Shown: piece by piece, positions 1 through 64,000 of the stretch
How the letters are laid out: every line of letters starts with the position of its first letter
Position numbering within the stretch: the first letter of the stretch is position 1
From: Glycocaulis alkaliphilus
GTDB taxonomy: Bacteria; Pseudomonadota; Alphaproteobacteria; Caulobacterales; Maricaulaceae
DNA length: 64,000 nt
Assembly (NCBI RefSeq): GCF_004000605.1
Contig: NZ_CP018911.1
Span: 744,001 to 808,000, forward strand
Direction: 5' to 3'
The notes under the pieces: generated by a model
What the model saw: only the letters and a program-made list of their open reading frames with translations
The model's database searches: none
Told to the model about the DNA's origin: nothing
Made by a program: the position numbers and the translations under genes

Positions 1-258
1 CAGCGTGATCAAAAATGTCTTCAGAACTGCGACTAACGTCTCCTCAACGACGCCCAGTGATCAGAAGCAGGTGGACAACTGGTCGACGATGCCCCACAAA
101 CTGTCCCACAAGAAATCGGGGGCGCTTCAGGGCGGGCCAGTTAAGCATCAGAAATATATAGCATGCGGGGCATGCTGGTAACGGGGCGGGCTGGTCTCTC
201 TCCCGCTACCATGTTTCCGATGACAGATTTTGTGGCCGGAGCCGGGAAGACCGGCAGT
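1..258. other. Stretch without a supported gene
   Basis: No reading frame here has both a start signal and protein-like composition. The minus strand of roughly the first 50 bases reads as a short hydrophobic open stretch running off the window edge, behind a GAGGAG-like sequence, so a minus-strand gene may begin here. No standard start codon fits, so it is not called. A 7-bp inverted repeat (AGCATGC / GCATGCT, 160-176, 3-base loop) follows an AT-rich patch. It has no T-tract and is more likely a protein site than a terminator. Confidence 0.4.
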
Positions 259-660
259 TCAGGGCGCGGCTTGCAAGAACGGGTCATCCGCCTCGATGCC
301 TATAAATACCGCAGCTTCGTTCCAGTTGCTGAAAGCGCGGGCCTTAACACCCATCGAGGTCAGCTGGCGCGTGGCATGGGCGGCCCGCATCAACGTGCCT
401 GGCGAGTAGATATAGGCAACGCTGTCGAGTTTCGACACCTCTGGCAGGATGAACCGGAAGAAGTCCGTATACTGCTCAGGTGTCAGGCTGGGTTCGGCGG
501 CGCGATAATCAATCACCAGCGCGGAGTATTTGCCGCCTGCAAGCCGGTCGATGAGCTTTTGCCCGTTGCGCATGGACGCCTCAAAGGTCGTGCGTCCCAG
601 CACGGCCGCATAACGGCAACCCGGCGCTGGATCGCACGCGAAAATCTTGGGTTCACTCAT
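259..660 (-). CDS. Small cytosolic protein, possibly STAS/SpoIIAA-like
   Basis: 133-residue soluble protein without a signal peptide or membrane segment. The central part (about residues 45-115) alternates beta-like stretches (ALVIDYR, VAYIYSP) with helices and ends with a region carrying an N-W-N-E-A motif. This layout is reminiscent of SpoIIAA/STAS-like single-domain proteins of alphaproteobacteria, but no signature proves it. The ATG at 660 follows a purine-rich GGGCGGACAG. It is a single gene, transcribed away from the next gene in the window by composition and frame. The overlapping plus-strand frame (163-699) is Arg/Gly-rich and judged a shadow. Function unknown. Confidence 0.6.
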   Translation of the reverse strand: MSEPKIFACDPAPGCRYAAVLGRTTFEASMRNGQKLIDRLAGGKYSALVIDYRAAEPSLTPEQYTDFFRFILPEVSKLDSVAYIYSPGTLMRAAHATRQLTSMGVKARAFSNWNEAAVFIGIEADDPFLQAAP

Positions 661-773
661 ATATCTGTCCGCCCGGCCAGAAATCAGTGTTCAGTCTAGG
701 TGAGTCGCCCGAAGTAAGAACGAATTATTCTACATATGTGTGAAACGGCGGTGCCCGCGATCGCTGGCCCCGG

Positions 774-2630
774 TCAGGTGCTTGCTCCGGTCCGGCTCAG
801 TGCCAGGCGGACGAGCCGCTGCTCCAGCCGCTCTTTGAGGCTGGCAGGCTGCATCAGCTTCATGCGTTCAAGTTCGCCGGCAAAGCGGTGCGGTGCAGGT
901 GCATGCAAGAGCGCCGAAGCAATCAGGCCGGCGCGTGCCTTCCAGCCCGCATTGCGCTGCGCCAGCCATTCCAGCGCTTCGCGCAAGGCCTGCTCGGTTT
1001 CGGTCAAATCGCTGCCAAACGGGAATTTTACCAGCGTGCCGGCCGACATGGCGGGCTGAAGGCGCGTTGCGAGCTGTTGGGGTGTGTTTTGCCGCGCACT
1101 GTCCGGCAGGGCGTAGTCCGCTTCAACCTTTCCGGCGGCCTTCGCCTCATCCAGGAACGCGTCCTGAAAGCGGCTGTCGGCAATCTGCGCCAGGGCGATG
1201 GCGACTTCACGGTCGGTGCGCCCGCGCAGGTCAGCTACGCCGTATTCGGTAACGACAATGTCGCGCAGATGGCGCGGCACGGTCACCTCGCCGCCGGTCC
1301 ACACGATATTGGAACGTGTCTCGCCACCGGTCTGGCGCGTCGCACGCACCAGGATGATGGACCGCGCCCCTACCAGCTCGTGGGCCATGGCGGAGAAATT
1401 GTACTGCCCGCCCACACCGCTCACTACGCGCCCGTCGGCCAGCGTATCGGAGATCGCCGCGCCGCGCCCGTTGACCATCATGGCGGTGTTGATGAAGCGC
1501 GCGTGCTGGCGCTGCAGGCGGGCCAGTTCCTCGTGACCGTAAAGATCATTGACGCGCGCCACGGACGTCATGTCGATGCGCGCGCGCTCAGCATCGCTCA
1601 GCTTGCGCAAACGGTCATAGAGCTCGCCCGGACCGGCAAAGAAGCCGCCATGCAGGGCGATGCCCTCTTCGCCGCGCAGGCTCGCCGGGTCTGCCAGCAA
1701 GGCCTGCTGGCGCGCAATATCATCGCTCACGCGGCGCGTCAGCAGCCCGCTCTGGAAAAGGTCCAGCAGGCCAAGCGTCAGCATTTCGCTGCAGCCGTAC
1801 AAACCCTCGTGGAACGGCTCCAGACCGCCGCACTGTCCGGCAAGTGTCATGTCCGCGCCCATTGTCTCGATCGCGCTGCGCCAGGCGGTATTGTCGAGAT
1901 GGCGCAATTTAAGGGCCGCCGCCACGGCGTCCGAGAGAGCACCGATCCCGGTTTGCAGCGTGCCGCCATCGCGCACCAGCGTGCTGACATGCAGCCCGAT
2001 GGACCAGGCGGGCAGGCTGACGGCCTCGCGCGGAATGGGAAACAGCGTGTACTCGCCTGCGTCAACAAGCGCGTCGAACCAGTCTTCGGGTATGTCCGCC
2101 GCCTGGCCCATGAAGGGAAGGGCGGCGTTGAGCTCGCCCAGTACCAATGCCGGAGCACCTGTCTTGCGCCGTTCATGCAGGGCCGGGATCATGTCCAGAG
2201 ACAGGTCCGGGTTGCATGACAGGCTCAACCTGCCATCCCTGCCGGGCGCGACCATCTGGGCTACCACGTTCACGCCTGCTTCCAGAATGGCGCGGCCGGC
2301 ATGGGTGTAATTGGCGCTGACATAATCGCGCTGGGCCGACGCGTTGTTCAGCAAGCCTCCCGGCGGCAGGAAAAACTCCTTCACCCGCACATTGGCCGGC
2401 AGGGCGTTACGGCGCCGGTCGCGCGCATAGTCCAGATCGGGGTAGCCGTCGTAAAGACGCTCCGAAATCGGATCGAGCAGACGCGCAGCAAGCGCGTTGG
2501 GCGCAGAGGGGCGCTCCAGCGTCAGGGCGGTAAAGATCGTCAGCTCTATGTCTGGATCGGCCTTGGCACGTGCATAGAAGGCGTTGGCGATATGATTGGC
2601 CTTGCCCAGCCCCAGCGGCAGGCCCAGCAC
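774..2630 (-). CDS. Acetyl-CoA hydrolase/transferase family protein (start uncertain)
   Basis: About 618 residues as called from GTG at 2630. The family comprises acetyl-CoA hydrolases and CoA-transferases such as 4-hydroxybutyrate CoA-transferase, which move or hydrolyse CoA on short acyl-CoAs. The N-terminal half contains the glycine-rich LGLPLGLGKANH segment, and the C-terminal half has the typical GVGGQYNF and VTEYGVADLRGR segments of the AcetylCoA_hyd_C domain. The GTG sits inside the conserved VGKRIVLGLPLGLGK block. Homology continues about 35-40 codons upstream in the same open frame, up to a TGA near 2762, but no ATG, GTG or TTG occurs there. Either a rare start (CTG or ATA) or a one-base indel near 2720 hides the real start. 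An out-of-frame ATG lies just upstream. Confidence 0.85.
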   Translation of the reverse strand: MLGLPLGLGKANHIANAFYARAKADPDIELTIFTALTLERPSAPNALAARLLDPISERLYDGYPDLDYARDRRRNALPANVRVKEFFLPPGGLLNNASAQRDYVSANYTHAGRAILEAGVNVVAQMVAPGRDGRLSLSCNPDLSLDMIPALHERRKTGAPALVLGELNAALPFMGQAADIPEDWFDALVDAGEYTLFPIPREAVSLPAWSIGLHVSTLVRDGGTLQTGIGALSDAVAAALKLRHLDNTAWRSAIETMGADMTLAGQCGGLEPFHEGLYGCSEMLTLGLLDLFQSGLLTRRVSDDIARQQALLADPASLRGEEGIALHGGFFAGPGELYDRLRKLSDAERARIDMTSVARVNDLYGHEELARLQRQHARFINTAMMVNGRGAAISDTLADGRVVSGVGGQYNFSAMAHELVGARSIILVRATRQTGGETRSNIVWTGGEVTVPRHLRDIVVTEYGVADLRGRTDREVAIALAQIADSRFQDAFLDEAKAAGKVEADYALPDSARQNTPQQLATRLQPAMSAGTLVKFPFGSDLTETEQALREALEWLAQRNAGWKARAGLIASALLHAPAPHRFAGELERMKLMQPASLKERLEQRLVRLALSRTGAST

Positions 2631-2853
2631 GATGCGCTTGCCAACGCGCTCCAGCGCAAGGTCTACGCACGCCTCTGGAGAGGGCAGGCGGGCTGTATTC
2701 GCAGCGGGTCGGGGCAGGGCGAAAACTCCATTCTGCCGTATGGGAAAGCCTACGTCCGGTCAGCGTAATCGTTCAAAGATTCTGTTGCCAGCGTAACGGG
2801 GCAGGCCGGCCGGCCCCGTACACACCATACAGGCAGCCGCCCTGCTTTTGACG

Positions 2854-4647
2854 CTAACCGGCACCTTCCAGAGGCCAGATCATCGGGATCATCACGACGG
2901 CAACAATCAGCATGACAACGTTCAGTGGCACGCCAATTTTCACAAAATCCATAAACCGGTAATGCCCCGGCCCATACACGAGTGTGTTGGTCTGATACCC
3001 GATTGGTGTTGCGAAGCTGGCGCTTGCCGCAAACATCACGGCGACCACGAAGGGGCGCGGGTCCAGACCTGCGGCGAGAGCCAGAGCGGCGGCAACCGGG
3101 GTGATGACGATGGCGACGGCGTTGTTGGTAACCGTCTCCGTCAGGAAAGATGTCACCGCATAGACCAGGGCGAGCAGAACGAGCGGGGATGCCACTGCCA
3201 GAAGCGGACGGGCTGCCCCTACGAGTAGATCGATCGAACCGGTACGGTCCAGCGCGGCCCCGATTGCCAGCATGGCGACGATGAGCGCCAGAATGCGCCA
3301 GTCAATGCTGTCAAAAGCCTCCTCAGGGTCAAGGCAGCCTGAAAACAGGACGATGGCTACCCCGATAACAGCCAGGCCGACAATTGGCATGATATTCAGA
3401 GCGGCCAGAACTACGACGCCTATCAGGGTCGCAATCGCAATCGGTGCGCGTTCCCGCCGGAAGGCCTGGTCCTCGGGCCGGGCCAGATCAACAAGGCCCA
3501 GCTCGCGTGACATGCGCTCGATGTCCTCTGGCGCGCCTTCCAGCAGCACGCTGTCGCCCGGATTGAGCCGGATACGGCCTACATGGTCGCTGATTTCGCC
3601 TCCATGGCGGTGTACCGCGACAACATAGACGCCGAACCGGCGGCGCAGACGGTAGGACTTAAGTGGTGCGCCGGTGAGCCGGCTGCCTGGCCCGACCACA
3701 GCCTCTACCAGCACCGCCCTGCTTTCACTGACGTCTTCAAGATCGTCGGAACCGACACGCACCTCTCCGTCGCGGTGCAGAGATAGAACCTCGCTCATCG
3801 GCGATTCAAGGACGAGGCGGTCTCCGGCCTGCAACTCGATCTGATCGATGTCATGACGCAGGGTCTGGGAGTGGCGCACTACATCAAGGAGGCGCAGATC
3901 GCGCAGCTTCAGGAAAGGCACGTCTTCAGGGCGGCGTCCGATCAGGGACGAGCCGTCCGGGATACGGGCATCGGTGATGAAGCGAGACTCGCCCGCTCCA
4001 TCCAGCAAGGAGAAATCCTTGCGGTCAGGCAGGACCCGCGGTGCCACAATGGCGAGATAGATGAGGCCTGTGGCGGCCACGGCCAGACCCACCGCGCTCA
4101 TTTCGAAAATACCGAAAGGTTCCAGCCCTGCCTGGCGCGCCGCGCCGTCCACGACGAGATTGGTCGACGTGCCGATCAGCGTGCAGGTGCCGCCCATGAT
4201 CGCGCAATAGGACAGGGGAAGAAGTAGTTTTGACGGGGCTAGGTTCAGGTCGCGGGCAATCCCGGTAATGACCGGGATCAGGATCATCACAACCGGAATG
4301 TTGTTCATGAAGGCGGATACGACGACCGTCAGCAGGAAGGTCGATCCAATGACGAGTATCTTGCTCGATCCGGCCTTTCGCTGGATGAAGCGGCTGACCT
4401 CAAGGATGGCGCCGGTTCGCACCAGTGCAGCCGAAATGACAAACATGCAGGCAATGGTCAGCGGCGCAGCATTGGCCAGCGCCCCCACCATGCTGGCGCT
4501 GTCGAGCAGGCCGAGCACGAGAAACACGGCCACCGCCCCGATGGCTACCATTTCCGGCGGGAAGCGCTCGGACGCGAACACCGCCAGCATCACACCCAGA
4601 AGGGCGAGCGCCAGCCATCCCGCATTCGGGCCAAGCCATTCAATCAT
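2854..4647 (-). CDS. SLC13/DASS-family permease with two RCK_C domains
   Basis: 597-residue inner-membrane transporter of the divalent anion:sodium symporter type (citrate, succinate, sulfate-like anions). Two hydrophobic halves flank a soluble insert. The N-terminal half has FMNNIPVVMI and GTSTNLVVDG, and the C-terminal half has TNNAVAIVITPVA. These match the duplicated helical-hairpin and N-T/S signature regions of the family. Between them (about residues 205-385) lie two TrkA-C-like (RCK_C) modules, including the GDRLVLESP and GDSVLLEGAP segments, which in related proteins bind small ligands. The substrate cannot be told from sequence. It starts with ATG and is divergent from the gene at 4881. 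Confidence 0.88.
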   Translation of the reverse strand: MIEWLGPNAGWLALALLGVMLAVFASERFPPEMVAIGAVAVFLVLGLLDSASMVGALANAAPLTIACMFVISAALVRTGAILEVSRFIQRKAGSSKILVIGSTFLLTVVVSAFMNNIPVVMILIPVITGIARDLNLAPSKLLLPLSYCAIMGGTCTLIGTSTNLVVDGAARQAGLEPFGIFEMSAVGLAVAATGLIYLAIVAPRVLPDRKDFSLLDGAGESRFITDARIPDGSSLIGRRPEDVPFLKLRDLRLLDVVRHSQTLRHDIDQIELQAGDRLVLESPMSEVLSLHRDGEVRVGSDDLEDVSESRAVLVEAVVGPGSRLTGAPLKSYRLRRRFGVYVVAVHRHGGEISDHVGRIRLNPGDSVLLEGAPEDIERMSRELGLVDLARPEDQAFRRERAPIAIATLIGVVVLAALNIMPIVGLAVIGVAIVLFSGCLDPEEAFDSIDWRILALIVAMLAIGAALDRTGSIDLLVGAARPLLAVASPLVLLALVYAVTSFLTETVTNNAVAIVITPVAAALALAAGLDPRPFVVAVMFAASASFATPIGYQTNTLVYGPGHYRFMDFVKIGVPLNVVMLIVAVVMIPMIWPLEGAG

Positions 4648-4880
4648 TGATATGCTCCCATGCCAGCGAACGATTTATTCACTGCTGGCCTGTGCTGTAA
4701 ATGCTCCAACGGAGGGGCGGGCACGTAAAACCCGCCATGGACTGCTTAAACCTCTTTCTGGATACAGGTGATGGCGTAAACAATCGTGTCGAGGGTGCGC
4801 CGCGCGCGCGGGCGGCCAGGGTTCTTCTGCGCGGCGGCATGCTATAGGCTGGGCTGCTCCAGCCATCAGGGGCTAAAGTC

Positions 4881-5393
4881 ATGTTTGGTGGACGTAAGGC
4901 CGAGGAACGTCGGCGTGACGAGATTCGTCTGGCCCAGGCGGCGTGCAGCAATGCGCTTGAGGCCTTGCGCGCCGGCAATGTCGCCAAGGCACGCGCGGAG
5001 CTGGCCGCTGTGCCGAAGAAAGTCGATTTTGCGGACATTGGCTGGAAGGTCGAACTTACCGCTGCCGTGCTTGATCTGGCTGCAGGGCGGCGCAAGCCCG
5101 CCACAACGCGGCTCACGGTCATCTGCGCGCGTCTCGACGAAACCGACCTGTCACGTGATGACAAGGGCTATCTGCGCCTGTTCGCCCTTTACCGTGCTAT
5201 CGAGGCCTCCAGGGATGGCAAGGCCCCGCAGGAATTGCGCGACCTGGTGGAAGATTTCCGTTTCGACCACACGCTGGTTTCGCCGGAGCTGAAAGTCGGA
5301 TTTCCTCTCAAGAAGACCGAGGAAGCGGTACCCGCCCCGCCGCCCATGGCCCGGCCTGCCAACGCCGGAGCAGACGACCCGTTCGAGCAATAG
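4881..5393 (+). CDS. Conserved hypothetical soluble protein
   Basis: 170 residues with no signal peptide or transmembrane segment. The N-terminus is strongly charged (MFGGRKAEERRRDEIR) and followed by helical Ala/Leu-rich repeats resembling degenerate TPR-like helices (about residues 15-120). The tail is Pro/Ala-rich and probably disordered, ending DDPFEQ. The ATG at 4881 follows CATCAGGGGCTAAAGTC, with AGGGG about 9 bases upstream. It is a monocistronic gene between the divergent DASS transporter and the convergent TPR lipoprotein. I do not recognise a named family. A scaffold or protein-interaction role would be a guess. Confidence 0.7.
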   Translation: MFGGRKAEERRRDEIRLAQAACSNALEALRAGNVAKARAELAAVPKKVDFADIGWKVELTAAVLDLAAGRRKPATTRLTVICARLDETDLSRDDKGYLRLFALYRAIEASRDGKAPQELRDLVEDFRFDHTLVSPELKVGFPLKKTEEAVPAPPPMARPANAGADDPFEQ

Positions 5394-5409
5394 CTGGAGC
5401 GGCGGCTTC

Positions 5410-6240
5410 TTACGGATGACTGCCGCGCAGCGCAGCGTCGTTCAGGCTGTCCCAGCGGCGCGGGCTGGTCATCATCGCCCGGACATAGGCCATGTTGGCG
5501 GCCGCCATTTGTGGCGTGGTGTCGATGGTGGCAATGCGCTCAGCCTCGTCAAACCGTCCCTGCAGGGCAAGCACAAGCGCCAGGTTCTGGCGGATCTGCG
5601 CCGAGGCAAGATCATTGTCCATGGCCCGGCGCAACAGCGTTTCGGCCTGTTCCGGTTCGCCTGCCAGGGCATGTGACAATGCCAGATTGGACAGGATTGA
5701 AGGCTCATCCGGTGCGATTGTCATGGCTTCCTGGAACCGGGCACGTGCCGCACTGGTGCGCCCGGCCTGTTCCAGCGAGACACCCAGCGCATTGATGAGG
5801 CGCCAGTTTCCAGGCTCTGCCTGAGCCGCCCGTGTCAGTGGCTCGATGGCTTGCTGGCCTCGCCCTTCTGCTGCCAGTGCCAGCCCGTAGGCGCCCAGAA
5901 GCGCGGCATCCTCGGGAAACAGGGCCAGCGCCTGACGCGCGACTTCCATGGACCGCTGGGTGCTGCCGAGCTGGCGTAGAACGCCCGCCAGCTGCGTGGC
6001 GGCTTCCCGGTCGGCGGGGTTGAGCTCATAGGCCTCGGCCCAGAACGCAGCCTGCGTCAGCAGATCCTGATTGGCGATGGACCGGCGTTCGGCGGCTGTG
6101 GCCGGCACGATTGAGCGCGACTCCATTTCCAGAACCAGCGCGGCTTCCTGCGCAGAGGGAGGGGCGGCCGTGGTCGCACATGCGCCAAGGGCCAGCGCGC
6201 TGGCGGCGGTGAAGGCTGCAGCGGACAAACGCATGGACAT
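5410..6240 (-). CDS. TPR-repeat lipoprotein (TadD/PilF-like)
   Basis: 276-residue envelope lipoprotein. The signal peptide ends in LALGAC (lipobox, Cys21). The mature part is a run of tetratricopeptide repeats, with helices such as PADREAATQLAGVLRQLG, FPEDAALLGAYGLALAAEG and APDEPSILSNLALSHALAG (about residues 75-235). TPR lipoproteins of this kind act as assembly factors for pili or secretion systems (TadD, PilF), but no tad gene lies nearby, so the partner is unknown. It is divergent from the M17 aminopeptidase. The shared intergenic region (6241-6355) has two direct copies of GTTAACGC (6252 and 6305) and a GGACC/GGTCC hairpin. Confidence 0.8.
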   Translation of the reverse strand: MSMRLSAAAFTAASALALGACATTAAPPSAQEAALVLEMESRSIVPATAAERRSIANQDLLTQAAFWAEAYELNPADREAATQLAGVLRQLGSTQRSMEVARQALALFPEDAALLGAYGLALAAEGRGQQAIEPLTRAAQAEPGNWRLINALGVSLEQAGRTSAARARFQEAMTIAPDEPSILSNLALSHALAGEPEQAETLLRRAMDNDLASAQIRQNLALVLALQGRFDEAERIATIDTTPQMAAANMAYVRAMMTSPRRWDSLNDAALRGSHP

Positions 6241-6355
6241 GATCTAACCCTGTTAACGCGGACCGTTATGGTCCCTATCTTTCGGGTGGGCCGGTCAAGA
6301 AGCCGTTAACGCTTCGCTTTGCCGGTTCGTCCTTGTGAGTTGTCTGGAGAGTTTG

Positions 6356-7726
6356 ATGAGTTTTGCATTCGCCGATGCCGCCGATACGGCCCGTACCGTC
6401 CACCTCACCGCGCGCGCTGACCTTGATTCGGTGCTGTCCGGGGTGGGCGAGGAGGCTGCTGGCCACGCCCGCGCCGCCGGTTTTTCCGGCAAGCTGGGTG
6501 AGATGGTCGTCCTTCCTGGCGACGGCGATGCGCTTTACGGCGTCGGTGACGCGTTAACTCCGTTTGACGCGGGCAATGCCGCGCTGAGCCTGCCCGAGGG
6601 TGACTGGCGCATTGGCGGCATGCCGCGCAACTGGGATCCGACAGTGCTTGCCACGGCACTTGGCCTGGGCAGCTACCAGTTCACCCGCTACCGCGCTGCG
6701 CCGCGAGCGCCTGCACGCTTTCATCTGCCAGCAGGCGCTGATGAAGCGGACGCCTTGCGTATTATCGCCGGCGTCACAGTTTGCCGCGACCTCATCAACA
6801 CCCCAGCAGGCGATATGCTGCCGAGCCATCTGGAAGACGCGGCCCGCACCATCGCAAAGCCTTTTGGTGCCAAGGTGACGAGCATTGTCGGCGACGATCT
6901 GCTCAAGCAGAACTATCCGATGATCCATGCTGTTGGCCGCGCATCCACCGATGCGCCGCGCCTGATCGAGCTGCTCTGGGGAGACCCGTCCCATCCACGC
7001 GTCGCACTGGTCGGCAAGGGCGTGTGTTTTGATTCTGGCGGCCTCAATATCAAGGGCGGCAGCAATATGCTGCTGATGAAGAAGGATATGGGCGGCGCGG
7101 CCAACGTTCTTGGCCTTGCCACCATGATCATGGATGCGGGCCTGCCGGTTCACCTTCAGGTGCTCGTACCAGCCGTGGAGAACGCCATTTCCGGGAATGC
7201 CTTCCGTCCGGGCGATGTTTTGCCGTCACGCAAAGGACTGACGGTCGAAATCGGCAATACCGATGCCGAAGGGCGTCTGGTACTCGGCGACGCACTGACG
7301 CGCGCCTGCGAGGACAAGCCGGATCTCGTCATCGACATGGCGACGCTGACGGGCGCCGCGCGCATCGCGCTCGGGCCTGAGCTGGCGCCTGTCTACACCG
7401 ACGATGACGCGCTTGCTGCAGACATCGCCGCAGCCGCCAGCCAGGTGGATGATCCGGTCTGGCGCATGCCGCTCTGGAGCGGATATGACAGCCAGCTTGA
7501 GGGCGATATATCCGACCTCTCCAATACCGGGTCAGGCCCGATGGCAGGTTCCATTACGGCTGCGCTGTTCCTGCGCCGCTTCGTCGATACCAAGGCCTGG
7601 GTGCATCTCGACATTTATGGCTGGAATCCCAAGGCCCGGCCGGGCCGTCCACTGGGCGGCGAAATGCTGGCGGGGCGTGCTCTCTATGAGGCTCTCAAGG
7701 CCCGTTATGGAGCACCCCATGGCTGA
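6356..7726 (+). CDS. Leucyl aminopeptidase family protein (peptidase M17)
   Basis: 456-residue cytosolic aminopeptidase that removes N-terminal residues from peptides with two catalytic metal ions. The metal and catalytic segments of M17 are all present: GKGVCFDSGGLNIK and MKKDMGGAA (lysine and aspartate ligands), then NTDAEGRLVLGD, the family signature. The N-terminal domain is shorter and divergent, as in the alphaproteobacterial PepA-like group. The ATG at 6356 has GGAGAG 6 bases upstream. A GTG at 6335 in the same frame has no ribosome site. The stop overlaps the start of the NlpC/P60 gene, so the two are co-translated. This suggests joint turnover of cell-wall or other peptides. Confidence 0.92.
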   Translation: MSFAFADAADTARTVHLTARADLDSVLSGVGEEAAGHARAAGFSGKLGEMVVLPGDGDALYGVGDALTPFDAGNAALSLPEGDWRIGGMPRNWDPTVLATALGLGSYQFTRYRAAPRAPARFHLPAGADEADALRIIAGVTVCRDLINTPAGDMLPSHLEDAARTIAKPFGAKVTSIVGDDLLKQNYPMIHAVGRASTDAPRLIELLWGDPSHPRVALVGKGVCFDSGGLNIKGGSNMLLMKKDMGGAANVLGLATMIMDAGLPVHLQVLVPAVENAISGNAFRPGDVLPSRKGLTVEIGNTDAEGRLVLGDALTRACEDKPDLVIDMATLTGAARIALGPELAPVYTDDDALAADIAAAASQVDDPVWRMPLWSGYDSQLEGDISDLSNTGSGPMAGSITAALFLRRFVDTKAWVHLDIYGWNPKARPGRPLGGEMLAGRALYEALKARYGAPHG

Positions 7727-8501
7727 AGACTTCCAGGTAACTGCAGGCGTAACCGCCATCCGGCGAGAGCCGCGTGACGACGCCATGATGGACAGCCAGC
7801 TGCTGGCTGGAGAGGTGTTTTGCGTCGAGGACGAATCGGAAGGCTGGGCGCGGGGCATGTCGCGCCATGATGGCTATCGCGGCTATATCGACATGGCGGC
7901 GCTGTCGGCGCCAGTGCTGATTCCGACGCACCGTGTCAGCGCGGTACGCACCTATGTGTTCAGCGAGCCGGATCTGAAATCGCCCCCGCGTTTCCTGTTG
8001 TCGCTCAATGCCAAGATCGCGGCCGGCCGCCGGGAGGGCAAGTTTATCGAAAGCCAGCGTCAGGGCTGGGTTTTCACCGGGCATCTCACGGCACTGGATG
8101 CCAGCGAGCCTGACTGGGTGGCCGTTGCCGAGCGCTTCCTGCACTCACCCTATCTGTGGGGCGGCAAGGAAAGCCTGGGGCTGGACTGCTCCGGCCTGAT
8201 CCAGGTGAGCATGGAGGCGGCAGGCATACGCATCCCGCGCGATAGCGGTGATCAGGAGGCCTGGGCGAAGGAGCGCTGGAGCAAGGTGCCTGTGGCAGAT
8301 TCGCTGGCCGGGCTGCAGCGCGGAGATCTGGTGTTCTGGCCGGGCCATGTCGGCATCATGACGGATGCGGTGCATATGCTGCACGCCAACGCGTTTCACA
8401 TGGCAACCGCGCTTGAACCGCTCCATCTCGCAGCGGCCCGCATTGCCCGCCATCATGCGCCGATGAGCGGTATTTTCCGCGCTCCCAACGCCAGAGGCTA
8501 G
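7719..8501 (+). CDS. NlpC/P60 family cell-wall hydrolase (C40), SH3-like N-terminus
   Basis: 260 residues. The C-terminal half is an NlpC/P60 cysteine peptidase: catalytic Cys157 in the LDCSGLIQ motif, and the catalytic histidine in GDLVFWPGHVGIM. Members usually cut the gamma-D-glutamyl-diaminopimelate bond of peptidoglycan peptides. The N-terminal half resembles bacterial SH3-like domains seen in such proteins (GWARGMSRHDGYRGYIDMAAL). No signal peptide is seen, which together with the overlap with the aminopeptidase suggests cytosolic recycling of murein peptides. The ATG at 7719 has GGAG 6 bases before it. An in-frame ATG at 7707 is an alternative start. Confidence 0.9.
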   Translation: MAEDFQVTAGVTAIRREPRDDAMMDSQLLAGEVFCVEDESEGWARGMSRHDGYRGYIDMAALSAPVLIPTHRVSAVRTYVFSEPDLKSPPRFLLSLNAKIAAGRREGKFIESQRQGWVFTGHLTALDASEPDWVAVAERFLHSPYLWGGKESLGLDCSGLIQVSMEAAGIRIPRDSGDQEAWAKERWSKVPVADSLAGLQRGDLVFWPGHVGIMTDAVHMLHANAFHMATALEPLHLAAARIARHHAPMSGIFRAPNARG

Positions 8502-8527
8502 GCCGCTGCAGGCACGGCAAACAAAAA

Positions 8528-8553
8528 GGGCGCTTCGATCGAAGCGCCCTTTT
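8528..8553. terminator. Bidirectional rho-independent terminator
   Basis: A perfect 22-base palindrome (GGGCGCTTCGA and its complement) is flanked by A5 on one side and T4 on the other. It lies between the convergent NlpC/P60 and cytochrome c genes and can serve both strands. Confidence 0.85.
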
Positions 8554-8576
8554 CAAGGTGTGGCGGCGGGAAAGGG

Positions 8577-9314
8577 TTACTCCTCGCCTTCAGGACGCTC
8601 TGCAGCATCGTCGGCCGGTTCGGCGTCCGGCAGATCCTGAGCCGGCTGGGCCAGTTCGCCCATATCGTCGCCAGCTTCGGTGGCTGTATCCGGTGCGCCA
8701 GCCGTTTCCGTTGCTGCAACCTGAGGCGTTTCGCCTTCTTCCTCGATGGCCGGCTCCTCGGGGAGCGGTTCGGGGAAGGGAAGGCCGGAACTGCCCATGG
8801 AGTGCATGTAGGCGATCAGGTTTATACGGTCTTCCTGGCTGCGAAGGCCTGCAAAAGCCATCGAGGTGCCCGGCACATAGCGGCGCGGCGCTTCCAGATA
8901 CTCATACATGTTCTGGTAGAGCCACTGGGTGCCATCGGCGCCATAATCGCGCATGGCGCTGGAATAGTTGAAGCTGGAAACGCTCGCGACAGCGCGGCCA
9001 AGTACGCCCCACATATTCGGGCCGGTGCCGTTGGCGCCGCCTTGCTCAAACGTGTGGCAGGCTACGCAGCGCCGTGCGACACGCTCACCAGCATCAACGC
9101 TGGCGGTGGCAAGCAGGCTGCCGAAATCAACCGGCCCGGACACTTCCTCTTCGGCACCGGCAGGCCCCTCCAGCAGAGCGGGGTCCACCGGGAAGCCCAG
9201 AGTTTCAGGCGCACGCGCGGTAAAGGCGATATCGCCAATCTCGCGTAGACCCATGACAACAAGCAGGATGGCCAGAACCGCGCCCGCTACCTTGTTCCAG
9301 AACAGATCGCCCAT
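8577..9314 (-). CDS. Membrane-anchored class I cytochrome c (CycM/c552-like) with acidic tail
   Basis: 245 residues. An uncleaved N-terminal membrane anchor (about residues 8-24, VAGAVLAILLVVMGL) precedes a cytochrome c domain (about 65-175). The heme motif is CVACH and the distal Met ligand lies in the PGTSMAFAG segment. It resembles mitochondrial-type membrane cytochromes that carry electrons from bc1 to the terminal oxidase. The last 70 or so residues are Glu/Asp/Ala/Pro-rich, with no tryptophan, lysine or arginine-rich patches, and are probably disordered and very acidic. This tail is unusual for the family. It ends at the shared terminator. Confidence 0.88.
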   Translation of the reverse strand: MGDLFWNKVAGAVLAILLVVMGLREIGDIAFTARAPETLGFPVDPALLEGPAGAEEEVSGPVDFGSLLATASVDAGERVARRCVACHTFEQGGANGTGPNMWGVLGRAVASVSSFNYSSAMRDYGADGTQWLYQNMYEYLEAPRRYVPGTSMAFAGLRSQEDRINLIAYMHSMGSSGLPFPEPLPEEPAIEEEGETPQVAATETAGAPDTATEAGDDMGELAQPAQDLPDAEPADDAAERPEGEE

Positions 9315-9485
9315 CGACGTCCTCTCGACCAGACATGACTGTAATTGCGCCGGTGTTTGGCACGCTCCGCCGCCCTGTGCAACCGCCTGACGCGATTAGC
9401 ACCCCTGCAAATAGCAGGGTAAGTGACGATTGAGCAGTACCAATGCGGTGACAGCCTGCCCATGGGGCAGGTCGTCGCGCCTGTC

Positions 9486-10352
9486 CTAGCCGCCATTCAG
9501 CCATGTCTCTATCAGCAGGCGTGAAATCGAGTAGTGGGGCGGCCCCCAGCGCATCATCGGCCCTTCATAGAGCTCGCGCACTTCGGCGCGGGTGAACCAG
9601 CGCGCCTCCTCAATGTCGTCGGCAGCCACAGGTTCACCCGGCTCGATCTCTGCCAGCAGGCCGATCATCAGCGTGGACGGGAAGGGCCAGGGCTGACTGG
9701 CTACATATCGCGACGATAACACCTTTAGCCCGGTTTCCTCGGCGACCTCGCGTGCGCAAGCCTCCTCGATCGTCTCACCCGGCTCCATGAAGCCTGCCAG
9801 CGTGGCAAACAGGCCCGGCGGCCAGGCTGGCTGACGGCCCATGACGCAACGGTCCCCGCTATAGGGCAGCATGATGACCGAGGGGTCCGTGCGCGGGAAA
9901 TGTTCGGTCCCGCAGGAGGGGCAAACCAGCTTGGTGCCGCCTTCAGCGGGTGCGTTCTCCGCGCCGCAATTGGAGCAGTAATGCCTGCGGCCGTGCCAGC
10001 TCAATATGGCCCGCGCCCTTCCCAGTATGGCGGCCAGGTCCGGCTCTGCGATCATGGTCGCACGCCGGAAATCGAGGCCGGGAGGGGTCGAGCCCGGCTG
10101 AACGCTCGCCGCAAACCAGGGTGTCTCACCTTCCAGTCCGAGAAACACCAGGCCCGGGCGCTCCAGAGCAAGGGTGCTGGTCTGTGCCGGGTGCAGTATC
10201 TCAGGCTCTCCCTCTGGTGACAGCACCACATTGCCGCCTGTGAGCAGAATCGCTCTCGCCGCAGGGTGGGACAGGCAGGCTTCGATAAAGGCGGGATTGG
10301 TCCGCTGCACGCCGGAATGGTCCAGTGGCGAACGGGTGAATGTCAGGTGCAT
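9486..10352 (-). CDS. nudC: NAD(+) diphosphatase / NADH pyrophosphatase NudC
   Basis: 288-residue Nudix hydrolase that splits NAD(H) into NMN(H) and AMP and can remove NAD caps from RNA. The four-cysteine zinc site (CSNCG ... CPSCG, 21 residues apart) precedes the Nudix box GFMEPGETIEEACAREVAEE. The NudC specificity motif SQPWPFPSTLM follows it. The N-terminal domain is the long alphaproteobacterial type. The ATG at 10352 has GAGG 7 bases upstream. ATGs at 10382 and 10409 would add 10 or 19 residues of basic, non-conserved sequence. It is monocistronic and upstream-divergent from the outer-membrane protein gene. Confidence 0.92.
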   Translation of the reverse strand: MHLTFTRSPLDHSGVQRTNPAFIEACLSHPAARAILLTGGNVVLSPEGEPEILHPAQTSTLALERPGLVFLGLEGETPWFAASVQPGSTPPGLDFRRATMIAEPDLAAILGRARAILSWHGRRHYCSNCGAENAPAEGGTKLVCPSCGTEHFPRTDPSVIMLPYSGDRCVMGRQPAWPPGLFATLAGFMEPGETIEEACAREVAEETGLKVLSSRYVASQPWPFPSTLMIGLLAEIEPGEPVAADDIEEARWFTRAEVRELYEGPMMRWGPPHYSISRLLIETWLNGG

Positions 10353-10653
10353 CAGCCAGCCTCGTTTCTTCGACCGGCTCATTGCGCCCTGATATGGCCG
10401 GGCTGGCAAGCCCGCAGGAGTTTCGCATCTGCGAACATTACAGGGGCCTTACCGGATTCTGTATAAAGGTTTGAGATCATGGCATTTTTGCCCCAATTGC
10501 CTTGCTTGTGCCATAGTCCGTATCCGGAAAGCCACACTGGTGTATTGCACTGCGTCATTAACAGCTTGCGGCCTCTTGCGGATGCATGAGAGGCACCCTC
10601 ATCTCTCGTCGCACGGGCCCGGGGGGTCCCAAAAAGACGAAAGGTCGAATCAG
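10353..10653. promoter_or_regulatory. Divergent promoter and leader region nudC / outer-membrane barrel
   Basis: About 300 bases between two divergent starts. They hold no protein-like frame. The right half (10440-10650) is less GC-rich, includes TGTATAAAGG and TTGCACTG-like hexamers, and ends in a leader with a G-rich run (GGGCCCGGGGGGTCCC) that can fold on itself just before the ribosome site of the barrel gene. The promoter positions are suggestions only. Confidence 0.3.
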
Positions 10654-11172
10654 ATGAAATCTCTCCTTATCGCAGTGTCTTCCATTGCTGTTCTCGCTGG
10701 TGCCGCTTCCGCTCAGGAAGGCCCGTTCCGTCTGGGTGCTGGCTACCAGGCCATCGACACCGACGGTGCTACGTATGACACGCTGACCCTGCGCGGCAGC
10801 TATGACATCACCCCGATCTTCTCGGTGGAAGGTGATCTGCTGTTCGGTCTGGGCGATGAGTCCACCACGTTCGGTGCGACCACCATCACGTCCGAGATCG
10901 ACTACGGCGTCGGCATCTATGGCGTTGCCCGTCTGCCGCTGAACGACCAGTTCTCGGTCTTCGCGCGCGGTGGCTACACCTACTTCGACGTTAGCGCTTC
11001 GGCGGCTGGCATTGCCTTTAGCGGCGATGTGGACGGCTGGGCGTTCGGTGGTGGTGCAGAATGGGCTTTCGCCGGCCCGAACGCCATCCGCGTCGACTAC
11101 ACCCGCTATGACTTCGTGAACGGCAATGGCAATGCTGACGCGTTCGGCATTTCCTACGTCCGCCGCTTCTAG
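10654..11172 (+). CDS. Small outer-membrane beta-barrel protein (porin-like, OmpA/Opa-type barrel)
   Basis: 172 residues with a clear Sec signal peptide (MKSLLIAVSSIAVLAGAASAQ, cleavage after ASA). Alternating beta strands follow, and the chain closes with the aromatic C-terminal FGISYVRRF used by the BAM complex. The size fits an eight-stranded barrel. The codon use is strongly biased toward frequent codons (GGT, CTG, ATC), as expected of an abundant protein. AAAGG about 10 bases before the ATG is the ribosome site. Two hairpins follow the stop, the second a strong terminator. Confidence 0.85.
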   Translation: MKSLLIAVSSIAVLAGAASAQEGPFRLGAGYQAIDTDGATYDTLTLRGSYDITPIFSVEGDLLFGLGDESTTFGATTITSEIDYGVGIYGVARLPLNDQFSVFARGGYTYFDVSASAAGIAFSGDVDGWAFGGGAEWAFAGPNAIRVDYTRYDFVNGNGNADAFGISYVRRF

Positions 11173-11217
11173 TCTGGCATGAATGTGCCGGCTCCGCTGT
11201 AGCGGGGCCGTACAAGA

Positions 11218-11250
11218 GCCCCCGTGGTCATTTGGCCGCGGGGGCTTTTT
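11218..11250 (+). terminator. Rho-independent terminator of the barrel gene
   Basis: A 10-bp stem (GCCCCCGTGG with CCGCGGGGGC) and an 8-base loop are followed by T5. A second hairpin without a T-tract (CGGCTCCGC/GCGGGGCCG) lies at 11189-11210. Confidence 0.85.
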
Positions 11251-11316
11251 CATATCCACCTGTTGACGCGAATGAGAATGACTCGCAAGTTGGGTGTGCA
11301 ACAGGGGAATCGACCC

Positions 11317-11550
11317 ATGAGCCCGGCAATCTGCAAGGTCATCAATCTTGAACCATCCCGCCATGGCGGCAGGCGCAGTGGTGAGCCTGTGAGTGCTCTC
11401 GAGCCGCGTGTGCGCGACTGGCTGACGACGCAGTCAGTCATCGTGGAGGACTGGCTGAACCAGCTGGTCGCGGCCAATGGCGATGAACGCCTGGTCGGAG
11501 TGTTATGCCAGCACGCCGCCTTCCTGCGCGACACGCTGGAAGAAGGCTGA
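11317..11550 (+). CDS. Small hypothetical protein
   Basis: 77 residues from ATG at 11317, which has AGGGGA about 8 bases upstream. The second half (VRDWLTTQSVIVEDWL, LVGVLCQHAAFLRDTL) forms plausible amphipathic helices. There are no motifs, signal peptide or recognised family. The in-frame extension back to 11224 runs through the terminator of the previous gene and is rejected. It lies between that terminator and the SRP RNA gene. Its reality rests on the ribosome site and protein-like composition only. Confidence 0.5.
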   Translation: MSPAICKVINLEPSRHGGRRSGEPVSALEPRVRDWLTTQSVIVEDWLNQLVAANGDERLVGVLCQHAAFLRDTLEEG

Positions 11551-11597
11551 CACCGCGCTTGCGAAACCTGTCCGCGATCCCGATACTAGGGAGCAGG

Positions 11598-11700
11598 AAG
11601 GCCGGCGGCGGACGAGCCCCTCGCCAACCCGGTCAGGTCCGGAAGGAAGCAGCCGTAACGAGTTTCGGTTCGGGTCGCCGTCCGGTCTTCCGCCGCCTTC
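11598..11700 (+). ncRNA. ffs: Signal recognition particle RNA (4.5S-type)
   Basis: The apical domain carries the conserved GGTCAGGTCCGGAAGGAAGC core (from 11631) followed by AGCC, which contains the GGAA tetraloop and the Ffh-binding symmetric and asymmetric loops. The flanks pair to close the rod: GAAGGC at 11598 with GCCTTC ending at 11700, and GGCGG-type segments inside. Small bacterial SRP RNA pairs with Ffh to target nascent membrane proteins. Its place directly upstream of dnaX is common in alphaproteobacteria. The ends are approximate. Confidence 0.95.
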
Positions 11701-11781
11701 CACCCGCTTTCGCCTGAAGGGCCCGGCTGCGCCATGCCGGCGCTCTGGGCAGCACGCCGCAAGAAGGGGCCTTGCCCGTCC

Positions 11782-13560
11782 ATGGATGATCAGGATCCAG
11801 ATAGCGGCGCCCCTGCGCTGGAGGCCGATGAGCCGGGACCGGCCCTGCCGGGCTTCGAGCCGCCGCCTGCCAGTGCCGCCTATCAGGTTCTGGCCCGCAA
11901 ATACCGCCCGCAGCGCTTTTCCGATCTCATCGGGCAGGACGCCATGGTGCGTACGCTGTCCCATGCCTTCCAGTCGGGCCGTATTGCGCAGGCCTATATG
12001 CTCACCGGCGTACGCGGGGTGGGCAAAACGACAACCGCGCGCCTCATCGCCCGCGCACTGAACTACGAATCGGACGAGCGCTCCGGCCCCAGCGTGGATA
12101 TTGATCCGCCGGGCCGGCATTGCGATGCCATTGCCCGCTCGGCCCATGTCGATGTGCTGGAGATGGACGCCGCTTCGCGCACTGGCGTCGGCGATATACG
12201 CGAAATTCTGGATGGCGTGCGCTACGCGCCCGTGTCGGCACCCTACAAGGTCTACATCATCGACGAAGTTCACATGCTGTCCAACAATGCGTTCAACGCA
12301 TTGCTGAAAACGCTCGAAGAGCCGCCGCCGCATGTGAAGTTCATCTTCGCGACGACCGAGATACGCAAAGTCCCGGTCACGGTGCTTAGCCGCTGTCAGC
12401 GCTTTGATCTGCGCCGCGTGCCGCGCGATGCGCTCAGCGCCCATCTGAAGCGGATATGCGATCTTGAGGGCGCGCAGGTTGAAGATGGCGGCCTCGACGC
12501 GATCGCCCGCGCTGCCGAAGGCTCGGTGCGCGACGCGCTCTCCCTGCTCGATCAGGCGATAGTTCAGGGCAGTGAGACAGGCCCGGTTCCCGCCTCGCAG
12601 GTGCGCGAGATGCTGGGCCTGGTGGACCGCTCACGCGTGCTCGACCTGTTGGATGCAGCTTTGACGGGCAAGGGCGAAGCGGCGCTCGCCGAGCTGGAAA
12701 GCCAGTACGCCGCCGGCGCTGATCCGCAAGTGCTGATGCGTGACCTGCTGGATTATCTGCACGCGATGAGCCGGGTGAAGGCAACAGGCGGCAAGGCGGA
12801 CCTTGCCGAGGCGCCGGAAACTGCCGCGCGCTTGCGTGAGCTGGCCGATACGCATTCGCTGGCCAGCCTTACCCGCCTCTGGAAAACGGCGCTCTCGGGG
12901 CTCGAGGATGTGCGCTCAGCGCCCGATCCGATGGCAGCCGTAGAGATGAGCGTGATCCGCCTGATGGCGGCGGCCAGCCTGCCCGGCCCGGAAGATGCCG
13001 CGCGGCTTATTGCGGCGCTGGAGGCCGGTGCGCCTGTGCCCGCGCCAGCAGGGCAGGCCAGTGGCGGACATGGCCCCGCAGGTCCGCAAGCCGAACATCA
13101 GCCCGCAGACGCGGAGCCTGAGCCGGCCACGAATTCCGACCCATCCAGCCTGGAAGACGTGATCGCCCTTCTGGACCGCGAGCGTGAAGCCTTGCTGCGC
13201 GATCAGGTGGAGCGCTTTGTGCGCCTTGTGTCCATCGGGCAGGGCAAGCTGGTATTTGAAGCGGTCAAGGGCGCCCCCGAAGACCTCGCCAGCCGTCTTG
13301 CGGGCTTCCTGCATGCGCAGACCGGCGCACGCTGGCTGGTGGACAGTCAGGGCCGCGCGCCGGGCGGTGAGACCATGCGCGAGCGCCGCCGCCGTGAGGC
13401 CGAGGCCTTGCGCGAACGCGCGCTTCGCGATCCGATGGTAGTGCGCGCCATGACGCTGTTTCCCGGCGCCGAGCTGGAAGCAGTGACGACGGTTGAGCCG
13501 GAGAACCCGCCTTCCCAGATGACGGACGCAGACACCCAGCGTCAGGAGCGCAAACCATGA
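11782..13560 (+). CDS. dnaX: DNA polymerase III subunits gamma and tau
   Basis: 592-residue clamp-loader ATPase. The Walker A motif is GVRGVGKTT, Walker B is YIIDEVHML, and the SRC motif lies in TVLSRCQRF. The usual four-cysteine zinc module between them is degenerate: only GRHCDAI remains, as in other alphaproteobacteria. The Pro/Ala-rich linker (about residues 420-460) leads into the tau-specific C-terminal domain. The start used is ATG at 11782 (MDDQDP). An in-frame ATG at 11734 is possible but adds a basic non-conserved stretch. The stop overlaps ybaB by 4 bases. No obvious slippery A6G heptamer was noticed in the linker. Confidence 0.95.
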   Translation: MDDQDPDSGAPALEADEPGPALPGFEPPPASAAYQVLARKYRPQRFSDLIGQDAMVRTLSHAFQSGRIAQAYMLTGVRGVGKTTTARLIARALNYESDERSGPSVDIDPPGRHCDAIARSAHVDVLEMDAASRTGVGDIREILDGVRYAPVSAPYKVYIIDEVHMLSNNAFNALLKTLEEPPPHVKFIFATTEIRKVPVTVLSRCQRFDLRRVPRDALSAHLKRICDLEGAQVEDGGLDAIARAAEGSVRDALSLLDQAIVQGSETGPVPASQVREMLGLVDRSRVLDLLDAALTGKGEAALAELESQYAAGADPQVLMRDLLDYLHAMSRVKATGGKADLAEAPETAARLRELADTHSLASLTRLWKTALSGLEDVRSAPDPMAAVEMSVIRLMAAASLPGPEDAARLIAALEAGAPVPAPAGQASGGHGPAGPQAEHQPADAEPEPATNSDPSSLEDVIALLDREREALLRDQVERFVRLVSIGQGKLVFEAVKGAPEDLASRLAGFLHAQTGARWLVDSQGRAPGGETMRERRRREAEALRERALRDPMVVRAMTLFPGAELEAVTTVEPENPPSQMTDADTQRQERKP

Positions 13561-13892
13561 AAGACCTCGCCGGCCTGATGAAGCAGGCCCAGGAAATGCA
13601 AAAGAAAATGGGCGAGGCGCAGGCCCGGCTGGACGCCGTGGAGGTGACAGGCGAGGCGGGTGCCGGTCTGGTGAAAATCACCACCACCGCCAAGGGCGAA
13701 CCGCGTAAAGTGTCCATCGACCCGTCACTCATTGACCCGTCAGAGCCGGAAATCCTTGAAGACCTGTTCCTTGCCGCGCTCGCCGATGCCAAGCGCAAGG
13801 CCGATGAGGCCCAGGCTAATGTTCTGCGCGATGCCGCGAGCGGTCTGGGCTTGCCGCCGGGCTTCGACATGCCGTTTGGAGTGAAATCCTGA
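13557..13892 (+). CDS. ybaB: YbaB/EbfC family nucleoid-associated protein
   Basis: 111 residues with the typical N-terminus MKDLAGLMKQAQEMQKKM. This helical dimerisation arm is followed by the central beta segment (VEVTGEAGAGLVKITTTAKGE) and a C-terminal helix. YbaB proteins bind DNA as tweezers-like dimers and are almost always encoded between dnaX and recR. Translationally coupled to dnaX (ATGA overlap). The normal next gene, recR, is displaced here by almost 1 kb of AT-rich DNA. Confidence 0.95.
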   Translation: MKDLAGLMKQAQEMQKKMGEAQARLDAVEVTGEAGAGLVKITTTAKGEPRKVSIDPSLIDPSEPEILEDLFLAALADAKRKADEAQANVLRDAASGLGLPPGFDMPFGVKS

Positions 13893-14865
13893 GAAGCTTG
13901 GGGATTCTATGGATAACAGAATTATTCTATATATCGATATACTTGGGTTTAGCGATATTGTAAATGAAGATAAAGGCCGAATCGTAAAACACGTCATAGA
14001 CATATTTAATGCAATGGATGAATCTCCAGCATTTGAACACGATATATTTTCTGTTTTGCAATTTTCTGACACATTAATAATTTATAGCAAAAACGCTCCC
14101 TGCTCTGACGATGAACAGCAGTACATGGTTGGGTATTTGTGCGAGTTTGCTCAGCATCTTCAGTATAAGCTGCTGTCGAGAAATGTGTTTTTCCGCGCGG
14201 TTCTCACCAAGGGTGATTTTTATGACGTCGCACCGGGAGATTCTGTACATACTTTCAAGAATATAAGGGCCTTCTGGGGATCAGCTCTTGTAGATGCAGC
14301 TGAAAAAGAAAAATCGATAAAGGCGATAGGTTTGTTTATCGATAATAAAAAAAATAATCATCGAAACTTGGTTTAAATTTTATTCATTTAAACAATGTGA
14401 AGGGTTGTTTTTCGTCGAATTGAATAAACAGCTTGAAAACTATTTTAATGAATGCCTTGGTTTATCATACGCGAGGTGCTCGATTCCCGCCGAGGGGAAT
14501 GAAAATTTGCTGGCTTATGAGTTTCTTTTTCTAAAAAGTGTTTATGATATGCGTGATTCCAATGGAACAGTTGGAGAAAAATATAAAAACACTTGGGATT
14601 TTTATTCAGAACAATATCCTGGCCTTTGCCAATGTTTGGTGGAGTCTGAATTTGATTTTGCACAAATTATACCAGGCGACTGGAATGGGATGTTTGATGC
14701 TATACGACGCGGTGAGGGGTATTTTGGTCAGTAGATACCAGCTTGCCCGTTGAATCCGCGTTAAAGTCAGCCAAACGCATTTTGATTCTCTGCCTTCAAT
14801 CCAAAAATAGCGGCCCTTTTCTTGGATTTCGTACCCGGTATCAAAATCTGTTTGGTTTAGCAGCG
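13893..14865. other. AT-rich insert between ybaB and recR
   Basis: Base composition drops sharply here from the roughly 63-65% GC of the neighbours, with runs such as TTTAAATTTTATTCATTTAAA. Codon use shifts to AAA, ATA and TTT. The insert separates genes that are normally adjacent and carries one split gene. No terminal inverted repeats, transposase or integrase were seen. The left edge is within 20 bases of the ybaB stop. The right edge lies between 14735 and the recR ribosome site, near the weak inverted repeat AATCCAA/TTGGATT (14798-14828). Confidence 0.75.
13909..14734 (+). pseudogene. Cyclase-homology-domain-like protein, split by a frameshift in an A8 tract
   Basis: The first frame (13909-14376, 155 residues) and the second (about 14354-14734) join into one protein of about 274 residues if one A of the A8 run at 14347-14354 is skipped. 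The joined frame then reads DNKK-IIIETWFKFYSF straight into FFVELNKQLENYF. The N-terminal half resembles class III nucleotidyl cyclase folds. YIDILGFS carries the first metal-type Asp (residue 10) and QFSDTLIIYS the second (residue 54), and FFRAVLTKGDFYD follows where cyclases have R-x-G-x-x-x-G. It is therefore either a decayed gene, a slippage-dependent gene or a sequencing error. Substrate and activity are unknown. The AT-rich composition indicates transfer. No ribosome site better than GGGATTCT precedes the ATG. Confidence 0.6.
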
Positions 14866-14879
14866 TGGAGCATCGTCCC

Positions 14880-15482
14880 ATGGCAGGCACGGCCGGCCCC
14901 GAAATCGAGAGGCTTATCCAGCTTCTGGCCAAGCTGCCGGGGCTTGGCCCGCGCTCTGCGCGCCGGGCTGCGCTGCATCTGATGAAAAAGCGTGAGGCGC
15001 TGATGGAGCCTCTGGCCGCCGCCATGGCCGAGGCAGCGGAGAAAATCCGCCCCTGCAGTATTTGCGGCAATCTGGACGTATCAGACCCGTGTACGGTCTG
15101 CCGCGATCCCAAGCGCGGCGACAGCGTGCTCTGTGTGGTCGAGACGGTAGGTGATCTCTGGGCGCTGGAGCGGGCAGGGGCCTTTGCCGGCAAATACCAT
15201 GTGCTGGGCGGGGTCCTGTCTGCGCTGGATGGCGTCGGTCCGGACGATCTCAATCTTGCCAGCCTGATCGAACGTGCGGGCAATGGATCGGTCAGCGAGG
15301 TGATCCTGGCGCTCAATGCCACGGTGGATGGCCAGACGACGGCCCATGTCATCGCTGACAGGCTCGCCCATACCGGCGTATCGATCACCTCGCTGGCGCG
15401 CGGCGTGCCGGTGGGCGGCGAGCTTGATTATCTTGATGACGGCACGCTGGCCGCCGCGTTCAGGTCACGGCGGCCAGCGTAA
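14880..15482 (+). CDS. recR: Recombination mediator protein RecR
   Basis: 200 residues, the standard RecR length. Works with RecF and RecO to load RecA on gapped DNA. The N-terminal helix-hairpin-helix ([16 protein letters not shown]) is followed by the four-cysteine zinc finger ([16 protein letters not shown]). The Toprim domain follows ([14 protein letters not shown]), then the C-terminal Walker B-like segment ([13 protein letters not shown]-type). ATG 14880 has TGGAG 9 bases upstream. A GTG at 14865 is the alternative. Because the insert separates it from ybaB, it probably depends on read-through or a new promoter. Confidence 0.95.
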
Positions 15483-15492
15483 GCGTCGAAGG

Positions 15493-16644
15493 TTACTCCG
15501 CCGGCACAAGCCGCAGCACGCGGCCCTCATCGCTGTCGGTGGTGATGTAGATATAGCCATCCGGGCCGGTGCGGACATCGCGGATACGCTCTTCCAGGTC
15601 TTCCAGAAGACGTTCCTGCCCGATCACCCGGTCACCGTCGGTCTCCAGCCGTGCGACGTGCATACCGGCCAGAGCGCCCACGAACAGGTCGTTCTGCCAG
15701 TGCGGGAAGGCATCGCCCGTGTAGAATGCGGCGCCCGAATTGGCGATGGAGGGCGTCCAGTACCAGATGGGCTGCTCCATGCCTTCGCGTTCACGGTCCT
15801 CGGTGATGATCGAGCCATCATACTCGATGCCGTAGGTGATTTCCGGCCAGCCGTAATTGAGGCCGGACTCCCGGTGGATGTTGACCTCGTCACCGCCGCG
15901 CGGGCCGTGCTCATGGCTCCAGATCGTGCCGGTTTCCGGATGCTGGACCAGCCCCTGAATGTTGCGATGGCCGTAGCTCCACACTTCCGGCGCGCCGCCA
16001 TCGCCATCGGCAAAGGGATTGTCTGACGGCACCGAGCCATCGTCGTTCAGGCGGATCAGCGTGCCGATATGATTTTCCGGGTTCTGCGCCTCGTCATAGT
16101 GGTTGCCGCCATCGCCGAGCGAGAGCCAGAGATAACCGTCCCGGTCAAAGAGAATCTTGCCGCCATGGTGCCGGTTGGTCGCGATGTCGTAATTGACGGC
16201 AAACAGCTCTTCTGCGTCCTCCAGAGCGGTCAGGTCATCGCTCAGCCGGGCGCGGATCAGCGCGGTGCGGTGGGCTTCGCGGGTGCCTTGCGCGTAGGAG
16301 ATGTAGACAAGACGGTTCTCAACAAAATCCGGGTGCGGGATGGCATCAAACAGCCCGCCCTGGCGATTGACCACAACATCTTCCGGCATGCCGGTCACGG
16401 GTTCGGCACGCAAATGCCCGTCAGCGTCAATAATGCGCAGGCCTTGCGAGCCGCCATCGCGTTCGGTGACGATCATCGCGCCATCCGGCAGAAAGCCGAT
16501 GGACCACGGCATATTCAAATCCTCCGCCACGGTCTCCACGCGGAAATTCGCCTGTTCGGTCTCGTATACGTCCTGTGCAGACAGAGCGCCTGCGCTGACG
16601 GTCAGAAGAAGGCTGGCGGCAAGGGTGGTGCGGATCATTGGCAT
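15493..16644 (-). CDS. PQQ-dependent sugar dehydrogenase (soluble aldose dehydrogenase, YliI-like)
   Basis: 383 residues. The signal peptide ends GALSAQ. The mature protein is a six-bladed beta-propeller of the GSDH family that oxidises aldoses with PQQ in the periplasm. Hallmarks are NMPWSIGFLPDG near the N-terminus, HHGGKILFDRDGYLWLSLGDGG with the catalytic-type histidine, NPFADG, GHRNIQGL, HEHGPRGGDEVN and NYGWPEITYG. No PQQ biosynthesis genes are in the window. Ends 10 bases from recR in convergent orientation. The true substrate is unknown. Confidence 0.92.
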   Translation of the reverse strand: MPMIRTTLAASLLLTVSAGALSAQDVYETEQANFRVETVAEDLNMPWSIGFLPDGAMIVTERDGGSQGLRIIDADGHLRAEPVTGMPEDVVVNRQGGLFDAIPHPDFVENRLVYISYAQGTREAHRTALIRARLSDDLTALEDAEELFAVNYDIATNRHHGGKILFDRDGYLWLSLGDGGNHYDEAQNPENHIGTLIRLNDDGSVPSDNPFADGDGGAPEVWSYGHRNIQGLVQHPETGTIWSHEHGPRGGDEVNIHRESGLNYGWPEITYGIEYDGSIITEDREREGMEQPIWYWTPSIANSGAAFYTGDAFPHWQNDLFVGALAGMHVARLETDGDRVIGQERLLEDLEERIRDVRTGPDGYIYITTDSDEGRVLRLVPAE

Positions 16645-16825
16645 GTCTCCCCAAACTGTTGCGGTTAGCGTTCACACGCTCAGATAGGGGTGGCAACGCG
16701 TCTGGCCAGACTTCGTTGCCTTTCTGACATAGATGTGAACACCGGCAACGCGCCGGGCTGCAAGTGAGGCGCACTGGTCTAGGCTGCACTTCCGATTCGC
16801 GAAAATTGCCAGTCAGAGTGACGTC

Positions 16826-18193
16826 ATGGATATGCTGAACATCGCCCTTATCGCTGCCGGCGGCCTTCTGGCCGGGGCCGTACTGACCTTTCTCTGGTTG
16901 CGCGGCGCCGCTGCCCGTGCTGCGGCCTTGCAGGAACGTCTGGCTGAGACCGAGCGGCGCTTTGACACCGAACGCGCGCAGCGCCAGGCCGAGCTGGAAG
17001 GGGAACGTGTGGCCCGGCGCGAGGCCGAGCAGGCCGCGGCTGCCTTGAAAGCGCGCATCGATACCGAGGCCGAGGCGGTGAAGCGCGAGCGCGAGAGCCT
17101 GACCCAGCTCTCCAATGCCGTGCAGGAGAAGTTCCAGCTGCTCGCCAACGAGGCGCTGGACAAATCCCAGAAAGCCTTCCTCGATCGTGCTGCCGAAACC
17201 TTCAAGCAGAACCAGGAAAAGGCTGAAGGCAGTGTGAAGGAGCTGGTGACGCCGATCCGCGAAAAACTAGACCAGTTCAAGGCGACCGTTGACCATATCG
17301 AGAAGGAGCGCGCGGCCCATCGCGGCGAGCTGGGCGAGCAGATCAACGCCCTGCGCCAGGGTCTTGCCGGTCAGCAGCAGGAGACTTCAAAGCTCGTCAA
17401 CGCGTTGCAGCGCTCCTCGACTACGCGCGGCCAGTGGGGTGAGCGTACGGTGGAGAATGTGCTGGAGCTGGCGGGCCTTACCAAGGGCATCGACTATGAA
17501 AGCCAGTATCAGGCGCGTGATAGCGAAGGCGCATCCCTGCGCCCGGATTTCGTGGTGCGCCTGCCCGGTGGCGGGCGTTTCGTCATCGATTCCAAGGTGG
17601 CGCTGACGGCTTATCTCGATGCGGTAGAAGCGCCCGACGAACCGGCCCGCAAGCAGCATCTGCGCCGTCACGCCATGCAGGTGAAGACCCATATCCGCCA
17701 GCTGGCCAGCAAGGAGTATGCAAAATCGGTGGAGGGAGCGATCGACTTCGTGGCGCTCTTCATTCCCGGCGAAAGCTTCTATTCCGCCGCGATGGAGGAG
17801 GAGCCGGGCCTGTTTGACGAGGCGATTGCGCAAGACGTGATTATCGTCACGCCCTCCACCCTGCTCGCACTGGCCAAGGCGGTGGCCTATGGCTGGCGCC
17901 AGCAGGCGCTGGAAGACAATGCCCGCAAGATCGCCGCGCTCGGCAGCGAGATACATGACCGGCTGCAGACCTTTACCGGCCATCTTGGCCGGGTCGGTTC
18001 GGGTCTCAAGTCTGCAACCGCTAATTATAACAGCGCGGTAGCCTCGCTTGAGGGCAGGGTTCTGGTGTCGGCGCGCAAGATGGCCGAACTCAACGCGGCG
18101 TCCGGTTCAAAGGCGCTGGAAGGCCCGGCACAGGTCGATGAAACGCCGCGTTCACTGGCTGCCCCGACTGACCGCGAAGGCAGCGATGCTTGA
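16826..18193 (+). CDS. rmuC: DNA recombination protein RmuC
   Basis: 455 residues. One N-terminal membrane helix ([20 protein letters not shown]) is followed by a long coiled coil (about residues 25-190). The conserved RmuC nuclease-like domain comes next, with [42 protein letters not shown] and [13 protein letters not shown]. RmuC limits DNA inversions and is linked to a restriction-endonuclease-like fold. The gene runs up to the def gene with essentially no gap, so the two are probably co-transcribed. Confidence 0.93.
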
Positions 18194-18225
18194 TCGAACC
18201 CCCTTTGCCCATTAGGTCTAGGCAC

Positions 18226-18744
18226 ATGACAGTACACCCAATACTCACGGTTCCCGATCCGCGCCTGAAACTGGTTTCAAAGCCGGTGGAGCGCGTTGAT
18301 GACGATCTTCGAAACCTGATGGATGACATGGTGGAGACCATGTACGAGGCCGATGGTATCGGTCTTGCGGCTATCCAGATCGGCGTCGACAAGCGCGTCA
18401 TCGTCATGGATCTGTCTGAAAAGCGTGATTCCCCGCGCTATTTCGTCAATCCGGTCGTCACACCGCTGACCGAGGAAACAAAGCCTTATAGCGAGGGCTG
18501 CCTGTCCATCCCGGATGTTTATGACGAGGTGGAACGCCCGGCGCGGGTGAGCGTTAAGTATCTCGACTATGATGGCAATGAACGTGAAGAGATCGCTGAG
18601 GATCTGTTTGCGGTGTGCATACAGCACGAAATGGACCATCTCGAAGGGGTGCTCTTCATCGATTACCTCTCGCGCCTGAAACGCGACCGGGCGGTGAAAA
18701 AGGTCCAGAAGCTTGTTAAGTCGCGACTGGAGGCTGCCGAATGA
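18226..18744 (+). CDS. def: Peptide deformylase
   Basis: 172 residues. Removes the formyl group from the N-terminal methionine of new proteins. All three motifs are intact: GIGLAAIQ (residues 44-51), EGCLSIP (metal ligand Cys92) and HEMDH (His134 onward). ATG 18226 gives the canonical [14 protein letters not shown] start. The longer frame to 18190 overlaps the end of rmuC and is not conserved-looking. The stop overlaps the following lipoprotein start (ATGA). The methionyl-tRNA formyltransferase gene that often follows def is absent here. Confidence 0.96.
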
Positions 18745-19487
18745 CCCTGTCCCGCTATGCCACTCTGGGAGGCTCAGTCGCGCTGGCTGCGCTTCTCGCC
18801 GCGTGTGATCCCGCCGACACCGTTCCCGAGCCGCAGCCTGCCCCGGACCCTGCTCCGCAGCCGCACACTGCGTCGGACGGCGTTGGGGCTGTTAATAATG
18901 AGCCCATTCCTGAGTTGGCCCGCGACCCGGCTGACCCGCTGGATGCGAGCCCCGATACGGCGCCGGCAGCGGATGGTTTAATCGAGGCCCTGTCCCAGTA
19001 TTGCGGCCAGTCGTTCGAGGGCGAGATCACCAGCCCGCCTGTCGAGATGGATGGGGATTTTGCCGGTCAACGCCTCGTCATGCACGTGCGTGAGTGCTTT
19101 GAGGATGAAGTGCGTGTGCCGTTCCATGTCGGGGATAACCATTCACGCACATGGCTTATCACCCGTCTGGACGATGGCCGCCTGCGGCTGAAGCATGACC
19201 ACCGCCATGAAGATGGATCAGAAGATACGCTCACCCAGTATGGCGGCGAGAGCGTCTTCCCGCCGGTCTCGGCGCGCGTGGAGTTCCCGGCTGATCAGTT
19301 CTCGAAAGATCTGTTCGAGCGTGAGGGTATCCCGGTTTCCATGGACAATACCTGGATCATGGAAGTCACCGATACGACATTCGTTTACACGCTGACGCGC
19401 CCGAACCGCCTGTTCGAGGTGACGTTTGACCTCACCAATCCGGTAGATACGCCGCCCACGCCCTGGGGCTGGGAGGGTGAAGAGTAG
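18741..19487 (+). CDS. Hypothetical lipoprotein
   Basis: 248 residues. The signal peptide ends LLAAC (lipobox Cys22). A Pro/Ala/Asp-rich linker follows (about residues 23-75). The globular domain has two cysteines (QYCGQSF and [11 protein letters not shown]) that could form a disulfide, then a beta-rich C-terminal part rich in charged and aromatic residues. There are no catalytic motifs. It is translationally coupled to def by a 4-base overlap, yet its product must be exported, so no functional link is implied. A strong terminator follows. Family not recognised. Confidence 0.75.
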
Positions 19488-19512
19488 CCCTCCGCACATC
19501 TGACGGTGTGAT

Positions 19513-19546
19513 AAAGGCGCGGTCCGTTGGGGCCGCGCCTTTTTTT
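19513..19546. terminator. Rho-independent terminator after the def operon
   Basis: A 13-bp stem (AAAGGCGCGGTCC with GGGCCGCGCCTTT, one G-T pair), a GTTG loop and a T7 tract. It has A3 on the left, so it may also act weakly for the convergent acyltransferase gene. Confidence 0.9.
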
Positions 19547-19566
19547 GTGCGGTCTTTCAGGCGGGG

Positions 19567-20709
19567 TCAGTTGCTCCGCTGGCCTGCCAGCAACATGCTG
19601 GCTGCGCGGGTAAGCCCGGCCCAGCGCCCTGCCGTGCTGATTTCGGCAGCCGCGATATGGTCGATCCGGCTATGGATACGCTCGCCGAAACCGTGAACGC
19701 GTTTACCGCAAAGAGCCAGGCTAGCCTGTACCAGCTGTGCCGCCGCCTCGCGCAGCCGTTCTTCCAGGTTCGGTGCGCGTGCCACCCCGCTGAAGAGCTC
19801 GGAGCGGTGATTGGTGAAGTATCGCTTGTAGTCCTCGTGACCGGTGCCCATCTCGTAACGGGTCAGGCCAAACTCCTCCATCCGCGACAAGAGCAGGTAG
19901 ACCAGAAGATGGCCGGGCGAATAGGGCGACATTTCGGGGTCATAGGCGGCAAGCCAGGGGTGGAACGTGCCGTGACCTTGCGGTCCGTACTCGGCCGCGA
20001 TCAGGCGGCCGCCCACGCGCAGCGTGTAGAGCTTCCCGCTCACCACGCCGTCCTGCTTGGCGAACAGCGTGTGCATCATTTTTGCCGTCCAGCGCGGAGC
20101 CAGCACGTCATGGCGGCCGGTCTGGCGGTATTGCAGGCGTTTCCAGCTTATCAGCTCATCAAGGGTTGCCGGATCGCTGGACACTTCGAGGTGTATCTCG
20201 CCGTGCTCGGTTTCCAGCTTGCGCAGGCGGCGGCGGAAATCCTTGAAGCGTTTCGGGTGCTCGGCCTGCAACTCGGCGATGAGGGCATCAGCTGTCGACC
20301 GCTTTATCGCTGCGCGCGATGGTCCGACCGGCTCCAGCCCGGCAGCCGGTGGTTTGTCAGGCGTGAAGAGGGCTGCAAAGCGGGCGCGCGACAGGCCGGC
20401 CAGGGCCAGCAATTCCTCGTCACGTGTTTCCACGTCCTGCCTGCGCAATATGGCATGAATGTCAGAGAAGGCCGATCCGATGGGCCGGGCAAAGCCGCCT
20501 GGCCGGCGATGGTAGGCGAACACCGCCGCCAGCCCTTTTGCGTCGCGGAAAAGCGCGATCTCCACATCATTGCGGGTGGTTGAAACGGCTTGTGCGAATT
20601 CGGGATGCAGAAGGGGCGAGGCAAGGCCGGTGGCCAGCGCCATGGCTGTCCATGCGTGCTGGTCCTGCGCGGTCAGGGCTTCAATCTTGATTGTCTCACA
20701 GCGCAACAT
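19567..20709 (-). CDS. CelD/BcsL-like GNAT acyltransferase (HfsK-like)
   Basis: 380 residues of the Acetyltransf_6 / FemAB-related group. The double-GNAT layout shows RPIGSAFSDIHAI in the N-terminal half. The C-terminal half has SWKRLQYRQTGRHDVL, then GKLYTLRVGGRLIAAEYG and EMGTGHEDYKRYFTNH. In Caulobacter a protein of this type (HfsK) modifies holdfast polysaccharide, and elsewhere CelD-like proteins accompany cellulose or exopolysaccharide genes. No other polysaccharide gene is adjacent. A CtrA-like site lies about 90 bases upstream. Ends about 20 bases from the shared terminator. Confidence 0.8.
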   Translation of the reverse strand: MLRCETIKIEALTAQDQHAWTAMALATGLASPLLHPEFAQAVSTTRNDVEIALFRDAKGLAAVFAYHRRPGGFARPIGSAFSDIHAILRRQDVETRDEELLALAGLSRARFAALFTPDKPPAAGLEPVGPSRAAIKRSTADALIAELQAEHPKRFKDFRRRLRKLETEHGEIHLEVSSDPATLDELISWKRLQYRQTGRHDVLAPRWTAKMMHTLFAKQDGVVSGKLYTLRVGGRLIAAEYGPQGHGTFHPWLAAYDPEMSPYSPGHLLVYLLLSRMEEFGLTRYEMGTGHEDYKRYFTNHRSELFSGVARAPNLEERLREAAAQLVQASLALCGKRVHGFGERIHSRIDHIAAAEISTAGRWAGLTRAASMLLAGQRSN

Positions 20710-20795
20710 GATGCGGCCTCCACGTTCAGTTCGAGCGGAGACTTGCAGTTATCGTGCCAGAGGCGAGGCGTACCGCTGCCATTTTGCGTGTAAGG

Positions 20796-20810
20796 TTAGC
20801 AGCAGGTTAA
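20796..20810. promoter_or_regulatory. Candidate CtrA-binding site
   Basis: TTAG-N7-TTAA, one mismatch from the CtrA consensus TTAA-N7-TTAA. It lies 87-101 bases upstream of the CelD/HfsK-like gene and just past the end of the SDR gene. The match to a short motif may be by chance. Confidence 0.35.
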
Positions 20811-20815
20811 CAGCG

Positions 20816-21685
20816 TCACCCGATGCCGTGCTCTGCTTTCCACGCCGCGAGGTCCACGCCCAGCACGTCGGCGAGGATCGCCGCAGTGCCGCCATTGGGA
20901 TCAGGTACGGTGCCTGTGGTCAGGCCGCCATCGACCACCAGTGCCTGCCCCGTCACGAAGCGCGCCTCGTCGCTGGCCAGATACACGGCGGCATTTGCGA
21001 TATCAGCAGGACTGCCACCTACAGGCAAAGGCTGGGCGAAGGCTCCGAGCTCCTCCAGCTTGGGCTGGGCGGCCTCGGCGGCGTCCTGATCCAGCCCGAA
21101 AGCCCGCCCGAACACGGCGGTCGCGATGAGGCCGGGATTGATGCAGTTCACCCGGATTTTATGGGGCGCAAGCCGCACCGAGACGGTCTTTGTCATATGG
21201 ATCAGCGCGGCTTTGGCGATGGAGTAGAGCAGGGGCCCGTAATTCACGCCAATCCCGGCAACGCTGGAGGTGGAGATGATCGCCCCCCCGCCAGCGGCCT
21301 GCATGTGGGGCAAGGCGTGCTTGATGCCGAAAAGGGCGGCGCGCAAATGCAGGTGCATGACGTGATCGAACGTTGCTGCCTCGATCTTGTCCACCGGATA
21401 GTCCGGCTCGGCAGAGCCAGCATTATTGAACAATATGTCCAGCTGCCCGTGGCGTTCGATGGCCAGATTGATCAACGCCTTGATGTCAGCCTCGTTTTTC
21501 ACATCGGTGGTGCGGAAGGCAAGCTTTGGCCCGTGAAACTGCGCCATCACTTCGCCGCGCCCGGTCTCCAGATCGCCCATCACGACATGGGCGCCTTCGG
21601 CTATGAAGCGCTCCACGCTTGCCTTGCCGATACCGCTGGCACCGCCAGTGATGACCGCGACCTTGCCATCCAGCCGTCCACCCAT
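20816..21685 (-). CDS. Short-chain dehydrogenase/reductase
   Basis: 289-residue NAD(P)-dependent oxidoreductase. It has the cofactor motif TGGASGIG, the NNAG motif, the catalytic Ser in STSSVAGIG, and YSIAK with the catalytic Tyr and Lys. C-terminal segments VNCINPGLI and SDEARFVTGQALVVDGG are typical of classical SDRs. An extra C-terminal tail of about 35 residues follows the usual VDGG end. The ATG at 21685 has AAGGGG about 10 bases upstream. The frame is open to 21724 without a better site. The substrate cannot be inferred. Confidence 0.9.
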   Translation of the reverse strand: MGGRLDGKVAVITGGASGIGKASVERFIAEGAHVVMGDLETGRGEVMAQFHGPKLAFRTTDVKNEADIKALINLAIERHGQLDILFNNAGSAEPDYPVDKIEAATFDHVMHLHLRAALFGIKHALPHMQAAGGGAIISTSSVAGIGVNYGPLLYSIAKAALIHMTKTVSVRLAPHKIRVNCINPGLIATAVFGRAFGLDQDAAEAAQPKLEELGAFAQPLPVGGSPADIANAAVYLASDEARFVTGQALVVDGGLTTGTVPDPNGGTAAILADVLGVDLAAWKAEHGIG

Positions 21686-21823
21686 TTTCGCTGTGCCCCT
21701 TGTCAGTGAACTCAGGGCACACACTGGCCCGCATTCGGCAATGCCGGCAAGCCCTTTGCCGGAGATGTAGGGGAACGCTTGTCTGCCTTGCGGGTTATCA
21801 ACCGGGATATAAGGCGGGCTTTC

Positions 21824-23053
21824 ATGGAACGTATCAAATTACTCATAAGCCGGATCACCGGCTCTCTCTGGTTTCTGCCGGCCTTGTATGCGGCCGGAGC
21901 GATAGTGCTGGTTTTCGCCGCGCCGCTGACCAGGTTCATTGTTCCAGATGCGCTTGCCGAGCTGATTGAGGAAGAGGCTCTGCGCACCATCCTCAATGTT
22001 CTGTCGTCCAGCCTGCTGGCCGTAACGATCTTTTCACTGACGACGATGGCGACGTCGCTTAAGGCTGTCAGCGATGCTGCGACGCCGCGCGCAAGGCCCA
22101 TTCTCATAAAGGGCGGCGGCGCACAGAACGCCATTGCGACCTTCCTCGGGGCCTTCATTTTCAGCATGATCGGGCTGGTCGCACTCAATAGCGGCATGCT
22201 GGGCGGTGGCGGCGCGACGATGTTGTTTGCCCTCACGGGGCTTGCGACGCTTATGGTGGTGATCGTCCTCATCCAGTGGATCCGGCAGCTTTCAACGCTC
22301 GGCGATGTCGAGGATGCAATCTCGAAGGTCGAGGCGGCGACGCGGAATGCATTCCGCACGCTTGCCTGTCTGCCGCCTTCAGCCGGTCAATCAGCATTGG
22401 GTAAGGCCAAGCCCTATGCGCTGCGCGCTGAACGGCCGGGCTATGTGCAGATGATCGATCTGCCTGCGCTGGAGGACACGGCAAAAAGGCTGGATGTGCG
22501 CGTGGAAGTGTTGGCCATTCCAGGTGACAGGTGCGGACCGGCTCTGGAACTGGCACGCGTGTATGGCGCGGACAGCGCTAAAATGGCGCAAAAGCTCCTG
22601 CCCTGCTTTGTGCGGGGCAGCGTGCGCACCCTGGAGGCCGACCCCCGGCTTGGACTGACAGCCCTTAGCGAGATCGGGTCACGCGCCCTGTCGCCGGGCA
22701 TCAATGATCCCGGCACGGCCATCTCCGCAGTTCGCGCGCTGGAGCGCTGCTTTGCCGGATGGTGCGAGGTTCTGAATGATGCCGGAGACCGCGAAGCTCT
22801 GTCCCGCGTCGTCTATCCCGGCCTCGATGCAGCCGAAGCCTTGCGCGAACCAGTCATCGCGCTGGCGCGTGACGGGGCAGCACAGCTGGAGGTCATGCGC
22901 GCTCTGGGCCAGCTATGCGCGACCGCCTCTGAACTGGACGGCCTTGACCTTGGCAAGGAGACAAGCGCCCTGAAGGCGGAGATCGTTGAACGGGCGAGCA
23001 CCGCGATGGCGCACAAAAGTGACATTGTGCGGCTTAAGGAAGCGATTGGCTGA
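21824..23053 (+). CDS. DUF2254 membrane protein
   Basis: 409 residues. Four N-terminal transmembrane segments (SLWFLPALYAAGAIVLVFA; ILNVLSSSLLAVTIFSL; ATFLGAFIFSMIGLVAL; LFALTGLATLMVVIVLIQWI) precede a soluble C-terminal domain with the family segment DPRLGLTALSEIGSRALSPGINDPGTA. DUF2254 proteins are widespread inner-membrane proteins of unknown function. The ATG at 21824 has AAGG upstream. A TTG at 21779 would add 15 residues. It is divergent from the SDR gene and followed 79 bases later by guaB. Confidence 0.85.
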   Translation: MERIKLLISRITGSLWFLPALYAAGAIVLVFAAPLTRFIVPDALAELIEEEALRTILNVLSSSLLAVTIFSLTTMATSLKAVSDAATPRARPILIKGGGAQNAIATFLGAFIFSMIGLVALNSGMLGGGGATMLFALTGLATLMVVIVLIQWIRQLSTLGDVEDAISKVEAATRNAFRTLACLPPSAGQSALGKAKPYALRAERPGYVQMIDLPALEDTAKRLDVRVEVLAIPGDRCGPALELARVYGADSAKMAQKLLPCFVRGSVRTLEADPRLGLTALSEIGSRALSPGINDPGTAISAVRALERCFAGWCEVLNDAGDREALSRVVYPGLDAAEALREPVIALARDGAAQLEVMRALGQLCATASELDGLDLGKETSALKAEIVERASTAMAHKSDIVRLKEAIG

Positions 23054-23098
23054 GCGGGCATGAGACCAGCCCTTGCGCCGAAGCGGATTCAGGGTTAG

Positions 23099-24621
<1,523 letters not shown>

Positions 24622-24622
<1 letters not shown>

Positions 24623-25935
24623 TGCGGGACGCAGGGCGCATAGCCGCCGCCATTGAGGTGCTGGACACCATTTTGAACCGGCATCAGCCGGTCAAGGAAG
24701 CCATGCGCGACTGGGGCAAGGCCAACCGCTATGCGGGCTCTGGCGACCGGGCGTGGATTTCCGGCCTCGTGCTGGACAGTCTGCGGCGCAGAGGCTCTGT
24801 CAGCCATCTGATGGGCGCTGACAGCCCCCGCGCTCTGGTGCTCGGCACGCTTTCCCATGAGTGGGAGACGGGGCCGGACGCCGTCGCCGCGATCTTTGAA
24901 GGCGATGAGCACGCCCCTGAACCGCTAACCGATGCAGAGCGTGCGGGCATGCTGGCCACCTTGCCTGATGACGCGCCGCTGCACGCGCGCGCGGAAATCC
25001 CTGAATGGCTCGCCGCGAGCTTTGAGCGCGGGTTTGGCAAGGACGCGGTGCTGGAAGGGGCCAGTATGGCGGGCCGTGCGCCGGTGGATTTGCGCGTCAA
25101 TGCGCTCAAAACCGACCCTGAAAAGGCGATTGGCGCGGTGCGCGCCCAGATCAATGCCGATCCATCGGAATTGCTCACCACGGCCATCCGCATTCCCGGC
25201 CATGATCCGCGCGCCAAATCCCCGCCCGCTGATGCCATCCCTGCTTACGGAAAAGGCTGGGTAGAGGTGCAGGATATTGGCAGCCAGATCGCCGCGCTCG
25301 CCGCGGCGCCGGTGGAAGGGCTGCAGGTGCTCGATTTCTGCGCCGGTGCGGGCGGAAAGACGCTGTCTCTGGCCGCGCTGATGAACAATACCGGCCAGCT
25401 CTATGCGTGGGATTATGACTGGCGGCGCCTGCGCGCCATCTGGCCGCGTCTGGAGCGGGCAGGGGTGCGCAATGTGCAGGTGCGTTCGGGCAAGGAAGCA
25501 GAAGCCTTGGGCGATCTGGAAGGCAAGATGGATCTGGTCTTCATCGACGCGCCCTGCACAGGCTCTGGCACCTGGCGGCGCAGGCCAGACACGAAATGGC
25601 GCCTGAAGGAAAAGGCGCTCGCCACACGCATCGCTCAGCAGGACGAGGTGCTGGCCAAGGCCGCAAAATACGTGCGTCCCGGCGGGCGCATGGTCTATGT
25701 GACCTGCTCCATCCTGCCGGAGGAAAATGGCGACCGGATCGACGCGTTCCTGAGCACCAATCCCGATTTCCGCGCCGTGCCGGTGATGGACGCGCTTGTC
25801 GCTTCAGGCCAGCTCACCGAAGAGGGCGCGCTCACGTTATCTGCCTGCGCAGGCGCTCACGGAGCCCTCCAGCTCACCCCCGCCCGCACCGGCACGGACG
25901 GATTTTACGTGTGCGGACTGGAGAAGGCGGGGTAG
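24622..25935 (+). CDS. RsmB/NOP-family rRNA (cytosine-5) methyltransferase
   Basis: 437 residues. Rossmann-fold SAM methyltransferase of the RsmB/NSUN type. The N-terminal NusB-like helical part (about residues 1-130) starts MRDAGRIAAAIEVLDTIL. The SAM motif is VLDFCAGAGGKTLSLAA. Motif IV is DAPCTGSGTWRRRPD, with the cysteine used for enzyme release. The catalytic cysteine lies in VTCSILPEENGDR. Family members methylate C5 of a cytosine in 16S rRNA. The ATG overlaps the guaB stop, so it is co-translated with guaB. Confidence 0.92.
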
Positions 25936-26277
25936 GCTCAGTCCCCACTGGGACGCCATGGAAGCAGTTTCATGAAGTGAAGCAGTTTTGGTATTAGTCC
26001 GAGCACCAAACTCAATAGTTTCCAAGGCCTAGCTGTTTTGCTCGATTCATGGAGCCAACCAACATGGCAAGAGCATGACTTATGAGAAAAGTATAAACCT
26101 TCACGTCGCACGTGTTCTGATCTGAAGGAAAAATAAAGTCTCGAACTTGTATTGCGCACGCACATTCCTCCGTGCGTTAGGGTTGATAGGCACCTGTTTT
26201 GCAATACAATGCGATAATATTAGATCGATCACGTTTTGTTCGCAATATATTTTAGCAGTAGGGTAAAAGGGTGTGGA
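25936..26277. other. Gene-free stretch, AT-richer than its surroundings
   Basis: About 340 bases. GC content falls, and short frames on both strands are broken by several stops. Minus-strand frames (for example 25938-26204) have no ribosome site or recognisable family. The small inverted repeat ACGCAC/GTGCGT lies near 26160. It may be a decayed gene, for example a lost partner of the DUF2442 gene that follows, but nothing can be identified. Confidence 0.35.
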
Positions 26278-26547
26278 ATGATCAAAGTCATCCATATCAA
26301 GGCCAGTGGCCCGGCCAGTCTGCACCTGACCTTCTCGGACGGTCAGGCCGGTGAGCTGGACCTGTCCGCCCTCATCGCCCGGTCCGGCGCTATGGTGGAG
26401 CCCTTGCGTGATCCCGCCTATTTCGCGCGCGTCTTCCTCGAAGAAGGCGCGCCAACCTGGCCGAACGGGTTCGATCTTGCGCCGTGGGCCCTGCACAAGG
26501 ACATGACGGCGCAAGGCCTGCTCAAGCCTGCAGGCCGCGCCGCCTGA
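26278..26547 (+). CDS. DUF2442 domain protein
   Basis: 89 residues. The pattern fits DUF2442: an N-terminal beta-rich part (IKVIHIKASGPASLHLTFSDGQ), an ELDLSALI segment, LRDPAYFARVFLEEGAPTWPNGFDLAPWALH, and a short tail. Such genes often sit next to a DUF4160 gene in small mobile or toxin-antitoxin-like pairs, but no DUF4160 frame is seen here. ATG 26278 has AAAGG about 10 bases before it. It follows an AT-richer degenerate stretch and is convergent with the ArsR gene. Confidence 0.8.
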   Translation: MIKVIHIKASGPASLHLTFSDGQAGELDLSALIARSGAMVEPLRDPAYFARVFLEEGAPTWPNGFDLAPWALHKDMTAQGLLKPAGRAA

Positions 26548-26550
26548 GCC

Positions 26551-26880
26551 TCACTCCCCCCGCTCCTTCTGCCCCCGTGCCACTTCGGTGGCGAGGGCTT
26601 CGAGCTTGTGCGTCCAGAAGCCCTTGAAGCGCGATAGCCAGTCATCAACCTGCTGCAACGGGGCGGGTTCGAGCGTGTAGATGCGGCGCGGCCCGTCCAC
26701 GCGGGAGCTGGCAAAGCCTGCATCGCGCAGGACTTTCAGGTGCTGGGAGACGCCGGCCTGGCTGATGCCGAACTCGGCGCGGATCACCTCCACGATCTCC
26801 CCGGAGCGCAGCTCGCTGTCGGCCAAGAGTTCCAGTATGCGCCGGCGCACCGGGTCTCCAAGGACGTCAAAGGCGTGCAT
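26551..26880 (-). CDS. ArsR-family transcriptional regulator
   Basis: 109 residues. The winged helix-turn-helix begins FDVLGDPVRRRILELLADSELRSGEIV, and the recognition helix lies in GISQAGVSQHLKVLRDAGF. The RRIYTLEPAPLQQVDDWL wing and C-terminal helix follow. There are no metal-binding cysteines (ELCVCDL-type) in the expected helix, so it is more like the SRPBCC-associated regulators than arsenic sensors. It starts 6 bases after the SRPBCC stop and is the second gene of that operon. The 12-base palindrome upstream of the operon may be its own operator. Confidence 0.9.
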   Translation of the reverse strand: MHAFDVLGDPVRRRILELLADSELRSGEIVEVIRAEFGISQAGVSQHLKVLRDAGFASSRVDGPRRIYTLEPAPLQQVDDWLSRFKGFWTHKLEALATEVARGQKERGE

Positions 26881-26885
26881 GGAGG

Positions 26886-27524
26886 TTATTGCTCCTCACC
26901 CTTGAAAAAGGCGGCGGTGCGGGCAGCCGCCGCGCGGGCCTCGTCTGCCGGTGCGCCGGAGGCTGCATGCGCCTCGCCCCACGCCTTGGCACTGGCATCG
27001 ACCAGATCGCGATAATTCTGCGAGGCGAACCATTCGCCGCTCGCTTCCACCGGCGCGGTCACCTCGCCGCTGACAAATAGCGCCAGCCCGCCCAGGCCCA
27101 GATCCCAGCCGACACCGCCCGCGCCGGGGCCGTATTTTTCTTCCCAGTCGGGATCGACCACGTAGAGATGGGTGAGTTCCAGGCGCGCATGGCCATTGCC
27201 TGCCGTGTAGAGCCGCACGCTTACCCAGCTGACCTGTTCGGAGAATTCCCAGGTGACGTCCAGCGTGCGCGGCGGCTCGCAGACGCTAATTTCGCCAGCC
27301 GCATTATTCTCGATCTGGAACCGGCCACCAAGGCGGAGATCGCCCGACACGGGCGAGAACCAGCGCGCGAGGCGCTCTTTCGTAGTCACCGCCTCCCACA
27401 AATCCTCGATACGGGTGGCGTAGGTGCGGCTCGCTACAATCGCGACGGCGGGTTTGCCGTCCCGCTCCAGATTGCGCACCTCGCGGGCCGTGGCCCCGAT
27501 GGCCGCTGCAATGTCGATATGCAT
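26886..27524 (-). CDS. SRPBCC (AHSA1/START-like) domain protein
   Basis: 212 residues with an AHSA1-type lipid or hydrophobic ligand-binding fold. The characteristic start is SRTYATRIEDLWEAVTTKERLARWFSPVSGDLRLGGRF, followed by PRTLDVTWEF and the LTHL segment. A C-terminal helical extension (about residues 165-212) is Ala-rich. Genes of this type are commonly paired with an ArsR regulator, though usually the regulator comes first. Here the SRPBCC gene is promoter-proximal. The ligand is unknown. Confidence 0.88.
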   Translation of the reverse strand: MHIDIAAAIGATAREVRNLERDGKPAVAIVASRTYATRIEDLWEAVTTKERLARWFSPVSGDLRLGGRFQIENNAAGEISVCEPPRTLDVTWEFSEQVSWVSVRLYTAGNGHARLELTHLYVVDPDWEEKYGPGAGGVGWDLGLGGLALFVSGEVTAPVEASGEWFASQNYRDLVDASAKAWGEAHAASGAPADEARAAAARTAAFFKGEEQ

Positions 27525-27549
27525 GCCTGTCTCCCATGATTTCGATATA

Positions 27550-27561
27550 ACTTATATAAGT
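27550..27561. promoter_or_regulatory. Candidate operator of the SRPBCC-arsR operon
   Basis: ACTTATATAAGT is a perfect 12-base palindrome centred about 31 bases upstream of the SRPBCC start, inside an AT-rich patch (27540-27585) in otherwise GC-rich DNA. Position and symmetry fit autorepression by the ArsR protein. A second TTATAT half-site follows at about 27568. Confidence 0.5.
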
Positions 27562-27746
27562 AAAAAATTATATGATAGTCAAACGAGGGAAGGGGGTGAA
27601 AGGGAAGCGGGAGGGATGTGGCTTGCTGCTATGGCCGCGCAGCGGAGCGACCGGCGCCAACCGATTTTGCGTGTGCATGTCGGTGAACGCCGAGTAGGGT
27701 TGCGGGAATCGCTGCTTCGCGTGACGCACAGCGCCGGAGACAGAAT

Positions 27747-28451
27747 ATGGATGAGGAACAGAGCCCGTTGTGGCGGCGGCCCCGCGACCTCCTGAAATTC
27801 CTCGGAATATATGCGCTGTGTATCCCTTTTGGGCTGATCTTATTCGCTAGCCTGAGCAGGCATCGAACAGGACGAAGCTGGGAAGAAACCATCTTCTCAA
27901 TCGATATGCTTGGGTTTGGGGCGCTCTTGGTTGCAATCGGTATTTTGACCGTAACGGTCCGGAATCCGGCAGGCATTTCCAAGGTCGAGCCCGCCGGCGC
28001 GGGCTGGCACGCGATAGGACCACCAAGATATGAAAAGTATTTCGGCTGGGCCTATGGCCTGTTTTCCATCACGTCGATCATCGGCGGGCTTTTTGTTCTG
28101 CCGATTGTTTTCATTGCTGACCCAGGGCCGAGCGGGTGGGACGCGGTGCTTTTACCGGCCGTTGGAGTTCTCATCCTGTGCTTCGGCACCGTGATGGCGA
28201 TGAAGTTCTACAGCATCTATTTCGTGAAAATCAGATGGAATGAGGAGCAGATTGAAATCTCTCATCCGCTGGTCGGTCGCCGGACCGTAAAGTTCAGGGA
28301 CATTGAAGCCGCCGGTAGTGCCGGGCTGTTGGGCTATTACTGGATAAGGCCCAAGTCCGGCCGCCTGATAAGGTTGAAAGATATGGATGACGGCGTTGAA
28401 GAGCTGATGTTCCACCTGCACACCGTCGTGCCGGGACGAATCATTGCCTGA
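27747..28451 (+). CDS. Hypothetical membrane protein
   Basis: 234 residues with four predicted transmembrane segments (FLGIYALCIPFGLILFASL; MLGFGALLVAIGILTVTV; YGLFSITSIIGGLFVLPIVFI; AVLLPAVGVLILCFGTVMAM). A C-terminal cytosolic domain of about 70 residues resembles a small beta-sandwich or PH-like domain (IRWNEEQIEISHPLVGRRTVKFRDIEAAG). No enzyme motif or family name recognised. It begins at ATG 27747 and lies 49 bases upstream of guaA, in the same direction, so guaA could be expressed partly from its promoter. Confidence 0.75.
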   Translation: MDEEQSPLWRRPRDLLKFLGIYALCIPFGLILFASLSRHRTGRSWEETIFSIDMLGFGALLVAIGILTVTVRNPAGISKVEPAGAGWHAIGPPRYEKYFGWAYGLFSITSIIGGLFVLPIVFIADPGPSGWDAVLLPAVGVLILCFGTVMAMKFYSIYFVKIRWNEEQIEISHPLVGRRTVKFRDIEAAGSAGLLGYYWIRPKSGRLIRLKDMDDGVEELMFHLHTVVPGRIIA

Positions 28452-28500
28452 TTCCACCCACCCCCTCGCCACGGACGAGAATCTCGGCTAATCGCTGCGC

Positions 28501-30066
28501 ATGGATATACCTGCCGAACACGAACGCGCCCTGATTGTCGATTTCGGCAGTCAGGTGACACAGCTTATCGCACGGCGCCTGCGCGAAAGCGGCGTCTATT
28601 GCGAGGTCCATCCCTATAACCGCGCCAATGCGGATTTCGTGAAGGATTACGGCCCCAGGGCCATCATCCTTTCCGGCTCCCCGCATTCGACGAGCTGGGA
28701 GGACAGTCCGCGCGCTGACCCCTATCTCTTCGAGGCAGGCGTGCCGGTTCTGGGCATCTGCTACGGCGAGCAGACCATGTGCGCGCAGCTCGGCGGGCGG
28801 GTGGAGACATCTGATCATCGCGAGTTTGGCCGCGCCGACATTCAGATCGTGGCGGAAAGCCCGCTCCTGAAGGGCCTCGGCGAGGTGGGTGATACCGAGC
28901 GCGTCTGGATGAGCCATGGCGACCGCGTGATGGCCGCGCCCGAGGGCTTCCATGTCATCGCCACCAGCCCCGGCGCCCCCTTTGCGGCCATCGCGGACGA
29001 GGCGCGCCAGTTTTATGGCGTGCAGTTCCACCCCGAAGTCGTTCACACGCCGCGCGGCGCGCTGCTCCTGAAGAACTTCACCCACGGTATTGCGGGCATG
29101 AAGGGCGACTGGACCATGGCCGCCTTCAAGGATGAGGCGATTGCCCGCATCCGCGAACAGGTGGGCAAGGGCCGGGTGATCTGTGGCCTGTCGGGCGGGG
29201 TGGATTCCGCCGTTGCCGCCGTGCTGATCCACGAGGCGATTGGCGATCAGCTGGTCTGCGTGTTCGTGGATACCGGCCTGATGCGCCATGGCGAGGCCGA
29301 AGAGGTCGTCACCCTCTTCCGCGAGCATTACAATATCCCGCTGGTCGCCGCCGATGAGGGGGAACGTTTCCTCTCCGCGCTGGACGGGATTGATGACCCG
29401 GAGAAAAAACGCAAGACCATCGGCAAGCTCTTCATCGATGTGTTCGAGGAGAAGGCAAAGCTCGCCGGCGGGGCCGATTTCCTGGCCCAGGGCACGCTCT
29501 ATCCGGACGTGATCGAGAGCGTCAGCTTTGATGGCGGCCCGTCCGTCACGATCAAGTCCCACCATAATGTCGGCGGCCTGCCTGCGCGCATGAACATGAA
29601 GCTGGTGGAGCCGCTTCGCGAGCTCTTCAAGGACGAGGTGAGGGCGCTAGGGCGCGAGCTGGGCCTGCCTGAAGCCTTTGTCGGCCGTCATCCCTTCCCC
29701 GGTCCCGGCCTCGGCATCCGTATTCCGGGCGCGGTCACGAAGGAAAAGGCGGATATTCTGCGCGCCGCCGACCGCATCTATATCGAGGAGATCAAGAAAG
29801 AAGGTCTCTACGATGTGATCTGGCAGGCCTTCGCCGTGCTGCTGCCCGTCCGCACCGTGGGCGTGATGGGCGATGAGCGCACCTATGACAGCGTGCTGGC
29901 CTTACGCGCCGTGACGAGCGTTGACGGCATGACGGCGGACTATTTCCCCTTCGATCACGACTTCCTCGGCCGCGTCGCCACACGCATCATCAATGAAGTG
30001 CGCGGCGTCAACCGCGTGGTCTATGACGTGACCAGCAAGCCGCCGGGAACGATTGAGTGGGAGTAA
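28501..30066 (+). CDS. guaA: GMP synthase (glutamine-hydrolysing)
   Basis: 521 residues. Converts XMP to GMP using ATP and glutamine. The class I amidotransferase domain has the nucleophile Cys87 in [10 protein letters not shown] and the His-Glu pair in [10 protein letters not shown]. The ATP-pyrophosphatase loop SGGVDS starts near residue 231, and the C-terminal dimerisation domain has [11 protein letters not shown] and the typical end [10 protein letters not shown]. Complete and of standard length. It is about 50 bases behind a membrane protein gene. Confidence 0.97.
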
Positions 30067-30138
30067 TCTCCATAGCCTGACATGGCGGGCCGGGCAGGCT
30101 AGCTTTAGCCGTGATTCTTGAAGGGGCGCGTCGGGACG

Positions 30139-30921
30139 ATGGATTTCACACCGGGCATGGTCGATGCGCGGCTGCCCACGCCACTTTACCATCAGGTCTA
30201 CCTGATACTGCGTGACAGGATACGCCGCGGCATACTGGCGTCTGGCGATGTTGTGCCGGGCGAGCAGGAACTGGCGCGCCTGATGAATGTGTCGCGCATA
30301 ACGGTGAAGCGCGCCCTTAACGAGCTGGCATCGGAAGGCCTCGTCAGCCGCCATCGCGGGCGGGGCACGGTTGTTGCCGCGCCGGGCTTCTCGCCCATGG
30401 TGAAAGGCTCGTTCGACAATCTCATCGAGTCCCTGCGCCTGATGGGGCTGGAAACCCAGATTGAGCTGGTCGAGCACAGCTCGGTCAGCGCGAGCGAGGA
30501 GGTGGCCGAGTCTCTGGCCCTGCCGGCTGGTGCGCCGGTGAAGCGTATCGTGCGCCTGCGCAAGCTTCAGGACGAGCCCTTCTCCCACCTCACCACCTAT
30601 CTGCCGGACGCGATTGCCCGCAAGATCCCGGCCGAAGCGCTCGGCACTGAACCCATGCTCGTATTGCTGGAGAAGGCCGGAGCGGAGGTCTGCGAGGCAG
30701 AGCAATGGATAACCGCCACCAGCGCGCAAATAGCCGTTGCGTCGGCGCTGGGCGTCCCGCCCGGCTCGCCGCTCTTGTGCATTGAGCGGATCATGCGTGA
30801 CCGCGATGGCGTGCCTGTCCAGCTGATCACGGCCTATTATCGCTCCGACCGCTTTCAGTACCATCTGAAAACCCGCAGAAAACGCGCCTCTGCCGACAGC
30901 GCCTGGAAGCAGGATGGCTAG
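30139..30921 (+). CDS. GntR-family regulator with UTRA domain (HutC subfamily), regulator 1
   Basis: 260 residues. The N-terminal winged helix is PLYHQVYLILRDRIRRGIL ... NVSRITVKRALNELASEGLVSRHRGRGTVV. The UTRA effector domain follows (about residues 95-245, with VKRIVRLRKLQDEPFSHLTTYLP and PLLCIERIMRDRDGVPVQLI). HutC-type proteins repress transport and catabolic operons until a small ligand binds. ATG 30139 is chosen over TTG 30118, and AAGGGG lies 12 bases before it. It sits directly upstream of the TonB receptor and ABC importer, whose promoter has two copies of TGTAT-N8-ATACA-like palindromes. Confidence 0.9.
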   Translation: MDFTPGMVDARLPTPLYHQVYLILRDRIRRGILASGDVVPGEQELARLMNVSRITVKRALNELASEGLVSRHRGRGTVVAAPGFSPMVKGSFDNLIESLRLMGLETQIELVEHSSVSASEEVAESLALPAGAPVKRIVRLRKLQDEPFSHLTTYLPDAIARKIPAEALGTEPMLVLLEKAGAEVCEAEQWITATSAQIAVASALGVPPGSPLLCIERIMRDRDGVPVQLITAYYRSDRFQYHLKTRRKRASADSAWKQDG

Positions 30922-30940
30922 GGCCGGTGTCGAAACCGCC

Positions 30941-30958
30941 TGTATGGTTTTGCGTACA
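30941..30958. promoter_or_regulatory. Candidate regulator-1 operator, site 1
   Basis: An 18-base imperfect palindrome, TGTAT-N8-GTACA, lies 20 bases after the regulator-1 stop and 170 bases before the TonB receptor start. It shares arm sequence and spacing with 31089-31106 and 40937-40954. Confidence 0.45.
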
Positions 30959-31088
30959 ATATACCATTTCCCGGCTCCTGCCTTTGAGAAGCGTGCCGCG
31001 CCCTTTGTGCAACAGGGTTTGTGCAATATGCTTGGCGTATCGGAATGATGACGTTGACAGAGCGTGCGGGGTTGGTGCAGCGTTGCGT

Positions 31089-31106
31089 GGTATTATAAGC
31101 CATACA
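31089..31106. promoter_or_regulatory. Candidate regulator-1 operator, site 2
   Basis: GGTAT-N8-ATACA, 22-39 bases before the TonB receptor ATG. This position overlaps where a promoter or leader would lie. It has the same arm spacing as sites 1 and 3. Confidence 0.45.
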
Positions 31107-31127
31107 AGTTGGCAGAAGGGGAACTCC

Positions 31128-33302
31128 ATGCGCACCACTGCACTCACGACTACCGCCCTCATCGCTCTGGCGATGGCGGCACCGGCAATTGCACAGGATC
31201 AGGGTGAGCAGATTGCCCGCTCAGGCCCGCAGCTGGAGGTAATCACCATTACCGCCCGCAAGACCGAGGAGAACCTGCAGGAGGTTCCGATCGCGGTTTC
31301 GGCGTACACGGCGGCCGAGATTCAGCGCCGCGGCATCCGCAACGCGCAGGATCTCAGCTCGATCACGCCGGGGCTGAATGTGGAGCAGGACCAGGGGCGG
31401 CGCTTTGACCGCCCGGTGATCCGCGGCCAGTCGAACGTGCTGGGTGTGCCCAATGCCGCGTCATTCATTGACGGTGTGTACATCCCCGACAGCCTGTTCG
31501 CGACCGAGCTTGCCTTTGTCGACCAGATCGAGGTGATCAAGGGGCCGCAATCCGCGCTCTATGGCCGCCAGACCTTCTCCGGCGCCATCAGCTACACCAC
31601 CCGCGAGCCGTCTGATGTCTTTGAAGGGCAGCTGCGCGTGACCGCTGCCGAGCATGACGAGTACAATTTTCTTGGCAGCATCAGCGGTCCGATTGTCGAT
31701 GGCGTGCTGAGCGGTCAACTCGCGCTCAACTACTACACCTATGGCGGTGAGTATCAGAACAATGCCGTCGGCGATCCGAGCTTTGGCCGCACGATTGGCC
31801 AGGAGGAGACGCGCGGTATTTCGGGCGGTCTGCGTTTCACGCCGAGCGACAATCTCAGCTTCACCCTGCGCGCCACCTACGCGGAGAATGATGACGGCCA
31901 CGAGGTCATGGTGCTCCAGCGCGCATCGAACAATAACTGCTTCCTGTCCACGGCCAGCCGCTATTATTGCGGCGCGATCAATGTCGGCCCGGAAGACATC
32001 ACGCTCAACCTTGATGCGGTCGGCGGCGGCGGTGTCTCGCGCGAGACCACCCGCATCAGCCTGATTTCGGAATACGATTTCGAGAACGGCTTCACGCTGA
32101 CTTCGATCAGCGGGTACAATAACTCCTACGAGTCCCGTAAAGCCGATCTCGACTTCCTGCCGATTGCCGCGCTGGGCGGTTCGCTGCACGTCGATGACCG
32201 GATCGATATCGAGAGCTTCTCGCAGGAATTGCGTATCGCCTCACCAGTGGACCGGCGTTTCAGCTGGCTTGCCGGTGTCTATTACTACAATGGAGACACT
32301 TGGAACGGGCGTTACCGTTTCGCGACGGACGCGCTGCAGGATAACGGCGTGGTGGGCGTAACCAACTATGCTGCCTTCGCCCTCGCCCGGTTCGACTTCA
32401 CAGACCGGCTGACGGGTACCGCAGAGGTGCGCATCGCCGAGGAAGAGCTGACGCTGACGGGCAGCGCGGCGAACTTCGATCTCAGCGCCACCTATCGCAG
32501 CACCAATCCGCGCTTCACACTGGCCTATCAGGCCAATGACTTCACGATGCTCTACGCATCGGCGGCCCGCGGCAACAAGCCCGGCGGCTTTAACGCCGAT
32601 GTGCGCCTCGCGCCCGACCAGCTGTCCTACGGCGAGGAAAGCGCCTGGAATTACGAGATCGGCATCAAGAGCGATCTGTTTGACCAGCGTGTCCGCCTCA
32701 ATGCGGCAGCGTTCTTTATTGACTGGACCAACCAGCAGCTGACCCAGAGCACGGTTGTGGCGGTCGGTGGTACGGCTCCGTTCATCCGCAATGTCGGTGA
32801 GCTGGAAGTGCGCGGCTTCGAGGTCGAAGGCGAGTTCCAGGTCACGGACAACTGGCGTCTGCGTGGCACGTATTCCTATGCGGAATCCGAATATACGAAT
32901 GCGTTCGACCCTGACCACAACACGCTGACGGGCAATGGTGACATTACCGGCAACACTGCGCCGAATGCACCGCGCACGCAGTTCTCGGTGGGCACGCATA
33001 TCTGGTGGCCGATGTTCAACGACTCGCGCGGCTTCTTCGATGCGACCTACGCATATCGTGGCCGCAAGTTTGCCCAGGTCAGCAATCTGGCATGGGTGGA
33101 CGGCCGCGATGTGGCCAACGCCCAGCTGGGTTGGGAGCTTAACCAGCACCGCGTGATCCTGTTCGGGCGCAACCTGTTCGACAATATCGAGCCGCTGGGT
33201 GTGACCCGTTATGTCGATTTCGGCGACTCAAACCGCCGGGGCTTCCTCGGCACGTTGCCGCGTGGACGTCAGTTCGGCATCACCTACGAGATGTCGTTCT
33301 GA
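31128..33302 (+). CDS. TonB-dependent receptor
   Basis: 724-residue outer-membrane receptor that takes up a ligand using TonB energy. The signal peptide is MRTTALTTTALIALAMAAPAIAQ. A TonB-box-like LEVITITARK precedes the plug domain (about residues 45-160, with NVLGVPNAASFIDGVYIPD and IEVIKGPQSALYGRQTFSGAI). The 22-stranded barrel follows and ends in the aromatic RQFGITYEMSF. The plug style is that of the FyuA/IroN-like group common in Caulobacterales and sphingomonads, which take up plant-derived or aromatic compounds as well as siderophores. ATG 31128 has AAGGGG 6 bases upstream. Confidence 0.93.
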   Translation: MRTTALTTTALIALAMAAPAIAQDQGEQIARSGPQLEVITITARKTEENLQEVPIAVSAYTAAEIQRRGIRNAQDLSSITPGLNVEQDQGRRFDRPVIRGQSNVLGVPNAASFIDGVYIPDSLFATELAFVDQIEVIKGPQSALYGRQTFSGAISYTTREPSDVFEGQLRVTAAEHDEYNFLGSISGPIVDGVLSGQLALNYYTYGGEYQNNAVGDPSFGRTIGQEETRGISGGLRFTPSDNLSFTLRATYAENDDGHEVMVLQRASNNNCFLSTASRYYCGAINVGPEDITLNLDAVGGGGVSRETTRISLISEYDFENGFTLTSISGYNNSYESRKADLDFLPIAALGGSLHVDDRIDIESFSQELRIASPVDRRFSWLAGVYYYNGDTWNGRYRFATDALQDNGVVGVTNYAAFALARFDFTDRLTGTAEVRIAEEELTLTGSAANFDLSATYRSTNPRFTLAYQANDFTMLYASAARGNKPGGFNADVRLAPDQLSYGEESAWNYEIGIKSDLFDQRVRLNAAAFFIDWTNQQLTQSTVVAVGGTAPFIRNVGELEVRGFEVEGEFQVTDNWRLRGTYSYAESEYTNAFDPDHNTLTGNGDITGNTAPNAPRTQFSVGTHIWWPMFNDSRGFFDATYAYRGRKFAQVSNLAWVDGRDVANAQLGWELNQHRVILFGRNLFDNIEPLGVTRYVDFGDSNRRGFLGTLPRGRQFGITYEMSF

Positions 33303-33339
33303 TAGGTTAGCATCGAGATCCGTCTCGCGTTCGCATTGA

Positions 33340-33370
33340 GGGCGCTTCCGGTGGATAGCCGGGAGCGCCC
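33340..33370 (+). other. Strong intergenic hairpin between receptor and ABC operon
   Basis: GGGCGCT ... AGCGCCC closes a stem, continued inward by CCGG/GCCGG pairing. No T-tract follows. It may lower or stabilise downstream ABC importer mRNA relative to the receptor, or act as a rho-dependent stop. Confidence 0.5.
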
Positions 33371-33426
33371 GAATGCTCCCGGCGCCCGTCTGTTGTTGCG
33401 TAGCCCGTAAGGAAGAGTTCAACCCC

Positions 33427-34350
33427 GTGTCTGCCCTTAGAGGACTGCGTGATCTGGCCTTCGTCCTGTTCGCGACGATGACGGTGCTGTTCTTTCTGCT
33501 GCGCCTGACGGGCGATCCGGCGATCGTGCTGGCGGGTGAGGGGGCCTCGCCTGCGCAGGTTGAAGCGATCCGCGCCGAATATGGCTTCGATGAGCCGATC
33601 CTGATCCAGTATTTCATTTATGCCGGCAAGCTGCTGACCCTGGATTTCGGGGTGTCGCTGGCTGATGGCACACCGGCGCTGGAAAAGGCGCTCATCTCCT
33701 TTCCTGCCACCCTGTTTCTCGCCTTCATGGCGCTCTGCGTGAACCTGATGATCTCCCTTCCGACCGGGCTCTGGCTGGGACAGGCCCGCAAGGGCATGGC
33801 GCGGCGTGGCGTGAGGGGGCTCATCACCGTGATGCAGGGCTTTCCCGGCTTCGTCATCGCGTTGTTGATGATCAATATTTTCGCCGTCGCGCTGGAATGG
33901 CTGCCGACGGTCGGCTTTGGCGGGCCGGCAACCTGGATACTGCCGACCCTGTCGGTCGTGTCCTTCCTGGCGCCCAAGCTGATCCGGGTGGTCGAAGCCA
34001 ACACCTATGCGGCGCTGACCTCTAACTATGTGCGCACAGCCAAGGCGAGCGGCGCGCCAGACAATGTGATCCTGTGGCGGCATGTGGCGCCGAACGCGCT
34101 TCTGGGCGCTATCGCGCTGGTGGGGGCGGAGTTTGCCTTCATGCTGACCGGCCTGGTGGTGATTGAAACCATCTTCGCCTGGCCGGGCATTGGTTGGCTG
34201 CTGGTCCAGTCCACGCTCAGCCTCGACTTTCCGGTGGTTCAGGCCGTCGTGTTCCTGATGGTGCTTGGCGTGTTCGCCACCAACGCTCTGGCAGAGCAGC
34301 TTCAGGCCACGCTGGACCCGCGCATCGGCAATGCCAGGGGGGCGGGGTGA
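33427..34350 (+). CDS. ABC transporter permease, DppB/OppB type
   Basis: 307 residues with six membrane helices of the oligopeptide/dipeptide permease family. The EAA-like loop VVEANTYAALTSNYVRTAKASGAPDNVILWRHVAPNA contacts the ATPases, and IETIFAWPGIGWLLVQS is the typical C-terminal segment. The start is GTG 33427 with AGGAAG upstream. The ORF extension to 33373 is rejected. First gene of a five-gene importer operon in which every junction overlaps by 1-4 bases. Possible cargo includes peptides, opines or glutathione-like compounds. Confidence 0.92.
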   Translation: MSALRGLRDLAFVLFATMTVLFFLLRLTGDPAIVLAGEGASPAQVEAIRAEYGFDEPILIQYFIYAGKLLTLDFGVSLADGTPALEKALISFPATLFLAFMALCVNLMISLPTGLWLGQARKGMARRGVRGLITVMQGFPGFVIALLMINIFAVALEWLPTVGFGGPATWILPTLSVVSFLAPKLIRVVEANTYAALTSNYVRTAKASGAPDNVILWRHVAPNALLGAIALVGAEFAFMLTGLVVIETIFAWPGIGWLLVQSTLSLDFPVVQAVVFLMVLGVFATNALAEQLQATLDPRIGNARGAG

Positions 34351-35162
34351 TGAGCTCTCTGAAGCGCGTTCCGGCCTTAAGCATCCTTCTGGCGTTTGCG
34401 GCGCTGGTATGCCTCGTCATCATGGTGTTTGGCGACGCGCTGTCCGGCCATGACCACAGGGCGATGAATCTGGATTTGCGTCTGGCTCCGCCGCTGACCG
34501 GCGGGCATCTGCTCGGCACGGACGAGCTGGGGCGCGATGTGCTGGCCCGCCTGCTTACGGGCCTGCGCTGGTCGGTTGCTACCGCGCTCAGCGCCACTTT
34601 CATCGCCTTTGTCATCGGCACCACGTTCGGGCTGGTGGCGGCCCGCGGACAGTCGGCGCTGGGCGGCGTCATGCGCCTGCTGACTACGTTTACACAAGCC
34701 TTCCCGCCCTTCGTGCTGGCGGTGACCGTGATCGCGGTCATGGGCGATGCCGGCTTCTTCTCCATAGTGCTGACGCTGGGGCTGGTAACGTGGCCGGTAT
34801 TTTCCCGCGTGGTCTATGCCGAGGCGCGCAGCCTGTTCGAGCGCGAGCATGTGCTGGCCGCCGAAATGACGGGGATGCCCGCCATCCGCCTCTTCGTGCG
34901 CCATGTCCTGCCCGGCCTGATACCCAGCCTGTCGGTGCTGGTCGTGTTTCACTTTGCCGACATGATCGTGGCCGAGAGCGCGCTGTCTTTCCTGGGGATC
35001 GGCGCACCGCTGGGGGCTGCGACATGGGGCGCGATGCTGTCTGAAAGCCGGGGCTATATGCTGTCGGCGCCCTGGCTGACGCTCTCTCCGGCTCTGGCGA
35101 TGGTGGCGATTATCGTCTGTGCGCATGCTTTGGGCCAGCATCTCAGGAATGCGAACCGATGA
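34350..35162 (+). CDS. ABC transporter permease, DppC/OppC type
   Basis: 270 residues. The start TGATG overlaps the first permease stop. It has LLGTDELGRDVLARLLTGLRWS, the signature that follows the first helix of DppC-type permeases. The cytoplasmic loop VVYAEARSLFEREHVLAAEMTGMPAIRLFVRHVLPG and the SALSFLGIGAPLGAATWGAML end are also typical. It forms the membrane channel with the upstream permease. The stop overlaps the first ATPase gene. Confidence 0.92.
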   Translation: MSSLKRVPALSILLAFAALVCLVIMVFGDALSGHDHRAMNLDLRLAPPLTGGHLLGTDELGRDVLARLLTGLRWSVATALSATFIAFVIGTTFGLVAARGQSALGGVMRLLTTFTQAFPPFVLAVTVIAVMGDAGFFSIVLTLGLVTWPVFSRVVYAEARSLFEREHVLAAEMTGMPAIRLFVRHVLPGLIPSLSVLVVFHFADMIVAESALSFLGIGAPLGAATWGAMLSESRGYMLSAPWLTLSPALAMVAIIVCAHALGQHLRNANR

Positions 35163-35956
35163 GCCAGCTTGCCTCATCCGCGCCGCCCTCGCTCGGCGTC
35201 AACGGCCTGCGCATCACTGCAGGTGACAATGTGCTCGTGCCCGGTCTCTCCCTGACCATCGGCCGGGGCGAGATACTGGGCATGGTCGGCGCGTCCGGCT
35301 CCGGCAAGACGATCTCGGCCTTCTCCCTTGCCCGGCTGCTGCCCGAGGCGCTCACTCAGACTGGCGAAATCAGCCTGGAAGGCGAGCGCATCGACCTTCT
35401 GTCCGAAGCGCAGATGCGCCAGGTCCGGGGCGGGCGCATCGGCATGGTGTTTCAGGACCCGCTATCCTCTTTCAACCCGCTGCGCACCGTGGGTTCGATA
35501 CTGGTGGAGTCGATCTGCCGGCATCAGGGCCTGCCCGCCAGACAGGCGCGCGAACTGGCCATCGAGACGCTGGCCACCATGCGGCTTCCGGGCCGCGATG
35601 CGTCAGTGGATGCCTATCCCCATATGCTGTCGGGCGGACAGCGCCAGCGCGCGATGATCGGGCTGGCGCTCGTCAACCAGCCAGCCCTGATTATCGCCGA
35701 TGAGCCGACGACCGCTCTCGACCCTACGGTCCAGCTGCAGATACTGGCCCTGCTGCGCCATCAGGCTTCAAGTGCGGCCTGCCTGTTCATCACCCATGAT
35801 ATTGGCGCGGCATCGGCCATCTGTGACCGGCTGGCCGTGATGAATGAAGGCGTGATCGTGGAGGAGGGGCCAACCGATCAGCTGCTCTCCTCGCCCGTTC
35901 ATCCGTTTACCCGCGAGCTGCTCTCGCATGCCCCGGGAGGCGCGCGTTTCCGATGA
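35159..35956 (+). CDS. ABC transporter ATP-binding protein, DppD/OppD type
   Basis: 265 residues. Walker A is GASGSGKT, the ABC signature [15 protein letters not shown], and Walker [13 protein letters not shown] with the switch His in ITHDIG. The C-terminus is short: the oligopeptide-type extension ends [14 protein letters not shown] without the four-cysteine Fe-S motif found in some DppD proteins. It energises the importer with the following ATPase. Overlaps the genes on both sides. Confidence 0.92.
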
Positions 35957-36840
35957 GCACTCCCTTGCTTCAGATACGCGATCTGGTGATCGACTACGGA
36001 AAGGGCGAGAGCCGTTTCCGGGCGCTGCATGGCTGCTCGTTCGACCTTGAACCGGGACAAGTCATGGCGGTGGTGGGCGAGTCCGGATCGGGCAAATCCT
36101 CGCTTGTCCGCGCTGTGGCCGGGCTGGTGGCGCCTGCTTCGGGAGAGATGCTGCTGGATGGACAGGCCCTGCCACCCTTGCGCAAGCGTCCCCCAGAGAC
36201 GCGGCGTATCATCCAGATGGTCTTTCAGGACCCCGGCGCCAGCCTCAACCCGCTGCACCGCGTCCATGCCATTATCGAGGAACCCCTGCTGGTCACGGGC
36301 TATGGCGATGCGGCGCGCCGTGCGGTTCGCGTGGCCGAGCTGATGGAGATGACCCAGCTTTCCACTGACCTTGCCCGCCGCCGGCCACGCGAATTGTCGG
36401 GCGGGCAGAAGCAGCGCGTGGCGATTGCCCGCGCGCTGGCCATGGAGCCGCGCCTGCTGATCGCCGACGAAGCGCTGTCGGCGCTGGACTTCACGACGCA
36501 GGACCATGTCTCGCGCCTCCTGTCGGACCTGCGCCGCGATCTGAACCTTGCCATGCTGTTTGTCTCCCACGACATGCGCAGCGTGCGGCGCATGGCCGAC
36601 GATGTATGCGTCATTGAGAAGGGCCATGTGGTCGAACAGGGGGCGGTGAGCGACGTGCTCTATAATCCGAAATCGGCCTATACGCGGCTTTTGCTCGCGG
36701 CGGCCCTCAATCCGCGCGCCGCGCTGTCCGATCCGCGCCTTGCCGAGGCGCTGGAGAACGGAGAAGCGGTATCGGAGGAGGCCCTTAAAGGCGTGATGGA
36801 CATCATCCGGGGCGGCGCGCTGATGGGAGATGCACGATGA
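35953..36840 (+). CDS. ABC transporter ATP-binding protein, DppF/OppF type
   Basis: 295 residues. Walker A is GESGSGKSS, the signature LSGGQKQRVAIARAL, and Walker B LLIADEALSALDFTTQ, in which the usual D-E-P-V/T-S is D-E-A-L-S. The His switch is in SHDMRSVRRMADD. The C-terminal extension beyond about residue 240 is longer than usual and Ala/Glu-rich. Second ATPase of the importer. ATGA overlap with both neighbours. Confidence 0.92.
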   Translation: MSTPLLQIRDLVIDYGKGESRFRALHGCSFDLEPGQVMAVVGESGSGKSSLVRAVAGLVAPASGEMLLDGQALPPLRKRPPETRRIIQMVFQDPGASLNPLHRVHAIIEEPLLVTGYGDAARRAVRVAELMEMTQLSTDLARRRPRELSGGQKQRVAIARALAMEPRLLIADEALSALDFTTQDHVSRLLSDLRRDLNLAMLFVSHDMRSVRRMADDVCVIEKGHVVEQGAVSDVLYNPKSAYTRLLLAAALNPRAALSDPRLAEALENGEAVSEEALKGVMDIIRGGALMGDAR

Positions 36841-38360
36841 GATGGCTGCTGGCTCTCTGTGCCGTCGCCTGCCTGGCACTGGCCGCCTGCTCGGATGCGG
36901 GCAGCAGCGCCGGTGACGAACAGGTATTGCGCGTCGGGGTGGCGTCTCTCCCGGCCAGTCTTGGCAATCCCTATCGCGGCAATGGCCGTCCCGGCTCGTT
37001 GCTGTGGCATGCCATTTTTGACGGGCTGACCCGGCTTGATTTCGATGGCGATCCGGAACCCGCACTTGCGGTGGAGTGGGAGCTGGTTTCGCCCAGCGTG
37101 TGGCGCTTCACCCTGCGCGAAGGGGTGCGTTACTCCAACGGGCGGCCTTTCGACGCCGACGCCGTGGTGGAGGTGTTTGAGTGGCTCGCGACACCGGAGG
37201 GGCGGCGCAATCTGATCGGCATTGAAATGCGCGACATCGTGGCGGTGCGCGCGATTGATGCGCTGACCGTGGAGTTTGAAACCGCAAACCCCGATCCCGT
37301 TCTGCCGCGCCGTCTGGTGACGGTGAACATGGTGGAGCCGCGCGCCCTGCAGGAGATCGGCCTGGATGCCTATAGCCGCGCGCCGGTGGGCACAGGCGCG
37401 TTCATCATGACCCGCTGGGACCAGCGCCGCCGCCATCTGACGCTGGAGCGCAATTCCGATAGCTGGCGCGCATCCTCACTGGACCGGCTCGTGTTTCTGG
37501 AGCTGCCGAGCTCGGCTGGCCGCACCCAGGCGCTTCTCTCCGGCGATGTCGATCTGGCCCTGATTGATCTGGAGGAGATGGACAGGCTGGAGCGCGGCGG
37601 ATTTCCCATTCTCTCCACCCCGTCCATGCAGGTGAAGGCCTACACTTTCCGCGTCGAGGGCAGCAGCGAGAATTCGCCCATTCGCGATGTGCGGGTGCGT
37701 CAGGCGCTCAATTATGCCGTCGACAAGGACGCGATCTCCGCGCTTCTGCCGGGCGGTGCGATCCCCTCCGGCCAGCCAGCACCGCGCGGCGTGTTTGGCC
37801 ATGATCCCTCGATTGAGCCTTACCCCTACGATCCCGAACGCGCGCGCGCTCTGCTCGCAGAAGCGGGATGGCCGGACGGGTTTGAACTGACGATGGAAGT
37901 GCTGACCGATGCGGCGCCGGGCGATGATCTGATGACGCAGGCTGTGGCCGAGTACTGGCGTCTGGTGGGTGTGAACACCCGGCTGCGCATTGTCACCCTG
38001 CCAGAGTATCTAAACCGGCTGCTGACCAATAACTGGCGCGGCGATGCCTTTGCCCTGTCCTGGAACAGCTTTCAGTACAATGACATCACCCGTGCGATGA
38101 ATGATTTTTCCTGCGGGCGTTTCGTGCCGTATTTCTGCGACGAAGCGATCACGGCAGAGTTTCAGGCCGCTCGCGTGCTGCATGACGAAGATGCCCGGCG
38201 TGAGGCGTATCACGCGCTGGCGCGCGCCTACCGGGAGGCTGCGCCGTCCGTCTTTCTGGTGGAGCACCGCGACCTGTTCGCCTACGGCCCGCATGTGGAG
38301 GGCGTGCAGATACGCCACCGCGTGCCGGTCTATGAAGAGATCACGCTTCAGCGCCGCTGA
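36837..38360 (+). CDS. ABC transporter substrate-binding lipoprotein, family 5 (DppA/OppA-like)
   Basis: 507-residue periplasmic binding lipoprotein. The signal peptide ends LALAAC (lipobox Cys18). Family-5 hallmarks include WRFTLREGVRYSNGRPFDADAVV near the N-terminus, SPIRDVRVRQALNYAVDKDAI in the middle and YDPERARALLAEAGWPDGFELTM. It binds the cargo for the Dpp-type permease. Its 3' end overlaps the convergent MFS gene by 13 bases. The ligand is not evident, though the regulator and neighbouring catabolic genes suggest a carbon or nitrogen source. Confidence 0.92.
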   Translation: MRWLLALCAVACLALAACSDAGSSAGDEQVLRVGVASLPASLGNPYRGNGRPGSLLWHAIFDGLTRLDFDGDPEPALAVEWELVSPSVWRFTLREGVRYSNGRPFDADAVVEVFEWLATPEGRRNLIGIEMRDIVAVRAIDALTVEFETANPDPVLPRRLVTVNMVEPRALQEIGLDAYSRAPVGTGAFIMTRWDQRRRHLTLERNSDSWRASSLDRLVFLELPSSAGRTQALLSGDVDLALIDLEEMDRLERGGFPILSTPSMQVKAYTFRVEGSSENSPIRDVRVRQALNYAVDKDAISALLPGGAIPSGQPAPRGVFGHDPSIEPYPYDPERARALLAEAGWPDGFELTMEVLTDAAPGDDLMTQAVAEYWRLVGVNTRLRIVTLPEYLNRLLTNNWRGDAFALSWNSFQYNDITRAMNDFSCGRFVPYFCDEAITAEFQAARVLHDEDARREAYHALARAYREAAPSVFLVEHRDLFAYGPHVEGVQIRHRVPVYEEITLQRR

Positions 38361-39709
38361 GGCGCGCCGCCAAGCTTTGCCAGACTGATCGCGGCGGCCA
38401 GCAGGGCGAAGACCGCCGCAAGGCCCAGCGCCAGCCGGGGCGCATTGTCGCCTGCGAAGTGAAACATGCCGCCCATCACCACAGCGCCGGCCGTTTGACC
38501 AGCAAGCCGCCCGGAGGCCAGCAGGCCGCTGGCCCCGCCGCTGCGCCCGCGCGGCGCAGCCATCAGTATGTCGCGGGCATTGGGGCTCTGGAACAGGCCA
38601 AAGCCTATACCGCAGCTTGCCAGCGCGGCTACCAGCAGGGCAGGCGGAGCCGAGGCGGGCATGAAAGCCCACGCGGCAAGGGCTGCCGCAAACACGGTCA
38701 TGCCCACGCCGCCGAACAGTCCGGCAGGCACGCGCCCGGTAAGCGAACCGCTGAAGCTGGCTGCCATGCCGGTTGCTACCGGCCAGGCCACCATCATCAG
38801 CCCTGTTTCCACCAGAGAGCGGCCGAACACGACGTGCATGAGGAAGGGCAGGGCGATCATCGTCAGCGCCTGGGCCATGAAAGCCGTTACCGCTGCGCTG
38901 GCCGCAAGGGCCATAGACCGGATACGCAACAGATCCACCGGCACGAGCGGGGCAGGGTGGGCGCGGGCGCGCCAGACCAGCGCGGCCAGAAGGGTCAGCC
39001 CTGAAAGGGCCATGACCCAGCCTGCGGGGTGGCCGTGCAGTCCCTTGTCGATACCCAGGAAGAGCAACACGAAGGCCGCCGCATTGAGCGCTGCGCCCGC
39101 CCAGTCGAACCGCGCCCGGCTGGCCGTCGCACCGGGCAGGGCCCAGACAGCGAGGGCTAGCGCGCCTAGGCCGATCGGCACGTTGAAGGCAAACAGCCAG
39201 CGCCAGTCTGCCACCGACAATATGCCGGCCGCCACGGCTGGCCCGGCAGCGGCAGATGCCGCCACTACCAGCGCGTTCAGCCCGACCCCGCGCCCCAGCA
39301 TGGAGACGGGATAGGTGTGGCGCACCAGAGCGCCATTAATGCTCATGATGGCGGCTGCGCCGATGCCCTGAAAAACCCGGGCGGCGATCAGGAAGCTGGC
39401 ATCAGGCGCCAGCGCGCATAAACCGGCACCCGCAACGAAGATGGCCAGTCCCGCTCCGTATACGCGGCGGAATCCGATGCTCTCGCCCAGCGCGGCCATG
39501 GGAAGCAGGAGCGCGAGTATGGTTAGCTGGTAGGCATTGACCGCCCAGATCATGCGTGATGGCGGCGCGTCAAAAGCGCTGACGAGGGCGGGCAGTGCGA
39601 TATTGGCGATGCTGGCATCCAGCACGCACATGGCTATCGCAACGGCGATGGCCAGCGCAGACAACTGCCGGCGTGGTGCCGGCAGGCCGTCAGCCGGCTC
39701 CCCGCCCAC
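38348..39709 (-). CDS. MFS transporter, drug:H+ antiporter-2 (EmrB/QacA-like)
   Basis: 453 residues with about 14 membrane segments. Motif A-like GESIGFRRVYGAG and motif C-like LNALVVAASAAAGPAVAAGIL point to an exporter of the DHA2 group. It starts with the DASIANIALPAL segment that marks this family (motif D1). It lies 26 bases behind the SAM methyltransferase gene in the same direction, so the pair is probably an operon that modifies and exports something. Overlaps the convergent binding-protein gene by 13 bases. Confidence 0.88.
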   Translation of the reverse strand: MGGEPADGLPAPRRQLSALAIAVAIAMCVLDASIANIALPALVSAFDAPPSRMIWAVNAYQLTILALLLPMAALGESIGFRRVYGAGLAIFVAGAGLCALAPDASFLIAARVFQGIGAAAIMSINGALVRHTYPVSMLGRGVGLNALVVAASAAAGPAVAAGILSVADWRWLFAFNVPIGLGALALAVWALPGATASRARFDWAGAALNAAAFVLLFLGIDKGLHGHPAGWVMALSGLTLLAALVWRARAHPAPLVPVDLLRIRSMALAASAAVTAFMAQALTMIALPFLMHVVFGRSLVETGLMMVAWPVATGMAASFSGSLTGRVPAGLFGGVGMTVFAAALAAWAFMPASAPPALLVAALASCGIGFGLFQSPNARDILMAAPRGRSGGASGLLASGRLAGQTAGAVVMGGMFHFAGDNAPRLALGLAAVFALLAAAISLAKLGGAPQRR

Positions 39710-39735
39710 GCCGGGGGCGGGGTCTGGCGGCGGTG

Positions 39736-40893
39736 TCAGGACGTAAGGGCGGTGCCGCGTTGCCCGCTGGCATCCGGCTTTTCGCCCAGAACGAGATACC
39801 AGGAGCGAGGCCCGTCGCGCATTTTTACCGTGGTCTCGACCACCTCGTCATCGGCAAAGCCATTTTCGCGCATGACGGCGGGGACGTCGGCGTTCAGGAA
39901 GTCATCCCAGAACGGCTCGTTATTGTTTTTGGTCTGCCAGGCGAACATGAACTTCTCGAACTCGGAGAAGTCGGCGCCCTTCACCGGCACGTCCTGGTGA
40001 ACGACCACCCCGCCCGGCTTGAGAACGCGGCGCGCCTCGGCGAAAATCTTGCCGAGCATGGGGCGCGAAACCTCATGCATCATGTTGTGGGAGATCACGA
40101 GGTCGAAGCTCTCGTCCTCGAAATCCATCCGCGCGGCGTCCATCTGGTGGAAATGCACTTTCAGGCCCATGGCCTCGGCGCGCAAATGGGCATAGCGCAG
40201 CATGGCTGGCGCGACGTCCACCGCGTGAACCTCCGCGTCCGGGAAGCGCGCCGCATAACCCACAGACGCCCCGCCTGCCGAGCAGGCAAGGTCGAGAATG
40301 CGCAAGGGCCGCATCGTGCCGTAGCGCTCTTCGAGAAAATCGATCACGGCCGCTGACTTGCTGTCTTTCGCGCCGATCCCGGTGCCGGCGGAAAAGGCAT
40401 TGCCACCGCTCTCATACAGGGCGCCAGCGATAATGTCGTTGCCGCCCGTATCGCGCATATAGCCGCCCGGCTGGCCATGAATATGGGCCGCAAAGGCGTC
40501 ACCGGGCGCGTTGAAGTCACGGGCCAGCGACAGCGTGCCGCCAGCCGGGGCATTGCTGAAGCGCGAGGCAGCGTCCTGCATGCGCGGCAGGTCGCGCTGG
40601 ATAGTCTCCTCGACACTGTTCCACATCAGCTCCTGTGCGCTACAGCTCAGCGCGCTCCAGAGCTGGTAGTAAGGATCAACCGCCATCGCCTCGCCGATCT
40701 CTGCCTGGCTTTGCGGTTGCTGGCCGGTCGCTGCTTCATGCCGCTTGGCTGCACGGGCGCGGAACACTTTCTCATTGCCCGGCTGAAGCTGCGTCAGGCG
40801 GCGCTTGAGCTGCACGACATACTGGGTGCGGGCTGCCTCGTCATGGTTGGGGCGGGCCAGAATGTCATGGGTGGCAGTGCGGTCGATGATCAT
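39736..40893 (-). CDS. Class I SAM-dependent methyltransferase
   Basis: 385 residues. The C-terminal half is a Methyltransf_11/25-type domain: motif I LDLACSAGGASVG, motif II VHAVDVAPAML, motif III MDAARMDFEDESFDLVISHNMMHEV and the post-motif RRVLKPGGVVVHQD. The N-terminal 180 residues form a helical domain of unknown role (TRTQYVVQLKRRLTQLQPG, YYQLWSALSCSAQELMW) such as often supplies substrate specificity. Starts with ATG 40893. The 44 bases upstream end in a palindrome shared with the racemase-like gene. Substrate unknown. Confidence 0.85.
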   Translation of the reverse strand: MIIDRTATHDILARPNHDEAARTQYVVQLKRRLTQLQPGNEKVFRARAAKRHEAATGQQPQSQAEIGEAMAVDPYYQLWSALSCSAQELMWNSVEETIQRDLPRMQDAASRFSNAPAGGTLSLARDFNAPGDAFAAHIHGQPGGYMRDTGGNDIIAGALYESGGNAFSAGTGIGAKDSKSAAVIDFLEERYGTMRPLRILDLACSAGGASVGYAARFPDAEVHAVDVAPAMLRYAHLRAEAMGLKVHFHQMDAARMDFEDESFDLVISHNMMHEVSRPMLGKIFAEARRVLKPGGVVVHQDVPVKGADFSEFEKFMFAWQTKNNNEPFWDDFLNADVPAVMRENGFADDEVVETTVKMRDGPRSWYLVLGEKPDASGQRGTALTS

Positions 40894-40936
40894 CGGGCGG
40901 TCTCGCTTTGCTAGCTGGCACTCGATATGGACAACT

Positions 40937-40954
40937 TGTATTTAAATAAATACA
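40937..40954. promoter_or_regulatory. Candidate regulator-1 operator, site 3
   Basis: TGTATTT-N4-AAATACA is a near-perfect 18-base palindrome centred between the divergent methyltransferase and racemase-like genes (43 bases from one start, 48 from the other). It has the same TGTAT-N8-ATACA frame as the two sites before the TonB receptor. Confidence 0.5.
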
Positions 40955-41002
40955 TCTTAGAAGATCAAGGTGCCAGATGTTTTCCGCTGACGGATCGAGT
41001 TT

Positions 41003-41815
41003 GTGACAGACAGAGCCGCCCATCCAGCCCTTTCGCAGCCCAGACCCGACCTTGGCAGGTCAGGGGTCATCGCGCTGATGACTCCGGCTGAAAACCCGAC
41101 TGCCGAACCGGAACTCTCGGTTCTGCTGGGGCCGGACATCAATCTGCTTTCAACGCGCATGCACATAGCTGAGCCTGACATGAACGTCCGGCTGGAGCGC
41201 TATGCCGGCGATATGGCTCGATGGATGGCGCCCTTTGGCAATGCCCCGCTTGATGCAGCGATTTTTGCCTGCACAGGCTCCAGCTATCTTGTTCCTCCAG
41301 CGAACGCGCCGGGACGTTTTCTCGATCATGCGGGCAGACATATGCCGCTTATCTCCGCCGCCAATGCGGTGAGCGATGCGGTGACGGCGCTGGGCGCACG
41401 CAGGCTGGTTCTGGTCAGCCCGTATCCGGAGAGCCTTACAGCCGCAGCGGTAAAATGGTGGACAGCGCAAGGTCTGGACGTGCGCAAAGTGCTCTCAGTG
41501 CCGCCCGCGGCATCTGGCCATCCCATCTATTCGCGTGATGCGCGTGCGATCTTGTGTACCTTGCAACTGGCCGCGCGGATGGAAGGCGATGTGGTGCTGG
41601 CGCTGGGTACCGGAGCGCCCAGCCTGTCCGCTCTGGCGGTTGCCTCGCCAGATGCCGACATTCCGATGCTGTCATCCAATCTGTGTACAGCCTGGGCAGC
41701 CAGTGCCGCTCTGGGTCAGCCTTCCTCACCGCTGGACTGGCTGGCTGCCAGCGCATCCTGGCGCCAGCGCCTCCATGACCGTTTTCCGGCCCTTATGGCC
41801 TCTCTCCAGAATTAG
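41003..41815 (+). CDS. Asp/Glu racemase-superfamily enzyme (maleate isomerase / arylmalonate decarboxylase-like), single catalytic Cys
   Basis: 270 residues. The fold fits maleate isomerase and arylmalonate decarboxylase: RSGVIALMTPAENPTAEPEL near the N-terminus, the first active-site segment IFACTGSSYL (Cys90) and the C-terminal SSNLCTAWAA. The second catalytic segment, normally with a Cys-Thr, reads LALGTGAPSLSAL (residues 200-211), so the second cysteine is absent. This would rule out a two-base racemase. A decarboxylase, lyase or hydrolase is more likely. It starts with GTG 41003 and is divergent from the methyltransferase. A 95-residue coiled-coil gene follows. Confidence 0.82.
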   Translation: MTDRAAHPALSQPRPDLGRSGVIALMTPAENPTAEPELSVLLGPDINLLSTRMHIAEPDMNVRLERYAGDMARWMAPFGNAPLDAAIFACTGSSYLVPPANAPGRFLDHAGRHMPLISAANAVSDAVTALGARRLVLVSPYPESLTAAAVKWWTAQGLDVRKVLSVPPAASGHPIYSRDARAILCTLQLAARMEGDVVLALGTGAPSLSALAVASPDADIPMLSSNLCTAWAASAALGQPSSPLDWLAASASWRQRLHDRFPALMASLQN

Positions 41816-41854
41816 ACCCCGCCTACCCGTCTCTCTCGAAAACAGGAATATCCC

Positions 41855-42142
41855 ATGTCGTCGACGCCCAAAGCTCCCCGCCCGGTATTCTTTGAAGATG
41901 CGGCCAATGATCGGCTGACGGCGATCATCACGGCGCTGGCGGCAGAGGTCGCGGTGCTGTCTGAGCGGGTTCACAGTCTTGAGGCGGTGCTGGCTGGCAA
42001 GTCCGTCATAGAGCCGGGCACGATAGATGCCTATCAGCCTACGCCGGAGCAGCTGGCGGCCCGGCGCGAGCGCCATGAGGCGTTCAATCAGAGAGTTTTC
42101 TATGTGCTTCAGGAAGAGCTGGATGCGCTGCCGCCCGAATAG
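41855..42142 (+). CDS. Small coiled-coil protein
   Basis: 95 residues. A heptad-like stretch (DRLTAIITALAAEVAVLSER, about residues 20-45) predicts a coiled coil. A second helical part (EQLAARRERHEAFNQRVFYVLQEELDALPPE) ends the protein. No known domain. It lies 39 bases after the racemase-like gene in the same direction, has a plausible ATG and probably shares its transcript. It could be an accessory or unrelated small protein. It is tail-to-tail with the FAD hydroxylase, 7 bases away. Confidence 0.65.
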   Translation: MSSTPKAPRPVFFEDAANDRLTAIITALAAEVAVLSERVHSLEAVLAGKSVIEPGTIDAYQPTPEQLAARRERHEAFNQRVFYVLQEELDALPPE

Positions 42143-42149
42143 GGCGGCG

Positions 42150-43349
42150 TCACGCTGTCGCTTCGGCTCGGCGCAAACCATCGATCATTGATGAGCGCAT
42201 GATATAGGCCTTGGCCTTTACCGGGTCCGATGTGACGGCTTTCAGCCCGTCGAGTATCACGCGCCGCTTTTCGGGGTCGCGCTCCTGCATGCGGCGCCGG
42301 TTGCGGTCTGCCTGCTGGAGGATTTCCTCTTCGGCCACCGGGCGGCGTTGCCGGGTATAGAGATCGAGCAGATCTTCCGATTCTCCGGCCAGGACGCGTT
42401 TCAGCTTGGCCGTCAGGTTGAACACATCATGTATTCCGCCATTCATGCCCATGCCCCCGCTCGGGCTGTTTACATGGGCCGCATCGCCTGCCAGCACGAC
42501 ACGGCCGCGGCGGTAGTCGGACACGATACGCATATGCACCCGGTAGGGGCGTATCTCGAAGACATTATAGGGTTCATTGCGCGGCACGATGGCATTGAGT
42601 TTGCGCTGGATGCTTTCGGGCGTAAGCGCCTCCTCAATGGATTCGCCCTCTGACGGGTAAAGCGAGCAGCGCCAGAACTCCTTCAGCCGCAAAAGCGAGA
42701 ATGTACCGCCATCGCGCCAGACATAGTTCACGTTGGAGAGGCCTGGCAGGTGCTCTTCAAACGGAAAGTCGGTGATCGCCAGAATGGTGGTTTCCGGATA
42801 GGTGAGCCCTTCCAGTGTGAGGCCAACCTGTTCACGTACCGTGCTGCGTGAGCCGTCTGCACCGATAAGGTAACGGCCTCTGATCGAGAGCTCTTCGCCA
42901 TCCTTGATGGCGCGCACCTGCACGGCGTCGTCGCTCTGCGTGACCGTTTCTACGCGCGCGCCCATGATGATCTCGGCAAAAGGTGCGCTGGCGAGCGCAT
43001 CTGCCAGGATATGGCACAGGCGGAACTGTTCGCACTGCAGCCGGAAAGGGTGGCGGGTTTCACCTTCCAGGAGCGAAAGATCGAAGACCGCGCGGTCATG
43101 CGTCTCGTGCTGGCGGATCTGCCAGGAGCCACAGACCAGGCCCTGATCGATCAGGGGCTTGGCGATTCCATACTCGTCCAGCATGTCCAGCGTCGGAGGG
43201 TGGAATGTCGAGGCGCGCAAGTCCTCTGGCAATGTGGGTTCAGCTTCCAGAACGACACACGATATACCAAATGCGTTCAGGCGCAGCGCCGCCGCCAGAC
43301 CGACCGGACCTGCACCGACGATAATGACCTGCGTATCAAGCTTTTGCAT
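42150..43349 (-). CDS. FAD-dependent aromatic hydroxylase (PheA/TfdB family)
   Basis: 399 residues. Flavin monooxygenase of the p-hydroxybenzoate or phenol hydroxylase type. It has the GxGxxG motif VGAGPVGLAAALRL, the DG motif GRYLIGADGSRSTVR, and the GD motif GRVVLAGDAAHVNSPSGGMGMNGG. It hydroxylates an aromatic or heteroaromatic ring with NAD(P)H and O2. The C-terminal thioredoxin-like domain of larger phenol hydroxylases is missing, as in shorter family members. ATG 43349 has AGAGG 7 bases upstream. The 25-residue extension to 43424 is rejected. Divergent from the aldehyde dehydrogenase. Confidence 0.88.
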   Translation of the reverse strand: MQKLDTQVIIVGAGPVGLAAALRLNAFGISCVVLEAEPTLPEDLRASTFHPPTLDMLDEYGIAKPLIDQGLVCGSWQIRQHETHDRAVFDLSLLEGETRHPFRLQCEQFRLCHILADALASAPFAEIIMGARVETVTQSDDAVQVRAIKDGEELSIRGRYLIGADGSRSTVREQVGLTLEGLTYPETTILAITDFPFEEHLPGLSNVNYVWRDGGTFSLLRLKEFWRCSLYPSEGESIEEALTPESIQRKLNAIVPRNEPYNVFEIRPYRVHMRIVSDYRRGRVVLAGDAAHVNSPSGGMGMNGGIHDVFNLTAKLKRVLAGESEDLLDLYTRQRRPVAEEEILQQADRNRRRMQERDPEKRRVILDGLKAVTSDPVKAKAYIMRSSMIDGLRRAEATA

Positions 43350-43571
43350 GAAGTCCTCTACCCCACTTGTCTGTTTCTTGATACGTTTGTGCGAGCGGTT
43401 CGGCAACCCCCACGGACTGACCAAAGCGCTGAATGAGAGATAAAATGAAAGGTGGAGGGGCGATGCAGCAGGTCCGTTGACTTGTCGGAGCGCCTCATGT
43501 CGTATTTTTAGTCAGACATCTGCCGGTCCCGCCGGGACCAGCGCGTGAACCCGTTTTCGAGGATCCTGCCC

Positions 43572-45086
43572 ATGGCTCAGTCCGCCTCCGGTGCCAATGA
43601 CAAGCCTGCCGCCGCCACCCCGACGCTGGTGACAGCTTTTATTGATGGCGGCTTTGTGCCCGGCGGCAATGGCCATGTGATCCCCGTTTTTTATCCCGGC
43701 ACCGGGCAGATCGTCTCCCAGCTGCACGAAAGCGATGAGCGCGAAGTGGACAAGGCCGTCCGCTCCGCCCGTGCCGCGTTCGATTCTGGTCCCTGGCCAC
43801 GCCTGGCCATCGAAGAGCGTCAGGCGGTGCTGCAAGCCATCCACGATGCGATCCTGGCCCATGACGAGGAGCTCGCCTATCTGGAGTGCCTGAACACCGG
43901 CATCGTCATGCGCGAGGTGCGTCAGCGCCACATCCGCCGCGCGGCCTACAATTTCAAATTCTTCTCCGAAGTGATCAGCCAGCAGCCGGGCGAAGTCTGG
44001 ACCCAGAACCGCGACTACCTGACCTTCGTCACACGCGAACCGGCCGGTGTCGCGGCGCTGATCGCGCCCTGGAACGCACCGCTGGCGCTGGCATCCATGA
44101 AGATCGCGGCGGCCATCGCTTTCGGCAATACATGCGTGCTCAAGCCGTCAGAACAGACGCCGCTATCGCTGGCCCGGCTTGTGGAGATCATTCATCAGGC
44201 CGGTGTGCCCGCCGGTGTGGTCAATCTGGTCAATGGACGCGGGGGCGTGACGGGCGTGGCGCTGGTGGATCATCCCGGAATCGACCGGGTTGCGTTCACC
44301 GGCGGCACGGCCACCGGGCGCACCATCATGCAGGCCGCCGGCAAGCGGCTGAAGCCCGCCTCGGTGGAGCTGGGCGGCAAGTCGGCCAATATCATCTTCG
44401 CCGATGCCGATCTGGAGCGCGCGCTGGATGGCGCGCTGCTGGGTATTTTCTCCAATAATGGACAGCAATGCCTCGCAGGCTCGCGCATACTCGTGGAAGA
44501 GCCGATTTTCGATGATTTCGTCGAGGCGTTTGTAGCGCGTGCGCGCAAGCTGAAAATCGGCGATCCGATGGCCGATGATACCGAGCTTGGCCCGATCGCC
44601 TCGGCGCGCCACCGCGAGCACATATTGTCCTATGTCGACATCGCGCAAAGCCAGGGTGCAAAACTGCTCACCGGCGGCAAGGCCATTGAGGGCGATGGCT
44701 ACTTCATGGAGCCGACCGCCGTGCTGGCCGCCGACAATGCCAGCCGTGTCTGTCAGGAGGAAATCTTCGGCCCGTTCGCGGCCTTCCTGAAGTTTTCCGG
44801 ACGTGAGCAGGCGGCTGCGCTGGCAAACGAATCCCAGTTCGGTCTTGTCGGTTATGCCTGGACGCAGAACCTTGATACGGCGCTGTGGATCAGCCGCAAT
44901 GTGCGCACCGGCCTGATGTGGGTGAACACGCCGCTGATGCGTGAATTGCGCGCGCCGTTCGGCGGCATCAAGGATTCCGGCATTGGCCGGGATGGCGCGG
45001 CAGCTTCGCGCGATTTCTTCACCGACGAGAAAACGGTGACGATTCCCGTTGGCGATGTGCCGCTGCGCAAGCTGGGAATGGGCTGA
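43572..45086 (+). CDS. Aldehyde dehydrogenase, HpaE/2-hydroxymuconate semialdehyde dehydrogenase-like
   Basis: 504 residues. The catalytic Cys is in NNGQQCLAGSR, the Glu in VELGGKSAN, and the NAD motif is FTGGTATGR. The C-terminal MRELRAPFGGIKDSGIGRDG is the hallmark of the meta-cleavage semialdehyde dehydrogenases (HpaE, XylG). This indicates an aldehyde made by aromatic ring breakdown, but no extradiol dioxygenase lies in the window. ATG 43572 has GAGGA about 8 bases upstream. GTG 43545 is the alternative. Divergent from the FAD hydroxylase, convergent with the SDR gene. Confidence 0.9.
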   Translation: MAQSASGANDKPAAATPTLVTAFIDGGFVPGGNGHVIPVFYPGTGQIVSQLHESDEREVDKAVRSARAAFDSGPWPRLAIEERQAVLQAIHDAILAHDEELAYLECLNTGIVMREVRQRHIRRAAYNFKFFSEVISQQPGEVWTQNRDYLTFVTREPAGVAALIAPWNAPLALASMKIAAAIAFGNTCVLKPSEQTPLSLARLVEIIHQAGVPAGVVNLVNGRGGVTGVALVDHPGIDRVAFTGGTATGRTIMQAAGKRLKPASVELGGKSANIIFADADLERALDGALLGIFSNNGQQCLAGSRILVEEPIFDDFVEAFVARARKLKIGDPMADDTELGPIASARHREHILSYVDIAQSQGAKLLTGGKAIEGDGYFMEPTAVLAADNASRVCQEEIFGPFAAFLKFSGREQAAALANESQFGLVGYAWTQNLDTALWISRNVRTGLMWVNTPLMRELRAPFGGIKDSGIGRDGAAASRDFFTDEKTVTIPVGDVPLRKLGMG

Positions 45087-45087
45087 G

Positions 45088-45783
45088 CTACCAGTCCAGA
45101 TCCTCACCCGTATAGCGGAAGAAGCGGCCCGAATCGGCGATTGTCATCGCTGTCATCGCCTCGAACAGACCATGAGCACTTTCGCGGACCGAGACCTTCG
45201 GGCCGCCCACGCCGCGTGTGAAATCAGTATCGACATAGCCGGGGCTGAGCAGGGCGATTGTCACGCCGCGTTCTTTGAGATCATGCGCCAGTGAACGCAT
45301 GGCCATGTTCAGCGCGGCCTTGCTGGTGCGGTAGAAATAATTGCCGCTGCTGGTGCGCGATATCGATCCGAGGCTGCTGGAAATGGCGACGATCTTCTTC
45401 TGATCGCTGGCAACAACATTCTCCAGCAGCGCTTCGGTCACGCGCACCGGTGCCAGCAAATTCACCTCCAGCACGGCGCGCCAGGCATCATAGTCGAGCG
45501 AGCCCAGCTGTGTGTCGCGATGGGTGATGCCTGCATTATTCACCAGAATATCGATGGGCAGGCCGTCGAGTGATCCCGTCAGCGCGTCCAGTGAAGCGGC
45601 GTCGCTGACATCCAGCGTTTCGATGCGAATCTGCCCGGGAAACTGGCGCGAAAGCTCGCCGAGGGACGAGTTGGCTGCGCCTTCCCGGCAGGTGGCGATC
45701 ACGTCCCAACCCTGCTCAGCGAACACACCGGCCAGCGCCAGGCCGACACCCCGGCTGGCGCCAGTGATCAATACACGTGGCAT
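45088..45783 (-). CDS. Short-chain dehydrogenase/reductase
   Basis: 231 residues. Cofactor motif TGASRGVG, NNAG motif, catalytic Ser in VAISSSLGSISR and YxxxK in YRTSKAAL. The short length and the LSPGYVDTDFTRG segment place it with the C-factor/sepiapterin-reductase-like SDRs. The first bases are 4 behind the end of the regulator-2 gene, so the two are an operon. Its stop is 1 base from the aldehyde dehydrogenase stop. Substrate unknown. Confidence 0.9.
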   Translation of the reverse strand: MPRVLITGASRGVGLALAGVFAEQGWDVIATCREGAANSSLGELSRQFPGQIRIETLDVSDAASLDALTGSLDGLPIDILVNNAGITHRDTQLGSLDYDAWRAVLEVNLLAPVRVTEALLENVVASDQKKIVAISSSLGSISRTSSGNYFYRTSKAALNMAMRSLAHDLKERGVTIALLSPGYVDTDFTRGVGGPKVSVRESAHGLFEAMTAMTIADSGRFFRYTGEDLDW

Positions 45784-45787
45784 GGAT

Positions 45788-46624
45788 CTATCCGATATGG
45801 CGCCATTGCGGCCGGCTTGAGCTGTTATCGCGCGTCAGCAGCATGTGGTACTCGTACTGGTCAGGGTTATAGAGGCCCTGCTGGTGCTCGAAGGGCTGTC
45901 CGGCCTCGTCGAACACGGTACGGCGCAGGCGGATCAGAGGGGCGCCAACCCCGACCGAGAGACGGTTTGCCGCGCGGTCATCGGCGGCGACGGCGCTGAT
46001 CGTCTGCTCGGCGCGCATGGCCTTGATGCCTGTCGCTTCCAGAATGCGCATGACCGGCCGGTCATCGAGCTCCTTTTCCGAAATCCGCGACGCGAACGCG
46101 GCTGGCAGAAACAGGGTCGTCAGCGACAAGGGCTTGGACTTGTAATAGCGCAGGCGCTCAATGCGCAGCGCAGGGGAGCCGGGTTTCAGGTTCAGAGCAG
46201 CGGCGGCCACCGATGGAACCGGCGCGGCGGCGTCAAACGCGATCAGCTTGGCGGTCGTGTCGAGGCCCAGCGTAATGAGGTTCTCGACTAGACCGGCCAG
46301 ACGTTCATTGCCGCCTTCTCCGCCGGGCGGGCACGCGAATGTGCCGACGCCGTGGCGCCGCACGATCAGCGACTCGCGTTCCAGCATCTCCAGCGCGCGA
46401 CGCACGGTGACGCGGGACACATCATAGGTCTTGCTCAGCGTCATTTCCGGCGGCAAAGGCTGGTCGCGGTCGAACATGCCGTCCTGAATCTGCTGGCGCA
46501 GTATCGTGTAGAGCTGGTGGTAGACGGGCAGGCTGGTTGTCTGCGACGAACCAAGACGGCGGCGGCCAACTTCTGACGCGGCGTCGGCCTGTTGGGATTT
46601 TGGCAAGTCGTCATCCTCCGGCAT
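45788..46624 (-). CDS. GntR-family regulator with UTRA domain, regulator 2
   Basis: 278 residues. The HTH is SLPVYHQLYTILRQQIQDGM ... YDVSRVTVRRALEMLERESLIVRRHGVGTF. The UTRA domain follows, with ALRIERLRYYKSKPLSLTTLF and LIRLRRTVFDEAGQPFEHQQGLY. It is similar in type to regulator 1, so the two could be related, but the DNA-recognition segments differ (VSRVTVRRALEML versus VSRITVKRALNEL). ATG 46624 is chosen over GTG 46684, which adds a basic non-conserved start. The AAATG-N14-CATTT palindrome at 46763 lies between it and the isochorismatase-like gene. Confidence 0.85.
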   Translation of the reverse strand: MPEDDDLPKSQQADAASEVGRRRLGSSQTTSLPVYHQLYTILRQQIQDGMFDRDQPLPPEMTLSKTYDVSRVTVRRALEMLERESLIVRRHGVGTFACPPGGEGGNERLAGLVENLITLGLDTTAKLIAFDAAAPVPSVAAAALNLKPGSPALRIERLRYYKSKPLSLTTLFLPAAFASRISEKELDDRPVMRILEATGIKAMRAEQTISAVAADDRAANRLSVGVGAPLIRLRRTVFDEAGQPFEHQQGLYNPDQYEYHMLLTRDNSSSRPQWRHIG

Positions 46625-46762
46625 CAGGGCAGGCGGCCACCACAGGCGCCACCCCTTTTTCTTTGATACTGTCCCGCGTCGCACCCGATCAGCAAGCCGT
46701 TCGTGCCATTATGCAGCAGGTATGCGGAGGGGGCGCAGGATCGCAGCGCTGGCAGCTTGCTT

Positions 46763-46786
46763 AAATGGTCTATATTTATAACATTT
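46763..46786. promoter_or_regulatory. Candidate regulator-2 operator, site A
   Basis: AAATG-N14-CATTT, 24 bases with an AT-rich core, lies between the divergent regulator-2 and isochorismatase-like genes, 31 bases before the latter start. It matches site B at 52064-52087 in arms and spacing. Confidence 0.55.
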
Positions 46787-46816
46787 GAGCCAGCCCGATT
46801 TGAGAGGATGTGACAC

Positions 46817-47509
46817 ATGGCCGATCTCGTATTCCAGCCCACCATGGTCCGTGAGGACAAGACGGCGCGCGAGCTATTCGAGGCGGTGAAGGCCAATCCG
46901 GCGCGGGCGCGCTTTGGCTTTGGTGAGAAGCTGGCCGTGGTGAATGTTGACTTCCAGCAAGCCTATACCCGGCCCGACCTGTTTCCAAAGACGGCCTATG
47001 TCACGCACCCCGACCAGATCGGATTTGTGAACCGGATCAGTGCCCTCGCGAGGCAGAAGGACATGCCGGTCATCTGGAGCCATGTGGCCTACAAGCCGGA
47101 TGCGGGCGATGCCGGCGTCTGGGGGACGCGTACCGATACGCCCGACAGCCTGCAGAACATCCGCTATGACAGCGAGCGCCATAAATTCGATCCGCGCTGC
47201 GAGATAGACGAGGCGCGCGACCTCATCTTCACCAAGCGCATGCCGTCTGCCTTCTTCGAGACCCCTCTGGCGAGCTATCTGGTCTGGCACAAGGTCGACA
47301 CGGTGCTGGTAACGGGCGGGTCCACATCAGGCTGCGTGCGGGCGACCGCCGTGGACAGCCTCAGCCATGGCTACCGCACCGTTGTTGCGGAGGAGTGTGT
47401 GGCCGACAAACATGAGAGCTATCATTACGCCAACCTCACCGATCTCCAGCTCAAATATGCCGATGTCGTATCCGCGCAGGAGGTGATGGACTGGCTGGCA
47501 GCGCGCTAG
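46817..47509 (+). CDS. Isochorismatase-superfamily amidohydrolase (N-carbamoylsarcosine amidase / maleamate amidase-like)
   Basis: 230 residues. Catalytic triad Asp45 (VNVDFQQAY), Lys140 (FTKRMPSAFFET) and Cys173 (GGSTSGCVRATA), with the cis-peptide context typical of cysteine hydrolases that cut amides or carbamates. Related enzymes include N-carbamoylsarcosine amidase and maleamate amidohydrolase NicF. The N-terminal extension (about 25 residues before the fold) is longer than in nicotinamidases. Divergent from regulator 2, and its 3' end overlaps the hydrolase operon by 4 bases in convergent orientation. Confidence 0.9.
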   Translation: MADLVFQPTMVREDKTARELFEAVKANPARARFGFGEKLAVVNVDFQQAYTRPDLFPKTAYVTHPDQIGFVNRISALARQKDMPVIWSHVAYKPDAGDAGVWGTRTDTPDSLQNIRYDSERHKFDPRCEIDEARDLIFTKRMPSAFFETPLASYLVWHKVDTVLVTGGSTSGCVRATAVDSLSHGYRTVVAEECVADKHESYHYANLTDLQLKYADVVSAQEVMDWLAAR

Positions 47510-48420
47510 CTCGCCGCGCCGGCGATCTGGCTGGCTGTAGCGCTCCACACATCATCATTGCCTGCCAGCGCTTCCAGTACCCGGCGCACCGCATGCATGC
47601 GGAAGGGCTGCCCGCTGACATAGGGGGTAAGCGAGAAGGAGAGCACCTGACCTCCGGCGCGCGGCGCTTCTGAAATCATCAGGCGGGCCGCTTCCAGTAT
47701 CTGGTCTGCCCACTCATCCTCGCTCTGGCGGCGGTCGATAAGCAGGGTGCGATCATCAAGCTCGTTGGAGAGCGGCACGGCGCTTACCTCGCCGGAGGGC
47801 GTGCGCATCGCCACCGGCACGCTGTCCTGTTCCCAGTCGAGGCAGACATCGAAGCCGTGCCCGGCGATCAGTTTCAGCGTGTCGAAGGATTGCTGCCGGG
47901 CAGGGCTCATCCAGACGCGAGGGTTGAGACCGGCGCGGGCGAACGCCTCGCGCGTCTCGCCGATCCAGCGCTCTTCCTCTCCCGGCTCCAGCCCGCTCCA
48001 GTGGATGCGGTCGGCTTCCAGACCGTAAGCGGCGATTTCGTGCCCGCCCTCCTTGATGGCCTCGACAAGCGGCCTGGCGCGCTCCAGCAGGACGGCATTG
48101 ACCGGGATAGTGGCGTGCAGGCCGGTTGCTGCCAGTGCGTCCAGAAGGCGGAAAATGCCGACCCGGTTGCCATAGTCGCGGGTCGTGTAGTGGCGAAGGT
48201 CTGGCCAGGGCGTCATCATCGCGCCGGGATGCCGGAGCGGCTTTCCCTGCGGGTTGAGCCGGTGCCATTCGACCGGCACCACGATCATGGCCGCCAGCGC
48301 CTTGCCGCCCGGCCAGGTGACGGGTTTGCGCTCACCAGACGGACGCCAGTCATACAGGCTCTGGTCCATGCCGTGGCGGCGGTGCTCGTATTTGAGATAG
48401 TCGTCAGGCAGCGGCATCAT
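47506..48420 (-). CDS. Polysaccharide-deacetylase-fold hydrolase, motif-degenerate paralog
   Basis: 304 residues. Paralog of the neighbouring upstream gene: both share a DYGNRVG/DWGNRVG segment and a NodB-like fold (W-P-G-G-K start, then GLHATIPVNAVLLERARPL). At the position where the partner has F-S-H-G this one has A-A-Y-G, so a histidine expected in the active site is lost. It may be a non-catalytic partner. The fold is close to PuuE-type allantoinase and imidase enzymes, not cell-wall deacetylases. ATG 48420 (another ATG at 48417) overlaps the upstream gene by 17 bases. Last gene of the operon. Confidence 0.82.
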   Translation of the reverse strand: MMPLPDDYLKYEHRRHGMDQSLYDWRPSGERKPVTWPGGKALAAMIVVPVEWHRLNPQGKPLRHPGAMMTPWPDLRHYTTRDYGNRVGIFRLLDALAATGLHATIPVNAVLLERARPLVEAIKEGGHEIAAYGLEADRIHWSGLEPGEEERWIGETREAFARAGLNPRVWMSPARQQSFDTLKLIAGHGFDVCLDWEQDSVPVAMRTPSGEVSAVPLSNELDDRTLLIDRRQSEDEWADQILEAARLMISEAPRAGGQVLSFSLTPYVSGQPFRMHAVRRVLEALAGNDDVWSATASQIAGAAS

Positions 48421-49354
48421 CAAACCCCGTTCCGGCGCGTTTGCAGCCCTTTGCCTCAATATCGGCGAGGCTCTGCTCCCAGTAATTTTCGCGGAAATGC
48501 CCGGCGATCTCGGCGGCGGTGGCAAACCACACCTCGTCCTTGTGCGCGGTTATGTGGGCAAGCGCGTCCTCGAACGGGCCGATACGATGGGCCTGTGAGA
48601 CCAGATAGGCGTGCAGCGGAATGCACATCACCGTGCCGCTCTGCGCGCCTTCGGCCAGCAGCTCGTCGAAATGGCGTTTGAGCACATCGGCGTAGCGTGT
48701 GGGCGTCATCGCCAGCGCGCCATAGGTGATGACGTCATTGACCTCCAGCGAGTAGGGCATGGAGACAAGCTTGCCGGAGCGTGTCTTCAGCGGCTGGGGC
48801 TGATCGTCCTGAAACAGGTCGCACGTGTACCAGAAATCATACTCCGCGATCAGGTCCATCGTGCGCGGAGTATGGGTCAGGGCAGGGGCGAGATAGCCGC
48901 GAATGCGCTGGCCGGTAGCCTCCTGCACGGTGCGGATGGAATCCTCGATGACGGCGCGCTCCTGCGCCTCGTCCATCTCGTAGGAATAGCGTGTGTTGTA
49001 GATGCCGTGGCTGAAAAACTCCCAGTCTCGCGCGGCGCAGGCTTCAATGATTTCCGGGTGGTGCTGGCACAGGGCGACATTGAGCGAGACAGAGCCGCGA
49101 AGGGCATACTTGTCCATCAGCTCCATGAGCCGCCAATGGCCGACCCTATTGCCCCAGTCGCGCTGGGAATAGCCCACCACATCCGGCGCCGGGCGCGGCC
49201 AGCCGGGACGCTTCGGGTTCACGGGCGGGTTGAACTCGTAGAACTCGATATTGGGCGCAATCCAGAAGGCGAGCTTCTTGCCCCCGGGCCATTCGATTTT
49301 CGGGCGGTTCCGATAGGGCCAGTAATCGTAAAGATTGGGATCGGCGCTCGTCAT
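48404..49354 (-). CDS. Polysaccharide-deacetylase-fold hydrolase, PuuE-like
   Basis: 316 residues of the PuuE/imidase branch. The sequence starts DPNLYDYWPYRNRPKIEWPGGKKLAFWIAPNIEFYEF. The active-site-type segment is DWEFFSHGIYNTRY, with a His next to Gly. Then come RGYLAPALTHTPRTMDLIAEYDFWYTCDL and GTVMCIPLHAYLVSQAHR. Related proteins open hydantoin or imide rings or cut N-acyl amides, though none of these is proven here. It follows the lyase gene after 17 bases. Confidence 0.85.
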   Translation of the reverse strand: MTSADPNLYDYWPYRNRPKIEWPGGKKLAFWIAPNIEFYEFNPPVNPKRPGWPRPAPDVVGYSQRDWGNRVGHWRLMELMDKYALRGSVSLNVALCQHHPEIIEACAARDWEFFSHGIYNTRYSYEMDEAQERAVIEDSIRTVQEATGQRIRGYLAPALTHTPRTMDLIAEYDFWYTCDLFQDDQPQPLKTRSGKLVSMPYSLEVNDVITYGALAMTPTRYADVLKRHFDELLAEGAQSGTVMCIPLHAYLVSQAHRIGPFEDALAHITAHKDEVWFATAAEIAGHFRENYWEQSLADIEAKGCKRAGTGFDDAAA

Positions 49355-49371
49355 GTCTGATGGCCTTCCGG

Positions 49372-50235
49372 TTACGCTTCGTAACGCTGGCCCGTGGCCA
49401 GCATCTCGTCCAGCCCGATGCGGGCATTCACCCCGGCAAGGTCGGTCATCTGGCCGCGCACTGCGCCTGTCGAACCATCAGCTTTGAGTGCAGCGAAGAA
49501 AGCCTCCGCCGCCGGGATCAGCGCGCGTACCAGCGCGCCGGGCGAAATCACCAGACGGTAGCCCAGCTCTGACAGCGCCTCGACGCTGCTGAGCGGCGTA
49601 TCCCCGCCTTCCACCATATTGGCCAGCAGCGGCGCCCGCCCGGCAAAACGCGTCGCGGCCTGACGCATCTGGTCCAGATCGCGCGGGGCTTCGATGAACA
49701 GCACGTCTGCTCCCGCTTCGAGGAAGGCTTCGGCCCGGTCCATCGCCGCCTCAAAGCCTTCAACGGCAATGGCATCGGTTCGCGCAATGATGAGGGTATG
49801 CGGGGAGCGGCGCGCATCAATGGCGGCGCGGATTTTGCCCGCCATCTCGGCAGCTGGAATAACGCCCTTGCCGCGCAGATGGCCGCAGCGCTTGGGGAAG
49901 GTCTGGTCTTCCAGCTGGATCGCCGCAGCGCCCGCGCGCTCCAGCATTTTCACCGTGCGCTGGACGTTCAGTGCATTGCCAAAGCCCGTATCGGCATCGA
50001 CGATCAGGGGCAGGTTTACGCGTTCGGTGATGCGCCGGGTCACATCGGCCAGATGGTCCAGGCTGACAAGGCCGATATCGGGCTGGCCAAGCTGGGTATA
50101 GGCGACAGACGCGCCGGACAGGTAGACAGCCTCGAACCCGGCGCGCTCTGCCAGCAGGGCCGACAGCGCGTCATAGACGCCAGGCGCCAGAAGGGCAGGG
50201 CCGCTCGCCAGCCTGTGTTTCAGGGTAAGGCTCAT
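49372..50235 (-). CDS. Isocitrate lyase/PEP mutase superfamily C-C lyase (PrpB/dimethylmalate-lyase-like)
   Basis: 287 residues, complete TIM barrel. The metal and base motifs are present: DADTGFG near residue 80 and QLED at 108-110. The signature KRCGH is at residues 115-119, with the cysteine as catalytic residue in lyases of the methylisocitrate type. PrpB, 2,3-dimethylmalate lyase and oxaloacetate decarboxylase share this pattern. It likely cleaves a hydroxy di- or tricarboxylate made by the hydratase upstream. ATGA overlap with the small hydratase subunit. Confidence 0.9.
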   Translation of the reverse strand: MSLTLKHRLASGPALLAPGVYDALSALLAERAGFEAVYLSGASVAYTQLGQPDIGLVSLDHLADVTRRITERVNLPLIVDADTGFGNALNVQRTVKMLERAGAAAIQLEDQTFPKRCGHLRGKGVIPAAEMAGKIRAAIDARRSPHTLIIARTDAIAVEGFEAAMDRAEAFLEAGADVLFIEAPRDLDQMRQAATRFAGRAPLLANMVEGGDTPLSSVEALSELGYRLVISPGALVRALIPAAEAFFAALKADGSTGAVRGQMTDLAGVNARIGLDEMLATGQRYEA

Positions 50236-50729
50236 GCATGCTCTCCCTTCGCCGCGAGGCGTTTTTTGAGATGAGGTATCAGCCCGCCATCGGCGATCAT
50301 ACCTGTGAGGTGGCCGGGCAAGGGCGCAAAGCTGTAGCGCGTGTCCTGCGTGTGGTTGAACAGGGTGCCGACCTGCAGATCGAGCGATAGACGGTCGTCC
50401 GCCGCAATATGGCGCGCCTCGTCCAGCGTGATGCAGACAAGGCCGAGATTGATGGCGTTGCGCCAGAAAATCCGCGCAAATGAGCGGGCGATTACCGCTT
50501 TCACGCCCAGCAGTTTCAGCGATACAGCGGCCTGCTCGCGCGATGAGCCAATGCCAAAGCTTTGCCCGCCAACAACGAAGTCTCCCGGTTGCACCGTGCG
50601 GGCGAAATCCGGATCAATGGCGCTGAGGCAATGGCTGGCCAGCTCCTCTGGCGGCAGCTTCATCAGATAGCCGGGCGCCATGACGTCGGTGTCGATATTG
50701 TCGCCGAATACGAAAGCCCTGCCGCTCAT
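50232..50729 (-). CDS. Hydratase small subunit (LeuD/aconitase swivel domain)
   Basis: 165 residues. The swivel domain of split aconitase-family hydratases. It has the start FGDNIDTDVMAPGYL, then GDFVVGGQSFGIGSSREQAA, containing the substrate-binding GSSRE motif, and ARSFARIFWRNAINLGL. The start is ATG 50729, overlapping the large-subunit stop by 4 bases. Longer frames upstream are in the wrong phase with the large subunit. It probably forms a heterodimer with the next gene. Not LeuCD of leucine synthesis, since the operon lacks leuA/leuB. Confidence 0.92.
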   Translation of the reverse strand: MSGRAFVFGDNIDTDVMAPGYLMKLPPEELASHCLSAIDPDFARTVQPGDFVVGGQSFGIGSSREQAAVSLKLLGVKAVIARSFARIFWRNAINLGLVCITLDEARHIAADDRLSLDLQVGTLFNHTQDTRYSFAPLPGHLTGMIADGGLIPHLKKRLAAKGEHA

Positions 50730-52015
50730 GGTGCCACTCCTTCCAGCATCGCGCGCGGATCGGTGATGTGACCGGCGACCGCCGCTGCGGCAACCGAGTA
50801 GGGCGAGCCCAGATAGACATTGGCGGATTTCGCGCCCATGCGGCCCTTGAAGTTGCGGTTGGTGGACGAGATACAGGTCTCGCCCTCCGCCAGCAGGCCC
50901 GCGCCCATGCCCGCACATGCACCGCACCCCGAAGGCAGCAGGATGGCACCGGCTTGCGTCAGTGCGTGCAGTGTACCGTCAGCGCTGGCTTCTGTGGTGG
51001 TACGTGCAGAGGCAGGGGCGATCAGAAGGCGGGTGCCGGGGGCCACTTTACGTCCTTTGAGGACGCGCGCCGCCATGCGCAGATCTTCGATCTTCGCGCC
51101 CACGCATGCGCCGATATAGGCTTGATCGATCTTTACGCCCTGATGGCCGGAGACCGGCAAGGTCCGGTCCGGGCTGTGCGGGGCGGCGATCTGCGGCTCC
51201 AGCGCGCTGGCATCGAATGTGTGGCGCGCCGCGTAGCGGGCATCCGCATCGGAGGCGAGGGCGAGCGCTCCCGCTTCATCCTCTACCGGAGCGCCAATCT
51301 CGCGCAGGTAGTCGAAGGTTACGGCGTCGGGCGCGACGACACCGGTTTCGCAGCCCAGCTCGGCGGCCATGTTGCAAAGGACCAAGCGCTCGGCCATGCC
51401 CATCGCCTCTACCGTTGGCCCGGCGTATTCCACCGCCTTGAACGCATTATCGAGCCCCAGCTCCCTGCACAGGAAGAGCATGACGTCCTTGGCGGCGACG
51501 CCATCGGCGAACGCGCCGCGCCACTCGATCCGTATTGTCTTGGGCACCGAGAGCCAGGTGCGCCCGGTGGCGACGATGGCGGCCATGTCGGTCGCGCCGT
51601 AGCCGGCTGCATATGTGCCAAAGGCGCCCGCCATGGGCGTGTGGCTGTCGCCGCCCGCAATGACCGCGCCGGGACGGATCAGGCCATGTTCGGGCAGGAC
51701 CAGATGGCAGATGCCCACCATGTCGAAAAAGTTCTTCACGCCGTGCGCGGCGGCAAAATCGCGGGTGAATTTCAGGATCGACGCACTCTCCGCATCGACG
51801 GCCGGGACATAGTGATCTGACACAATGGCGACCCGGTCAGGATCCCACAGGCCCACACCCAGCTCTTCGAGCATCGGCGCCCAGCGGCGCGGGCCGGAGC
51901 TGTCATGGGCAAACGCCAGGTCAATATCCACGGTCACGATTTCGCCTGCGCGCACCGAGCTCCGGCCCGCTGCGCGCGCAATGATCTTTTCAACCAGGGT
52001 CATGCCCTGCGCCAT
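50726..52015 (-). CDS. Aconitase-family hydratase large subunit (LeuC/homoaconitase/dimethylmaleate hydratase-like)
   Basis: 429 residues. Dehydratase with a [4Fe-4S] cluster. The cysteine ligands are in [13 protein letters not shown] and in [11 protein letters not shown], and [21 protein letters not shown] is the substrate loop. It catalyses the reversible hydration of an unsaturated di- or tricarboxylate: isopropylmalate, methylaconitate, maleate and dimethylmaleate are all possible. ATG 52015 has GAGG 6 bases upstream. First gene of the operon. The promoter region with site B lies before it, shared with gcdH. Confidence 0.92.
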
Positions 52016-52063
52016 GGAGCGCCTCGTGGATCTGCCAGCGTGCAGCATGATGCTTGCCCGCTC

Positions 52064-52087
52064 AAAAGATATAGTCTTATATCATTT
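52064..52087. promoter_or_regulatory. Candidate regulator-2 operator, site B
   Basis: AAAAG-N14-CATTT, with an inner perfect inverted repeat GATATA-N4-TATATC. It lies between the divergent hydratase operon (49 bases from its ATG) and gcdH (58 bases from its ATG). It matches site A in length and arms (one mismatch). Confidence 0.55.
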
Positions 52088-52144
52088 AAATCGCAGCGCC
52101 CGCCAAGGCGCAAGCCCCCACCCTGCTTTAAAAGGTCTTCTGAT

Positions 52145-53335
52145 ATGGCTGATGGCACGTCTTCCTCACCGCGCACATTCCGTTGGGACGATCCGCTCGG
52201 CATGGACGAGCGCCTGACCGATGAGGAGCGCATGGTGCGCGATGCCGCGCGCGGCTATGCCCGCGAAGCCTTGCTGCCGCGTGTTGTCGAGGCCTTCGAG
52301 ACGGGCAGTTTCGACCGCGCCATCATGCGCGAAATGGGCGAGATGGGCTTTCTCGGCGCGATGCTGCCGGAAGCCTATGGCGGCGCTGAAGCCAGCCATG
52401 TCGCCTATGGTCTGATCGCGCGTGAGATCGAGGCAGTGGATTCGGGCTATCGCTCGGCCATGAGCGTGCAGTCATCCCTCGCCATGTACCCGATTTACGC
52501 CTTCGGCTCCGATGAGCAGAAGATGAAATACCTGCCGAAAATGGCGGCAGGGGAGCTGGTGGGCTGTTTTGGCCTGACCGAAGCCGATGGCGGGTCTGAT
52601 CCTGCCTCTATGAAGACGAAAGCTGTGGCGGTCGAGGGCGGCTACCGGCTGAACGGCTCGAAATACTGGATCACCAACAGCCCCGTATCCGATCTCGCCA
52701 TCGTCTGGGCGAAGCTGGACGACACGATCCGCGGCTTCATCGTGGAGCGTGATTTTGCCGGTTTCACCGCCAACAAGATCAGCGACAAGCTGTCCTTGCG
52801 TGCGTCCATTACCGGCGATATTGGCCTGGACGACGTGTTCGTGCCGGAGGCCAATATCCTTCCTGGCGTAAAGGGGCTGCGCGGACCGTTCTCCTGCCTC
52901 AACAAGGCGCGCTACGGCATTGCCTGGGGCGCGATGGGCGCGGCGGAATTCTGCTTCCAGGCGGCACGTGACTATACCGGCGAGCGCATGCTGTTCGGCC
53001 GCGCGCTTTCCTCGCGTCAGCTCGTCCAGAAGAAGCTCGCTGACATGCAGACCGAAATCTATCTCGGCCTGGAAGGCGCGCTGGCGCTAGGCCGGCAGCT
53101 GGATGGCGGCGCGTGGGTGCCCGAAACCATCTCCATGATGAAGCGCAATAATTGCGGCAAGGCGCTCGCCATCGCCCGCGAGGCGCGCGACATGCATGGC
53201 GGCGCCGGGATCACCGGCGAAATGCACGTGATGCGCCATGTGATGAATCTGGAAACGGTCAACACCTATGAAGGCGCGCACGATGTGCATGCCCTCATAC
53301 TGGGCCGTGCGATCACCGGACACAGCGCCTTCTGA
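52145..53335 (+). CDS. gcdH: Glutaryl-CoA dehydrogenase
   Basis: 396 residues. Acyl-CoA dehydrogenase of the GCDH branch, which oxidises and decarboxylates glutaryl-CoA to crotonyl-CoA with FAD. The catalytic base Glu376 is in [20 protein letters not shown], and the substrate-carboxylate Arg103 lies in [15 protein letters not shown] 52145 has AAAAGG about 10 bases upstream. No CoA ligase or CoA transferase for glutarate lies beside it. The frame is open to 51905 without a better start. Shares the regulatory region with the hydratase operon. Confidence 0.93.
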
Positions 53336-53434
53336 CCAGGCAGGCGCGGCGAGCCCGTATAGCCGCTGACAGGGATTTCCTGTAGGTCGCGTATCGAACC
53401 GGACGAGGCTCCGGAGGCGTCCGGGCGGTGAGGC

Positions 53435-53908
53435 ATGTGGCCGGTTGAGACCATTGTTTGCGGATCGGTATTGCTGGCGGGGCTCACGGCGCTGTCCATC
53501 ATGGATGTCCGGACGATGCGCCTGCCGGACTGGCTCACCCTGCCATTGATCCCCGCCGGCCCGCTGGCAGCCTGGTGGCTGGGTGATCCCGTCCTTTGGC
53601 ATCTGGCGGGTGCGGTAATCGGATATGCAGGCCTTGCCGCGCTGGAGCTGGCTTACAGGGCCGTGCGCGGGCGCGACGGACTTGGGCGGGGCGACGCCAA
53701 ACTGCTGGCGGTTGGCGGTGCCTGGTGCGGGGCGGCGCTCCTGCCCGTAATCCTGCTCCTTGCCAGCATGGCCGGGCTGATCTGGGTCCTGGCGCTGAAA
53801 CTGGCAGGCAGGGAGATCGGCGCCGGCACCGCGATTCCGTTCGGTCCGTTCCTGGCGGCGGGCATTGCAGCGGCGTGGATAGTGCTGCGGGCGGGCCTGT
53901 GGGTTTAG
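53435..53908 (+). CDS. Type IV prepilin peptidase, A24A family, short form
   Basis: 157 residues, five or six membrane helices. The two aspartates of the aspartic peptidase are seen in SIMDVRTMRLPDWLT and in the GRGDAKLLAVGG motif (GxGD). PFGPFLAAGI is typical of the C-terminal half. The N-terminal methylase domain with its CxxC zinc motif is absent, as in TadV/CpaA-type peptidases. With gspC-D-E 7 kb downstream, it might process T2SS pseudopilins. It ends 61 bases before the PadR gene. Confidence 0.85.
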   Translation: MWPVETIVCGSVLLAGLTALSIMDVRTMRLPDWLTLPLIPAGPLAAWWLGDPVLWHLAGAVIGYAGLAALELAYRAVRGRDGLGRGDAKLLAVGGAWCGAALLPVILLLASMAGLIWVLALKLAGREIGAGTAIPFGPFLAAGIAAAWIVLRAGLWV

Positions 53909-53969
53909 CTCCAGGTGCCGGGTGCATCAGGGCGCGACAACGCGTTGCGAACACAGTAATCATCTGGCG

Positions 53970-54335
53970 ATGACGTCAGGGCAACTGGATATCGGGGGCT
54001 GGAAGGCACAGCTGCGCAAGGGCGCGGCGGAGTTTGCCGTTTTGAGCCTGCTCGCCCGCAAGGAAATGTACGGCATAGAGCTGCTCGACGCCCTGTCTGG
54101 CGCCGACGGCCTGGGCATTTCTGACGGGACGATCTACCCGCTGTTGAAGAGATTGCAGCTGGAGGGACGGATTCACGCCCGCTGGCAGCCGAGTGTCACA
54201 GGACCGCCACGCAAATATTATAGCCTCACGGCCGAGGGTAAGCTCGCCGTGTCGGCCATGGGCCAGGCATGGGCAGAGTTTCGCTTGCAGTTGGACAGAC
54301 TTGCGGGACAGGCCGGTGAAAACTTCCCAGATTGA
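53970..54335 (+). CDS. PadR-family transcriptional regulator
   Basis: 121 residues. The winged helix-turn-helix reads AEFAVLSLLARKEMYGIELLDAL, then GISDGTIYPLLKRLQLEGRI, and GPPRKYYSLTAEGK is the beta wing. PadR proteins are repressors often paired with a HAAS-domain membrane protein, as here: the next gene overlaps by 20 bases. ATG 53970 is chosen over 53922, which starts before the conserved region. Target genes unknown. Confidence 0.9.
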   Translation: MTSGQLDIGGWKAQLRKGAAEFAVLSLLARKEMYGIELLDALSGADGLGISDGTIYPLLKRLQLEGRIHARWQPSVTGPPRKYYSLTAEGKLAVSAMGQAWAEFRLQLDRLAGQAGENFPD

Positions 54336-54858
54336 GACCTATCTTCGTGAACTTGCGCGGGCCCTGAGCGGGCTTCCTGCAGGTGAGCAGGAAGACATTC
54401 TGGCGGAAACCCGAAGCCATCTGGCAGAACGCTGCGCCTCGCTCGGTGAAGCCGAGGCGTGTCGCCGGATGGGGTCTCCGCGCGCGCTGGCAAGCAGCTA
54501 CATGGCTGCCACCGGGCATTCAAATCCGCCGGCCAGTCACCGTTTCGCGCAGCTGCTTCCCGTCACCATGGCAGTCGGCGCCTTGCTGCTCTGGGTCTGC
54601 ACGCTTGTATCCCTCACCTTGTTCCTGGCGGAACTGGCGGAGCCTACCCTGGTAAGTATCTGGCTGAACGCCAGTACGGGCAGCATTTTTGTCGGTGCCG
54701 CCAACCCCGACATGGTCTCGCTGCTCACCGATCTGGCCGGCCCATGGTTCTTGCCTCTGGCCGCTCTGCTAGCTGTGCTGGCGGGCGCAAGCGGGCTTGG
54801 CATGATGCGTGCGGCCTGGGATGAAATCCGCTCGGTCGGGAATATGGCAACACCTTAA
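54316..54858 (+). CDS. HAAS-domain membrane protein (DUF1700-like)
   Basis: 180 residues. The N-terminal HAAS signalling domain is IETYLRELARALSGLP ... EQEDILAETRSHLAERCASLGEAEA. At least two membrane helices follow (LLPVTMAVGALLLWVCTLVSLTLFL; WFLPLAALLAVLAGASGLGMM). Such proteins work with PadR regulators in membrane-linked signalling. The start is GTG 54316, overlapping padR by 20 bases in another frame. A longer frame (from 54193) is not used because it shows no conserved start. Confidence 0.82.
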   Translation: MKTSQIETYLRELARALSGLPAGEQEDILAETRSHLAERCASLGEAEACRRMGSPRALASSYMAATGHSNPPASHRFAQLLPVTMAVGALLLWVCTLVSLTLFLAELAEPTLVSIWLNASTGSIFVGAANPDMVSLLTDLAGPWFLPLAALLAVLAGASGLGMMRAAWDEIRSVGNMATP

Positions 54859-55066
54859 CCCGCTGAATTGCCGCCACCTTACGAGTGGCCGCCGCCGCGC
54901 AACGGCAAGATTTTTCTGAATTCCGGAATCTTGCAATGCATGTCACCGGCCTGACATGAATCTTGTATAACAGGATACTCTGTCGAGATGGGAGCATACC
55001 TGTCTCGCTGCGAGCTGAAACATTTGCAGGTGACGCGCGCCACGCGCGTCCGCAGAGGGGACGATC

Positions 55067-57832
55067 ATGTCGTTGAAGAAATACGCAGCCATACTTGTGC
55101 TCGGCCTGGCCGCCGCATCATGCGGCCAAGGTTCCAACATCTCGTCGCCCGGTGCGACCAATCCCGGCACCCCGCCCGGCGGCGGTGGCGGGGGTGGTGG
55201 AGACGGCGGCGGTGGCAGCGCCACCTGTCCGAGCGGTTTCACCACCGGAACGGCAGTGGCAGGCCTCACCACCTGCGTCCTCTCCGGCGACATCCTCAAC
55301 AACCTGACCCTGCCCTTCGTGGAGGGCGTGGCCTACCGCATTGATGGCCGCGTGAATGTCGGCGCCGATGTCGGCGCGGACGGAAACCGCTCTGGCGGCG
55401 TGTCAGCCCGCCTCACCATCGAGCCGGGTGTCACCATTTTCGGTCAGGGCGGCGCAGACTATCTCGTCATCAATCGCGGCTCGCAGATCGAGGCCAACGG
55501 CACGGCGGCTTCGCCGATCACCATGACCTCTGACGAGGACCTGATCCGCCGCGCAGCGAACCCGCAGGATTTTGGCGGTGACAATATTGGCGAGTGGGGC
55601 GGTATCGTCGTGCTCGGCCGCGCGCCCATCAATCGCTGCCGCGACGCCGCGACGCCGGGCACTGTGGATTGCGAAAATCTCGTTGAAGGCGTGACCAATC
55701 CTGATGCGCTTTATGGCGGCAACAACCCGCAGGACAATTCCGGCATCATGCGCTATGTGCGCGTGCTGTTTGCCGGCTTTGAAATCGCGCCGGGCAACGA
55801 GCTGAACGGCATCACGCTGGCCGGTGTCGGCTCGGGCACGACCTTTGAATATATCCACGTTCACAACGGTTCGGACGATGGCATTGAATGGTTCGGCGGC
55901 ACGGTAAACGGCCGCTATCTGGTCGTGACGGGCGCCGATGACGACTCGCTCGACACTGACAATGGCTATAACGGCTTCAACCAGTATGTGATCGCGATCC
56001 AGCGTACCGGCGGCGGCGACAATATCGTCGAGGCCTCGAGCTCCGCTCCGGGTGTGACCCCGCTGTCGAATGCGACGTTCGCCAACTTCACCTTCGCGGG
56101 TAACCGCACCAATGCCTTCCGCCTGAACACCGGCACGGTAGGCCGCTACGTGAACGGCGTGGTTGACTACGGTCAGGCCTGCATGCGCTGGGAAGGCTCT
56201 GCCGGCAACGGCGTGGCTGGCTATCAGGGCGTTGGCGTTGACCCGAGCTTCAACTCGGTCCTGTTTGACTGCGAAGGCGGTCTGTCTGGTGGTTCCGGCA
56301 ACGATGCTGCCGCTGCTGCTGCCGCTGTTGCGGCTGACGCCAACAATACCCAGGCCGAAAACTCGCTGGCGTCGCGCCTCTTCCCGGGGCCGGCGGAGCA
56401 GGGTGTTGACGCGTTTGATGCGACGTCCATCAACAGCTTCTTCCAGGCGGCTGACTATATCGGCGCGTTTAGCCCGACCGAGACCGAAACCAATAACTGG
56501 GCTGCAGGCTGGACCTTTGGCCTGTTCCCGGAGCCTGAGTGCCCGATTGGCACGACGGATACCGGCGCGCAGCGCAACGGCCAGAATGTCTGCCGCCTCA
56601 CGGGAACTGTCACGTCGGACATCCGCCTGACCCGTGGCAATATCTACGAGCTGGTCGGTGGTGTGCGGGTCGGCCGTGACGTGGGCGCGGACGGCAATGC
56701 CGCAAACGGGCTTGCTGCCTCCATCACCATTGAATCCGGTGTGACCCTCTATGGCCGGACGGGCGCCGATTATCTCCTGATCAATCGCGGCTCGCAGATC
56801 TTTGCCAACGGTACGCGTCAGAACCCGATCATCATGACGTCCGAGAACGACATCACCAATACAGGTGACCGCGCCTCGGCCATCGGTGAATGGGGTGGTC
56901 TTGTGATCCTCGGCCGGGCACCGACCAATCGCTGCCGCGATGCTGCGGTGCCTGGCTCCATCAACTGTGAAAACCTCATTGAGGGCGTTACCAATCCGGA
57001 CGCGCTCTATGGCGGTATTGAAGGAGATGACAGCTCGGGCTCGCTGACCTTCGTGCAAGTCAAGTTCGCCGGCTTTGAAATCGCGCCGGGTAACGAGCTC
57101 AACGGCATCACGCTGGGCGGTGTCGGCCGTGGCACGACCTTCGAGTACATCCAGGTCCATAACGGCTCGGATGACGGCATTGAGTGGTTCGGCGGCACCG
57201 TGAACGGCAAATACCTTGTCGTCACCGGCGCGGACGATGACTCCTTCGACACCGACAATGGCTGGAGTGGCCGCGTACAGTTCCTTCTGGGCATCCAGCG
57301 TGCCGGTGGCGGCGACAATATCGTCGAAGCCTCCAGCTCGGCTCCGGGCGTCACCCCGCTGTCCAACGCCATCTTCTCCAACTTCACCTTTGTGGGTAAC
57401 CGCACCAACGCCTTCCGCCTGAACACAGGCACGGTTGGCCGGTATGTGAACGGTGTCGTGAGCTACGGTCCCGAGTGCTTCCGCTGGGAAACCTCAGCCG
57501 GTAACGGGGTCGCTGGCTACCAGGGTGTGGACGTCGATCCGAGCTTTGACTCGGTGCTGTTCGACTGCGCAGGCGGCCTGTCCACGGCTGCTTCCGATCA
57601 GGCGGCAGCTTCGGCGGCGGTCTCGGGTGGTTCGAACAACACCACGGGCACGGCCAGCACGCTGACCAACACCTTCGTGAATGGTGCCAACGAGAATGCC
57701 CGTCAGGCGTTCGACGTCACCACGCTCGATCCGTACTTCGACGATGTCGACTATATCGGCGCGGTTCGCAATTCGAGCGATCGCTGGTGGGCTGACTGGA
57801 CCTGCGGTCTGGAAGCCGGAAGCACCTGCTAG
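55067..57832 (+). CDS. Large two-repeat lipoprotein, candidate type II secretion cargo
   Basis: 921 residues. The signal peptide ends in an AAASC lipobox (Cys19). A Gly-rich linker, G-rich with single D residues (about 38-51), is followed by two homologous repeats (about 54-490 and 492-921). Each opens with a cysteine-bearing segment and contains VGADGN, a GADYL-INRGSQI-ANGT motif, CRDAA and NELNGITL. Each then has NGSDDGIEWFGGTVNG-YLVVTGADDDS and DNIVEASSSAPGVTPL. The Asp/Asn/Gly-rich beta pattern resembles right-handed beta-helix or calcium-binding beta proteins. The TonB receptor follows 80 bases later. The gene is probably co-transcribed with it and may capture a ligand at the surface. 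Confidence 0.85.
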   Translation: MSLKKYAAILVLGLAAASCGQGSNISSPGATNPGTPPGGGGGGGGDGGGGSATCPSGFTTGTAVAGLTTCVLSGDILNNLTLPFVEGVAYRIDGRVNVGADVGADGNRSGGVSARLTIEPGVTIFGQGGADYLVINRGSQIEANGTAASPITMTSDEDLIRRAANPQDFGGDNIGEWGGIVVLGRAPINRCRDAATPGTVDCENLVEGVTNPDALYGGNNPQDNSGIMRYVRVLFAGFEIAPGNELNGITLAGVGSGTTFEYIHVHNGSDDGIEWFGGTVNGRYLVVTGADDDSLDTDNGYNGFNQYVIAIQRTGGGDNIVEASSSAPGVTPLSNATFANFTFAGNRTNAFRLNTGTVGRYVNGVVDYGQACMRWEGSAGNGVAGYQGVGVDPSFNSVLFDCEGGLSGGSGNDAAAAAAAVAADANNTQAENSLASRLFPGPAEQGVDAFDATSINSFFQAADYIGAFSPTETETNNWAAGWTFGLFPEPECPIGTTDTGAQRNGQNVCRLTGTVTSDIRLTRGNIYELVGGVRVGRDVGADGNAANGLAASITIESGVTLYGRTGADYLLINRGSQIFANGTRQNPIIMTSENDITNTGDRASAIGEWGGLVILGRAPTNRCRDAAVPGSINCENLIEGVTNPDALYGGIEGDDSSGSLTFVQVKFAGFEIAPGNELNGITLGGVGRGTTFEYIQVHNGSDDGIEWFGGTVNGKYLVVTGADDDSFDTDNGWSGRVQFLLGIQRAGGGDNIVEASSSAPGVTPLSNAIFSNFTFVGNRTNAFRLNTGTVGRYVNGVVSYGPECFRWETSAGNGVAGYQGVDVDPSFDSVLFDCAGGLSTAASDQAAASAAVSGGSNNTTGTASTLTNTFVNGANENARQAFDVTTLDPYFDDVDYIGAVRNSSDRWWADWTCGLEAGSTC
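55226..56530 (+). repeat. Internal repeat 1 of the lipoprotein gene
   Basis: First copy of the duplicated domain (residues about 54-488). DNA matches repeat 2 at offsets of about 1296-1311 bases, for example CAATCGCGGCTCGCAGATC at 55471 and 56782, so the duplication is recent enough to see in DNA. Confidence 0.8.
56540..57829 (+). repeat. Internal repeat 2 of the lipoprotein gene
   Basis: Second copy (residues about 492-921). It differs from the first mainly at the start (no Ala-rich insert before its own cysteine), in the middle loop lengths and at the end, which has a Trp-rich DRWWADWTCGLEAGSTC tail. Confidence 0.8.
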
Positions 57833-57843
57833 GCGATGAGCCA

Positions 57844-57870
57844 GGCGCGCCGGGCATCGCCCGGCGCGCC
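57844..57870 (+). other. Perfect intergenic hairpin, lipoprotein to TonB receptor
   Basis: GGCGCGCCGGGC and its complement with an ATC loop form a 12-bp GC-only stem without a T-tract, 12 bases after the lipoprotein stop. It can stabilise the upstream mRNA and set different expression of the two genes. Confidence 0.6.
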
Positions 57871-57911
57871 CCTGCCTGCTCTCCATCCCATACAATGAAG
57901 GTTGCGAACCC

Positions 57912-60494
57912 ATGAAACCGCTTTACCTGTTCAGCGTGGCACTGCTGACGAGCTCGGCCCTCCTGGCCCCGTCAGCCCTTGCCCGCCAGGCCGAGGAGGC
58001 AACAAGCGCCTCCGAACCCGTCGAGACCATCTCGGTGCGCGGCCAGTTCATCCCTGAGCCCCAGCGCCGTACCGCGCAGGTGGCCAGCTTTGTGTCTGCC
58101 GAAGACCTTGCACGCGCGGGCGATTCCAACGCCGCCATCGCTCTGACCCGCCTGAGCGGTCTGAGCATTGTTGGCGGCCGGTTTGCCTATGTGCGCGGTC
58201 TTGGCGACCGTTATGCAGCCGCGCTTCTGAACGGCTCTCCCCTGCCGAGCCCGGAACCGCTCCGCCGGATCGTTCCGCTCGACCTCTTCCCGTCAGAAGT
58301 GCTCGATGGCGTCGACGTCCAGAAAACCTATTCAGCCAATTATGGCGGCGAGTTCGGCGGCGGCCTCATCAGCCTGCGCACGCTGCGCCGTCCGGTTGAC
58401 CCGTTCTTCAACGTCTCGGGCAGTATCGGTTACAACACGGTCACGACCGGCGAGAACGGGCTCATCCACCGCGGATCAGACACGGACTGGACGGGTTATG
58501 ATCGCGGCTATCGCGATATTCCAGGTCCGCTCGCCAGTGTCTTGCGCAACGGCCAGACCCTCAACAGCCTGTCGTCTGCTGAACTCGAAGCGGTGAGCGA
58601 AAGCGTCGTGATCCCGAATCTGCTGGTCGTCCAGTCCATGGACCTCCACCCGGATTATTCGGTGTCGGCAAATGGCGGCTACTCGTTCACGCTTGGCGGT
58701 TTCGACATGGGTATCGTCGGGGCAGCCGGATTTGATGCGGGCTGGAGCATTGAAAATGCCCGGCGGCAGCGCGTGCGCGGCGATGTCCTTGGTACGGATC
58801 TCACCTCCAGCCTGACCTCATACGAAGCAAATACAAACTCGCTCGTATCCCTGTCGGCTGAACGTGGCGATCATGCGCTGGGCGCGACGCTGTTCTATGT
58901 CCACTCCTCGCGCAAGGACACGCAGCTTACGCGCGGTGAAGACTTCAACGCGCAAGGTGGCCGCCCGATCTACCGGGAGAGCACTGGCTGGTTTGAACGC
59001 GAGCTGGGCATGTTCCAGCTCACGGGCGATCACAGCTTTGGCAATCTGGAAGCGCGCTGGCGCGGTTCCGTTGCGCGCGCGACCCGTGAGACGCCGTTCC
59101 TGCAGGAGCTGACCCGTCTGGAACAGGCCAATGGCGATATCGCCTTCACCTCGGCGGCCCGCTATGAAATCCAGTTCACCGACCTTACCGACGATCTGAC
59201 CAATTTCGGCGGTGAGCTGCTCTACACCTTCAACCTGCCCGGCTCGCGCGAGCTGGTTCTGACCGTGGGCGGAGACACGACGCGCACCGAGCGGGAATAC
59301 AACACCTTGTTCTTCCGCATGGCGGGTGGCAACTCGCTTCCGGCTGACACGCAGATCGCCCGGCCGGACTTCCTGTTCTCGCCGGACAATATCGGCCCGT
59401 CACGCTTCCAGCTGACCGAGGTTCAGAACACCCAGTCCAACTATGTCGGTGAGCTGGATGTGGACGCGGTGTTCGCACAGGCTGATTTCGACATAACCAG
59501 CTTCATCCGGGCAACGGTTGGCGTGCGTTATGAAGATGCGGTGCAGAGCGTGCAGACCTTCAGCCGGTTCGGCCAGCTGGGACGCGGCGCTACATTGGAC
59601 AATGACTATGTCCTGCCGGCGGCTACCGTGACCTGGAACTTCGCCAATGACCTGCAGCTGCGCCTTGGCTATTCGCAGACGATTGCCCGTCCGCAATTCC
59701 GCGAATTTGCCAATTCGGGCTTCTTCGACCCTGAAAGCCAGCGCAGCTTCCGCGGCTTTGACGGCCTCGTTGACTCCGAGCTGACCAATTATGATGCGCG
59801 TCTGGAATACTATCTGGGCCGCGATCAGTTCATCACGGCGGCGGTGTTCTACAAGGAGATCCTCAACCCGATCGAGGAAGTCCAGTTCGAGACCGCCTCC
59901 TTCGTGTCCGAGACCACCTTCCTGAACTCGCCCAAGGCCGAGCTGCAGGGCGTCGAGCTGGAATACCGCCAGTACTTCCAGTTCCCGCTGGATATAGGCT
60001 GGTTCCGTGAGCGCGACTGGCGCTTTGCCATCAACTACACCTACACCCAGTCGGAGATCATCGCTCCGGCCGGTACGCAGGTGCTCGACCCGATCAGCAA
60101 CACCTTGCGGGATGCCTCCTTCTTCAACCTTGATGGCTCGAACCTTCAAGGCACGCCGGAGAACATCGTCAACATGCAGCTCGGATGGGAAGGTGACAAT
60201 GATCAGTTCACCATCCTGGTGAACTGGGTGGACGAGCGCATCCTGCAACGTGGCTTCAACTCGCCGTCAGGCGTCCTCCCCGACGTCATCGACGAGCCGG
60301 GCATTCAGCTCGACTTCCAGTACCGCCGCCGCTTCCAGGCGATGGGCCGGGAGTTCTCGCTGGGCTTCTCGGGCCGCAACCTGCTCGATGAGCAGCACCG
60401 TGAATACCAGCGCAACGAGACGATTGGCGAGACCGAGTTCAACACCTATGACCGCGGCCGCACCTTCTCTCTGAGCCTGTCGACCAGCTTCTAG
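57912..60494 (+). CDS. TonB-dependent receptor with plug domain
   Basis: 860-residue outer-membrane receptor. The signal peptide ends SALARQ. A TonB-box-like VETISVRGQ precedes the plug (about residues 45-160), with SIVGGRFAYVRGLGDRYAAALLNG and LDLFPSEVLDGVDVQKTYSANYGGEFGGG. The barrel follows, ending FSLSLSTSF. The plug style (LPSPEPLRRIVPLDLFP) is that of the receptors seen beside large lipoproteins in Caulobacterales. It follows the two-repeat lipoprotein and probably acts with it. A terminator follows. Confidence 0.9.
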   Translation: MKPLYLFSVALLTSSALLAPSALARQAEEATSASEPVETISVRGQFIPEPQRRTAQVASFVSAEDLARAGDSNAAIALTRLSGLSIVGGRFAYVRGLGDRYAAALLNGSPLPSPEPLRRIVPLDLFPSEVLDGVDVQKTYSANYGGEFGGGLISLRTLRRPVDPFFNVSGSIGYNTVTTGENGLIHRGSDTDWTGYDRGYRDIPGPLASVLRNGQTLNSLSSAELEAVSESVVIPNLLVVQSMDLHPDYSVSANGGYSFTLGGFDMGIVGAAGFDAGWSIENARRQRVRGDVLGTDLTSSLTSYEANTNSLVSLSAERGDHALGATLFYVHSSRKDTQLTRGEDFNAQGGRPIYRESTGWFERELGMFQLTGDHSFGNLEARWRGSVARATRETPFLQELTRLEQANGDIAFTSAARYEIQFTDLTDDLTNFGGELLYTFNLPGSRELVLTVGGDTTRTEREYNTLFFRMAGGNSLPADTQIARPDFLFSPDNIGPSRFQLTEVQNTQSNYVGELDVDAVFAQADFDITSFIRATVGVRYEDAVQSVQTFSRFGQLGRGATLDNDYVLPAATVTWNFANDLQLRLGYSQTIARPQFREFANSGFFDPESQRSFRGFDGLVDSELTNYDARLEYYLGRDQFITAAVFYKEILNPIEEVQFETASFVSETTFLNSPKAELQGVELEYRQYFQFPLDIGWFRERDWRFAINYTYTQSEIIAPAGTQVLDPISNTLRDASFFNLDGSNLQGTPENIVNMQLGWEGDNDQFTILVNWVDERILQRGFNSPSGVLPDVIDEPGIQLDFQYRRRFQAMGREFSLGFSGRNLLDEQHREYQRNETIGETEFNTYDRGRTFSLSLSTSF

Positions 60495-60516
60495 GTCAAG
60501 CAGGTCAAATGACTGG

Positions 60517-60549
60517 AAACGCCCGGACCGTAAGGCTCCGGGCGTTTTC
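60517..60549 (+). terminator. Rho-independent terminator after the receptor operon
   Basis: An 11-bp perfect stem, AAACGCCCGGA with TCCGGGCGTTT, and a 9-base loop end in TTTTC. It separates the lipoprotein-receptor pair from the gsp operon. Confidence 0.85.
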
Positions 60550-60648
60550 GATCTTCAGCATACTGCCATAACCAGTATATGGCTTTGCAAGACTGTCACG
60601 AACTTGCGCTACACGGCTTGATCAAAAGCGGGTGGACAGCGTGAGCCA

Positions 60649-61470
60649 ATGACCAGTTCCGGGCGCAGCCAGATGGATCAGGGCGCCAGATTCCAGCGCC
60701 TGCCCGGCCTGTCCCGCCGCGTGGCCTCCACGCTGGTGTTTGCAACCGAGCTTGCCCTTGTGGTTCTGGCTGGAGCGCTGCTGGCCTCGCTGGTCTGGAC
60801 GCTTCTCTACGGCAGCTACACCACCGCCTTGCCGGCCCCTTCAGCCGCCATCGACGCGCGCAGCAGCCAGAGCGCCGCCCGGATGACCTCTGCGTCCGCC
60901 ACAGGGCTTTTCCGCCAGGCTGGCGGGTCTGCCGCGCCCAATGTGGAGATATTGCCCGAGAGCCGGCTCGGATTTGCGCTGTTCGGTGTGCGCACGGGCG
61001 CAACGCCCCAAGAGGGCAGTGCCATCATCGAGGCCGGTGCCGCCGGGCAGCGCAGTTACCGCGCCGGCAGTGCGCTGCAGGACGGGGTTACGCTGGATGC
61101 GGTTCATAATGACCGGGTGGTCATAAGCCGCAATGGCAGCCGCGAAGTGCTCTATCTGTCAGAGCGCGCGCGGACCCGGCGCACGGCGCCTGCCGAGCCG
61201 CTGCAAGCCGTCACGCTGGCAGGTATCAGCCTGTCGCCGCACCCGCTGCAATCGGGCGGTGAGGGGCTGCGCATCGACAATATCCCGCCCGCGCTGTCGG
61301 CTCTGGGGCTCCAGCCCGGCGACATCATTGCCTCGGTCGAGGGTGAAGCGCTCAGTCCCGAGCGGGTATCGGCGCTCTCGGCCGGTCTGGCCGATGGCAT
61401 CCTGCCTGCCAGCCTGCAGTTCGAACGGGGTGGCGAGCGGCTATCCCTGCAAACAAGGTCAAACCCATGA
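60649..61470 (+). CDS. gspC: Type II secretion system protein GspC
   Basis: 273 residues. One N-terminal inner-membrane helix (FATELALVVLAGALLASLVW) is followed by a Ser/Ala-rich linker. The periplasmic homology region comes next (about residues 100-170, LGFALFGVRTGATPQEGSAIIEA and SALQDGVTLDAVHNDRVVISRNG), which contacts the secretin. A C-terminal PDZ domain (LRIDNIPPALSALGLQPGDIIASVEG) completes the protein. It links the inner-membrane platform to GspD. ATGA overlap with gspD. Confidence 0.9.
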   Translation: MTSSGRSQMDQGARFQRLPGLSRRVASTLVFATELALVVLAGALLASLVWTLLYGSYTTALPAPSAAIDARSSQSAARMTSASATGLFRQAGGSAAPNVEILPESRLGFALFGVRTGATPQEGSAIIEAGAAGQRSYRAGSALQDGVTLDAVHNDRVVISRNGSREVLYLSERARTRRTAPAEPLQAVTLAGISLSPHPLQSGGEGLRIDNIPPALSALGLQPGDIIASVEGEALSPERVSALSAGLADGILPASLQFERGGERLSLQTRSNP

Positions 61471-63395
61471 TTGTCCGCATTGCCGCCATATTGGCGTCCC
61501 TCGTCCTGTTCTCGGGTGTCTGTGCTGCGCAGAGCGAGGAGCGCACCACGCTCAATTTCCGCAATGCGGACATGACCGCCTTCATCGAGGATATGGCCGC
61601 CCTGACCGGCTATACGTTCGTGGTCGACCCGCAGATACGCGGCGTCGTCACCATCACCTCGCAAGGGCCGGTTACGCGCGAGGAGGCCTTCCAGGTCTTC
61701 CTCGCCACCTTGCGCGTGCATGGTTTCAGCGCCGTTCCGACGGCACCGGGCGTCTACCAGATCCGCGCCGAACGCGAAGGCGCGCGTTCCGGCGCGCCGC
61801 TCGGGGGCGATGACGGCCTGTTCAGTTCCTCCGTTGTGCGCCTGCAATCAGCCAGTGCGCGCGAGGCCGTGCGCACGCTGGGGGCCATGTCGAGCGCCGT
61901 TGGCACGCTCAGCGCGCTTGAAAGCGGCAATTCGGTCGTGATCGTGGACTATGCCTCCAACGTGTCTGCCATCGAGCAGGCGCTGCGCGCGCTGGACCGC
62001 GACAGCACCGTCGTGGAAATGGTGTCGCTGGAAAACGTCTCGGCAGACGAGATGGCCCGCATTATCGAGCGCCTGCGCCAGCCTGCCTTTCAGGGCGAGG
62101 ACAATCGCCGCTTCGCACTGAATATCGCGCCCGTGCCTGCCTCCAACACGCTGCTGATCCGCGGCGAGATGAGCGCTGTCCGGGACATCATTGCGCTGAT
62201 CCGCCGGGTCGATGCGGTCAGCCGTTCCAACCAGAGCTTCCGCGTAATCGCGCTGAACCACGCCGATGGCGCGGCCCTGCTGCCGATCCTGGAACAGGTT
62301 TCGGTCAGCCTCACGCCCGCCGACAGCGAGGGTGGGGCGGCGCGGCGCGCCTCCATCGCCCATCACGCGCCCACCAACACGATTGTGGTCAATGCCGATC
62401 CCGATCAGCTGCGCGAGCTGGAACTGGTGATCCGCCAGCTTGATGTGCGCCGCCCGCAAGTGCTGGTGGAAGCCATCATTGTGGAGATTTCCGATCAGAC
62501 CGCGCGCGATCTGGGCTTGCAGCTTCTTCTGTCGGGCAATGCGGGCAGCTCCACGCCCTTCCTGACCACACGCTATGGCGCGTCGCCCGATATTCTGGCC
62601 GTTGCGGGCGGGCTGGCTGCACGCGGCGATGATGACGCGTCTGAGAGCTTGCGCGAGGCGGCGATCCAGTCGCTCCTGCGCTCCAGCGGCGCGCTGATCG
62701 GGGTGGGCGGACAGAACTCGAACGGGGCGATCTTCGGCGCGATCCTCAATGCGCTGGAGGCCGATACCAGCTCCAACATTCTCTCTAAGCCTTCGATCCT
62801 CACGCTCGACAATGAGGAAGCCTCCATCATTGTCGGCCAGCAGATACCGATCACGACCGGCGAGGTGCTGGGATCGAACAATTCCAACCCGTTCCGTACC
62901 ATTGAGCGGCAGGATGTGGGCGTACAGCTGCGCGTCCAGCCGCAGATCTCCGATGGCGACACGATCCGGCTGCATCTGCGGCAGGAAGTGTCATCCGTTG
63001 CCGGGCCTGTCAGCCAGACCTTTGCCGAGCTGGTCACCAATAACCGCGCAATCGAGACCACGGTGCTGGCCGATAATGGCGAGATCATCGTGCTGGGCGG
63101 GCTGATCGAGCGCGATGAGCAGCGCGCCGATAGCGGTGTGCCGGGCTTGCGCCGCGTGCCGGTTCTGGGGCGCGCTTTCCGCAATGAGGGCCGCTCGGAC
63201 CGCCGGACCAATCTTGTCGTCTTCATCCGCCCCACCATTGTCCGCAGCGCCGCCGACATGCGCGCGCTGGCGCTGGAAGCCTACGCAAACGCGTCCGAAG
63301 AACAGCGCCGGGCCACGAACGGGCGCGGATCGAGCCTTGAAGACGTGGTGCGGATGATGATGGACGCGCCGTCTGCTCCGGCGGACGGTCAATAG
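61467..63395 (+). CDS. gspD: Type II secretion secretin GspD
   Basis: 642 residues. The signal peptide ends VCAAQS. The N0 domain (about residues 25-100, LNFRNADMTAFIEDMAALTGYTFVVDP) and the repeated N1-N3 domains lie in the first 350 residues. The secretin barrel domain is the second half, with VLVEAIIVEISDQTARDLGLQ, ILSKPSILTLDNEEASIIVGQQIP and VVFIRPTIV. It forms the outer-membrane channel. No pilotin-binding S-domain tail is obvious. It overlaps gspC, and gspE follows 8 bases after the stop. Confidence 0.95.
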   Translation: MIVRIAAILASLVLFSGVCAAQSEERTTLNFRNADMTAFIEDMAALTGYTFVVDPQIRGVVTITSQGPVTREEAFQVFLATLRVHGFSAVPTAPGVYQIRAEREGARSGAPLGGDDGLFSSSVVRLQSASAREAVRTLGAMSSAVGTLSALESGNSVVIVDYASNVSAIEQALRALDRDSTVVEMVSLENVSADEMARIIERLRQPAFQGEDNRRFALNIAPVPASNTLLIRGEMSAVRDIIALIRRVDAVSRSNQSFRVIALNHADGAALLPILEQVSVSLTPADSEGGAARRASIAHHAPTNTIVVNADPDQLRELELVIRQLDVRRPQVLVEAIIVEISDQTARDLGLQLLLSGNAGSSTPFLTTRYGASPDILAVAGGLAARGDDDASESLREAAIQSLLRSSGALIGVGGQNSNGAIFGAILNALEADTSSNILSKPSILTLDNEEASIIVGQQIPITTGEVLGSNNSNPFRTIERQDVGVQLRVQPQISDGDTIRLHLRQEVSSVAGPVSQTFAELVTNNRAIETTVLADNGEIIVLGGLIERDEQRADSGVPGLRRVPVLGRAFRNEGRSDRRTNLVVFIRPTIVRSAADMRALALEAYANASEEQRRATNGRGSSLEDVVRMMMDAPSAPADGQ

Positions 63396-63403
63396 GGGCA
63401 GGC

Positions 63404-64000
63404 ATGGCACCGGGCCTTCTCACATACGCCTTTGCACGCGAGAACGGCATCGCCTTCCAGCCCGGCGAGACGCCAGGATTCCTGATGCGTCAGGGCGCGA
63501 ATGTGCTGGCCCTTGGTGAAGCGGTGAGGGCGGCAGGCACCATGGCACCGGTGCGCACGCTCAGCGATGCTGCCTTTGACCGGGCCCTGTCTGAAATCTA
63601 CGCCGCCAATGCGGTTAGCGCCTCGCGCGAGGAAGCCGGACAGGGCGACAGCCTGTCACGGCTGATCGAGGACATGCCGCAGGCTGAAGACCTGCTGGCA
63701 TCCGATTCCGAAGCGCCGGTCATCCGCCTCATCAACGGTCTGGTGGCCGATGCCGTAAGGGCAGGGGCGTCCGACATCCATGTCGAGCCGTTCGAGGACC
63801 GGGTATCGGTCCGCTTCCGCCTTGATGGCGTGCTGGACGAACGCGTCAGCCTGCCGCCGCATCTGGCACCGGCGCTCGTCTCCCGCCTGAAAGTGATGGC
63901 CCGGCTCGACATTGCCGAGCGGCGCGTGCCGCAGGATGGCCGGGTCACGCTCACCCTTGCCGGGCGGGGTGTTGATGTGCGTGTCTCGACCCTGCCATCG
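63404..64000 (+). CDS. gspE: Type II secretion ATPase GspE, 5' part
   Basis: The frame is open from ATG 63404 to the window edge (199 codons), so only the N-terminal part is seen. AGGGG lies about 8 bases before the ATG. The N1E-type domain (residues about 1-100) and the start of the ATPase domain are recognisable: SEAPVIRLINGLVADAVRAG, ASDIHVEPFEDRVSVRFRLDG and RRVPQDGRVTL match GspE/PilB. The Walker A motif lies beyond the edge. It drives pseudopilus assembly and follows gspD in the usual order. Confidence 0.95.
   Translation, partial: MAPGLLTYAFARENGIAFQPGETPGFLMRQGANVLALGEAVRAAGTMAPVRTLSDAAFDRALSEIYAANAVSASREEAGQGDSLSRLIEDMPQAEDLLASDSEAPVIRLINGLVADAVRAGASDIHVEPFEDRVSVRFRLDGVLDERVSLPPHLAPALVSRLKVMARLDIAERRVPQDGRVTLTLAGRGVDVRVSTLPS

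Follow-up and report, generated by a model that had tools for sequence, protein, structure and literature searches.

The described proteins closest to the gene analysed here are the class III cyclases (PF00211; Rv1625c and the C2 domain of mammalian adenylyl cyclase), and PycC, the cyclase of the Pycsar system, which is adjoined by a TM or TIR/CNBD effector. In Pycsar cyclases the metal aspartates form the pairs D102/D146 and D62/D106, with a spacing of 44 residues (PMC11224242). The locus presented here lies in a stretch of 64,000 nt (hereafter the window) at positions 744001–808000 of a closed 3.02-Mb genome, where an AT-rich, cyclase-like gene (13909–14734) separates ybaB from recR. I estimate at roughly 0.6 the probability that an acquired cyclase-fold gene replaced a Fic gene at this site and was then frameshifted in an A8 tract, its ancestor having been one half of an antiphage pair with a protein named PDC-S32. 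The encoded protein shares a predicted fold with class III cyclases over residues 1–172, and its metal aspartates (D10/D54) are 44 residues apart, as in PycC. The cyclase fold is thus common to PycC and the window protein, and the homologues of the latter share the defence-island context of Pycsar. In contrast to the Pycsar arrangement, the neighbours of the window gene are ybaB and recR, and the partner of its homologues is PDC-S32.

The features of the locus are collected in Table 1. The coding sequence has a GC content of 0.37, against 0.63 for the whole window, which agrees with the sharp drop pointed out in an earlier, sequence-only reading of this DNA, and it is the sole stretch with a GC content below 0.50 in a scan of the 64 kb. 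Orthologues of ybaB are found in 6 of 6 genus genomes, the other five being 75–97% identical to the window copy. A repeat search revealed no clear repeats flanking the insert, those present being short and chance-like. There is no tRNA in the 64-kb window and no integrase marking the insertion event, and no sigma-70-like promoter was identified within 13500–15000.

Table 1. Features of the ybaB–recR interval and its flanks (window coordinates).
Feature	Position	Strand	Basis
ybaB (nucleoid-associated protein), left flank, intact	13557..13892	+	orthologues in genus
16-nt leader, GGGGA ahead of ATG; cyclase-like gene directly after ybaB stop	13893..13908	+	sequence
5' part of cyclase-like gene: 155-aa open frame with D10, D54, R96, G102 and transition-state-helix equivalent	13909..14376	+	frames, alignments
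A8 tract, frame shifts by one	14347..14354	+	sequence and homologue alignment
3' part of same gene in next frame, stop TAG 14732-14734	14355..14734	+	continuous homology to C-terminus of intact homologue
Fic gene stump, first ~17 codons MRLADFNADSTGKLVST, start codon 14780-14778	14731..14780	-	nucleotide alignment with congener G008 Fic
Former Fic upstream region / recR leader, common to G008	14781..14879	.	nucleotide alignment
recR, right flank, intact	14880..15482	+	sequence, orthologues

The sequence-only reading had described two frames that join at an A8 tract to give a protein of about 274 residues with aspartates at positions 10 and 54, and all of this holds. The tract is at exactly 14347–14354, and the read-through protein has 274 residues, includes D10 and D54, and aligns end to end with an intact 271-aa homologue (L023/L026) at 40% identity, with no gap at the joint. 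The second frame has a possible start of its own (TTG, 14405), as might be expected of two separate genes that are adjacent by chance; however, this explanation is scarcely credible, as that one homologue covers both frames, which rules out a two-gene origin, although the two parts may still be translated separately at present. In homologues L025, L026 and L027 there is no A-run at the position of the tract, and the longest A-run of the gene is 4–5. Taken together, the gap-free spanning homologue and these uninterrupted relatives indicate that the gene was once a single frame, which is frameshifted in the present assembly.

It had also been suggested that the gene might be expressed by slippage at the A8 run, which would yield a short and a long product and could act as a regulated switch or in phase variation. 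The run is a possible slippage tract, and both frames are open and can be joined. However, the slippery tract is not conserved, the three homologues named above read straight through, and it falls in a poorly conserved linker of the protein. When the bases of the gene are shuffled, an A8 or T8 run moreover arises in ~10% of cases, and shuffling of its codons yields A8 in ~9% (8.7–10% overall), so that the tract needs no special explanation. I consider slippage very improbable, and this part of the sequence-only reading is not supported.

A more serious rival is that the frameshift arose in sequencing or assembly, in which case the gene would be intact in the cell, would be transcribed together with ybaB, which precedes it, and would encode a class III cyclase-fold protein of full length. 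The frameshift is read from one assembly and one homopolymer, and the break in the frame relative to the intact homologues counts only if the A8 base call is correct. Homopolymers are a classic site of sequencing error, and here just one base is affected, within the longest homopolymer that the window contains. The remainder of the gene is undamaged, with the invariant residues and the C-terminus retained, which would fit a functional gene too. On the other hand, A8 runs mutate readily in living cells as well, and genes that stand alone, with no partner, often decay. A base-call error is the main rival, possible without being the favoured explanation. The most likely state of the window copy, solo and frameshifted as it is, is one without function, and it is probably a young pseudogene; given a one-base frameshift, the unshifted frame is expected to give the 155-aa product only.

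No significant family was identified in Pfam, NCBIfam or PADLOC for the joined or the split protein, nor for ten members of its family. PADLOC, whose models may or may not include PycC, gave no match for the window protein and nine relatives. PF00211 scores 12.8 bits (E 0.09) on the first half, below its gathering score of 21.9, and does not match the joined protein. The sole library family matched significantly is phrog_23933, a phage/prophage protein family of unknown function (E 1.4e-5), which aligns with residues 2–106 and hence covers the first half only. Using a profile of the family, hhalign gave probabilities of 82–90% over residues 4–149 with canonical class III cyclases, six of which were taken from related genomes for this comparison. 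The family profile also aligns with Rv1625c in the PDB set (E 0.004), over the core.

An AlphaFold model, generated from 7 sequences (pTM 0.62), matches adenylyl cyclase in Foldseek with a probability of 1.00 and E 7e-5; its matches are class III cyclases throughout, and EaPycC (8jsf) is among them. In a second structure comparison Z is ~10–11.4 over residues 1–172, and 50 of 50 rows are cyclases. Since the mean pLDDT of the model is 57, which is low confidence, this fold evidence is of moderate strength. Beyond the cyclase fold the window protein has ~100 extra C-terminal residues that class III cyclases do not possess, mostly helical. D10 and D54 are conserved without exception in the ten family rows and align with the canonical metal aspartates. 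In contrast, the residue aligned with the transition-state Asn is V128 here (V, I or L in all family rows), and the one aligned with the transition-state Arg is E132 (variable in the other rows). With these residues at the two positions, ordinary cyclase catalysis is doubtful. The cyclase link proposed earlier therefore stands for the fold and the metal aspartates, and not for catalysis; assignment of the window protein to the class III cyclase fold is supported by the predicted model.

No homologue was found in the 136 other genomes of the family that were searched. A phylum-wide draw matched 4 of 398 genomes, the window's own included, with one full-length relative. Four homologue loci are found in other alphaproteobacteria, one of them in the same genome as that full-length relative, and the nearest relatives belong to other alphaproteobacterial families. 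A tblastn search of plasmids and phages gave none for the window protein or its homologue, and viral-contig scans gave no close relative, with two distant relatives in the scan using query P0005. The foreign composition, the absence from the rest of the family, the empty site in three congeners (see below) and the nearest relatives lying elsewhere all argue for a horizontal gain. Horizontal acquisition, as put forward in the sequence-only reading, is thus supported by these sequence comparisons.

The insertion site was compared within the genus and the wider family. In 3 of 6 genus genomes it is empty, with a ybaB–recR spacing of 79 bp (G012), 92 bp (G011) and 99 bp (G009), against 987 bp in the window genome, and two further congeners have other cargo. 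In one of these (G008) the interval is 1257 bp and includes a Fic gene in the reverse orientation. In the other (G010, L020:2858-6853) an MmeI-like Type IIG restriction-methyltransferase is found in an interval of 3.7 kb. In the wider family the spacing is 18–33 bp in genus g12, and 0.9–5 kb in other genera, mostly with enzyme-like genes. The statement that dnaX-ybaB-recR is normally uninterrupted is therefore correct for some genomes, where the interval is short or empty, but not for other congeners and genera with genes in between. The variety of genes that other genera have here indicates that ybaB–recR is a generally permissive junction, and by these comparisons it is insertion-prone in the genus. 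Exchange may proceed by homologous recombination via the conserved flanking genes. In several other genera (L029-L048) the junction includes gamma-glutamyltransferase-like (identified by eye), acyltransferase and other genes.

The DNA following the cyclase-like gene retains a trace of a previous occupant. From 14731 to 14864/14879 the window matches the 5' part of the Fic gene of G008 and the DNA upstream of it at ~91% identity, 14731–14780 still coding for the first ~17 Fic residues, and this homology starts where the cyclase-like gene has its stop codon. The feature had earlier been delimited as 13893–14865; its coding part stands, but ends at 14734, and by the alignment 14731–14879 is older DNA. 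The simplest history is that the Fic gene was in place first, and that most of it was then replaced by the cyclase-like gene. Reverse-oriented Fic genes with similar N-termini are found at ybaB–recR in two genera, at L018 (G008:C1:121000-125200) and L033 (G028:C6:52100-53700).

In the four homologue loci, the cyclase-like gene is directly downstream of a 249-aa gene matching the PADLOC candidate PDC-S32 (E 1e-74), and the two genes overlap by 4 nt in L025, L027 and L028. There is no PADLOC model for this cyclase-like partner of PDC-S32. The neighbourhoods of L025 and L027 include AbiEi/AbiEii, a TIR protein, and a short pAgo with its REase partner; HipA/HipB-like genes are found in L023 and L028, and an ArdC-like gene in L023 (read by eye). 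In the window genome PDC-S32 was not detected, with the same model that finds it in G171, G475 and G503, and the window copy directly follows ybaB instead. The suggestion that the gene is defence-related thus applies to the neighbourhoods of the homologues, whereas nothing beside the window copy points to defence, except the character of the site. From neighbourhood and fold, the favoured role for the intact homologues is to bind a nucleotide or metal and to serve, together with PDC-S32, as sensor or signal-maker against phages. More tentatively, the divergent, Asn-less class III cyclase-fold protein and the all-helical PDC-S32 could form an undescribed two-gene antiphage module, of which the window copy, if intact in the cell, would be a solo or orphan sensor, lodged beside recR in a site where defence genes are exchanged.

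To return to the preferred reading, a Fic gene would have occupied the ybaB–recR site first, and a single acquired cyclase-fold gene would then have entered between ybaB and recR, replacing Fic save for its N-terminal stump. The ancestral protein may have bound nucleotide and metal, and have provided sensing or signalling in a two-gene antiphage module with PDC-S32. In the absence of PDC-S32 a copy on its own would have become useless and started to decay. Since its arrival, a one-base frameshift in the A8 tract would have interrupted the gene, leaving what is probably a young pseudogene. On its own the window copy is probably a dead foreign gene; more useful are the uncharacterised family and the swapping site to which it leads. 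Members of this cyclase-fold family, for which Pfam, NCBIfam and PADLOC have no model, adjoin a candidate antiphage protein in several genomes. At the ybaB–recR junction the single cargo differs between related strains (Fic, Type IIG restriction or cyclase-like), and one replacement has left a footprint that can still be read.

The PDC-S32/cyclase-like pair itself seems to come apart often in the genomes compared: the PDC-S32 partner has an early stop in L026, and in L069 PDC-S32 is present without the cyclase-like gene alongside. In Yoonia sediminilitoris (L028:6001-6354), the cyclase-like gene is cut after approximately residue 105, next to an intact PDC-S32 partner. PDC-S32 was not found in plasmids, and a search of one literature collection found no publication on it. 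The protein is predicted to be all-helical; its model has a pLDDT of 53, which is low confidence, and the fold matches are weak. A weak resemblance to HEPN domains is seen in the C-terminal half (2hsb, TM 0.62 of target, E 2.8), and on this model PDC-S32 is perhaps HEPN-like. HEPN nucleases have the motif R-x4-6-H; at the place of this motif, the PDC-S32 proteins (L025:5255-6004 and relatives) possess QN-x4-H.
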